Shown piece by piece: positions 1 to 33,631 of a stretch of 33,631 nt of DNA. Under the pieces are notes generated by a model. The model had not been told where the DNA came from. It searched no databases and was given only the letters and a program-made list of their open reading frames with translations. The stretch's first letter is position 1; each line of letters opens with the position of its first letter. The translations under genes and the position numbers were made by a program. The stretch spans positions 1 through 33,631 of the IMG/VR virus record IMGVR_UViG_3300034012_001224; one strand, given 5' to 3'. This DNA is from a virus.

Positions 1-1138
1 CAAACGGGTATTCGCCATGAGCGTAATCAAGTCTTTGATGGATAGCCCACGATGCTGCATCTTCTTTTCGGTTTGAGGCTGCTTGCGGACAAAAAACGGT
101 GTAGTAAATCGCGGGCGCTTTTCCGTCAAGACTCTTGGTATAAGCATAAACAACCTCCACCATGTTCATGTAGTTTACGCCGTTGTAAACCAACATGGTT
201 GTCGTAGGCAGCAAGTTGATGTTGTAGAACGAGCTACTCTTGCCAATCTGCTGCAAGGCACGCTCAACCCAGTCTGGATCCCAGCCTTCTGTGGTAATCT
301 TCTCACGCAACTCAACTTCAGACATCCACGTCCTACGATAGATTACCCGTGATCGCTGCAAGTCAGCCGTCTCTGGCGGAACGATGATCTCATCCCAGGG
401 CTTCAGCGCAACGATCTCGGGAAGATTGCGGCTGATATACTCTTGGTCGTACGTCGCCCGGCCAGTGGTCGCCATTTCGTTGACCATGCGCTTAGCTTCC
501 GAAGCATCAAGGTCAGGCACAGCAGCCTGAAGAATTGCAGCAGCTTGGTCCGGCGCATCAAGGATCATCTGTGGCAATTCAGCAATCACAGATCCCTGTG
601 CTTGCGCCGCCATCTGGAAGAGTTCTTCCGCCGTGATCTCTTGTGTGCGCTTGCTGATGTTTTGCTGCCAGCCTACAAAGAACGCGCTCCAGCCATACTG
701 CAAGGCGTACTGCGCACCAAGTTCAGCTTCCTTGCGCAACTCTTGCGGCATCTTGGAGTCGCGAATCCAGTGCAAAAGGTTTGTTGCAATGCCGCTCATC
801 GGTGCATCATCAAGCGTCACCCCGGATGCTCTAATGGTTGCACGCTGAAAGGCTGTGACGAGCAGCGCGGAAAGCTCATTGCAGGACGAGTCGATCAAGC
901 GATTACGAACATCGCTCGCACCTTCAAACGGCCATGCCGGGCTGCCTTCTGGACGGTTTTCGCTATGCTTTTTTCCGTCATCAGTTTGCCCAGACCAACG
1001 AGCAAAACGGATATTATCAAACTTCGTCACCAAGTTACCCTGCGACGAGTTAATCATCGAGCGATTGTACTCGCTCAATAGCTCGCCGATGTCAGGCGTA
1101 TCAGAAGCAATAGCTAAAGGGTCAACTGGTGAGATCAT
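1..1138 (-). CDS. Portal protein, partial (C-terminus beyond left edge)
   Basis: An open frame starts at ATG 1138 and runs off the left edge, giving about 379 residues. Portal proteins form the dodecameric ring at the capsid vertex through which the terminase pumps DNA. The N-terminal part reads like many podovirus and siphovirus portals: a Trp-x-Gly-Gln-(S/T)-Asp-Asp-Gly-Lys segment, then a Pro-Phe-Glu-Gly-Ala-Ser-Asp-Val-Arg stretch near residue 72, followed by amphipathic helices. The frame begins one base after the terminase stop, the standard terL-portal order. Capsid genes would be expected further left. The call rests on these motif-like stretches and gene order. Another head-vertex protein is possible but less likely. 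Confidence 0.65.
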   Translation of the reverse strand, partial: MISPVDPLAIASDTPDIGELLSEYNRSMINSSQGNLVTKFDNIRFARWSGQTDDGKKHSENRPEGSPAWPFEGASDVRNRLIDSSCNELSALLVTAFQRATIRASGVTLDDAPMSGIATNLLHWIRDSKMPQELRKEAELGAQYALQYGWSAFFVGWQQNISKRTQEITAEELFQMAAQAQGSVIAELPQMILDAPDQAAAILQAAVPDLDASEAKRMVNEMATTGRATYDQEYISRNLPEIVALKPWDEIIVPPETADLQRSRVIYRRTWMSEVELREKITTEGWDPDWVERALQQIGKSSSFYNINLLPTTTMLVYNGVNYMNMVEVVYAYTKSLDGKAPAIYYTVFCPQAASNRKEDAASWAIHQRLDYAHGEYPF

Positions 1139-1139
1139 G

Positions 1140-3755
1140 TTAATAACTTCCTGTCATAGACATTCGTTTAGATTGTTTTTCCCAATCTAATCCGCCAAAG
1201 TATATCGGCTGCATAACAACCATATACCCTAAAGCGTCAATTGGATCTTTACTAGCACCTTTTTGCCCGTCTTGTCCAGTCCATTCCTTTAAACTATAAA
1301 TTAAGTTCTGGCAAGACTCATGAATCATTAGTTTTGGATGGTTTACACCTTTTTCCATTGGTTTTTCTCTATCCCATGACAAAAGATCATTGATTAAGAG
1401 CACTCGCTCTTCAATTGGTAGGGCTGCTGATGGCGTAAAGATGAGCGGATTATCCGCCTGACCCAGCAAATCAAGCACAGTGACGCCGCCGTCTTTAGTG
1501 ATCGTCTCAGTTCCAGCGGTCCGAGGGTCAATCCAACGGTCCACGATCATCTCACGCTTATCTCCAGCTGTCTCTAGGCTCCAGATAAGCTCAGTGTACT
1601 CGTTCACCCCGCGGCCAGCACCTGCCTTCTGTGCCGGGCCAGCTCGTCCGTCGGCCTTATCACTTGGTAGCGCCCATTCCCCGTAGCTTTGGTCCGGCCA
1701 TTCACGGTAGACCCATAGTATACCGTGCTTGTCTACTCTAGCCCAGAGCATAAACCAGTTACGCGCACCGGCTGGGTCGATAGCCATGTAGTTGCTTCCG
1801 TCAGGAATAACCTCCTCTGCGTCACCTTTCCATAGGTTATGGTCACCAAACATGGGAAACTCGGAACCAGCCGTCTGATCGGCCCAACCATAAGCGCGGA
1901 TCTTAATGTCGTGGCTGGACCGGCCAGACAGCTCCTGTTTCATACGCTCCCAGTTGTTGTACGGGTTAAGCTCAGTATGATACCAGATGCAGGCATGTCT
2001 ACCATACAAGTTCTCCGCTTGATAGGGCATCTCGCCTTTAGGGACCGTTAGAACATTGTTATTGGGTAATAATGGAGATTTGCGGGTAGCCGTTACCTTG
2101 GCACTGTTGATGTACTCCTTCACGACCTGGGTGTAGCCTTGCACCGGCGTAAAGGTAACGATGAGCTTGCCGGACCGAGTGACTAGACGGTAGCGCAGGG
2201 TATCGAGCCAGTTCTGCGGGACAAGTTCATCGCACCAAACGTAGTCCACTTCACCACCTTCGACGACCTTAATGTCCTGGGCGTAGTTGAGAAACCAGAT
2301 CTGGTTGCCCATATACACCGCCGTATTGTCGCTAAACCCGTTCTTCTGGCTAAAACTAATCTGTGTATGATTAGTACGTTTGATGTTGCGGATCTCAGGC
2401 GGCAGATACTTGTAGAAGACGTTTTGTTGGGCTGACACACTGGTCATGTGGTTAGTGTGAAAGCACCAGATGCGGATGTTACGCTTGTTGTAGCGTTCCT
2501 TTACCCAGGACGGTGCTTGGCCATTAAGATCAGTCCCTACAAAAGCCTGAGCCATACGTTTGGCAGCGTACTCAGTTTTGCCTGAGTTGTGATGGTTTAT
2601 CCCTGCATAACTATAGTTATGATATACTGGAACGGTAAAATCCCAAACAATATCATTGCGTAAATAGGTTGTGCGGAATACTATTTCCCCCAATGAAAAC
2701 TTTATACATCTACCCAGTTGAGAAAATGCGCGAATGGATAGCCGAAGGAAAAACCCAACAATGGATAGGAGAACAACTTGGCATTCCAACAAAGCTAATT
2801 CAAAAAGCCTGCAAGAAGCACGGCATAAAGTGTCAACGAACCGGCCCACGTTCTGGAGAAGGCCACAAGAACTGGAAAGGACCGGAGAGGACTGACAAGT
2901 CTGGTTACATTCTTGAGTACAGTCCCAATCACCCATCTTGCTTAACGTCAAACTTGATCCGCGCTCAGAAGGCCAACGGGAAGTACTTTCGCAAGAAGAC
3001 TCATGTGCAAAAGCATCGTCTTGTAATGGAGCAAATGCTTGGCCGCTATCTTTCCAGCGAAGAAGTCGTTCACCATAGGAATGGCAACGTCCAAGACAAT
3101 CGCCCAGAAAACCTAGAGCTTTTCTCGACCAACGCTGAACACCTTGCAGCCACTTTGGTTGGCAAGACTCCAAACTGGACGGAACAGGGTAAAGCTGCGA
3201 TCCAACAGGCAATAGACCAAGTGGCCGCCATTCGCCGTCAGCACAGAGAAGCAGGTGCGCCGCTGAACAAGCAAACGAAACTCCGTAACTTGTTTCCACT
3301 TTGTACAGAGGAGCAGGATCTTTCGTAAATGGCACTTCAGCCTGACAGATAACCTCACGTCCGCTGTCGTCCATAGCCTTTACCCAGAAAGGCTCCGTAA
3401 TCGCGTCTATACGCTGTTTCTTGCCAGTCTTTGCGTCTGTTAAGATCGTCTCGCCAGCTAGGCATCTGTTCCCACCAAGGACGACCAGTTCATTATAGCG
3501 GTCTAGCAGCTTATCTGCATCCGGCCAGTGCGGCAGCTCGTGGCCATACCGCATAGGATCGTTCTGCTCAGCCTTAATCTTGTTCTCGCGCATCAGGAAC
3601 AGATCAAGCACCTTCTCCGGGCCAATGTTCTCGATCATCTCCAAACGCTGCCGCTTATTCGGCAACGGAAGCGTAGGATGCTCCTCAAGCTTATAGGCTA
3701 AAACCTTCTCTACAATTTCTTGATTTTTTTCATTCATACACGTTGACGTTTTCAC
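1140..3755 (-). CDS. terL: Terminase large subunit containing an in-frame intein
   Basis: The 871-residue frame is a packaging ATPase/nuclease of about 578 residues interrupted by a 293-residue intein (residues 98-390). Joining the exteins gives an intact Walker A loop, GGNR + SGKTEY. Further terminase features are a Walker B-like VDYVWCDE (503-510), a coupling motif TFTPVQG (534-540), and RNase H-like nuclease acidic positions at MAIDPAG (657-663), IVDRWIDP (737-744) and KDPIDALGY (836-844). Numbering uses the GTG at 3755; an ATG at 3737 would remove six residues and is equally plausible. There is no clear Shine-Dalgarno at either. A single base separates the stop from the portal start. Protein splicing should be required for activity, because the intein sits inside the ATP-binding loop. 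Confidence 0.9.
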   Translation of the reverse strand: MKTSTCMNEKNQEIVEKVLAYKLEEHPTLPLPNKRQRLEMIENIGPEKVLDLFLMRENKIKAEQNDPMRYGHELPHWPDADKLLDRYNELVVLGGNRCLAGETILTDAKTGKKQRIDAITEPFWVKAMDDSGREVICQAEVPFTKDPAPLYKVETSYGVSFACSAAHLLLCADGEWRPLGLLPVGSQLYPVPSSLESCQPKWLQGVQRWSRKALGFLGDCLGRCHSYGERLLRWKDSGQAFAPLQDDAFAHESSCESTSRWPSERGSSLTLSKMGDWDCTQECNQTCQSSPVLSSSCGLLQNVGRFVDTLCRASCRLFELALLECQVVLLSIVGFFLRLSIRAFSQLGRCIKFSLGEIVFRTTYLRNDIVWDFTVPVYHNYSYAGINHHNSGKTEYAAKRMAQAFVGTDLNGQAPSWVKERYNKRNIRIWCFHTNHMTSVSAQQNVFYKYLPPEIRNIKRTNHTQISFSQKNGFSDNTAVYMGNQIWFLNYAQDIKVVEGGEVDYVWCDELVPQNWLDTLRYRLVTRSGKLIVTFTPVQGYTQVVKEYINSAKVTATRKSPLLPNNNVLTVPKGEMPYQAENLYGRHACIWYHTELNPYNNWERMKQELSGRSSHDIKIRAYGWADQTAGSEFPMFGDHNLWKGDAEEVIPDGSNYMAIDPAGARNWFMLWARVDKHGILWVYREWPDQSYGEWALPSDKADGRAGPAQKAGAGRGVNEYTELIWSLETAGDKREMIVDRWIDPRTAGTETITKDGGVTVLDLLGQADNPLIFTPSAALPIEERVLLINDLLSWDREKPMEKGVNHPKLMIHESCQNLIYSLKEWTGQDGQKGASKDPIDALGYMVVMQPIYFGGLDWEKQSKRMSMTGSY
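2606..2621. promoter_or_regulatory. Perfect 16-bp palindrome upstream of the antisense endonuclease
   Basis: CATAACTATAGTTATG is its own reverse complement. It lies 71 bases before the endonuclease ATG and overlaps the intein block F codons (His-Asn-Tyr-Ser-Tyr-Ala). A TATACT box follows at 2623-2628, but no good -35 element is paired with it. The position suggests an operator or a protein-binding site for the endonuclease gene; that role is inference. Confidence 0.45.
2693..3328 (+). CDS. HNH homing endonuclease encoded antisense inside the terL intein
   Basis: A 211-residue protein from ATG 2693 (a TTG at 2669 would add eight residues). Residues about 10-45 form a helix-turn-helix (EWIAEGKTQQWIGEQLGIP), probably for DNA recognition. 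Residues 106-145 carry an HNH_3-type nuclease core: QKHRLVMEQ, then VVHHRNGNVQDNRPENLEL with His127-His128, Asn130, Asn132, Asn136 and Asn140. Phage HNH homing enzymes with this build cut intein-less or intron-less alleles so that repair copies the element. The gene lies wholly within the intein but on the other strand from terminase. Its last ~50 codons are antisense to splicing block B and the strands after it. No good Shine-Dalgarno is visible, and its promoter would have to lie within the C-terminal intein coding DNA. Confidence 0.88.
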   Translation: MKTLYIYPVEKMREWIAEGKTQQWIGEQLGIPTKLIQKACKKHGIKCQRTGPRSGEGHKNWKGPERTDKSGYILEYSPNHPSCLTSNLIRAQKANGKYFRKKTHVQKHRLVMEQMLGRYLSSEEVVHHRNGNVQDNRPENLELFSTNAEHLAATLVGKTPNWTEQGKAAIQQAIDQVAAIRRQHREAGAPLNKQTKLRNLFPLCTEEQDLS

Positions 3756-3846
3756 TACGATGCTCTATATTCGCTCTGTCGTCAAATAACGACCGTGTAC
3801 CTTCTGCGCCACCTGAAACATCGGACGCACGAGCGACTAAATGGTT

Positions 3847-3868
3847 CCAACTATTCCTCTTGAGTTGG
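3847..3868. repeat. Inverted repeat, 6-bp stem
   Basis: CCAACT at 3847-3852 pairs with AGTTGG at 3863-3868 around a 10-base loop. It is the hairpin nearest to the terL start and has no T-run, so it is unlikely to be a terminator. Confidence 0.4.
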
Positions 3869-3907
3869 ATTAAACATCTGCTTCGGTCACAAAGTTGCAG
3901 AGTGCTG

Positions 3908-3968
3908 ACAGTCACGCCTACGAGAAGGGCAAGAGTTTCCCGAACGGGTAGCCATCACTCATGACTGT
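3908..3968. repeat. Inverted repeat closing a 61-base structured element
   Basis: ACAGTCA at 3908-3914 pairs with TGACTGT at 3962-3968. Inside are a CCCG/CGGG mini-hairpin and a short CTAC/GTAG pairing. The 7-bp closing stem looks tRNA-like, but the length and the missing T-arm rule out a normal tRNA. Confidence 0.4.
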
Positions 3969-3996
3969 AATTGCGAAACGAACGACGACACTTATA

Positions 3997-4106
3997 CGGA
4001 TCGTTGATCTCCTTTTTGTATAGTACTCCCCCAAGATAGGCAGTAATGCTGAGTCTTGGGGGTACTATGCTCACTCGCAACTCTCCTTGCCGGATTGTTT
4101 ATCTCC
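3997..4106. repeat. Pair of 16-base direct repeats flanking the long hairpin
   Basis: CGGATCGTTGATCTCC (3997-4012) and CGGATTGTTTATCTCC (4091-4106) match at 14 of 16 bases, 94 bases apart. On the minus strand both read GGAGAT-x-AAC-x-ATCCG, so each carries an SD-like GGAGAT not followed by a usable start. They may be duplicated protein-binding sites. Confidence 0.5.
4020..4068. repeat. Long hairpin, 15-bp stem with a 2-base bulge
   Basis: ATAGTA + CCCCCAAGA (4020-4036, with two extra bases) pairs with TCTTGGGGGTACTAT (4054-4068) around a 17-base loop. No T-run follows on either strand, so this is not an obvious intrinsic terminator. It directly abuts the next hairpin. Confidence 0.65.
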
Positions 4107-4140
4107 TCCGGTAAGCAGCGTTAGCTGCGAGAGTGAGCAT
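4067..4140. repeat. Three-way-junction-like inverted repeat
   Basis: The outer arms ATGCTCACTCGCA (4067-4079) and TGCGAGAGTGAGCAT (4126-4140) pair with a 2-base bulge, the same design as the neighbouring hairpin. Two inner hairpins lie between them: TTGCCGGA/TCCGGTAA (4087-4094 with 4107-4114, one wobble) and GCAGC/GCTGC (4115-4119 with 4124-4128). The latter shares three bases with the outer arm. On the minus strand a GGAGGAG sequence falls at the inner stem and loop. Confidence 0.6.
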
Positions 4141-4191
4141 CTGGGCGAAGCCTAGTGCGAACGGCAACACGAAACAAGAGTGTAAGATAAA

Positions 4192-4419
4192 GCTTAACTT
4201 TAACTACTCAGTAAGAAGTAAGCTTATGCTTAAGAACAGATAATCCAAAGTATAGCCAACTCAAACGTGTTAAGCTGCATCTCTTGTGCATTCACCAAGC
4301 TTAACGCCCACTTAAGCGCGATATGCAGAACATAACCTGCGCTTAACGCGAACATAAGCGACTTAAGCTTACTTTTAAGCTGCTCAAGCTTGTTATATAC
4401 CGCCAACTTGTCCTTAAGC
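4192..4419. repeat. Cluster of nine TTAAGC/GCTTAA hexamers
   Basis: The hexamer TTAAGC or its complement occurs at 4192, 4228, 4270, 4299, 4312, 4341, 4363, 4375 and 4414, in both orientations. About 0.1 copies would be expected by chance in 228 bases of even composition. Most copies fall inside the small gene that ends at 4230. Confidence 0.5.
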
Positions 4420-4433
4420 GTCATCTTATGCAT
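4230..4433 (-). CDS. Small hypothetical protein with one likely membrane helix
   Basis: 67 residues from ATG 4433, overlapping the end of the preceding gene by 13 bases, which suggests translational coupling. The N-terminal half is a charged amphipathic helix (LKDKLAVYNKLEQLKSKLK). It is followed by a hydrophobic stretch (residues about 27-50) and a second hydrophobic tail ending in IICS. It was not recognised as a known family. A small membrane or membrane-associated early protein fits best. Its DNA is unusually rich in TTAAGC hexamers. Confidence 0.5.
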   Translation of the reverse strand: MHKMTLKDKLAVYNKLEQLKSKLKSLMFALSAGYVLHIALKWALSLVNAQEMQLNTFELAILWIICS

Positions 4434-4849
4434 AGCGTCTTGTTCTTAACCCAAATGTGTTGACCCTGGCGAAAGTTAAGTCCCTTCATCCCCACAAATA
4501 CCATATCCTCGACGTCAGTGCGTACCCAACGTTTATTGGGGTACAAGTACACGATCTTCTGCTGCGTACTCTCGTTATGTACCGGGATATGCTTAGGTTC
4601 CGTAACCATTTTGGTGCTGTAACCGATATGGTCATCTGCCGGTAGTTTCGGCTGCTCAACCGTCAAGGATTCCTTGTCAGTTGCCTCGCAGGCTAACGTA
4701 CCATCAAGCAGGTCGCTCCTATAGATACGTCGAATGCCCTTGAACGCCTTACGCTCGATGTAGTCCTCGTCCAGCTTGTATGCTAACGGCCTATACGCGC
4801 TCCCTAGATGCGCCTTAACGGTTTTCTCGCTGAGTGTGTACTTGGTCAT
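4421..4849 (-). CDS. Hypothetical protein, 142 aa
   Basis: The frame is open from 4942, but ATG 4849 (MTKYTLSEK) is the more natural start: the upstream extension is Ser/Gly/His-rich and lies in GC-rich non-coding-like DNA. The protein is soluble and of mixed charge, with no recognised domain. Its C-terminal part (YPNKRWVRTDVEDMVFVGMKGL, written here in two pieces: YPNKRWVRTDVED and MVFVGMKGL) could be a small beta-rich fold. It is the first minus-strand gene left of the intergenic control region and runs into the 67-aa gene. Function unknown. Confidence 0.55.
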   Translation of the reverse strand: MTKYTLSEKTVKAHLGSAYRPLAYKLDEDYIERKAFKGIRRIYRSDLLDGTLACEATDKESLTVEQPKLPADDHIGYSTKMVTEPKHIPVHNESTQQKIVYLYPNKRWVRTDVEDMVFVGMKGLNFRQGQHIWVKNKTLCIR

Positions 4850-5064
4850 AGTACTAGCGACGGTAGCCGAAAAGAAGTGGCAGCGCAAGCTTACGCCCAA
4901 CAAGGGCCAGCTAACCGGGTGCCCGCTCGACACGCCCCCCACAGAACGTGTCTATTGCCCCCAGCGGCACAGCATGTACACACGCTGCCATACGCAGGCT
5001 AGGCCAAGCTACAAGCGTAGGGCAAGCGCGAAGGGGGCCAGTTGCAAATAAAAAATCTGAGGGG

Positions 5065-5095
5065 GGTTATGCGTCGCCGTCGCCGTCGTATAACC
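5065..5095. repeat. Hairpin with CGTCGC-repeat loop
   Basis: GGTTAT (5065-5070) pairs with ATAACC (5090-5095). The 19-base loop is made of CGTCGC-type triplet repeats. Confidence 0.4.
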
Positions 5096-5356
5096 AGGTG
5101 GAACCCCCGCCGCCCCTGTGGCCGGTTTTACAGAGTAGAATCGCCACTCCATATGACTTGTCTTGTATTGTGTTGTGGCCAACCTACTGAAGCGCAACAG
5201 CTTGCAAGGGACGGCCAAACGAGCGGTGACGGACCGGCCGGTTTGGTGCTCGGCGGACCACGATTGACGGGCTAGAACGGGCTGCCGGGCACGAGCCGCG
5301 GGGCTGTCGCGGGTGCGCGCGGTCATGCTATGTGACGCGGAGGCCGTAACGAATCG

Positions 5357-5383
5357 AATACCCTACCAAACTAGTCGGGTATT
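5357..5383. repeat. Hairpin or operator-like inverted repeat
   Basis: AATACCC (5357-5363) pairs with GGGTATT (5377-5383), a 7-bp stem with a 13-base loop, just left of the CTCCGC array. This is consistent with a dimer-binding operator. Confidence 0.4.
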
Positions 5384-5392
5384 GCCCACCGA

Positions 5393-5500
5393 CTCCGCTG
5401 CACGCTCTCCGCTCTCGCACGCACTCCGCACGCTCTCCGCATATTTGCGCACCGCTCCGCACATTTGCTCCGCCGCACGCACGCACCGCACGCACTCCGC
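5393..5500. repeat. Array of seven CTCCGC motifs (iteron-like)
   Basis: CTCCGC occurs at 5393, 5407, 5424, 5435, 5455, 5468 and 5495, all in the same orientation, often as GCACGC-x-CTCCGC. Two neighbouring copies are followed by AYATTTGC. Spacing is irregular at 11-27 bases. Clustered direct repeats next to divergent promoters are typical of initiator or regulator binding sites; that role is inference. Confidence 0.5.
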
Positions 5501-5612
5501 ATCACGTCCCACGATCGCATCGTCCATGCACTCACCGAGCCGCACGCACGCACCAGGCACATCACTTTTCTTTGCCTGTCGTTTCTTTTTTGTTGCGTAC
5601 TTATGCGGGGTG

Positions 5613-5620
5613 GCGTACTT
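5613..5620 (+). promoter_or_regulatory. Possible promoter of the plus-strand island (TAnnTTTG-like)
   Basis: TACTTTTG fits the Bacteroidota -7 consensus TAnnTTTG. A TTTG lies about 23 bases upstream, slightly longer than the usual spacing. If used, the transcript would have almost no leader before ATG 5631. It is weak evidence from one site. Confidence 0.2.
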
Positions 5621-5630
5621 TTGCACCCGT

Positions 5631-5885
5631 ATGACAACCCAATCAGCAATCCGCACTAAAGCAGACGCACAAGCACAGCTAAATGAGGCACTTAGCTGGA
5701 CAGATAACAACCCAATGAAAAAGCACTTGCTTCCAGTACTACAAAGCGAAGTTGCTCGCTTTGAGCAGCTTGAGGCGTCCGCAGCACGCGCGGCCGCAGC
5801 TAAAGCAAAGCACGAAGCTAAGTGCGCAGCTTACAACGCTTTGCCATTTTTTCGTCGCCTTTTCGCAACCAATCCCGCAGCATAA
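5631..5885 (+). CDS. Small hypothetical protein, 84 aa
   Basis: ATG 5631 was chosen over the upstream in-frame GTG/ATG codons because the DNA before it is the CTCCGC repeat array. The protein is helical and Ala/Lys-rich (SEVARFEQLEASAARAAAAKAK, given in two halves: SEVARFEQLEAS and AARAAAAKAK), probably a coiled coil. It ends in an aromatic/basic patch, LPFFRRLFATNP. It is the first gene of a plus-strand island of short genes that resembles a phage early region encoding host-takeover proteins. No family recognised. Confidence 0.5.
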   Translation: MTTQSAIRTKADAQAQLNEALSWTDNNPMKKHLLPVLQSEVARFEQLEASAARAAAAKAKHEAKCAAYNALPFFRRLFATNPAA

Positions 5886-5894
5886 ACAACCTCA

Positions 5895-5906
5895 AACACA
5901 CTACAA
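5895..5906 (+). promoter_or_regulatory. AACACACTACAA leader motif, copy 1
   Basis: An exact 12-base repeat ends 6 bases before ATG 5913. The same 12-mer precedes two further plus-strand starts (6262 and 6523), in place of a Shine-Dalgarno. Confidence 0.5.
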
Positions 5907-5912
5907 CATCCT

Positions 5913-6089
5913 ATGATCGCAAACATCGTTACCATCTCAACCTATTGCCCGCAATATCAAGCATTTGAGGAGCGCCAGATCTGGCTCAATCGTCGCTATC
6001 GTCTCACCTACAGAGGCGCGCAACGTATTGTCAGCAAAACACATCCGTCCTCGATCGTCACCCGCATCGAAACAGCAATTTACGCGTAA
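5913..6089 (+). CDS. Small hypothetical protein, 58 aa
   Basis: A short gene from ATG 5913 to TAA 6089, preceded by the AACACACTACAA leader. The product is basic (EERQIWLNRRYRLTYRGAQRIV) with Tyr and Arg clusters and a Thr-rich tail; it may bind nucleic acid. It has no recognised family. It is supported by its leader motif, tight packing with its neighbours (27 bases after the previous stop, 4 before the next start) and codon use like theirs. Confidence 0.5.
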   Translation: MIANIVTISTYCPQYQAFEERQIWLNRRYRLTYRGAQRIVSKTHPSSIVTRIETAIYA

Positions 6090-6093
6090 TCCT

Positions 6094-6237
6094 ATGACCA
6101 CCGAATCAATGAACGCACTCGAATACGCTGCGTATGTACGCCTTGCACTGATGCTCGCATCTGCGGGCTGCGTGCTCGTCACAGCATCACTCTGGGCGTC
6201 AGTCTATTGCGACTGGCGCAAAGTAAACCGCAAGTAA
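6094..6237 (+). CDS. Small single-pass membrane protein, 47 aa
   Basis: ATG 6094 lies 4 bases after the preceding stop. Residues about 13-36 (YAAYVRLALMLASAGCV and on through LVTASLWASVY) form one hydrophobic helix followed by a basic tail (DWRKVNRK), predicting an N-out/C-in single-pass membrane peptide. Function unknown; small early membrane proteins are common in phages. Confidence 0.5.
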   Translation: MTTESMNALEYAAYVRLALMLASAGCVLVTASLWASVYCDWRKVNRK

Positions 6238-6249
6238 ACCATCAACCCT

Positions 6250-6261
6250 AACACACTACAA
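6250..6261 (+). promoter_or_regulatory. AACACACTACAA leader motif, copy 2
   Basis: An exact copy of the 12-mer, directly abutting ATG 6262. Confidence 0.5.
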
Positions 6262-6444
6262 ATGAGATACAAAACACCAACAGCATGGAAAAAATCGGTC
6301 GTAATTAGCAAAACATTAACTGGATGGCATGCTATTGATCCGCAGGCGACTCGTTGCGCTAGCATACATGGCGCGCCGACTAGGCGTGAGTGCGTAGACT
6401 GGGTGCGCGGATCAAATAAATATCGTTTGAAAAAAGGTGCCTAG
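6262..6444 (+). CDS. Small basic hypothetical protein, 60 aa
   Basis: It begins at ATG 6262, directly after the leader repeat. The product is basic with Trp residues (TAWKKS, TGWHAID, ECVDWVRG) and reads like a small phage protein built on repeated short strands. The C-terminal YRLKKGA is positively charged. No family was recognised. The leader repeat is the best evidence that it is expressed. Confidence 0.5.
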   Translation: MRYKTPTAWKKSVVISKTLTGWHAIDPQATRCASIHGAPTRRECVDWVRGSNKYRLKKGA

Positions 6445-6454
6445 GTTCCCGCGC

Positions 6455-6496
6455 TGGTCACCCTACGGGGTGGCCAGATGGGAGCAAGGACGCTCC
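6455..6496 (+). promoter_or_regulatory. Two tandem hairpins in the leader of the GP88-like gene
   Basis: TGGTCACCC/GGGTGGCCA (6455-6463 with 6468-6476, one wobble) closes a TACG tetraloop, a very stable C(UACG)G hairpin in RNA. It is followed by GGAGC/GCTCC (6481-6485 with 6492-6496). No U-run follows, so these may be processing or stability elements, not a terminator. Confidence 0.5.
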
Positions 6497-6501
6497 AAAC
6501 A

Positions 6502-6513
6502 AACACACTACAA
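6502..6513 (+). promoter_or_regulatory. AACACACTACAA leader motif, copy 3
   Basis: Third exact copy of the 12-mer, 9 bases before ATG 6523. Confidence 0.5.
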
Positions 6514-6522
6514 ACAAACCAT

Positions 6523-7128
6523 ATGAATATCACCCTCTCACAGCCCTCTAAAATGCCTTGCCAAGGCTGGTCCGTACCCGCTCTCGCATGCAAAACCGGC
6601 TCCAAACTCGCACAGGTTGAGGGATCCGTCTGCCATGGCTGTTACGCTCTCAAAGGTTTCTACCGCATGCCCAACGTGCAGAGAACCTTACAAGCACGCT
6701 TGGCTCTAATGGAAAGCCCAGAATGGGTGCCAGCCATGATCGAGAAGATACGCGCAACGGAGAAAAGCGGTTTTTTCCGTTGGTTTGATTCCGGCGACCT
6801 TCAGTCGATCAAAACCCTGAAGGCAATCGTCCGCATTGCCATTGCATTACCTGAGATTCGCTTTTGGTTGCCAACGAAGGAGTATGGTATCGTTTCCGAG
6901 TACGTTGAGCTATTCGGCTCATTCCCTCCGAACCTCACGGTACGTCTCTCGGCCTATATGGTCGACCGGGCAGGCCCTAACAGCCTAGCTGAAGGCCTAG
7001 GCGTCACCACAAGCGAAGTCTCCTCCACAAACGGCACCTGTCCGGCACCTACACAAGGCAACAAATGCGGAGACTGCCGGGCATGCTGGAACAAAGACGT
7101 TCAAACTGTCGTTTATCGCTTACACTAG
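6523..7128 (+). CDS. GP88-like phage protein (Cys-rich)
   Basis: 201 residues from ATG 6523, chosen because it follows the leader repeat; the frame is open from 6478. It matches the mycobacteriophage gene-88 style family: an early SKMPCQGWSVPA, a GSVCHGCYALKGFYRMPNVQ block, FFRWFDSGDLQS, FWLPTKEYG, and a C-terminal Cys cluster (NGTCPAPTQGNKCGDCRACW). The conserved cysteines suggest a bound metal or Fe-S cluster. The biochemical role of the family is not known to me. It is the longest gene of the plus-strand island and is common in host-interaction regions of phages. Confidence 0.7.
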   Translation: MNITLSQPSKMPCQGWSVPALACKTGSKLAQVEGSVCHGCYALKGFYRMPNVQRTLQARLALMESPEWVPAMIEKIRATEKSGFFRWFDSGDLQSIKTLKAIVRIAIALPEIRFWLPTKEYGIVSEYVELFGSFPPNLTVRLSAYMVDRAGPNSLAEGLGVTTSEVSSTNGTCPAPTQGNKCGDCRACWNKDVQTVVYRLH

Positions 7129-7130
7129 CC

Positions 7131-7289
7131 ATGAGAACCAACCAAGCAGCCGCTTACTCGTACCTCTCGCGTGTCGCCCGTGATATCCGCACCAAGCGCC
7201 CGCATGAAGCCCGCGCATTTATTTGCGCATGGCCAGCATTGCAATCGTACATCAAGGGAATCCCTTGGAAGGGGAGACTGATACCCTAA
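7131..7289 (+). CDS. Small basic hypothetical protein, 52 aa
   Basis: ATG 7131 lies 2 bases after the GP88-like stop. The product is a basic helical peptide (YSYLSRVARDIRTKRPHEARAF) with a C-terminal GIPWKGRLIP. It is the last gene before the terminator at 7300. No family recognised; it could be a small regulatory or host-binding protein. Confidence 0.5.
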   Translation: MRTNQAAAYSYLSRVARDIRTKRPHEARAFICAWPALQSYIKGIPWKGRLIP

Positions 7290-7299
7290 CCACCAAAAC

Positions 7300-7328
7300 G
7301 CCCCTAGGTTTCGCGCCTAGGGGCTTTT
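7300..7328 (+). terminator. Intrinsic terminator between convergent transcription units
   Basis: GCCCCTAGG (7300-7308) pairs perfectly with CCTAGGGGC (7316-7324) around a 7-base loop, followed by TTTTCTTT. The complementary strand has TTTT after the same stem, so it may work in both directions. It ends the plus-strand island and faces the last gene of the minus-strand operon. Confidence 0.85.
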
Positions 7329-7335
7329 CTTTGCC

Positions 7336-7518
7336 TTAATTCCTTCCCACTCCGCGCACCTTACGCGCAACCCTGCGCAGACTCTCGAGCAACATAGCAA
7401 GCTGCCGGGCTAACCGCACCTCCCGCTTATGTGATACCTCGTACATGCTCCGCCATCGCGCGGCCTCCTCAGCATAGAACTCCGCCTCCTCTTCTAGAGC
7501 TTCGCAATCGTCACACAT
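7336..7518 (-). CDS. Small coiled-coil protein, 60 aa
   Basis: ATG 7518 (MCDDCEALEEEAEFY) is preferred to the longer frame from 7575, since it overlaps the upstream gene by only 25 bases. An N-terminal Cys-x-x-Cys precedes a strongly charged helix of heptad character and a basic C-terminus. It is the last gene of the long minus-strand operon, just before the terminator. Function unknown. Confidence 0.5.
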   Translation of the reverse strand: MCDDCEALEEEAEFYAEEAARWRSMYEVSHKREVRLARQLAMLLESLRRVARKVRGVGRN

Positions 7519-7781
7519 TGCAAGTCGCTCTCTAGCAACGCGATCCGAACGTGCTGCGCTTGAATGATGCGCCAATACCGCTCGGTAAGATCGCGCAGGT
7601 CATGCACCTCATTGGCCAGGTCAATCCCATTCTGTAAAACCAAATTTGAATTTTGAATTTGAGATTTGATTTTGAAATTTGAAATTTGATTTTCAATTTC
7701 GGATTTGAAATTTGGAACTGGAATCTCCAATTTGCATCGCATTTCGGCGATAGCATCACTCGTTTTCAATCGTTCCAACAT
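7494..7781 (-). CDS. Hypothetical protein with an AT-rich repeat-encoded segment, 95 aa
   Basis: Starts at ATG 7781 (MLERLKTSDAIAEM), overlapping the preceding gene by 26 bases. The middle (NFKSEIENQISNFKIK and on) is encoded by degenerate ATTTGA-type repeats and reads as a polar Asn/Lys/Ile coiled coil. The C-terminus (NEVHDLRDLTERYWRIIQ) is also helical. Length is probably variable between relatives because of the repeat. Function unknown. Confidence 0.5.
   Translation of the reverse strand: MLERLKTSDAIAEMRCKLEIPVPNFKSEIENQISNFKIKSQIQNSNLVLQNGIDLANEVHDLRDLTERYWRIIQAQHVRIALLESDLQCVTIAKL
7641..7715. repeat. Degenerate ATTTGA tandem repeat inside a gene
   Basis: Ten or so ATTTGA/TTTGAA units with GATTTGATTTTGAAATTTGA-like spacing, very AT-rich compared with its surroundings. 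A shorter similar run occurs at 8497-8523 in the neighbouring coiled-coil gene. It looks like a slippage expansion in protein-coding DNA. Confidence 0.6.
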
Positions 7782-8340
7782 GTTCGTCAGGGGCTTTCGG
7801 CGGCTTAAGGGCCGCCATGAAAGCGGCAGAGATGTCGTTGTTCGTGTGCAAGTGCACATGCTGGTGCAACTGATCCGGCACCTTGTTCTTCTCTAGGTTA
7901 GCATACTTGTCCAGCGTGATCCCCAAGGCCAGCACAGCGTCCTTCGCGGACATCTCCGGCATTAGCTCCATGACCCGTTGTGCAGCGCCATCGATCACCG
8001 ACTGTAGTTTGGCCTTCAAGTTCGTGTTGAAGTACGCATTCCTGAACTGGCTATCCATGTCGAGGGCACTCACCTTGATCTCGTCCACGCTCCGCTCACT
8101 GATACCAAGCTGCATCGCAATAGCCCGGCTGTGCTGCCCTGTGATGAACAGATCGAGCACCTTCTTCTGTATCTCCGGCGGGATCCCGGCAAGCGCCCCT
8201 AATCCGTTTACCTTCTCTTGCACGACCCCAGGCACATGCTTCTCTATCGACACGTTAGCCAAACCGGCGAGCTGCCGTGCCCTGCTCTCAGGGGAGCGGT
8301 ACACGGCGTTTCGTTTCTTGCGCTTGGGCTTCTCGCTCAT
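7756..8340 (-). CDS. HTH DNA-binding protein, possible small terminase
   Basis: 194 residues from ATG 8340 (ATGA overlap with the gene before). A basic N-terminus (SEKPKRKKRNAVY) is followed by a helix-turn-helix near residues 54-85 (VLDLFITGQHSRAIAMQLGISERSVDEI). The remainder is helical, with a segment (SAKDAVLALGITLDKYANLE) of the kind seen in phage small terminase or transposase-like HTH proteins, ending in a His-rich stretch. A small terminase would normally sit next to terL. Here it is about 4 kb away in another unit, so the role is uncertain and a transcription regulator is equally possible. Confidence 0.55.
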   Translation of the reverse strand: MSEKPKRKKRNAVYRSPESRARQLAGLANVSIEKHVPGVVQEKVNGLGALAGIPPEIQKKVLDLFITGQHSRAIAMQLGISERSVDEIKVSALDMDSQFRNAYFNTNLKAKLQSVIDGAAQRVMELMPEMSAKDAVLALGITLDKYANLEKNKVPDQLHQHVHLHTNNDISAAFMAALKPPKAPDEHVGTIENE

Positions 8341-8582
8341 TCTCGTTCGCTCATAAAGGACAGATCCTCAGCCGTGATGCCGTGGATCTCGCCAAACGCA
8401 GCCTCACGGATAGCCTGGAGCTGCATGTAGTAATGGTCAGCCTTGAGCGCAATCTTAAGCTGTATATCAGCCTCCTCTTGGCGTTCCTTTTTCAAAATTT
8501 GAATTTCATTTTTCAATTTTGAAATCTCCTCCTCGGCCTGCAATAGCAGCATCTCTGTGGCAATGGCGTGTTCTGGTGTCAT
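8337..8582 (-). CDS. Coiled-coil protein, 81 aa
   Basis: ATG 8582 overlaps the upstream stop (ATGA). Most of the protein (ATEMLLLQAEEEISKLKNEI and the helix after it) is a predicted coiled coil, and part is encoded by an AT-rich TTGAAAATT-type repeat. No enzymatic motif is visible. It sits in a chain of genes joined by 4-base ATGA overlaps, so expression is probably coupled. Confidence 0.55.
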   Translation of the reverse strand: MTPEHAIATEMLLLQAEEEISKLKNEIQILKKERQEEADIQLKIALKADHYYMQLQAIREAAFGEIHGITAEDLSFMSERE

Positions 8583-8884
8583 TTTTGTTTTATGTACTCT
8601 ATTCCTGCTTTATCTAGCAGCTTGTATAGCCGCTGCGCCTCATCCTTCCAAGAGTATTCCTTCTGTACTTCAGGGATACCGGCGAGCACACGCAGCTTGT
8701 TCATCGCCTTGAACCCAACCCAGATCACCTCTTGGTTATGCTCAAGCGCATAGCGTAGCTGCTCGGGGCTACGGATGTTGAGCTTCTCGATGTACCGTGC
8801 CATCTTGAAGTCGAGCGGTGCTACGCCACTCAGCTTCTCCATGCGGTAGACCCATAGCTTACGCCGGTTCTGAAACGCTCCCAT
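8579..8884 (-). CDS. Hypothetical protein with helix-hairpin-helix-like segment, 101 aa
   Basis: Starts at ATG 8884, overlapping the kinase gene by 26 bases. Residues about 33-65 (LNIRSPEQLRYALEHNQEVI, then WVGFKAMNKLRVLAGIPE) follow the pattern of the RNA polymerase alpha C-terminal or other HhH DNA-binding domains: a helix, then a turn with G-F-K and a second helix. A DNA-binding or RNA-polymerase-related role is possible. The rest is charged helix. Identification is by pattern only. Confidence 0.5.
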   Translation of the reverse strand: MGAFQNRRKLWVYRMEKLSGVAPLDFKMARYIEKLNIRSPEQLRYALEHNQEVIWVGFKAMNKLRVLAGIPEVQKEYSWKDEAQRLYKLLDKAGIEYIKQK

Positions 8885-9350
8885 ATTTCTTTAGCTCGTG
8901 TAGTAGTATGTGCTTGAACGTCTCGCTGCCGTCGTTGATCAGCGTGAAGTCTGGGGTGATCTGTTCCTGTTCGGTCTCGGACACATGATCCATTGGATCT
9001 ACGCCAAACCGTCTGACTCGAATGACGATACCGCCCTGTTCGCGGATAGCTTCAGCCTCATTGAGGAAGCGCACGTCGTCGATGACGAGCAGTCTGTCGG
9101 GCGGCATAAAGCCCACCCATAACTGCGGGTCATATGCCCGGCCAGCCATGCCTAGGTCTTGCAAGAGCTTGCGTCCGCGCTCGTCCTTTTGGCCATCCCA
9201 GCCCATATAATAACGAGCAAGCCGCTTAATCTCGTGTGCAAACGAGAACAGTCGATACGCAGGATAACACTCCTGAACGACCGAAGCTGCGTAGCTTTTG
9301 CCCGAGCCGGACAGCCCGGTGAAGCCGATGATCTTTGTGCGGAGGATCAT
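8859..9350 (-). CDS. Deoxynucleoside monophosphate kinase-like P-loop protein
   Basis: 163 residues. A P-loop GLSGSGKS at residues 12-19 opens a nucleoside-monophosphate-kinase fold. LFSFAHEIKRLARYYMGWD (about 34-52) matches the substrate-binding segment of T4 gene 1-type dNMP kinases, and LLVIDDVRFLNEAEAI (about 86-101) the DDVR strand. Such enzymes phosphorylate dGMP, dTMP or hydroxymethyl-dCMP to diphosphates to feed phage DNA synthesis. ATG 9350 overlaps the previous stop (ATGA) and, unusually for this genome, is preceded by GGAGGAG. Confidence 0.8.
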   Translation of the reverse strand: MILRTKIIGFTGLSGSGKSYAASVVQECYPAYRLFSFAHEIKRLARYYMGWDGQKDERGRKLLQDLGMAGRAYDPQLWVGFMPPDRLLVIDDVRFLNEAEAIREQGGIVIRVRRFGVDPMDHVSETEQEQITPDFTLINDGSETFKHILLHELKKYGSVSEPA

Positions 9351-9562
9351 TTCTCCTCCTTCTGTGTCAGCTTATACGCCTGCGCCAGCACAAGATCAGC
9401 GTCGAGCAGTGCAGCCCGATCGTTGGAAAATGCTGAGTTGGCGTCGTAGTGTCGCAATAGGCAGTGCTTGAGCTGCTCGATAGCCGATGCAGCCTGGACC
9501 ACGACGTGCCGGTGCATGATAAGGTCCGCCTTAAGGTTGCCGATCATTTCTATTTCGCTCAT
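9347..9562 (-). CDS. Small helical hypothetical protein, 71 aa
   Basis: ATG 9562 (MSEIEMIGNLKADL) follows the previous stop by two bases and has the ACTAACA leader common here; the GTG at 9583 is less likely. It is all helical with a His-rich patch (LIMHRHVVVQ). The last codons Glu-Glu-Lys supply the GGAGGAG that acts as ribosome binding site for the kinase. Function unknown. Confidence 0.55.
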   Translation of the reverse strand: MSEIEMIGNLKADLIMHRHVVVQAASAIEQLKHCLLRHYDANSAFSNDRAALLDADLVLAQAYKLTQKEEK

Positions 9563-9564
9563 TG

Positions 9565-9906
9565 TTAGTTGTATTTGTGCCACTTGTTATTTTGATTCAC
9601 GCCCATACGACGCAGGGCCGTCTTATGCTCGTACCCGATGCTGATAAGCGCATCGACCATGTCCTCGTCTGATGGCCAAGCCTCACGCCTGAACGTCGAG
9701 GGATGCGCGCGGAGCCACATGTCCATCTCTGGCCACCGCTGTGGCACCATCTTGTCGGCGAAGTAATCCCACCACACGATCTGCGCCACAAATACCTGGA
9801 GCTTCACTGGCAGCTCCATGATCCTGCTCTGCCACTCCCGTGGATCCACTGTGCGCAAACGCGCTACCCATCCGTTCGATTGTCTTTTTGTATTCCTCAT
9901 TCTCAT
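9565..9906 (-). CDS. Hypothetical protein, 113 aa
   Basis: ATG 9906 is preceded by GACTAACAA, matching the local leader pattern; ATG 9900 is an alternative. The protein is Trp-rich (GWVARLR, PREWQSR, IVWWDYFADK, MVPQRWPEMDMWL) and ends with a helical segment containing SIGYEHKTALRRMG. No family recognised. The first 224 bases are shared in another frame with the coiled-coil ORF that begins at 9976. Confidence 0.6.
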   Translation of the reverse strand: MRMRNTKRQSNGWVARLRTVDPREWQSRIMELPVKLQVFVAQIVWWDYFADKMVPQRWPEMDMWLRAHPSTFRREAWPSDEDMVDALISIGYEHKTALRRMGVNQNNKWHKYN

Positions 9907-9976
9907 TTGTTAGTCGTTTGTTTTCTTGTGTTAATTCATGGAGACGCTCCATGAGGGTGTCGATTAGGATGCTCAT
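9683..9976 (-). CDS. Overlapping coiled-coil ORF, 97 aa
   Basis: ATG 9976 overlaps the upstream 28-aa gene (ATGA). Residues 1-37 (MSILIDTLMERLHELTQENK and on) form a clear coiled coil. Residues beyond about 38 lie in DNA that also codes the 113-aa protein in another frame, and have the Ala/Gly-rich look of an overprinted frame. The N-terminus seems genuine, being the only frame for that stretch and coupled to its neighbour. The tail may be a run-on. Confidence 0.45.
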   Translation of the reverse strand: MSILIDTLMERLHELTQENKRLTNENEEYKKTIERMGSAFAHSGSTGVAEQDHGAASEAPGICGADRVVGLLRRQDGATAVARDGHVAPRASLDVQA

Positions 9977-10059
9977 TCTTTGTCTAAGATGTATCCTAGC
10001 GCCAAAGCTAAGATACTTAGCAGCGCAATAGCAACCTGAATTTTAGGCGGATTCTTCAT
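9973..10059 (-). CDS. Very small membrane peptide, 28 aa
   Basis: ATG 10059 (leader CAACAAA) to TGA 9973. Residues 8-24 (QVAIALLSILALALGYI) form one hydrophobic helix between a basic N-terminus (MKNPPK) and acidic C-terminus (LDKE). It starts inside the end of the zinc-ribbon gene and ends in an ATGA overlap with the next gene. This tight packing is the main evidence that it is translated. A small holin-like or regulatory membrane peptide is possible. Confidence 0.45.
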   Translation of the reverse strand: MKNPPKIQVAIALLSILALALGYILDKE

Positions 10060-10198
10060 TTTGTTGGCTTTTCTTTGCATCGCACTCTGCGCAGAACCAG
10101 TCGCCCCAAAAATCTTGGCTTAAGTCTTCTGCGCAGACATTGCAGACTGGATGCTCGTCCTTAGGGTCACTGTCACCGGGGAAGCCTGTGCTGATCAT
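10043..10198 (-). CDS. Small zinc-ribbon protein, 51 aa
   Basis: ATG 10198 overlaps the upstream stop (ATGA). Two Cys pairs, HPVCNVCAED (Cys19, Cys22) and FCAECDAKK (Cys36, Cys39), are spaced to form one zinc-binding treble-clef or ribbon. The rest is acidic. Small zinc-ribbon proteins in phage genomes bind nucleic acid or host polymerase components; no partner can be named here. Confidence 0.6.
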   Translation of the reverse strand: MISTGFPGDSDPKDEHPVCNVCAEDLSQDFWGDWFCAECDAKKSQQNEESA

Positions 10199-10413
10199 CG
10201 GTCACCCCTCCATTCTTGCATGGCTGACACAGCAAACGCTGCGCTGGCCCAAAATAGGATGAGCAATACTATAGCCTCCCATAGCTCCTCCGCAAAGTAA
10301 GCGATCGCAAGTCCGTCAAAGACGGCGAGGGCAGCAAACGCCCACAGGTATGGCAGCGCCTTGTTTGTGTTGTCAGGTTCGATCTTCATGTAACTTTGGT
10401 AGTGTTTATTCAT
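10195..10413 (-). CDS. Small two-helix membrane protein, 72 aa
   Basis: ATG 10413 overlaps the helicase C-piece stop by 8 bases. Two hydrophobic segments, about residues 20-41 (LPYLWAFAALAVFDGLAIAY) and 46-64 (AIVLLILFWASAAFAV), predict a hairpin in the membrane. Function unknown. It lies between replication genes and a run of small accessory genes. Confidence 0.55.
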   Translation of the reverse strand: MNKHYQSYMKIEPDNTNKALPYLWAFAALAVFDGLAIAYFAEELWEAIVLLILFWASAAFAVSAMQEWRGDR

Positions 10414-10990
10414 TGTGGAATGTTGCTGTCTTGCCTGTAAAGCGTAAGTTTGTGCTTACGCCACACGGGCCGTTTCGTTGGATGGGTATCCCAATCTCAC
10501 GGAACTCTGCGTCATCGGACAGCTTCACAACCATAACGGCTGTAGCGTCTTGTCCGATTGCACGACTTTCGCGAGCTTTACCCTGCTCATTTAGTTGCGT
10601 AATGCTGATCACAAGGCAACCTAATTCGATGCCAAGTAAGCGTAAGCTCCGGCTCACCTCGGCCACCTCACGCTCACGGCTGCTATCCTTGCCAAGGTCG
10701 CACCTGACAAGCTGGATGTAGTCGACAAACAGCACACCAAGGCCGTCCGGCGACTTCGCCATAGCCCGTGCAGTGGCGCAAATGTTGGCGATGTCGTAGA
10801 GATTATCCCGCACCACCAAGCGGCTGTTGTTAAGCTTCTGGATGGCACTGTGGACGCCCCTGATGTCGCGCTCATGCTTTGCTCCTTCAGCGAGCGCACG
10901 CAGGCTGACGTTGCCTAGCCGGGCGACGAGACGGTCGATGATCTGGTTAGCTGGCATCTCAAGCGAGATGACGAGTATTCCTTTGTTCAT
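10406..10990 (-). CDS. DnaB-type replicative helicase, C-terminal piece
   Basis: 194 residues matching the RecA-like domain of DnaB from just after Walker A to the end: GILVISLEMP (4-13, the strand and helix that follow the P-loop), Walker B GLGVLFVDYIQL (83-94, Asp90), the sensor strand ISITQLNEQG, an RESRAIGQDA loop, and an arginine-finger-like QRNGPCG (171-177). It has no P-loop of its own. The P-loop is at the end of a separate ORF 2.3 kb upstream (13311-14021). ATG 10990 overlaps the end of methyltransferase frame B by 32 bases. Together the two pieces total about 430 residues, a normal DnaB length. Confidence 0.85.
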   Translation of the reverse strand: MNKGILVISLEMPANQIIDRLVARLGNVSLRALAEGAKHERDIRGVHSAIQKLNNSRLVVRDNLYDIANICATARAMAKSPDGLGVLFVDYIQLVRCDLGKDSSREREVAEVSRSLRLLGIELGCLVISITQLNEQGKARESRAIGQDATAVMVVKLSDDAEFREIGIPIQRNGPCGVSTNLRFTGKTATFHNE

Positions 10991-11981
10991 TTAGTAATGT
11001 GGTAAAAGCTAATGCTGCGCAGGCGGGCACAACGCCATTGCCCAATAATCGGAGTTCGTCTATACGGGAATCAATCATCGTTGCTATGTGGGCCTGGGCA
11101 TGGGCAGTCTGCGTAGTGTCCTCCACATTTCCAGCAGATGACATCGTCACAACATGGACATGGTTTGCAATCGGCTGCCCACACGATGGCATCGTCCAAC
11201 CTATCGGCAGTCCCATCAGCGTCTCCACCCAACGTGGATTCAGTTTGCCCGTTGTGTTGTGTTGAGCTTGCTCGCCCAACCTGTGCCTCCCACTGTCCTC
11301 TTGTTTGTCCTGTGCCATTGAGCACCTTGGTGTTGCCCACGACTCTGGGCGGCTCCCATGCGTGCTGTGGTTGGCCGGGGCGGGAGGGCCATAAACTGCA
11401 ATACTCAGATTTGGGTCTTTTCGGTTCCCTTGAGTTGTTCCACCTTGCAGCGAGTCTGCTGTGTTCGGAGTCGGCCATGACCCACACTCTTTTGCGTTGG
11501 TGAACCGCACCACATTCAGCCGCGCTGAATATGCCCCACGTCGTTCGATAACCCATTCCTGCCAAGTCTTCGATAACGTCGGACAACCCCAGCGAGATAT
11601 GTCCTTCGACGTTTTCAAAGAAACATAGTTTTGGTCGCATTGCAGCAATTCCATCTGCAATCCAGGGCCAAAGGTGTCTTGGGTCGTCTTTCCCGGCTCG
11701 CTTTCCTGCTGCACTGAAGGGCTGACAGGGATAGCCTCCAGTAAGGATGTCCACTCGATCTCGAAAGCTTTCCCAAGGGAAGGTTTTAAGATCCGTCCAA
11801 ACAGGTGCTGCGTCCATGAGTTCCGCTTCCATTTTTGCAACCAAGTTCGCAATGGCGAAAGCTTCGATCTCACAAAGAGCGACTGAGCGCAAAGCTGGGA
11901 GGACTCGTTTAAGTCCAAGTTCAATGCCCCCGTATCCTGCACAGAGGCCAACGTGTGTAATTGTTTCGGCAGTATCCACAT
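10959..11981 (-). CDS. Methyltransferase C-terminal frame (frame B), overlapping frame A
   Basis: 340-residue frame, +1 relative to frame A and overlapping almost all of it. The C-terminus has LNPRWVETLMGLPIGWT (about 245-261) and ELRLLGNGVVPACAALAF (about 307-324); the latter is C5-methyltransferase motif X. The middle (ECGSWPTPNTADS) belongs to the SWPTP-style sequences often seen beside phage cytosine methylases. It starts at a TAATG stop-start overlap (11981) with the 80-aa gene, so it could be translated independently, or the C-terminus may be reached by +1 frameshifting from frame A. The C-terminal half is very likely real protein; the first ~110 residues may be a shadow. Confidence 0.65.
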   Translation of the reverse strand: MWILPKQLHTLASVQDTGALNLDLNESSQLCAQSLFVRSKLSPLRTWLQKWKRNSWTQHLFGRILKPSLGKAFEIEWTSLLEAIPVSPSVQQESEPGKTTQDTFGPGLQMELLQCDQNYVSLKTSKDISRWGCPTLSKTWQEWVIERRGAYSARLNVVRFTNAKECGSWPTPNTADSLQGGTTQGNRKDPNLSIAVYGPPAPANHSTHGSRPESWATPRCSMAQDKQEDSGRHRLGEQAQHNTTGKLNPRWVETLMGLPIGWTMPSCGQPIANHVHVVTMSSAGNVEDTTQTAHAQAHIATMIDSRIDELRLLGNGVVPACAALAFTTLLNEQRNTRHLA

Positions 11982-11994
11982 TAGCGCGTTCCAT
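11071..11994 (-). CDS. DNA (cytosine-5) methyltransferase, catalytic part (frame A)
   Basis: 307 residues from ATG 11994 (the frame is open from 12042). Motif I HVGLCAGYGGIELGL (14-28) binds S-adenosylmethionine. Motif IV GGYPCQPFS (86-94) contains the catalytic Cys90. Motif VI FFENVEG (125-131) and motif VIII QRKRVW (166-171) follow. The enzyme would methylate cytosine C5, protecting phage DNA from restriction or marking it. After about residue 180 the frame becomes Gly/Ser/Pro-rich and lacks motif X, which is found in the overlapping +1 frame. So the product is either split, frameshifted or half-overprinted. It lies within the block that separates the two helicase pieces. Confidence 0.85.
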   Translation of the reverse strand: MERANVDTAETITHVGLCAGYGGIELGLKRVLPALRSVALCEIEAFAIANLVAKMEAELMDAAPVWTDLKTFPWESFRDRVDILTGGYPCQPFSAAGKRAGKDDPRHLWPWIADGIAAMRPKLCFFENVEGHISLGLSDVIEDLAGMGYRTTWGIFSAAECGAVHQRKRVWVMADSEHSRLAARWNNSREPKRPKSEYCSLWPSRPGQPQHAWEPPRVVGNTKVLNGTGQTRGQWEAQVGRASSTQHNGQTESTLGGDADGTADRLDDAIVWAADCKPCPCCDDVICWKCGGHYADCPCPGPHSNDD

Positions 11995-12223
11995 TGCCTG
12001 GCCTTGCAGACGTGTGACTGTGTTGCCCCGTGTACTGCTCAAGCAGATACTTCACCTCGATGAGATCTGTCGATTGATTCTCCGGCAGAAGCATAAGCGC
12101 CTCCATCTTCGAGCCTAGTGCAGCCTTCTCACCGGTGGCGATAATGTCCTGCGTCTTCTTAGGACGCGGCAGCTCCACGTCTTGCAGCACGTTAGTGCGG
12201 CGGATAAGTACCCAGTCGCTCAT
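11981..12223 (-). CDS. Hypothetical protein, 80 aa
   Basis: ATG 12223 (MSDWVLIRRTNVLQDVEL) overlaps the exonuclease stop (ATGA); the longer frame from 12295 would overlap the exonuclease more. The protein contains RPKKTQDIIATGEKAALG and a helical C-terminal part; no family recognised. Its stop overlaps the start of methyltransferase frame B (TAATG), and frame A starts 13 bases earlier, so both can be coupled to it. Confidence 0.55.
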   Translation of the reverse strand: MSDWVLIRRTNVLQDVELPRPKKTQDIIATGEKAALGSKMEALMLLPENQSTDLIEVKYLLEQYTGQHSHTSARPGNGTR

Positions 12224-12999
12224 ACCTCCTCCCATCTTCTTGGCAGCATCACGCGCATCGTTGGTGGACCGGGCCACACATCTTGATCGAGGCACAGCTT
12301 GTACTGCGCTAAAGTCACGTCGAGTTGCTGGTTAGCAATGTCGATGAGTTCCGTGGACGCCTTCACCCACTGCGAGAGATGGGGCGCTTGCATATCGACA
12401 ACTAGGAAGTAGAAGTCGATGTCCTCTTGGCCGGTGATTTGCTCAAGACCGTATGTGTACCAAGCGGCCTGCTTGTCGTATCCAAAGCCAAAGAACTTGT
12501 GGTCGAATTTCGAGAAGTCGCTGGTCGTCTTTAGGTCAACGATAGCCGGACGACCCTTGATCTCGGTGATCATATCCGGCCTACCCTTACACTGAACACC
12601 GTCACGCTCCCAGAACATGGACGCCTCGATGACTTTCTTAGCCGTCACCATCTGGAGCAATGGCTCCACGGCTGCACAAGCGCCTTCTACACGCGCACCT
12701 TCATCCTCGTTAAGAATGATCTTGCCGATGTTCTCTTGGCAAAAGTTCTCCCACGTCAACTTGCCTTCCTTAGTGCGACGATCGCACGCTGGAGCGATAG
12801 CGTACTCACAGCGCCCCTCAAGAGCGAGGCTGTGCACAAGCGTTCCCAACTCCATCTCGCGGGATGGCTTCCACTCTTGACGCTCCTTCCACTTGTAGTA
12901 CGCCGGGCAGACTGCGAACGAGTCAAGGCTGTGCTTTGATAGACCGTGCATGGCACGGTAAGTTGTCATCTCTAGGTTTTGTAATAGTTCTGTTTTCAT
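12220..12999 (-). CDS. RecB-like PD-(D/E)XK exonuclease
   Basis: 259 residues from ATG 12999 (leader CATAACAAA; the frame is open to 13137 but overlaps the previous gene). The layout matches phage RecE/Cas4/RecB-like nucleases: an N-terminal LSKHSLDSFAVCPAYYKW with a Cys, the helix MELGTLVHSLALEG (49-62), the active site GRPDMI (Asp142) and VDLKTT (Asp155, Lys157), then the QxxxY motif DKQAAWYTYG (Gln177, Tyr181). Such enzymes degrade one DNA strand for single-strand-annealing recombination. No annealase gene is recognised beside it, though the SSB-like protein is 2.5 kb upstream. It lies in the block between the helicase halves. Confidence 0.8.
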   Translation of the reverse strand: MKTELLQNLEMTTYRAMHGLSKHSLDSFAVCPAYYKWKERQEWKPSREMELGTLVHSLALEGRCEYAIAPACDRRTKEGKLTWENFCQENIGKIILNEDEGARVEGACAAVEPLLQMVTAKKVIEASMFWERDGVQCKGRPDMITEIKGRPAIVDLKTTSDFSKFDHKFFGFGYDKQAAWYTYGLEQITGQEDIDFYFLVVDMQAPHLSQWVKASTELIDIANQQLDVTLAQYKLCLDQDVWPGPPTMRVMLPRRWEEV

Positions 13000-13003
13000 T
13001 TTG

Positions 13004-13318
13004 TTATGGGTTAATTTCAAGCGCCCCGCAGCCGACGATCTTGCCAGCTCCGTCACGGATGAGCTTTGTTGGACTAGCCAAATCTGTCCGCTTGGGTAGT
13101 GCTGTGCGCACATAGCCAGGCACAATGTACAGCACACCTTCCACAGGGTCAGGCAGGTTGCTCACGCGAGCGTCCTTACAGCACATGATGGGGACACCAT
13201 CAACGTCTGCCACCTTGCTGAGATGGCTATGCACCTTTACGCTGTAGCCGCTGGGTTCAATCACGCCATATCCTGTGATGATAATGTCGTGAGGGGTTAG
13301 GTTTATAAGCTTATTCAT
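13004..13318 (-). CDS. Conserved phage protein (NLTPHDI type), 104 aa
   Basis: It begins INLTPHDIIITGYG, then PSGYSVKV, and continues through VSNLPDPVEGVLYIVPGYVRTALP to a Gly-rich C-terminus. This resembles short beta-rich phage proteins starting NLTPH..I, which are widespread in phage and bacterial genomes; their function is not known to me. ATG 13318 overlaps the stop of the helicase N-piece. It is the first gene of the 2.3-kb block lying between the helicase pieces. Confidence 0.6.
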   Translation of the reverse strand: MNKLINLTPHDIIITGYGVIEPSGYSVKVHSHLSKVADVDGVPIMCCKDARVSNLPDPVEGVLYIVPGYVRTALPKRTDLASPTKLIRDGAGKIVGCGALEINP

Positions 13319-14021
13319 TTATTAGGTTTGCAATTATGTTGAGCGCAAGCATCGTCTTGCCGGACTTAGTTTCTCCGCCGATGACCACAAAGTCACCAAA
13401 GCGTATCGGACAGATGTTGTCGATAGCAGAATATCCAGTCTTTATCCGCATGGACTCGTCGTCACCTGTCTCGTAGCGGGTCAGTGCATTGAGCAGGAGC
13501 GCCTTAGTGTCCATCACCTTGGGCGGAGCAAGCTCACGAGACAGCCCCTCGACTTTCATCACCACATCGCTCAGTAGCTCCGGCGTCTGCACGGTGGCGT
13601 CGCTAATAGCCATTAGCGTTTCGTAAGCGACATGCTGCAAGGTGCGCCGTTTGGCCGTGTTCTTGACGATATCTACAAGGTCGCCAATCGCTGCCGCAAT
13701 AGGCATCAGCGTGTACAGATCGCTAAGTTGGTGAAACTCTGTGCCCGGCAGCGTCTCGCGGACCTTCTCAAATACCACACGGATCTCCGAGCTGGCATTG
13801 CGTGACTGTTGCTGCAAGATGATCTCGCATACTCGGTGACTGAGCGGATCGAAGATGTCGCTAACCTTGAAGTTTTTCTCGCTGATGTGATGCAAGAACA
13901 CTTCAGGATGATTAAGCGCAATCGACGCTATGCCACGCTCAGCCTCACTCGCCGTTGGCACCACCGTGTCAGGCGGCAACTCCACCGGCCTGCGTCTACC
14001 AGCTTTCTTGTGTGCTTCCAT
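13311..14021 (-). CDS. DnaB-type replicative helicase, N-terminal piece with Walker A
   Basis: 236 residues. An N-terminal DnaB domain (EAERGIASIALNHPEVFLHH near residue 26, SHRVCEIILQQQ, then the linker helix) leads to the start of the RecA-like domain: RIKTGYSAIDNI, FGDFVVIGGETKSGKTMLAL with Walker A at 215-223. It stops 13 residues after the P-loop, at LINE. The missing Walker B, sensor and arginine finger are in the ORF at 10406-10990. The break falls between the P-loop helix and the next strand. No intein-like residues are present at either end. ATG 14021 overlaps the upstream gene by 26 bases. Confidence 0.85.
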   Translation of the reverse strand: MEAHKKAGRRRPVELPPDTVVPTASEAERGIASIALNHPEVFLHHISEKNFKVSDIFDPLSHRVCEIILQQQSRNASSEIRVVFEKVRETLPGTEFHQLSDLYTLMPIAAAIGDLVDIVKNTAKRRTLQHVAYETLMAISDATVQTPELLSDVVMKVEGLSRELAPPKVMDTKALLLNALTRYETGDDESMRIKTGYSAIDNICPIRFGDFVVIGGETKSGKTMLALNIIANLINE

Positions 14022-14550
14022 TAGTAGACATTAAGCTATCGCGCTTCAATAGAGTTTTAATCGGTGTGCGCACCATTGATGATGCACGACTGAGCCAGCC
14101 GTTGAGGAAGCGTCCCATGCCGCGTGGCGTCTTGCGTCGGTGGATGTCCGCCTCAAGCCAAGCGTGTGCCTTAAGCAACTCCTGTTCGACGGTCTTCTCA
14201 CCGTAGATGATGACGAGGTCCTTCATTAAGCCTGCTGGAACCGTCCAGTCTTTGCCGTCTTGAGTCTGGAACGTCATGTTATACATGCTCATCGTCCTGC
14301 CTGACTCGGGATCTTTGCAGAGATCGTCGATAAGTTGGTTAACAGAAGTGTACCGCTTGCCAGACGACTCAAGCTCTTTGTTCGTAACGATGCACATGGC
14401 ATCTGCCAAGTCCTGCGCAGGCTGTACCGGCGTTGACTCTGGCTGCGACTCTGGCTGTGCTTTGCTGACGAGCTGTGCTGGCTCTTCCAGCGGAACGACA
14501 AGCTCAACCTTGGTTCCTGACGTATATGTTATATTGATGCTGATGTTCAT
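13996..14550 (-). CDS. Probable replication accessory protein, 184 aa
   Basis: N-terminal short strands (MNISINITYTSGTKVELVVP) lead to a Pro/Gln linker, a middle domain, and a C-terminal segment AWLEADIHRRKTPRGMGRFL followed by NGWLSRA. This last pattern (RKT..GM.RFL..WL.R) is a hallmark at the end of many phage replication initiator, DnaT-like or helicase-loading proteins. It lies immediately before, and overlaps, the DnaB N-piece, fitting a loader or primosome role. That role is inferred from the motif and neighbour; the N-terminal part is not recognised. Confidence 0.55.
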   Translation of the reverse strand: MNISINITYTSGTKVELVVPLEEPAQLVSKAQPESQPESTPVQPAQDLADAMCIVTNKELESSGKRYTSVNQLIDDLCKDPESGRTMSMYNMTFQTQDGKDWTVPAGLMKDLVIIYGEKTVEQELLKAHAWLEADIHRRKTPRGMGRFLNGWLSRASSMVRTPIKTLLKRDSLMSTNGSTQESW

Positions 14551-14593
14551 AAAATGTGCGCGTTGTGCAGTCGCGCCCCTGCATGGTGCAGAA

Positions 14594-14908
14594 TTATTCG
14601 AACTCTTCCTCGTTTGTCGTCTCTTGCTTTTGCCAAACCTTATGAAGCGTTGTTAGGGCAAACTCTAGTGCCTCTGCAAAAACCCGGCACTCTGCGTCTC
14701 CTCCAAAAACAATTTCAAGAGATTCCACATGCTGTAGTTCTGGAGATGCGTCCGTTCTGACATTCATGTCTCCACTATCACACAGCAAACGCAAAACAGT
14801 TCTTCCGCCATGCCCGGAATCCCCTCCCTGTGGACAGTTTGTTCCAATTGAAACTGTTAATGTGGCAAAGTCTTCAAATGTCTTTGTATGTAATTTAATC
14901 TTAGGCAT
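14594..14908 (-). CDS. Hypothetical protein, 104 aa
   Basis: ATG 14908 with an A-rich leader (TAAAATAAAAAT). A small protein with alternating strands (KIKLHTKTFEDFATLTVSIG, then a Gly/Cys-rich turn with NCPQGGDSGHGG), a second strand region, and a helical acidic C-terminus. No family recognised. About 100 bases on its right (14909-15009) hold no gene and could carry a promoter, though none stands out. Confidence 0.5.
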   Translation of the reverse strand: MPKIKLHTKTFEDFATLTVSIGTNCPQGGDSGHGGRTVLRLLCDSGDMNVRTDASPELQHVESLEIVFGGDAECRVFAEALEFALTTLHKVWQKQETTNEEEFE

Positions 14909-15009
14909 ATTTTTATTTTAGTTGGTCTAGTCTCTCCCAGTGTCACGCCTGACTGGCAACTGGCGTTCGATCTGTACTAGTATTCGTGCGGGACAGTCAC
15001 ACTCACCAC

Positions 15010-15393
15010 TCATCGACCGAGATCTCCCGGTCCTTGCTCGCCGGAAACCAGCGGGGCAGGTGTCGCTAAAGTATCCATCCCATCCCTTAGTAGCCGAAAA
15101 AACAGTTCGCTGTTCATCGTCACTAGCCAAGGGGTTCTGTTTTTCTTGTGAGCCACGATCCAAGCTTTACCAGCACCATCGCGCTCGGCTTGCTCTGTGG
15201 CCTTAATTAGATTGAGGTTCTCCACAAACTTCACCTCTTGGTGCAGGTTCTTGAGTTCCTCGCAGATCACATCTGGGCTGTCCGTACCTCCAGCGAACTG
15301 TTGCCCACGACGGGCCGTGAAGCCCGCCGCACGCAACTCGTCGCGCCAGAGACGCTCGCCTCTACACCCCTTGGCTCTTGAGTTTATTGGCAT
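15010..15393 (-). CDS. Holliday-junction-resolvase-like PD-(D/E)XK nuclease
   Basis: 127 residues from ATG 15393 (MPINSRAKGCRGERLW); the frame is open from 15435 but would overlap the HTH gene more. The pattern NSRAKGCRGERLWRDEL, GGTDSPDVICEEL, LHQEVKFVEN corresponds to the Glu, Asp and Glu-x-Lys positions of Hjc-type resolvases or related phage RecU/VRR-like nucleases. It would resolve branched DNA before packaging or in recombination. The C-terminus (APLVSGEQGPGDLGR) is disordered. It sits between the SSB-like and helicase genes. Confidence 0.65.
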   Translation of the reverse strand: MPINSRAKGCRGERLWRDELRAAGFTARRGQQFAGGTDSPDVICEELKNLHQEVKFVENLNLIKATEQAERDGAGKAWIVAHKKNRTPWLVTMNSELFFRLLRDGMDTLATPAPLVSGEQGPGDLGR

Positions 15394-15550
15394 CGCGTTT
15401 AGCTTGTAGCCAAGCGTTGACCTCAGCCACATCAAACCGCAAGCAACGTGCGCTGATCCTGTGGTGAGGAATCTTTCCTTCGCGGCACCACTTCAGAATG
15501 GTCTGAAGCGTGACACCGCACAACGTGGAAATGTCCTTAGCTTTTACCAT
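15362..15550 (-). CDS. Small HTH (excisionase/MerR-type) protein, 62 aa
   Basis: ATG 15550 overlaps the SSB-like stop. AKDISTLCGVTLQTILKWCR (residues 4-23) is a winged helix-turn-helix, and the protein reads like helix-turn-helix_17/excisionase proteins (GKIPHHRISARCLRFDVAEV, then NAWLQAKR). No integrase is present, so it is more likely a small regulator or DNA-bending factor than an excisionase. It could control the replication operon. Confidence 0.7.
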   Translation of the reverse strand: MVKAKDISTLCGVTLQTILKWCREGKIPHHRISARCLRFDVAEVNAWLQAKRDANKLKSQGV

Positions 15551-16182
15551 TTTAAGTCATCCTCCTCTAACTCGGGCTCCTCTTTCGCAGGCTTAATTTG
15601 CGCTGACGGGAATGCCTTTGCAAAGCCCGCACGATCTGCGGAGATAAACAAGCTCGTAGCGATAGCCTGGAGATGCTCCGGGGTGATGGCCTTCGACTCT
15701 TTACCAACCCACTCGGCAGCCTTGATAGCTTCAGCCATGAGCTGTGCAGCTTGGAAGAGCGCACGCTTTGCGTCTGCCACCGTCAACGAGACTGGCGAAC
15801 TTGCCTGCACAGGCTTACGAGGACCAGCCGAGGCGACTGCACCGCCAGCGTCGTCGATGATGGCACATTGGTCGGTGATCTTAAGCTCGTTCTCGCCGGA
15901 GTGGGTCGAGTGCTTCACGCTGATGCCTTGGAGACCCTTCTTGCCAGCTTGTGACTTGAGAGTCACCATCTGCCCCTTAAGATCGCCCATCTCATCTGGA
16001 AGCCAGAAGGATGCTCGGCATTCGCCGGTTGAGTCCTGAAGGACGCAGTTCTGTACGCGCCAAGGACCAAACTTGCCCTCGCCAGTTTTAGGCGGGAACG
16101 TCGCTTTGATCGTCACCCGCATCTCGCCAATGACCGATCCATCGGCCAAGTTCTGAATGTCGCTAATTTGTGCTACTTTCAT
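15544..16182 (-). CDS. OB-fold single-stranded DNA-binding protein (SSB-like)
   Basis: 212 residues. The N-terminal half (GEMRVTIKATFPPKTGEGKF, then VLQDSTGECRASFWLPDEMG and KGQMVTLKSQAG) is an OB-fold like those in phage SSB-type proteins. A long linker, a helical region, and an acidic tail (KEEPELEEDDLKW) follow; the tail resembles the protein-docking tips of SSBs and T7 gp2.5. It would coat ssDNA at the fork and recruit the nuclease and helicase encoded beside it. A hairpin lies 16-34 bases before its ATG, which may be an autoregulatory operator. Confidence 0.75.
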   Translation of the reverse strand: MKVAQISDIQNLADGSVIGEMRVTIKATFPPKTGEGKFGPWRVQNCVLQDSTGECRASFWLPDEMGDLKGQMVTLKSQAGKKGLQGISVKHSTHSGENELKITDQCAIIDDAGGAVASAGPRKPVQASSPVSLTVADAKRALFQAAQLMAEAIKAAEWVGKESKAITPEHLQAIATSLFISADRAGFAKAFPSAQIKPAKEEPELEEDDLKW

Positions 16183-16197
16183 TTTTGTTAGTTTTCA

Positions 16198-16216
16198 TCG
16201 GTGAACCATTCACCGA
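16198..16216. promoter_or_regulatory. Perfect inverted repeat before the SSB-like gene
   Basis: TCGGTGAA-cca-TTCACCGA, an 8-bp stem with a 3-base loop, 16 bases before ATG 16182. It has no T-run, so it looks like an operator or translational hairpin. A TATACT -10-like box lies upstream on the minus strand with no good -35. Confidence 0.55.
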
Positions 16217-16253
16217 ATGCCTAGCAAAGTATACGTTGTTCTACTACGCGCAA

Positions 16254-16526
16254 CTACTTTTTTGCACGAATTTCGTCGTCATCGTCATCATCCTCATCAT
16301 CACACTCTTCTGACCAGGAGTGCTCCAAGATTCGTTCTTGGTGCATGAGATGAATGTGCCGATCGCGGGCAAAGCGGTTGCCCCAGCCGGCCTCGTAGCG
16401 GTTCGTGTTGTCGTTATCCTTCTCATCTTGAGCCTGCACTAGGATTTCTCCGCACTCAAAGTATTCGCACAGAATGTCTTTGGCTCTTTGGATGATGGCT
16501 TGGCGCTCGCGTTCTTCTGCTGTCAT
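16254..16526 (-). CDS. Acidic hypothetical protein, 90 aa
   Basis: ATG 16526 overlaps the upstream gene by 4 bases. The N-terminus is helical (EERERQAIIQRAKDILCEYF); the C-terminus is highly acidic (SEECDDEDDDDDDEIRAKK). It carries several His residues in HIHLMHQERILEH. A DNA-mimic or histone-like-inhibitor role is conceivable from the acidic tail, but no family was recognised. The leader CACACTACAA precedes it as part of the previous gene's end. Confidence 0.55.
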   Translation of the reverse strand: MTAEERERQAIIQRAKDILCEYFECGEILVQAQDEKDNDNTNRYEAGWGNRFARDRHIHLMHQERILEHSWSEECDDEDDDDDDEIRAKK

Positions 16527-16780
16527 AGCTTGTAGTGTGTAGTAAACGCAGTTCTGCCGTCAGGTGTCTTGTAAAGGAACTTTTGTTTAGCCGCCTCCTT
16601 TTGAGTTAGAATGTTGAGCGTAGCGGTTCTGCCAATCTTCAGTCGTTGAGAGACTTGAGCAAGCGTGTACCACCCAGGAGGTGCAAACTGTACCTTGATA
16701 TTTTCCGCAAGCTGGGAAAGCCAATCCCCCTCTACAATGGCAGCTTGAAGCTTCCGTCCTTTAATTCTTTTGTCAGCCAT
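16523..16780 (-). CDS. Small HTH protein, 85 aa
   Basis: ATG 16780 overlaps the phosphoesterase end by 49 bases. A basic N-terminus (MADKRIKGRKL) is followed by a helix-turn-helix (YTLAQVSQRLKIGRTATLNIL, residues 38-58) and a C-terminal strand. A transcription or replication regulator is likely. The longer overlap is unusual in this operon; a later start would cut into the N-terminal helix. Confidence 0.55.
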   Translation of the reverse strand: MADKRIKGRKLQAAIVEGDWLSQLAENIKVQFAPPGWYTLAQVSQRLKIGRTATLNILTQKEAAKQKFLYKTPDGRTAFTTHYKL

Positions 16781-17484
16781 ACAATTGTCTCGTTGTCAGT
16801 ATATTCGCCCCACGCCCAGCCTCTACTCCAGGCGGTGGTTGCAATTCTATTCTCCGCATAGCCAGCCATTTCGGGATCTCCAAGCCACCCAACAGAGTAG
16901 CCAGTGACACCTTTAATGCGACGCCCTTCAGCGATTTGTACACGGTGGATGTGCCCCATGACAAGCTTGGTGTATTTGCCGTGACACATACGCTCTGCGC
17001 TGTCCCTGAGCGCCTGCTCACTGTGCAGGTAGCCGTGCTGGAAGAGAGCGTCGCCTAAACCAACAAAGCCGGTCTTAAGCTTGTAGTCGTACACCTTGCA
17101 CTTGAGCGCCTTGGCTCGGTCGTGGATCTGGTGGTACACGCGAGTCGCAAGCGCCGAGATAATCGCCTTGGGGTGACTCATTAGCGTCACCAGCCGGGCC
17201 TCGTGATTTCCGAGCAGGTAGTGCTGGGGACGGAGAGCGGAGATGAAAGCGAGACCGTCGTTAAGGTCAGCCTCTGGATCAACAGTGGCATCGTGGCTGT
17301 CGTTAGTGATAGCGCCCGAGCGCAGGCACGTCATGTCGATGGCATCACCAAGATGCAGCACCGTGTCCGGCTTCCATCGGTCACGAAAGCGGAGCACTTC
17401 CTTGAGTACGGCCTGATCGGCCATGAAGCCGTGGCTGCATGATACTGCAAGGAAGCGCTTCCACTTCCGTGTGATGTTCGCCAT
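16732..17484 (-). CDS. Metallophosphoesterase
   Basis: 250 residues. Calcineurin-like motifs are HLGDAID (40-46), LLGNHEARL (the GNH[DE] motif, near 92-100), HGYLHS and MGHIHRVQ (the GHxH motif, near 175-182). The first motif, normally DxH, reads SCSHG (14-18), with Cys where Asp is usual. Family members cleave phosphomono- or diesters, including nucleotides or nucleic acids. The protein lacks a signal peptide. It is the first gene of the replication block, next to the small lysine-rich gene at 17488. Confidence 0.8.
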   Translation of the reverse strand: MANITRKWKRFLAVSCSHGFMADQAVLKEVLRFRDRWKPDTVLHLGDAIDMTCLRSGAITNDSHDATVDPEADLNDGLAFISALRPQHYLLGNHEARLVTLMSHPKAIISALATRVYHQIHDRAKALKCKVYDYKLKTGFVGLGDALFQHGYLHSEQALRDSAERMCHGKYTKLVMGHIHRVQIAEGRRIKGVTGYSVGWLGDPEMAGYAENRIATTAWSRGWAWGEYTDNETIVWLTKELKDGSFKLPL

Positions 17485-17487
17485 AGG

Positions 17488-17640
17488 CTATTTGCGCTTG
17501 GCAGCAGCGGCTTTCTTCGCAGCCTCACGTTGGACGCTGTACGCGATAGCGACGGCCTGCTTCTGCGGCTTACCTGCGCCGATCTCGCGCTTGAGGTTTT
17601 CGGTGAACGCTTTCTCGGATGCGGATTTCTTCAGTGGCAT
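17488..17640 (-). CDS. Small basic protein, 50 aa
   Basis: ATG 17640 to TAG 17488. The sequence is lysine/alanine-rich (MPLKKSASEKAFTENLKREI, then GKPQKQAVAIAYSVQREAAK). It matches the short phage and bacterial proteins of the type KK..S..TF..N...E...GKPQKQAVAIA, whose role I do not know. It follows the ejection-like protein by four bases and precedes the phosphoesterase. DNA-binding is plausible from its charge. Confidence 0.65.
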   Translation of the reverse strand: MPLKKSASEKAFTENLKREIGAGKPQKQAVAIAYSVQREAAKKAAAAKRK

Positions 17641-17644
17641 AGTG

Positions 17645-20104
17645 TTATTTTACAGGTGCTGCGTTGAATTTCTTAAGCTGCTTGTTTGCTGCTTTAATTG
17701 CTTCGCCTTCTGTGTTGAATACACTAATTGTGCCGTCTGGTGCAAGCAGCCTGAATTTGCCGCCAGTCTTTTGAAGAATTTTAAACCTCGTAGCAGGATC
17801 AGATTTGATCGACGCATTTGGCAGCACCTCAGCAACAACTCTGCTTGGCTCAAACGCAGACTGAGGTTGTGCCATATCGTATGGCGACATGAGCGCTGCT
17901 TTAATCCAACGCTCTGCCTTCATCGGCTCATACGGCAACTTCATTAATGCAGCGTACTTCTTGAATGCACTTGATTTTGCTACACCTGAAATGCTGGAGT
18001 TCGGAACTGTTGACTTTGATGCCGCATCAGATGCCAGCTTTTGAAACTCTGGGCTCATAAAGAGTTTTCCAGTTGCAGCGATACGGTCTTTAGATCCACC
18101 AATTGCGGAGAACAACTTAGACCCAGCCCATGCACCGGGAGCACCACCGATAGATGCTCCAATGGCAGCGCCGGTTGCTGGGTTCAAGATGCGATCAACG
18201 AGTGTTTGCGCTCTCAACTCTTGGATCAACGCTTGATTAGCTTTGCCAGTCGAGCTTACAAGAGAACGAGCTTCTGTGACTCGTTTTGAGATTTCATAAA
18301 GCCCTTTAAGCGCCTTTGCAGCTTCAGGCTCGATGATGCCTTGAATCTTGGACATCAAAGGACGTTCCTTTTGTATCCCGTCATACAATGCTCTAAACTT
18401 TGCAAAGCTAAACTGTCCGCCAAACTCAGCGCGAGTCTCGGTAGACAAGTCAGATATTGCCGTAAGCAACGTGTTTTTTTGCAAGTCTTGCGGAACAACA
18501 TTTAGCAGCTTTGTTAAACCCTCAGAGCTGCCCTTGCCGGTCTTTGTAATAGACTGACGGATTAGTCCGGCAATACTGCCTTCCGTGTCCTTGCCGAAAG
18601 CATCAACAATAGTGCGCTCAAGGTTTTTCTGCTTGGCGTAAAGCGCGTTTGCCGCAAGTAAGTCATCTTTAACGGCTGCTCCCGCAAGCTGCTCAACTGC
18701 ATTAAGCTGATCTTGAGTCAGGGCGTTATAAAGATCACTTAGTATCTTTGAGTCTAGACTACCATAGGCATTCTGCTTCCCACGCAAAGCGCCCCGTATG
18801 TCGCCTTTCTCGCGTACAAACCTGCCATACGTCATGGTTTCATTATTCACCATTTTGTAAAGGCTTCTTTCTTGAGATGTTAGAGCGTCAACTCCGCCAA
18901 CTTCTTTAACAGTCTCATCGAGTAGCTTTTTTACGTTAGGCAATCCTGGATTACCTTCTCCAGAGATAACAGTGTTCTTTGGAATGGAGCTGTTAATCTT
19001 TTCGTAAGACTCGCCAGTAATCTCATCAAGCTTGTCTCTTGTCTTTTTTAGCGCAGCCTTAACGTCATCGGACACCTCAGATAGACTGTTGTTTGCACCA
19101 ATACGCTCCATCAGATCATCAGCCTGCTGCACAAACTGCGCTTGCTGCGTCTTCCATGCTGCCTCTGCTTCAGAACCAGAGATCCCGCGAGACGTGCCTA
19201 CAATGGCTCGCATCTGCGGGTTATCACTAAGTACATCAATTGGCACTTCGATGCCTAACTCTTGCGCTACTGCAAGTGCTTCTGGGTTTACCCTAGCAAG
19301 CTGCGCAAGTTCAGTCTGCGCCTTTGTTGCGCCTAATCCGCTGCCGGTAGCCTTGTATATAATTGATCGCAAGTCTTTAGCTGCAACTTCTGGCGCAACC
19401 TCTGGAACAGATGCCGCGATATCTTTAGGGATAAACGACTTTCCTTGCAGTAGCCGCTTCGCCCCAGGAATGGCAGCTCCGAGTATTTTAAATGCAGCCT
19501 GAGTTACTCCACCAAAAGCGGCTGCCGTAGGTATTTCCTCTACGTTAAACTCGCCGCCTGTAGCAGCCTGAGTTGCTTCGATGCCAGCTTGAGTTAGACC
19601 CGCTGCGCCTGCTGCACCAAGAATACCCTGAACTGCACCAGCAGGGCTAAACACCCTGAGCCCTGCCAACGCTCTTGGAATATCACTTCCCCTGAACCCC
19701 GGCTTTAAGGCATACTCTTTGTCGTCAATTGCAGACTTGAAGATGTAGTTTCCTTTAGGGTCTTGTTTTACTTGAACATCTGGAAAGTTTGACTTGATGA
19801 TTTTAGCAGTTTCATCAGCATCGGCAAACATAGTGCCAAGTGAAGTCTTAAGAGCCGGAATGCCTTGAGACAATGAAAACTCAGGCATGTTTCCACGCCA
19901 GTCTGGCAGAGCCTCAATCTCTGGAGTGCTTCTTGCCTTGCCGGTGATTGACTCAGAGATACGAGCTAACAACCCCGCGTCTTCCGCAGGCTGCTGACTT
20001 GCTTGCGCCTCATGCTCAGACGAGGCCCATTGATAGGCCGTATTTTCATCTGGAGCATCGACCTCGTAAGTTGCACCGGCAATGTCTACTTCAAATGTTG
20101 GCAT
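17645..20104 (-). CDS. Large internal virion / ejection protein candidate, 819 aa
   Basis: The first ~30 residues (MPTFEVDIAGATYEVDAPDE) form a short beta domain seen at the start of many phage virion proteins. Gly/Ala-rich hydrophobic stretches follow (LGAAGAAGLTQAGIEA, about 160-175). Most of the rest is helical with long coiled segments. A second Gly-rich segment, AIGASIGGAPGAWAGSKLF, lies near 655. This build matches P22- or T7-like ejection proteins that cross the host envelope with the DNA. It shares a TAATG start with the upstream gene, one of a run of four such proteins. No enzymatic motif was seen. Confidence 0.55.
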   Translation of the reverse strand: MPTFEVDIAGATYEVDAPDENTAYQWASSEHEAQASQQPAEDAGLLARISESITGKARSTPEIEALPDWRGNMPEFSLSQGIPALKTSLGTMFADADETAKIIKSNFPDVQVKQDPKGNYIFKSAIDDKEYALKPGFRGSDIPRALAGLRVFSPAGAVQGILGAAGAAGLTQAGIEATQAATGGEFNVEEIPTAAAFGGVTQAAFKILGAAIPGAKRLLQGKSFIPKDIAASVPEVAPEVAAKDLRSIIYKATGSGLGATKAQTELAQLARVNPEALAVAQELGIEVPIDVLSDNPQMRAIVGTSRGISGSEAEAAWKTQQAQFVQQADDLMERIGANNSLSEVSDDVKAALKKTRDKLDEITGESYEKINSSIPKNTVISGEGNPGLPNVKKLLDETVKEVGGVDALTSQERSLYKMVNNETMTYGRFVREKGDIRGALRGKQNAYGSLDSKILSDLYNALTQDQLNAVEQLAGAAVKDDLLAANALYAKQKNLERTIVDAFGKDTEGSIAGLIRQSITKTGKGSSEGLTKLLNVVPQDLQKNTLLTAISDLSTETRAEFGGQFSFAKFRALYDGIQKERPLMSKIQGIIEPEAAKALKGLYEISKRVTEARSLVSSTGKANQALIQELRAQTLVDRILNPATGAAIGASIGGAPGAWAGSKLFSAIGGSKDRIAATGKLFMSPEFQKLASDAASKSTVPNSSISGVAKSSAFKKYAALMKLPYEPMKAERWIKAALMSPYDMAQPQSAFEPSRVVAEVLPNASIKSDPATRFKILQKTGGKFRLLAPDGTISVFNTEGEAIKAANKQLKKFNAAPVK

Positions 20105-21435
20105 TATCGAATCCTCCGCACAGCTCCGGGTGGTGGTCCAATTGGGCGTTGAACTTGAGCCTGTTGTTCCATGTCTCTAAATGTTGACTTAGGAATAACT
20201 CCAAACAATGGAAGTTCTTTAACTCCAGTTTTACTAAACCACTCAGGTGAAGTTCTGTTTTGGAATTCTTCTACAACGCTATTTCTTGCAGACGCAATTA
20301 CGTTGTATTTTTCTTTTACTTTTTGAATAAAAGCTTCTGGATCAGCAGTTTTTTTAAACTGACTTGAATTTAACCATTGATAATAAGTTCCGCTTGAAAG
20401 CGGATCTTTGCCAATTGATGCAGCATATTCTGCATAGCCATTAACAAGCTCTGGCGCAAGCTTCATAAATTCTTGCATTTGAACTGCGTCAGATCCACCT
20501 GATGCGGCAGACTGAATCATCTTTGGAAGAATTGTTTGAAGCGAAATAACAAGACGAGCTTTATTTGTTGGATCGTCTTTTTGTATCTTTTCAGCCTGCA
20601 ATATGTCTTCGCGAATTGTTTTAACAAAGTCGCGTTCTTTTCTTAATGATGGCAACTCAGCCCATACTGACTTAGCAGCATTGCTTTCATCAAAAGACTT
20701 AATTAACTCAGGATCAGCAAATGCTTCAATGTTTCGCTTTAAACTGGCTTGAATTGCGTCTGCATATTGTGGATTTTGCTGAATCATTAACCCAGCAACT
20801 TGATTTGCCTTTGCAATCTTGGCGCGAATATCTTGCCTGCGAAGTTCATGTTCGCGCTCAGGATACATCGGCGCTGCCTCTTGCTGCTGTTGAACCGGCC
20901 CTTGCGCAAAATTGTTGCGTGCATTAAATGCCGCCAACTCTTCTGGAGTTAATTCCACAACGCGACTTGGGGCTGCTTGCGCTGGCTCTTCTGCACTAAA
21001 GTCTGCACCTGAGCCGCTGTAGCTTGTGTCAACAATACTTGGACGCACAGCGGGCTGAGATGCTGCTAGTTCTGCTGGTGTCAATGGAACAACACGGCGC
21101 GGAGATGCTTGCGCGTACATGGCCTCTTGTTGAGGAGTTAAAGGATAGCCCATACGATCCACCGCAGGATATACTCGTCTTGAATTACCCATTGCCTCTT
21201 CAGGCCAACCTGCGTATGGCTCCTTGCCTTGATTTGCGCGGATTGCATTTATGGCAGAAATATAATGCTCTCCAGCAACAAGCTTTTCCTTTTGAGCGTT
21301 TTGCAAATATTGCCTGTAGGAATCAATGTTTTGGTTTAAATTCTGAAGCCGATTTATATCAGATTCAGCATTTTGATATTCTTGCGAGGCGATTTCCGCC
21401 TGCATTCTGCTTGGTAAATAATCACGCCATGACAT
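20104..21435 (-). CDS. Internal virion protein candidate, 443 aa
   Basis: A helical N-terminus (SEQ starting MSWRDYLPSRMQAEIASQ), a Pro/Gln-rich middle with a repeated segment (PRRVVPLTPAELAA and PSRVVELTPEELAA), and a long helical C-terminus. No recognised enzymatic motif. Its position between the 224-aa and 819-aa proteins and its composition suggest a structural protein carried inside the virion or in the tail. The repeats may bind a common partner. Confidence 0.5.
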   Translation of the reverse strand: MSWRDYLPSRMQAEIASQEYQNAESDINRLQNLNQNIDSYRQYLQNAQKEKLVAGEHYISAINAIRANQGKEPYAGWPEEAMGNSRRVYPAVDRMGYPLTPQQEAMYAQASPRRVVPLTPAELAASQPAVRPSIVDTSYSGSGADFSAEEPAQAAPSRVVELTPEELAAFNARNNFAQGPVQQQQEAAPMYPEREHELRRQDIRAKIAKANQVAGLMIQQNPQYADAIQASLKRNIEAFADPELIKSFDESNAAKSVWAELPSLRKERDFVKTIREDILQAEKIQKDDPTNKARLVISLQTILPKMIQSAASGGSDAVQMQEFMKLAPELVNGYAEYAASIGKDPLSSGTYYQWLNSSQFKKTADPEAFIQKVKEKYNVIASARNSVVEEFQNRTSPEWFSKTGVKELPLFGVIPKSTFRDMEQQAQVQRPIGPPPGAVRRIR

Positions 21436-21445
21436 ATGTTAAAAA

Positions 21446-22120
21446 CTAGTATGGGTTAGGAAAAGGCTGGGACGCCTCAAACTCTCGCATTAATGCTTTC
21501 GGCACTGGACCTGTGCCGGACCAACCTTTACGTCTCAGAAATTCCGCAAGATCTGTTGCCGGTTGAGTAGTGTCTTGTCCTGATTGATCTACTGGCGCAA
21601 CCGCTGCGGGAGTTTTTGGTGCAACTGGTGTGCCTGAGAAAATTGATCCAAACACTTCATCTGGATTACTTGACATAGGCGGCTTCTGTGCGGCACGAGC
21701 TCTCCCTGCTGTTTCAGCCTCAATCTGTTGCAGCTTATTCTGCTGCTGAAGTCTTCCGCCAACCACTAAATTAAGGTAGTCGTTGCCAGCGCGAATACCT
21801 CCATCCAATGTAAGCTTTCTTGCTTCACCAATTAGCTGTTGTGACTGCTCTGGAGTGTAGCCGAGAATTGTTTGCCCAACTTTATTTCCTAGAAAGTTCT
21901 CGTAGGACTTATTCTGCGCCTCAAGTTGCTTAGCCTCCTTCATGTAGCTAGCAACTGACGACGCCGCGCTCGTAATCCCCTGTGCGATACCCTGCCCCAT
22001 TGCAGCCATGCCCTGCCCTTCGATTCTGCCAGCGTTAGCGTAAGCGTCAGCAATGCCTTGCCCCATTAGGCTCATCGCCTGTGGTGCCGGGCCACTATAA
22101 AGTTCACGAGGTTTTGCCAT
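21446..22120 (-). CDS. Virion-associated protein candidate, 224 aa
   Basis: Gly/Ala/Met-rich N-terminus (QAMSLMGQGIADAYANAGRI, then GQGMAAMGQGIAQGITSAAS) followed by an amphipathic helix, a coiled region and a Pro/Ala linker; the C-terminal tail contains FLRRKGWSGTGPVPKALMRE. Such Gly-Gln-Gly repeats are common in ejection proteins and small internal head proteins. Function is inferred only from position and composition. Confidence 0.45.
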   Translation of the reverse strand: MAKPRELYSGPAPQAMSLMGQGIADAYANAGRIEGQGMAAMGQGIAQGITSAASSVASYMKEAKQLEAQNKSYENFLGNKVGQTILGYTPEQSQQLIGEARKLTLDGGIRAGNDYLNLVVGGRLQQQNKLQQIEAETAGRARAAQKPPMSSNPDEVFGSIFSGTPVAPKTPAAVAPVDQSGQDTTQPATDLAEFLRRKGWSGTGPVPKALMREFEASQPFPNPY

Positions 22121-22124
22121 AAAG

Positions 22125-23450
22125 TTAGCGTTTAATCTTTGAGTCCATCCACAGTTTGATAAACCACTTTACGCGAGGCTTATCTTTAATAAAGGCCGCA
22201 AATTGCTGTCCGTACTTGATGTAGGCATTCCTTAGCCATTCTGGCGCTTCGTTCACCATCCACTCACGGAAGGTTAACCAATCTGGGTTCATGCGGCCAT
22301 ACACCTCGCGTGCCACCCAGCACTTAAGGATGCCTGCGCCGCCAAGCGTTCCAGCAGCACCCAATCCTCCGCCGAGAATGCTTCCCCACATTGCGCTTTT
22401 CCCTGCGCTTTTAGCCGCGGCTGCCTGAGCTGTGCCAGCCGCCAACTGCATCTGCGCGTTGTACGCGCCATAGATCGAGCCCATGCCAGTCTGCGACTCA
22501 GGATTGAAGTACTGCGGACCAGCCTGCTGTTGACTCATCATTGCGTTCTGCGCTGCTTGGCCGCCAAACGCTCCAGCGTACATAGGCTGTTGATAGAACG
22601 ACACAAGCCCAGGCGCGGATGCTTGTTGCCCCATTGATGCTGGACCACCAAACGCTCCAGCATAGATAGGCTGTTGGTAGAATGTCGCCAGTGCAGGGGC
22701 TGCCTGTTGCTGGAAGTAGCCGCCTAGGCCAGTGCCGAGGGCTACAAGCTGTTGCTCGCGTGCCTGACGAGCATTGTAGCGATTGAGCACTTCTGTAAGG
22801 TTAGACTGTGCACCAAGAGCTGTGCCTCGAGCAGCAAAGCCAGCGCGAGCCTGCTGATCAACCATACGCTGTTCTTCTGGCGACAAATCAGTCCCGTTGG
22901 CGCTTAAGCTGGCCAATTTTTTTTGGGCATAACCTTGAAGGGCTTCATTGATGTCAGCTACTCCTTGGGCCTTCTGGAAAGCCTGAACGTAGCCCGGAGC
23001 CTGCTCCTGCAAAGAGCGTTGCTGCGCAGCCCGCTGGCTTCTGATATAATCTTCTTCAAGCTGCGAGTACTCAGGCTGAAGCTCTTTATACAAGCCTATC
23101 TGATCTCGGGCTGCTTGCCTTGCTATATCCGCTTGTATCTTTTGAAAAGCCTGAGCGTATGGCAATGCACGCTCCTGCAAGCCGCGCAGTTGCGCCTCTT
23201 GCTGGCTCTTCATGTAGTCTTCTTCTAGCCGCGAATAGGAAGGCTGCAGCTGTCTGTACAGGTCAATCTGACTTTGCGCCGATTGCCTTGCCATTTCATC
23301 CTGCAAGGCTTGATACTTTGGCTGATAGGCCTCTTCAGATGCATAAACCTGCGGAGCCAAATCAATCTGCGCTTGCAGAATGGAGCGCATCGACTCCTGG
23401 TAGTTAGGAGCCGGTGGTGCCTGTACAACTTGAGTTTTACTTCCGCCCAT
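22125..23450 (-). CDS. Internal virion protein with a 56-residue tandem repeat, 441 aa
   Basis: Residues 54-104 and 110-160 are two copies of a ~51-residue repeat (ARQ.....I.LY..LQP.Y, then LEEDY..SQ.....LQE). Each copy is a helix-forming segment. A second pair of repeats, FYQQPIYAGAFGG and FYQQPMYAGAFGG, lies near 256 and 290. The C-terminal 65 residues begin CWVAREVYGRMNPDWLTF, a domain shared at the end of other phage structural proteins. Probably a virion protein of the ejection machinery or tail; the exact role is unknown. Confidence 0.55.
   Translation of the reverse strand: MGGSKTQVVQAPPAPNYQESMRSILQAQIDLAPQVYASEEAYQPKYQALQDEMARQSAQSQIDLYRQLQPSYSRLEEDYMKSQQEAQLRGLQERALPYAQAFQKIQADIARQAARDQIGLYKELQPEYSQLEEDYIRSQRAAQQRSLQEQAPGYVQAFQKAQGVADINEALQGYAQKKLASLSANGTDLSPEEQRMVDQQARAGFAARGTALGAQSNLTEVLNRYNARQAREQQLVALGTGLGGYFQQQAAPALATFYQQPIYAGAFGGPASMGQQASAPGLVSFYQQPMYAGAFGGQAAQNAMMSQQQAGPQYFNPESQTGMGSIYGAYNAQMQLAAGTAQAAAAKSAGKSAMWGSILGGGLGAAGTLGGAGILKCWVAREVYGRMNPDWLTFREWMVNEAPEWLRNAYIKYGQQFAAFIKDKPRVKWFIKLWMDSKIKR
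22971..23291. repeat. In-gene tandem repeat encoding two 51-residue helices
   Basis: Codons for residues 54-104 and 110-160 of the 441-aa protein are clearly related copies spaced 168 bases apart; divergence is largely at third positions and in polar residues. Confidence 0.6.
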
Positions 23451-23835
23451 AAAGCAATCTTTCTAATTTTCTAGGAGAAATTTCAACGGCATGATCGTGT
23501 CTCCATGCCCACACTTGGTTAATTGGTGATTTACGCTCAAAGAACTGGGTAAACATCTTAGGAACTGCACTTGGCTCACTAGACCATGCCATATGGATCG
23601 TCCAAACGCCATTAGGTTTGCGCCATTTCCAGTTGAAATCGCTAACGCCGGGATGTGTGGTCGCGATGCCGGTGATGACGCCGTTGCGCTTAGCCACATA
23701 AATACTGTCATGGACACCGTAAAAGCTAAGGTAGCCATCAACGTCATCTCTGGAGACTGGTCCAAGAAGCTTGAGGTTGTGAAGGCATTGTTCATATAAC
23801 GTGTTTACGAGCTGCTCCCAGTCCTGTACGGTCAT
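23437..23835 (-). CDS. GNAT-like acetyltransferase candidate, 132 aa
   Basis: DDVDGYLSFYGVHDSIYVAK followed by NGVITGIATTHPG resembles the beta2-beta4 region of GNAT proteins, with a helix and HMAWSSEPSAVPKMFTQF after it. Similar small GNAT-like proteins sit among structural genes in several podoviruses. The acetyl-CoA loop is not clear, so the assignment is tentative. ATG 23835 overlaps the collar gene stop (ATGA), and its end overlaps the 441-aa protein. Confidence 0.4.
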   Translation of the reverse strand: MTVQDWEQLVNTLYEQCLHNLKLLGPVSRDDVDGYLSFYGVHDSIYVAKRNGVITGIATTHPGVSDFNWKWRKPNGVWTIHMAWSSEPSAVPKMFTQFFERKSPINQVWAWRHDHAVEISPRKLERLLYGRK

Positions 23836-24569
23836 TGGTACTTCACGATAAACATTACGGCCCTATTGACAGGGCGAGTTTCAGTTGGAGAGACACTTCC
23901 AGTAGGTGCTGAAGTCTGTACGGTTGAGGTACTGCCAATCTGACTTATGGTATTCGATCCCGGAGTAAAAAGTAGCGTTTGGCCATCTGCTCTTGTATAA
24001 TCATGCGTATGCGTTTGCATGGCTTGAGGTTGATCGCTCAATATAAGCCGACTTACTTGCGGGTCAGGCCCAACTCCGTGCGCCCAACCACGAGGAAAGT
24101 AGCCACGCATGTCTGGTAAAACAGATCCGTAAAGTGCCAGCAAAGACGGTGGACTTGGTTGTCCGTTTAGCTCTAGCCAGCCTGTTGGCGGCGTTGCTGT
24201 ACCCCACATCATAATGCAACCAATAGGGACTGAGATAGCAGTTGAGTCGACATAAGCCTTTGTGGCGGCTTGATTGGGCGAAGTTGGAGGTCCGTTTAAG
24301 GTTAGTGCCCCCGTCATTGTGCCGCCAGACTTAAGCAAAAACGACGAAGATATCAGATCAATAACTTGATTAATCGTGGCTTTAAATAAAGACGTGGTTC
24401 TTTGAATTAAGATGGAGTCCGATCCTACAGGAGCAGAAGAGACTTGATCGGCTATTGCGCCAGAAACAAGCTTTGCATTGTTTACATGGTCATTCAATAG
24501 ATCGGCTGTAACTTGCGAGTTACTGCCCGGAAAGTTATTAAAAACAATACTACTTTCAATTTGAGCCAT
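23832..24569 (-). CDS. Tail-collar domain protein, 245 aa
   Basis: A fibre-type N-terminus (GGTMTGALTLNGPPTSPNQA, then TKAYVDST) leads to a collar domain: IGCIMMWGTATPPTGWLELN and LPDMRGYFPRGWAHG, followed by QAMQTHTHDY and TETRPVNRAVMFIVKYQ. This is the Phage_Tail_Collar (PF07484) layout, found in short tail fibres and host-binding proteins. ATG 24569 has a fair AGGAG 8-13 bases upstream, one of the few good ribosome binding sites here. Confidence 0.8.
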   Translation of the reverse strand: MAQIESSIVFNNFPGSNSQVTADLLNDHVNNAKLVSGAIADQVSSAPVGSDSILIQRTTSLFKATINQVIDLISSSFLLKSGGTMTGALTLNGPPTSPNQAATKAYVDSTAISVPIGCIMMWGTATPPTGWLELNGQPSPPSLLALYGSVLPDMRGYFPRGWAHGVGPDPQVSRLILSDQPQAMQTHTHDYTRADGQTLLFTPGSNTISQIGSTSTVQTSAPTGSVSPTETRPVNRAVMFIVKYQ

Positions 24570-24573
24570 ATAT

Positions 24574-26775
24574 TTACTCCTGCGAAATCATCGGTCTGCT
24601 TGCGACCATAGCGTGCATTGCAACACTTTTCAATGCTGGTCTTCCACCAACAAAAATAATTGTGGTATCTGCACTGCTGCCCCTTGCCGCAACTCTTGGC
24701 CGTAAGGTGCCGTCTGTTGTACCAGAAAAGGTGTAGTTAATTACCGTTTCCAAAGCGTCTGGGTCATGCGTTGTGACTTCAATGCTTACAGAATCGTTTT
24801 GGACATTGTTAAATTGATACTCTGCGCGATTGAATCTCTTTTCACCCAATGAACCCATTGTATACTCTCGCGTCTTGATGGAGGCATCAATTCTAGAAAA
24901 GCTTTGAAGTCCACCAGTAATTGTGGACTCAGTAATTTGATCACTTTGCGGAATCAAGTTAAATGGCAGAACTGGCGTGCCGGGAGTTGAAGACGTGAAC
25001 TCATCTCCATAGGGCTGTTCTTCTGCCAAAAACACGCCGCCGTACTCAGTAACTCCATTAAAGTTGATCAAAATCATCAACCTGCGTTGATTTATGTAAG
25101 CGCACGAAACAAGATTGTCCAAGAAAAACTCATCTTGGAAATGATCTACAGACTCCCACGCTTGGTTAAGCGTGTTGTAGACGATCATTCTATTGTTGCG
25201 TGAAAAGGTTCTGAACACATTAGTAGACTCAATGGTCTGACTTGAAACGGCTGTTACAGCAGTCGCAGAATAAGTAAACGTGTTCAGCCCTGTTGCGGTG
25301 ACCGTCTTTAATCCAAACAGAAAGTCATACGCAGCATCTGTCAGCGACTCTGGCTTTACTATCTGAAAAGAATACGTCTGTCCTGCTTGAAGTGCAATAC
25401 CTGAGGTTATTGTAGCTGTGACAGTTTGTGTTTGGCCAACAGTAAACGCAGGGCATGCAATATTGACTTTTCCCGGAACATTCCAAGGAACTGCCATGTA
25501 GAACCTGTTTCCATAAAAAGCAGACACCGCATTTGAAACATAGGTGTAGTTTACGTTGTCAAAGAAATCCGCAATAGGCTCAGACAGTGGAACCGTGTTT
25601 CCGAGCAGCTTTAGGTCCAGCTGAGGAGTTAGCATCTGCACTCCATTGGCAGACAAGAAAAAGACAAACTGTCCGGCAGACACAATCGACCTGCGAGATA
25701 GACATCCGATCTCTGTAGTCACCACTGTTGTCTGACTTTGATCTACCGATCCCGGAATCAATGGATCATAAAGTGGATCAATAAAGACCACATAAACGCT
25801 CTTGGCCATAAAGACCAAAAACTGGCTGCTCACCCAAGGTAGAACGCCAACAATCGTGTCATTGCTGCCGTCGTTAATGGTAAAGCTATTAAGCGTTAAG
25901 TCTGTCTGTTCGCTTAAAATATCACTAGCCGCCACAATGTAGCGGTCAGTGTTCATAATCATGCGATTTTGGAAGTAGACTCCAAAGTCTGCGCATGGAA
26001 ATGAGCGAGTAATACCAGTCACGGTGGCTCCACTGGTTATATTGTTTTGGCGAGCTGCCACCAAGCTTACAGTTCCTTCCGTCCAAATTAGAGGTGGCTT
26101 GCCTCGTTGAGTCGTCCAGCCCGAGTTGCTGGCGTAAGCTATTAAGTTGGCCCCAGTCGTGTTCTGCCACTGAAAGGTAAATGTCGTACTGTTAATAACG
26201 TTGATTACATAATTATCAACGATGTTATACCTTGGATCGTTCCCAACATTGTATCGCACGGTAACCTCATCACCTTCGACGTACCCGTGATTGCCTACAG
26301 TTGTGATCGTAATTGTTCCAGTGGCTCCGCTTGCAATGGCAGGATTGCTCTCAGTTGCCGTAAAGATTGTCTCGTCGTACTTTCCACGAAAGATATAGAT
26401 CTTATTTAGGGCTTGAACTACATCGCACACTCCGCCAACAGCAATTGTTCGGTTGGTTGGGAATGTAATAGCAGCAGAAAGAATTGAGCCGCTAGAGCCT
26501 TGCGGAGGGGTAAACAAGAACATGCGGTCCGTAAAGACCTGCACGATGTTGTCCCTGCTTTGTGAGTCTAGGTAAATTCCAGACCCAACCATGGAAAAGT
26601 TGTTGAGCGAACTGTCTGACAGCCTTTTGGTGCCCTTACGCGGCTGAGCAATGCCCCTTTGTAGGCGCATGTTAAACGACGATTGCAGCATCGTTGGCTT
26701 GAGATTGCCGGGGTCTAATCGACTGGCAAACCCAACAAACATGTCGTCACCGTCCGTTATTTGCTCTTGAGGCAT
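24574..26775 (-). CDS. Large structural protein, 733 aa (tail-hub or stabilisation-like)
   Basis: The start is ATG 26775, which overlaps the preceding zinc-ribbon stop (TGATG); the frame from 26901 is too early. The protein begins MPQEQITDGDDMFVGFASRL then LKPTMLQSSFNMRLQRG, and contains many beta-strand repeats (SFTIN, VSAFYGNRFYMAVPW, LMILINFNGVTEYGGVFLAE), compatible with a beta-propeller or tail-tubular fold as in P22 gp10 or T7 gp12-type proteins. The family is not certain. It precedes the tail-collar gene in the same operon. Confidence 0.5.
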   Translation of the reverse strand: MPQEQITDGDDMFVGFASRLDPGNLKPTMLQSSFNMRLQRGIAQPRKGTKRLSDSSLNNFSMVGSGIYLDSQSRDNIVQVFTDRMFLFTPPQGSSGSILSAAITFPTNRTIAVGGVCDVVQALNKIYIFRGKYDETIFTATESNPAIASGATGTITITTVGNHGYVEGDEVTVRYNVGNDPRYNIVDNYVINVINSTTFTFQWQNTTGANLIAYASNSGWTTQRGKPPLIWTEGTVSLVAARQNNITSGATVTGITRSFPCADFGVYFQNRMIMNTDRYIVAASDILSEQTDLTLNSFTINDGSNDTIVGVLPWVSSQFLVFMAKSVYVVFIDPLYDPLIPGSVDQSQTTVVTTEIGCLSRRSIVSAGQFVFFLSANGVQMLTPQLDLKLLGNTVPLSEPIADFFDNVNYTYVSNAVSAFYGNRFYMAVPWNVPGKVNIACPAFTVGQTQTVTATITSGIALQAGQTYSFQIVKPESLTDAAYDFLFGLKTVTATGLNTFTYSATAVTAVSSQTIESTNVFRTFSRNNRMIVYNTLNQAWESVDHFQDEFFLDNLVSCAYINQRRLMILINFNGVTEYGGVFLAEEQPYGDEFTSSTPGTPVLPFNLIPQSDQITESTITGGLQSFSRIDASIKTREYTMGSLGEKRFNRAEYQFNNVQNDSVSIEVTTHDPDALETVINYTFSGTTDGTLRPRVAARGSSADTTIIFVGGRPALKSVAMHAMVASRPMISQE

Positions 26776-27005
26776 CAGGAAAGCATCTTGCTGAGTTTGT
26801 CTACAACACGCTGAAGATCGTCGCGGATCTCGACCATGCGCTCGTTGTGCATGTCCTCCTCTTCCATGTCCTCCTCTTCTCCGTAGCCGCATTCCGAGCA
26901 ACAGCCATCAGACTCAAGTGGAGAGTCGCATTCTGGACAAGAACGGTCCCTGCCGCCACTAGGGCCGCCGAGGATCATTAACAGGGATTTCATGGACTTG
27001 GGCAT
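26775..27005 (-). CDS. Small zinc-ribbon protein with acidic tail, 76 aa
   Basis: CPECDSPLESDGCCSECGYG (residues 23-42) is a C-x2-C...C-x2-C zinc ribbon. It is followed by an acidic run (EEEDMEEEDM) and a helical C-terminus (DDLQRVVDKLSKML). It lies between the endolysin and the large structural gene. Function unknown; a packaging or head-assembly accessory is possible. A likely second ATG is at residue 5, but the first is supported by the spacing from the endolysin stop. Confidence 0.6.
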   Translation of the reverse strand: MPKSMKSLLMILGGPSGGRDRSCPECDSPLESDGCCSECGYGEEEDMEEEDMHNERMVEIRDDLQRVVDKLSKMLS

Positions 27006-27009
27006 AAGA

Positions 27010-27486
27010 TTAAGCGATTAAAGATTGTCCCTTTTCCCTGCGAACACACAGATCAGCAAGAGAATAGCGAGTATTGTATTCAAAATGAGGCGCATCGTAA
27101 ATGGATTTAAAGTTGCCACCCCAACGCAGCTTATGTTTAGCGCACAAGGTCGAGGCTTGCTTGTGCATCATGTCAGCAATCTTCTTGTCAGCAGGAGTGC
27201 TGTCATCCATGTACACTTTGCCCTTAAACACGCCGCAATCGATGGCTAGACCAAAGTTGTGCATAGATGAGCCGGGCCTGGCGTTGGTCACCTTTGGTCC
27301 CGGTGCGGTGCGTCCTTTGGCGTACAGCTCTGCCTGTTGTTCCCAAGAACGAGTGCCACAGATGATCTTGTAGTCTAGCCCTTCTTTGGCGACCAACTCC
27401 TTGGCTTCGATTAAAAAGTCAGCAAAAGCATCCCGAACTTCAGGAAGCAGCGAGTCTAAGTGTTTAGTTGACCGTTCGTCGATCAC
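27010..27486 (-). CDS. Endolysin: M15-type L-alanyl-D-glutamate peptidase
   Basis: 158 residues starting at GTG 27486, overlapping the preceding gene's stop (GTGA). Zn-peptidase signatures are SSMHNFGLAIDCGVF (S-x-H-x(6)-D, with His and Asp ligands, about residues 73-87) and DAPHFEY (His ligand, about 131-137). These match phage endopeptidases such as T5 endolysin that cut the peptide stem of peptidoglycan. There is no signal peptide, so release depends on a holin, supplied by one of the two membrane proteins encoded just before it. Confidence 0.85.
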   Translation of the reverse strand: MIDERSTKHLDSLLPEVRDAFADFLIEAKELVAKEGLDYKIICGTRSWEQQAELYAKGRTAPGPKVTNARPGSSMHNFGLAIDCGVFKGKVYMDDSTPADKKIADMMHKQASTLCAKHKLRWGGNFKSIYDAPHFEYNTRYSLADLCVRREKGQSLIA

Positions 27487-27638
27487 TTGTTCTCGTTCCG
27501 AATAACGTCAATGGTTCCAAGGATTGTCAGCGCAGCGGCGCCTACAGCGTCAACATGGCCAGTCTTTATGCCAAAACCTGCAAGGATAAGTTTGAGGAAG
27601 CCAAGCCAAGTTGATGGTTGTTTGAGGTAGTCTTTCAT
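27483..27638 (-). CDS. Small membrane protein, candidate holin, 51 aa
   Basis: ATG 27638 to TGA, overlapping the endolysin GTG. One or two hydrophobic segments (TWLGFLKLILAGFGI and VGAAALTILGTIDVI) predict a membrane hairpin. Position directly before the peptidase is typical of class II holins. Functional identity is inferred from location, size and topology. Confidence 0.6.
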   Translation of the reverse strand: MKDYLKQPSTWLGFLKLILAGFGIKTGHVDAVGAAALTILGTIDVIRNENK

Positions 27639-27642
27639 AGGT

Positions 27643-27822
27643 TCAGTCGTGGATTTGAGCAATTCGCTCCCAAAGCTTGAGCCTGTCTTGCTCGCACTCT
27701 GTGATTTTGTTTTCTACTTTAGTTAGCTTGATGTGTAAGTACCAGAGGGCAATTGCCAAAACAAAGACGGAAAATCCTTGTTCCATAACCTTTGAGATAA
27801 CCGCCTCCATTACATGATCCAT
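27643..27822 (-). CDS. Membrane protein with coiled coil, candidate holin or i-spanin, 59 aa
   Basis: ATG 27822. A hydrophobic segment (FSVFVLAIALWYLHI, residues about 17-32) follows an N-terminal amphipathic region, then a charged coiled coil (KLTKVENKITECEQDRLKLW). This build resembles BhlA/UviB-type small holins or the inner-membrane spanin. It is separated by only four bases from the next small membrane gene, suggesting a compact lysis cassette. Confidence 0.55.
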   Translation of the reverse strand: MDHVMEAVISKVMEQGFSVFVLAIALWYLHIKLTKVENKITECEQDRLKLWERIAQIHD

Positions 27823-27826
27823 AAAG

Positions 27827-28087
27827 TTAGCACTTCCAGCGTTTAAGGCTTGCCTTGGCGCGTTCTGCTGGGCCTTTGGCTTTAGCGACTACACCTGCCA
27901 TTCTAGCGCAAAAGCTCTTCTTGCGTCCAGCGTCAGCCTTTGTCTTGGGATTGGGGGCAGGAGCTTTGAGGTTGCTGCCTGTGGCTCTGTTGTACTTGGC
28001 TCGACCCTTGGCTGTAAGTCCTGCGCCTTTAGACACAGGGAGTTTCTCGCCTCGGCCAACGGATAGTGAAGTAGATTTCTTGGGCAT
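27827..28087 (-). CDS. Conserved small basic phage protein, 86 aa
   Basis: Lys/Ala/Gly-rich, ending KSFCARMAGVVAKAKGPAER then AKASLKRWKC. This C-terminal pattern, with RKKSFCARM and ASLKRW, recurs in short proteins of many phages (I recall it as DUF6321). Its function is unknown to me; the charge suggests DNA binding, for example to packaged DNA. It lies between the 992-aa fibre and the lysis genes. Confidence 0.65.
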   Translation of the reverse strand: MPKKSTSLSVGRGEKLPVSKGAGLTAKGRAKYNRATGSNLKAPAPNPKTKADAGRKKSFCARMAGVVAKAKGPAERAKASLKRWKC

Positions 28088-28088
28088 G

Positions 28089-31067
28089 TTAGAATGTTGT
28101 TAATCCAACTCGTCTCCATGTATTTGCCGCAACACAAACATATAGCCAAGTAACGTCAAAAGCTATTTGTCCAGCGGTTCCAGCAGACGTAGATGTTGCA
28201 GGAATTCCAATAGTGGCTACGTTCGTCGTTCTTGTTCCTGCACTGTTTGTCAGGTACATCATTGTGCCATCCCATTCAACAGCATTAGCAACTGGCGTTG
28301 TCATTACCACCCCAGCCTGAAAGCTTAACGGATTAACCGTTGTTGTGCCTACTGCAAGTGTTTGACGGCCAGTAAATGTATTTGAGGTTAGCGTTGGAAC
28401 AGTTCCACGCTGATAAATCAAGTGCGACCCAAGACCCTGTAATCCAACTTGAATGGCATTGTTGCTGGCAGTTGCTGAAGTAATTGCAGTGATGTTGCCT
28501 TGTGCGGTGTTGCCCTTCAGGGACTGCACCAGAATTGGCGCAGCGCTTCCAGTAAACCAAGCTGGCCTTGTCATTACCTGCGATACTCCTACAGCACCTG
28601 CAACAGTGCATACCCAAGGTCCATTTGTTGGAGTTGGCGTTTGAGAACTAAATGCAATAACGTCCCCAACAACTGTTGAATAGCCATCATTTGGTGGCTG
28701 TACTCCGGCGGCATACGTAAATGTCGTTGGCGTGGTTGCAAAAACCGTAATAGCAGCTGCCGTTGCCTGCGTTGTGGTTGGAAGTGAACTAACGACAAAT
28801 TGAGTTGAATTTGTGATCGAGATAATTGCTGTGCCAGCAAGCCCTCCGGCCCCAAAAGTGTTGCCTTGTGAAAACAGTGATGTGTTTCCAGTTGCTAAAG
28901 TCACTGTTGTTGATGCTGTAGACCATGTTGCCGTATATGATCCAGATACAGCCAATGGCGTCTGTGCGTTTCCTGTCCGCAGTGTCACATAATGGAATGA
29001 ACTGCCAAGGTTTTTTAGTGCCTCATCGCCAGTAATTGCCCCCGTTCCGCCTTGCGTGATTGCCAGCGGAGCAGCTGAAGTAAGTGCAGTTTGCGCGCCA
29101 ATGCCAGCAGGCGTAATGGCTTGATTGCTTGCCGCAGTCAACCTGCCGTAAGCGTCTACTGTAAACGCAGCAATCTGTGTAGAAGAGCCGTAAGACAGCG
29201 CAGACACGCCCGTGGTTGTCAGCGACAACGTGCGGCTGGTCGATAAGTCTCCGCCTCCAGTTAGGCCATCTACAGTGTTCACGCTGACTTCAGACATTGC
29301 AAGTTTGCTAAGCGAGATTGCAGCGTTGGTAGCCACATCTTCATTCAGCAGCTTCGATGCAGGTGACTGGAACACCCCGTTAATAACCTTTACAAGGCCA
29401 CTGCCACCAACGGATGGGATCGTGGTGTGAACGTGCGAAGGCTGTGTTGCGCCAAAGTTAAGCGTAAGCGTCTTGTTGTTCTGTGTGGCTTTTCCTAAGA
29501 ACTGGATGTACAGACGGTCACTTGCTGAAACAGTAGTCTGCGGAAGCACTACAGACGCGATGTACTGTGCAGTTACCGTTGGATCGTAGATCGAGATGTC
29601 ATCAGAAGTAGAGAGCAGTGTTGCGGTCGTGCCGTCGTACTTAAACACCTTAAGCTGGACGATTGTCTCATTTGACGTAGTTCCAGTTGAGGACGCCCAG
29701 AAGTTGAAGTCAAACAGCCCGGCTGGGATGGCTGTGATATTCGGGTCTAGAACATCAGTGACAAAGTGAACTACTAAGTCATATCCAGTTGTAGACAAAT
29801 CACCAGATGTATAACTAGTTCCAGTCGTGTCTGATACACGTCCAAGTTCTTTAACAATCGTTGGAGTTGTTGGCAGGCCAGTTGTTGGAGCGTCAGCGGC
29901 AGTGTTGTAGTTGAAGAAGAACACTTGTCCTCCACCGCCAGATCCGCCGTTAGGCACTGCTCCTGCAATCCAAGTGGACGTTGCCGCGTCGTACTGTAGC
30001 ACCTGCCCATCAAGTGGCGTCACGTTGGTGACTGCGTTGCCTTGCAGCTTTGCTACCGTTGGATTTGGCAAGCTACCACTTAAGTCACCACCAGCAGCCT
30101 GCGTTGCCGACATGGCCCCAAGAGCTGTAAGAGCTGCCGCAGCGCTGGTCGAGCCTGTTCCGCCGTTTCCGATAGCAATGATAGCACTTGTAGCAAACGC
30201 GCCAATCGAGGCTGGAGTGATTGCAGCAATCTGAGCTGAAGTAATAGCTTCTACTTGTGCGCTGTTAGTGAATGCAGACAGTTGCGAAGTAAACGCAATC
30301 CCCTGAATGTCTGTGGTTGTAGCGAACCCAGAAAGCTGTGAGGTAGTTGCAAATCCAGATGCTGCATCAGTTGATAGTGCACCAATGCTGGCAGGTGTAA
30401 TTGCCGAGATCTGCGCGGATGTTATTGCCTGAACTTGCGCACTATTCTGGAAGGCAGACAACTGAGAGGTAAATGCAATTCCCTGAATGTCAGTCGTAGT
30501 TGCGTAGCCGGAAAGTTGCGAAGTGGTGGCAAATCCAGAAAGCTGAGACGTAACAGCCAAGCCAATGATCTGCTCAGTAGTCGCGAATCCAGCCGCTGCA
30601 CTTGTAGACAACGCGCCAATAGAAGCCGGTGTAATTGCGGCAATCTGTGCAGATGCAATTGCACTTACTTGGGCAGTGTTTGTGAACCCACTGATTTGGT
30701 CAGTAGTTGCAAAGCCGGAAAGCTGTGAGGTAACTGCTATCCCAACAATCTGAGCCGTTGTGGCAAATCCAGATGCGGCATCCGTAGACAGTGCGCCGAT
30801 AGACGCTGGCGTGATAGCCGAGATCTGAGCAGAAGCCAAGGCTTGTACCTGTGCGCTATTCTGGAACGCACTGATTTGCTCAGTAGTAGCATACCCGGAC
30901 AACTGCGAAGTGGTTGCCAGTCCAGAGATCTGAGTGGTCGTAGCGAGTCCAGCAACAATAAGTGCCTTGGAGGCAGTCTTAGTTGTGCCACCTTGATTGA
31001 TAACAGCAATATCGGCGTTATTTACAACTGATGCTGTTGGAAGTGCAGAGATTTTGATGTCAGCCAT
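28089..31067 (-). CDS. Long repetitive tail fibre protein, 992 aa
   Basis: An N-terminal attachment segment (MADIKISALPTASVVNNADI) resembles phage fibre starts. It is followed by about 270 residues of a degenerate repeat (SQLSGFATT-x-QI, ITPASIGAL-S), then GGDLSGSLPNPTVAKLQG, beta-rich regions, and a C-terminal region with WRRVGLTTF. The repeats probably form an extended beta-helical or triple-stranded shaft. The protein is likely the main receptor-binding fibre. Between the repeats and the C-terminus lie Gly-Gly-rich hinges (NGGSGGGGQVFFFN). Confidence 0.7.
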   Translation of the reverse strand: MADIKISALPTASVVNNADIAVINQGGTTKTASKALIVAGLATTTQISGLATTSQLSGYATTEQISAFQNSAQVQALASAQISAITPASIGALSTDAASGFATTAQIVGIAVTSQLSGFATTDQISGFTNTAQVSAIASAQIAAITPASIGALSTSAAAGFATTEQIIGLAVTSQLSGFATTSQLSGYATTTDIQGIAFTSQLSAFQNSAQVQAITSAQISAITPASIGALSTDAASGFATTSQLSGFATTTDIQGIAFTSQLSAFTNSAQVEAITSAQIAAITPASIGAFATSAIIAIGNGGTGSTSAAAALTALGAMSATQAAGGDLSGSLPNPTVAKLQGNAVTNVTPLDGQVLQYDAATSTWIAGAVPNGGSGGGGQVFFFNYNTAADAPTTGLPTTPTIVKELGRVSDTTGTSYTSGDLSTTGYDLVVHFVTDVLDPNITAIPAGLFDFNFWASSTGTTSNETIVQLKVFKYDGTTATLLSTSDDISIYDPTVTAQYIASVVLPQTTVSASDRLYIQFLGKATQNNKTLTLNFGATQPSHVHTTIPSVGGSGLVKVINGVFQSPASKLLNEDVATNAAISLSKLAMSEVSVNTVDGLTGGGDLSTSRTLSLTTTGVSALSYGSSTQIAAFTVDAYGRLTAASNQAITPAGIGAQTALTSAAPLAITQGGTGAITGDEALKNLGSSFHYVTLRTGNAQTPLAVSGSYTATWSTASTTVTLATGNTSLFSQGNTFGAGGLAGTAIISITNSTQFVVSSLPTTTQATAAAITVFATTPTTFTYAAGVQPPNDGYSTVVGDVIAFSSQTPTPTNGPWVCTVAGAVGVSQVMTRPAWFTGSAAPILVQSLKGNTAQGNITAITSATASNNAIQVGLQGLGSHLIYQRGTVPTLTSNTFTGRQTLAVGTTTVNPLSFQAGVVMTTPVANAVEWDGTMMYLTNSAGTRTTNVATIGIPATSTSAGTAGQIAFDVTWLYVCVAANTWRRVGLTTF
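30120..30990. repeat. In-gene repeats of the fibre shaft
   Basis: Five to six degenerate copies of an Ala/Thr/Ser/Gln-rich unit (SQLSGFATTDQISGF, ASAQIAAITPASIGAL) repeat within the 992-aa fibre. The copies are related at protein level and partly at DNA level, so the region may vary in length by recombination. Confidence 0.6.
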
Positions 31068-31071
31068 ACAA

Positions 31072-31407
31072 TTAAATTAAAACCCAAGAAACAGAAGACT
31101 CATCCCACTTATACTTGTTGCCGTCCGATGGATATGCCACAGGTGGTTGCCAAATACAAGTTTGTTCATCCAAAGACCAAGAAGGAAATGGTTGTGGCGC
31201 GTAGAAGGCATCACGCACGCTGTCGTAGACAAATCCGATGCCAGCATAATTCTTACGTAATGGGCGCCCTTCTGGATGTTGTCCAGCGCGTGTGTTGTAG
31301 CTTGTCTGAATCCATACGCCCGGCAATGCGCCAGAATCAATGAAGTCCTGCTCAGCAACAATAACACGTTTGACTATGCCATTTTCAACTTCAGCAAAAT
31401 GACTCAT
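31072..31407 (-). CDS. Small tail-associated protein, 111 aa
   Basis: ATG 31407 overlaps the glycine-rich fibre end. The segments KNYAGIGFVYDSVRDAFYAP and QPFPSWSLDEQTCIWQPP, then YPSDGNKYKWDE, match a protein type common among cyanophage and other marine phage fibre clusters. I know no function. It probably attaches to or caps a tail fibre. Confidence 0.6.
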   Translation of the reverse strand: MSHFAEVENGIVKRVIVAEQDFIDSGALPGVWIQTSYNTRAGQHPEGRPLRKNYAGIGFVYDSVRDAFYAPQPFPSWSLDEQTCIWQPPVAYPSDGNKYKWDESSVSWVLI

Positions 31408-32255
31408 GACGTAAATGTAATTGTTCCAGATGTTATAAAAGTGTGAACAGTAAATGTTGACACAGTTGTCGTTGTGTTGCCAGCTCCAGTTATTGTGGCG
31501 CGACTAGGAGAAGTATACCAAATCTTCACAATCCCAGATCCACCTGCGCCAGAAACATCACTAAATCCATTATACCCACCTCCGCCGCCACCTCCTGTAT
31601 TCACTGTGCCAGATCCCGCAATTATATTTGATGATCTTGCCCCGGCGCCTCCACCTCCAGTTCCACCAGCTCCGCCTCCAGTATATCCAACGATTGCTCC
31701 TCCGCCGCCACCTGCTCTAGTTTCAGCAACTCCAGCAACTGTTATAGATCTACCTGCGCCTCCTGCGCCTCCTGTTGTTAATGTTGCATTTGCTCCTGCT
31801 GCGCTGCCTCCACCGCCTCCTCCGCCGCCTCCACCATCAAATCCATTTCCACCATTATTACCTTGTGATGGAGTTAATGCAGGAACATTTCCAAGGCCAC
31901 CAGTAAGAAAGCTAGAATCCTTAGACCCACCTCCGCCGCTTCCTCCAGATAAAGCAGCACTTGTAGCAAACGCCCCTCCGCCACCTCCTCCGTTTGATAA
32001 AATTTCAAAAAAAGAAGAATTTGCGCCACTAAATGCGGGGCTATAATCAAAAAATGACTGAGCTGCGCCACCTGCGCCAATGATTACAGATATTTGAGAT
32101 TGAGTTGGAACGACAGTGCTACTGCTTACAAAAACGCCTCCTCCTCCTCCTCCGCCTCCATCAAATCCTCCACCCCCACCGCCCGCAACAGTCATTACGT
32201 TTACTGCGGCTGCCTGAGTTTGCGATGAAGCAAAAATTGATGATTTAGCAAACAT
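31404..32255 (-). CDS. Glycine-rich tail fibre protein, 283 aa
   Basis: ATG 32255 (TAATG overlap with the upstream fibre stop) is preferred to the frame start at 32291. After a short N-terminus (MFAKSSIFASSQTQAAAVNV) the protein is built of polyglycine runs (GGGGGGFDGGGGGGGG, GGSGGGG, GGAGGAGR). Glycine-rich (PF21722-like) domains of phage receptor-binding proteins adopt a polyglycine II-like lattice. It is likely a second fibre tip or adhesin. Codons are strongly biased to GGX. Confidence 0.7.
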   Translation of the reverse strand: MFAKSSIFASSQTQAAAVNVMTVAGGGGGGFDGGGGGGGGVFVSSSTVVPTQSQISVIIGAGGAAQSFFDYSPAFSGANSSFFEILSNGGGGGGAFATSAALSGGSGGGGSKDSSFLTGGLGNVPALTPSQGNNGGNGFDGGGGGGGGGGSAAGANATLTTGGAGGAGRSITVAGVAETRAGGGGGAIVGYTGGGAGGTGGGGAGARSSNIIAGSGTVNTGGGGGGGYNGFSDVSGAGGSGIVKIWYTSPSRATITGAGNTTTTVSTFTVHTFITSGTITFTS

Positions 32256-33631
32256 TAGTATGTGTAGTTTTTGGAAATATTTCCATACCACTTTACTCCA
32301 TCAGAAACAAACGACAGTATATCCATTCTTCCTGCCGTAGCAGTTATAACTGGAGCAGCAGCTCCCGGCCAAGCAACACCTGTAAATGTAGCTGTTCCGT
32401 TTCCTGTTACTGCTGGTTGTTTAAGATACAGCACAAACGACTTTCCTGCTCCAACAGCAGGCATTGTAAAGGTGCATGCCGTACTAGCTGTAAGTGTAGC
32501 CGTTAAAACTGTTCCAGCCGTAATTGCCAGTGTTGCCGTCGCGCCAACAGTGCCAACCGCTACTGTTCCTTCTGTGTATCCATTGATTGTGGAAGTTGCA
32601 ATCGTCGGAGAAGAAGCAAGCACTACTGCCCCCGTGCCTGTTATTGCGCTTAGTTGAGCTGAAGTAATTCCAGATCCAACTTGAGCAGCGGAAATGCCTG
32701 CAATTTGAGAAGAAGCAAGAACTGAAATCCTTTCAGAACTCAGAGTGCCAGTGATAATGTTCCCAGCGTTTGTGGTGTCGCTAGTAGCAGAAGCAGCCAG
32801 CCCGCTTACTGCGGCAGCAGGAATGGCTATAGCAGCCTCTGTGGCGCCAGTAAGAACTCCATTTACATCTACAGTAAACTGAGCAACCCGTTCAGGATGC
32901 CCATATGATCCAGATATAACTCCAGTAGGAGAAAGCGCAGCAATAGCCGTGGTTTCAAGCGCAGTCACTCGACCGTAGGTGTCTACAGTGATCACTGCTG
33001 ACTGTGTGCTGGATCCGGCTGTGATTGCAGGAACGCCAGTGGTAGACAGCTCAAGTTGAAGTGCGCCAGAGTAGATTACTGGACTATTGGAGATTGCCAG
33101 AGTGCTAGAAGTTGCCCCAACGGCCACAACGGTTCCACCAGCAGAACCGGAAATTCCAACGTCAATTGCACTTGTGATTCTGCCCTTTGAGTCAACCGTA
33201 AACTGCGCTACGCTCGCAGGAGATCCAAATGTTCCGGCAGACACACCGCTTGTGGCGAGTCTAGCAGGATTCAGAACCCCAGTGGTTAGATCGCTTGCGT
33301 TGTTGCCGGGCAACACTGGCGCTGATCCAGCAACCGTAATGCGACCTTTGCTGTCTACGGTAAGCACAGGGATCTGTGCCGAGCTGCCAAATGTGCCGGC
33401 AGCAACTCCGCTGGTTTCCAATCTGTTTGGATCAAGAGTGCCACTTGTGATGTTGTCTGCATTAACGATGATTTGGCTAGTAGCAATCGAAGCTACGCGG
33501 CCTTTGGAATCCAGAGTAAGGACGGGAATCGCAGAAGTTGAGCCGTAAGTTCCAGCCGTTCCAAGTGCAGCCAAAGAAGGATTCGGATAAGTTCCAGTAA
33601 GATCTCCTCCAGCACTTCCGCTTGGCGTCCT
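32255..33631 (-). CDS. Repeat tail fibre protein, partial (N-terminus beyond right edge)
   Basis: The frame is open to the right edge, so the start lies outside. The first visible residues are GSAGGDLTGTYPNPSLAALG, a common fibre segment. Repeats of a ~40-residue unit (LTVDSKGRIT, SGVSAGTFGSPASVAQFTVD) appear four to five times. The C-terminus (KSFVLYLKQPAVTGNGTATF, then GVAWPGAAAPVITATAG) resembles the distal domain of collagen-like or beta-sandwich fibre proteins. The 'M' at 33574 is a TTG codon inside the repeat and is not the start. Confidence 0.7.
   Translation of the reverse strand, partial: RTPSGSAGGDLTGTYPNPSLAALGTAGTYGSTSAIPVLTLDSKGRVASIATSQIIVNADNITSGTLDPNRLETSGVAAGTFGSSAQIPVLTVDSKGRITVAGSAPVLPGNNASDLTTGVLNPARLATSGVSAGTFGSPASVAQFTVDSKGRITSAIDVGISGSAGGTVVAVGATSSTLAISNSPVIYSGALQLELSTTGVPAITAGSSTQSAVITVDTYGRVTALETTAIAALSPTGVISGSYGHPERVAQFTVDVNGVLTGATEAAIAIPAAAVSGLAASATSDTTNAGNIITGTLSSERISVLASSQIAGISAAQVGSGITSAQLSAITGTGAVVLASSPTIATSTINGYTEGTVAVGTVGATATLAITAGTVLTATLTASTACTFTMPAVGAGKSFVLYLKQPAVTGNGTATFTGVAWPGAAAPVITATAGRMDILSFVSDGVKWYGNISKNYTY

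Follow-up and report, generated by a model that had tools for sequence, protein, structure and literature searches.

The closest described counterparts of the element analyzed here are the Start-Associated Sequences (SAS) of Cluster K mycobacteriophages, 13-bp asymmetric repeats that lie just before ATG codons (Pope et al. 2011, PMC3203893). As presented in the parts of that paper that deal with them, SAS copies share one orientation, precede genes of different families, belong to the non-structural half of the genome and are rare in the host. They number 11-19 and stand 3-7 bases from the start, and the downstream genes lie >50 bp from the previous gene (PMC3203893). Their consensus, GGGATAGGAGCCC, contains the Shine-Dalgarno (SD) core AGGAG, pairing with 16S rRNA is possible, and a function in translation was suspected (PMC3203893); the role was still called unverified in the relevant passage of a 2025 paper (PMC12699233). 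Upstream of about half of the SAS sites lies an imperfect 17-bp inverted repeat, the Extended SAS (ESAS), for whose folding into mRNA hairpins the authors, where they discuss it, see little support (PMC3203893). Initiation independent of SD is described for Bacteroidota, whose A-rich "Kozak-like" starts combine low structure and adenines before the AUG with a retained anti-SD and favour single positions (A-3, A-6), A at -3 being favourable in F. johnsoniae (Baez et al. 2019, PMC6847099, in the sections on start context). Some Verrucomicrobia, too, are SD-scarce and keep CCUCC intact, according to a 2024 survey (PMC10783764, in its treatment of that group).

The DNA analyzed here, hereafter the window, comprises an entire virus record (33,631 bases); a search of 50,697 named phage records with bases 1-25,000 as the query gave no near match. 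It carries a short repeated leader in one rightward operon, within an island of small cassette genes around a gene of the GP88 family:

5163-5174, minus strand: near copy of the leader (11/12), AACACAATACAA, in a conserved intergenic stretch
5895-5906, plus strand: leader copy 1, exact AACACACTACAA, ending 6 nt upstream of ATG 5913
5913-6089, plus strand: small cassette gene, an ORF of 58 aa (MIANIVT...) with no Pfam match
6094-6237, plus strand: small gene of 47 aa (MTTESMNALEYAAY...), 4 nt past the previous stop, lacking a leader in the window
6250-6261, plus strand: leader copy 2, exact AACACACTACAA, adjoining ATG 6262 (spacing 0)
6262-6444, plus strand: slot-3 cassette gene of 60 aa (MRYKTP...); relatives have unrelated genes in its place, or none
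6502-6513, plus strand: leader copy 3, exact AACACACTACAA, ending 9 nt upstream of ATG 6523
6523-7128, plus strand: GP88-family gene (PF17338, Pfam E 1.9e-25), the commonest gene behind the leader
16530-16541, minus strand: near copy (11/12), 3 nt before ATG 16526, probably no true instance

A first-pass annotation of the sequence had singled out three identical 12-mers 6, 0 and 9 bases before the plus-strand ATGs 5913, 6262 and 6523. These coordinates are confirmed, and the repetition lies well beyond chance: the window holds five matches with at most one mismatch, against a mean of 0.16 and a maximum of 2 in shuffled sequences. The same annotation listed the copy before ATG 16526, and the 11/12 match in a coding end is indeed present, but it is probably not a leader: the upstream gene is still coding at this place (codons Thr-Leu-Gln), and relatives differ in the first bases of the match, for which reasons we did not count it. 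The minus-strand match at 5163-5174 had gone unmentioned. A-rich leaders do occur elsewhere in the genome, as had been remarked (e.g., ACTAACAAA-ATG on the minus strand), but mixed with other leader types. The slot of copy 1, after "CAACCTCA", is common to the window and its relatives. Two further features flank the cassette operon: low-complexity CGCACGCACTCCGCACG-like repeats at 5401-5570, in the intergenic region ahead of it, and a terminator-like 10-pair stem at 7300-7324, the meeting point of the plus-strand and minus-strand operons.

Scanning IMG/VR for the leader followed by 0-12 bases and ATG returned at least 120 stretches, many of them in unrelated viral contigs, so that the string alone is not diagnostic; among those listed, six aligned with the window by blastn, five over long stretches (L009, L021, L029, L032, L091) and one over a single 282-base stretch (L037). 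Relatives were gathered by three proteins: a conserved 194-aa protein (55 loci), the GP88 protein (at least 80) and a DnaB-like protein (at least 80). The close set, with at least 85% to one of the three, was reduced to 73 contig pieces totalling 1,012,405 bases (1.01 Mb). On the strand of the GP88 gene these contain 79 exact leader copies, of which 78 are followed within 14 bases by an ATG opening at least 30 codons, a count that is not one of independent cases because some pieces are overlapping parts of the same contigs (e.g., L172, L300) or a near-identical phage from another sample (L190). By comparison, 31 permuted or reversed 12-mers gave 0-2 copies each, and the opposite strand has one exact copy (L141), likewise before an ATG. 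Shuffles and permuted controls together rule out chance or A-rich composition as the origin of the repeats. Minus-strand copies at two mismatches were also rejected: they are mostly coding, and permuted motifs precede ATG there too (pooled 27%).

Allowing at most one mismatch, and with repeats and six coding artefacts removed, we obtained 77 distinct sites, 55 of them exact; the artefacts, dropped before this count, were 6 of the 10 "sites" of family 1, in which AACACACTAGAA encodes Asn-Thr-Leu-Glu. The 77 sites precede 22 unrelated families of small genes (single linkage, E 1e-3; six families have a single member), at a distance from the ATG of 0-12 bases, mostly 8-11, with peaks at 8-9 and 11 nt. 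Classified by a text rule, 41 follow a stop codon with CGCAAGTAA-type sequence, 24 follow a hairpin and 12 have another context. Each genome carries 1-4 copies, in a chain of small genes that ends with or near GP88. A role across the whole genome is not supported: in each of eight related records of 40-44 kb, the exact copies are confined to 1-2 clustered sites.

Because these sites were preselected at no more than one mismatch, information content and family counts computed from them inflate the conservation of the leader. This is avoided by a comparison in which GP88 genes were picked by protein similarity alone (83% limit), giving 23 distinct close genes. All 23 have the leader within 15 bases of the ATG, 16 exactly and 7 with one mismatch; L216, just outside the limit at 82.6% GP88, has no clear copy. 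Among the 23, mean pairwise identity reaches 0.95 for the leader, against 0.79 for the coding sequence and 0.47 for fourfold sites, and 0 of 591 coding 12-nt blocks are as conserved as the leader. The view of the leader as a phage-group element tied to start codons is thus borne out, by the 78 of 79 copies before an ATG ORF as by the 95% identity before GP88, and an absence of conservation is excluded by the search of related phages and by the GP88 comparison alike. Only the close group has the exact 12-mer: the 56 distant loci have no repeated leader of the AACACACTACAA kind, and distant relatives show only loosely similar A/C-rich spacers, so a sequence-specific recognition could not be universal.

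The host is probably a member of the Verrucomicrobiota: among genomes, the DnaB-like protein finds its best match, at 69% identity, on a 13-kb contig of a Pedosphaera MAG (G001). This assignment is weakly supported because that contig is itself phage-like. As a host-wide motif the leader was rejected, occurring at chance level in G001 (two one-mismatch matches versus seven for the reversed control).

Neither the leader genes nor the phage at large appear to use SD sequences. SD-like 4-mers at -20 to -4 occur in 0 of the 77 leader sites, in agreement with the original remark on the three genes, and in 9.8% of 492 minus-strand phage starts, a level not above that of control windows (10.8% and 11.8%). 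The Pedosphaera MAG gives 7.7% of 142 starts (controls 8.5% and 12%), and SD-using phages with GP88 give 60.7% of 56 starts by the same test, which takes as starts the first ATG of ORFs of at least 150 aa. Several GP88 phages (L239, L241, L244, L245, L248, L251, L253, L254) repeat an extended SD leader (TTGGAGGACA-like) before several genes, a parallel to the SD-free repeat described here. With four 16S sequences from relatives of the Pedosphaera MAG, the leader pairs no better than 300 permuted leaders do (fractions at or above it 0.58, 0.79, 0.21 and 0.99); GGATCACCTCC is present in three of the four long 16S loci searched and was not found in L354. A canonical SD leader complementary to the 16S 3' end was accordingly rejected, both on the SD-like count and on the pairing. 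The start region is instead poor in G (2.4% at -25 to -1 of the leader sites) and predicted to be open: the unpaired probability is 0.92 for the GP88 leader and 0.84 for its start region, versus 0.51 for 150 minus-strand starts. Adenine is not preferred at -3, where the 77 sites have C 53, A 20, T 4 and G 0.

These data also bear on the idea that the leader is a promoter element of the phage or host polymerase. It is repeated upstream of genes and specific to a phage group, as such an element might be. Yet its spacing to the ATG can be 0, too close for the -10 element of a leadered message; a sigma-70 scan was at chance (1 found versus 1.4 expected), and no conserved partner lies at a fixed upstream distance, the information in the flanks being mostly <1 bit. 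We regard a promoter as very improbable.

Compared with SAS, the leader is likewise a short asymmetric repeat in one orientation, a few nucleotides before starts (0-12 versus 3-7), that precedes genes of different families, 22 here. SAS are rare in their host; for the leader, the figure is chance level in one Pedosphaera MAG, from a phylum that is the probable but weakly supported host. It differs in belonging to other phages, in its unrelated consensus, AACACACTACAA, which has no SD core (0/77 SD-like) and no 16S pairing beyond permuted controls, in its 1-4 rather than 11-19 copies, and in the gene gaps of the window (27, 24 and 78 nt), which do not keep to >50 bp. Because the SAS consensus and SD core are absent, we do not file it as SAS; by analogy, it is best read as an SD-less counterpart of Cluster K SAS, SAS-like as far as position goes. 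With Bacteroidota starts it shares the lack of an SD, the low structure, the upstream adenines and a 16S rRNA that keeps the anti-SD, but it is a fixed 12-mer at variable spacing, with C at -3.

We therefore favour, at somewhat better than even confidence, the interpretation that the leader is a genus-specific, start-associated element for SD-independent initiation which, at the junction of slots 3 and 4, also forms the 3' part of a bistable-RNA module. On this view, a stretch that is unpaired and free of G lies just upstream of the start codon, with the leader as its invariant core, and would allow the small, swappable genes of one rightward operon to be initiated independently of an SD. A fixed sequence implies a recogniser, and ribosomes (through S1 or mere openness) or a dedicated phage factor would be the ones to use it. 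If so, the leader adds a separate example of SD-free starts, here marked by a fixed 12-mer, that is relevant to how ribosomes find SD-less starts outside Bacteroidota, and a shared 5' leader suggests how small accessory genes of phages stay expressible while they are exchanged.

Fixed sequence invites a second interpretation, in which the leader is an operator in the mRNA, bound by a phage protein or a small RNA that controls the genes as a group, and not a landing site for ribosomes. Twelve fixed bases are more than openness alone requires, and the copies stand before unrelated genes. Moreover, a conserved, apparently non-coding stretch of the window (5022-5256) holds TTGTATTGTGTT at 5163-5174 on the plus strand, the complement of the leader with one mismatch, and recurs in 14 of the 73 related pieces, some of which are from one contig (L157/L307; L172/L300) or near-identical (L190). 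This stretch may serve in regulation or encode a small RNA. On the other hand, the putative complement always carries the mismatch, no candidate binder has emerged, and the distance from leader to ATG varies from 0 to 12. Overall, an operator appears rather unlikely to us.

The exchange of genes around the leader suggests yet another role. The family of the 6094-6237 gene (family 5) has a leader in some phages; the gene of L162 with the same start peptide as 5913-6089 has a variant leader; and L021 lacks both the 6262-6444 gene and one leader copy. This swappable arrangement had been missed in the first-pass annotation, as had the RNA element upstream of copy 3. The leader might then be mainly a short homology for exchange or deletion of cassettes, its proximity to ATG following simply from where cassettes begin. 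Leader copies do bracket exchangeable genes, as in L021, the same gene families are found behind different upstream contexts, and the genome encodes a PD-(D/E)XK/exonuclease VIII-like protein. Against this, genomes with a single copy retain the leader, the constant placement within 12 nt of the ATG is left unexplained, and one-mismatch variants differ between the copies of one genome (e.g., L191, L209, L280), which argues against recent homogenisation. We consider homology as the main role quite unlikely.

Upstream of copy 3 the leader is preceded by an RNA element, arranged as CTAG-GTTCCC-(3)-P2 hairpin-(2)-GGGAGC-(6)-GCTCC:

6445-6450, plus strand: 5' arm of P1, GTTCCC, directly past the TAG stop at 6442-6444; supported by covariation
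6454-6477, plus strand: P2 hairpin, arms 6454-6463 and 6468-6477; 9 of 10 pairs with two-sided changes in 40 sequences
6480-6485, plus strand: central strand GGGAGC, partner of 6445-6450 (P1) or, through 6481-6485, of 6492-6496 (P3)
6492-6496, plus strand: 3' arm of P3, GCTCC; supported by covariation

Window positions 6425-6530 have a predicted fold of -43.1 kcal/mol (z -5.5). In 24 close sequences P1 and P2 are paired in 99.5% of the alignment cells, and both sides of a pair have changed in 32 cells versus 14.1 after shuffling (0/500). With 36 sequences such double changes number 6 in P1 and 5 in P3, where 0.4 is expected for each (0/500 each). With 40 sequences, in an alignment fitted to the structure that includes four elements held out of the model, 12 of the 16 P1/P2 pairs show double changes, in 92 cells versus 24.2 (0/500). 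The raw sequences agree: each of the larger central-strand classes, GGGAGC, GGGTGC, GGCAGC and GGCTGG, finds its best partners in its own arms, upstream as well as downstream, the minor classes GGAAGC (n=2) and GGGAGT (n=1) not being cleanly separable from GGGAGC. Since P1 and P3 both co-vary and the classes match their own arms on both sides, both mutually exclusive helices are maintained. P1 has the lower predicted energy in 26 of the 28 scored elements, 8 of the 36 having been left out for a loop under 3, and in the window the two folds are at -28.7 and -27.8 kcal/mol. A bistable RNA at the junction of two cistrons, whose central strand can pair either way, is thus well supported by comparative sequence evidence. 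That a conserved RNA has both folds under selection adds to the interest of the leader.

By the text rule the element precedes 24 of the 77 distinct leader sites, copy 3 among them, and we take it that the hairpin is not part of the core role of the leader because it is confined to these. The 24 distinct GP88 sites divide into 10 with the hairpin, 11 with the stop-codon context and 3 others. A covariance model of the 24 close sequences (R1) gave 34 full-length matches in the 73 close sources, some in overlapping pieces, as well as matches in distant phages and in the Pedosphaera MAG contig. In a negative control of 100 unrelated viral loci R1 reached at most 24.1 bits, for which reason the elements of L328 (22.3) and L225 (19.9) rest on a second model, R2, and on their architecture. 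R2 recovers four elements outside its training (L225, L226, L324, L322). In 35 of 36 elements P1 starts 0-9 nt past the stop of the upstream gene, taken as the longest ORF, L148 being ambiguous, and three of the four held-out elements begin within 3 nt of the stop, that of L324 at 14. The next ATG is 70-84 nt from P1 in 34 of 36, and the spacer from P3 to ATG measures 18-28 nt in 35 of 36, with 4% G; distant phages also have an A/C-rich spacer, though with a sequence other than the 12-mer. Among 194 genomes from the phylum to which G001 belongs, the element appeared only in the viral-like contig of G001 itself. One distant phage, L329, has two junction elements on the minus strand (17434-17504 and 17713-17785), with arms GGGAGC and GGGTGC, respectively. 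Rfam gives no match on the window at the gathering threshold, nor any within 5000-6600 when E is relaxed to 5. An integron-like attC reading of the hairpin seems unlikely: a GTTRRRY-like end is unconserved, and Pfam identified no integrase among 20 window proteins.

The hairpin could also be merely terminator-like, or a 3'-end stabiliser of the upstream gene, unrelated to the leader. Its position at the upstream stop codon, its association with slot-3 genes and its absence from 53 of the 77 leader sites speak for this. But no U-run follows it, and the holding of the P3-ATG distance at 18-28 nt, together with the conservation of both arms of the alternative fold, goes beyond the needs of a terminator. 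We see this as possible, if on the unlikely side.

Within the favoured interpretation the module would run, in order, from the stop codon through the bistable RNA (P1+P2 or P2+P3) and an A/C-rich spacer with the leader to the ATG. Its function would be either processing or ribosome-gated switching, both proposed from position and covariation. In the model that we rank first, an enzyme such as one of the RNase III type would cleave close to the internal loop that separates P1 from P2, after which P2 would cap and protect the 3' end of the upstream message; P3 could then form and cap the 5' end of the downstream message, of which the leader would be the 5' UTR. As a second choice, a ribosome terminating at the abutting stop would cover the 5' arm of P1 and tip the RNA to P3, and the junction would thereby sense translation of the upstream gene. 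The leader is predicted to be open in both folds, so neither model directly explains altered initiation. The element bears directly on the earlier suggestion that mRNA stability is involved.

Early mRNA of phage T7 has RNase III processing sites between genes, formed by intergenic hairpins with an internal loop. The junction element is likewise an intergenic hairpin with an internal loop between cistrons, and compatible with such sites as far as its modelled structure goes; it differs in its competing third strand, which is not a known feature of the T7 sites. Like ESAS, it is an inverted repeat upstream of a subset of start repeats (24/77). In contrast to ESAS, its P1 and P2 pairs co-vary strongly, a third strand competes, and it adjoins the upstream stop codon. 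Its arms are of 6 and 10 bases. We found no phage intercistronic stop-codon junction with mutually exclusive stem-loops in the open-licence papers searched. It is conceivable, though we put this forward tentatively and below even confidence, that the junction belongs to a class of RNA switch between phage cistrons that has not been described before, in which three strands compete at a stop, the fold being set by the terminating ribosome or an RNase, and which is coupled to an SD-less 12-nt landing leader as an interchangeable 5' connector of cassettes.

Two other genes of the phage deserve mention. The large terminase subunit gene (1140-3755, minus strand) has an in-frame insert of 293 aa (2586-3464) at Walker A (GGNR / SGKT), which begins with CLAGETIL and ends with HHN and looks like an intein by sequence, although Pfam Intein_splicing is below threshold (E 0.24) and NCBIfam intein-containing models match weakly. 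An HNH endonuclease gene (2669-3328, plus strand) lies in the middle of the insert on the opposite strand, while the terminase sense frame stays open. In relatives the site is empty or holds a 396-bp mini insert, the 879-bp insert of the window, or a different one of 942 bp with its own opposite-strand HNH ORF. Nothing on an intein-like insert with an opposite-strand HNH gene was evident in the portions of the literature covered, and the insert may merit more attention than the leader. The DnaB-like helicase is apparently split into two minus-strand genes about 2.3 kb apart, 13311-14021, which ends just past Walker A (GGETKSGKTMLALNIIANLI), and 10406-10990, which opens with the following part (NKGILVISLEMP); L260 has the same split.
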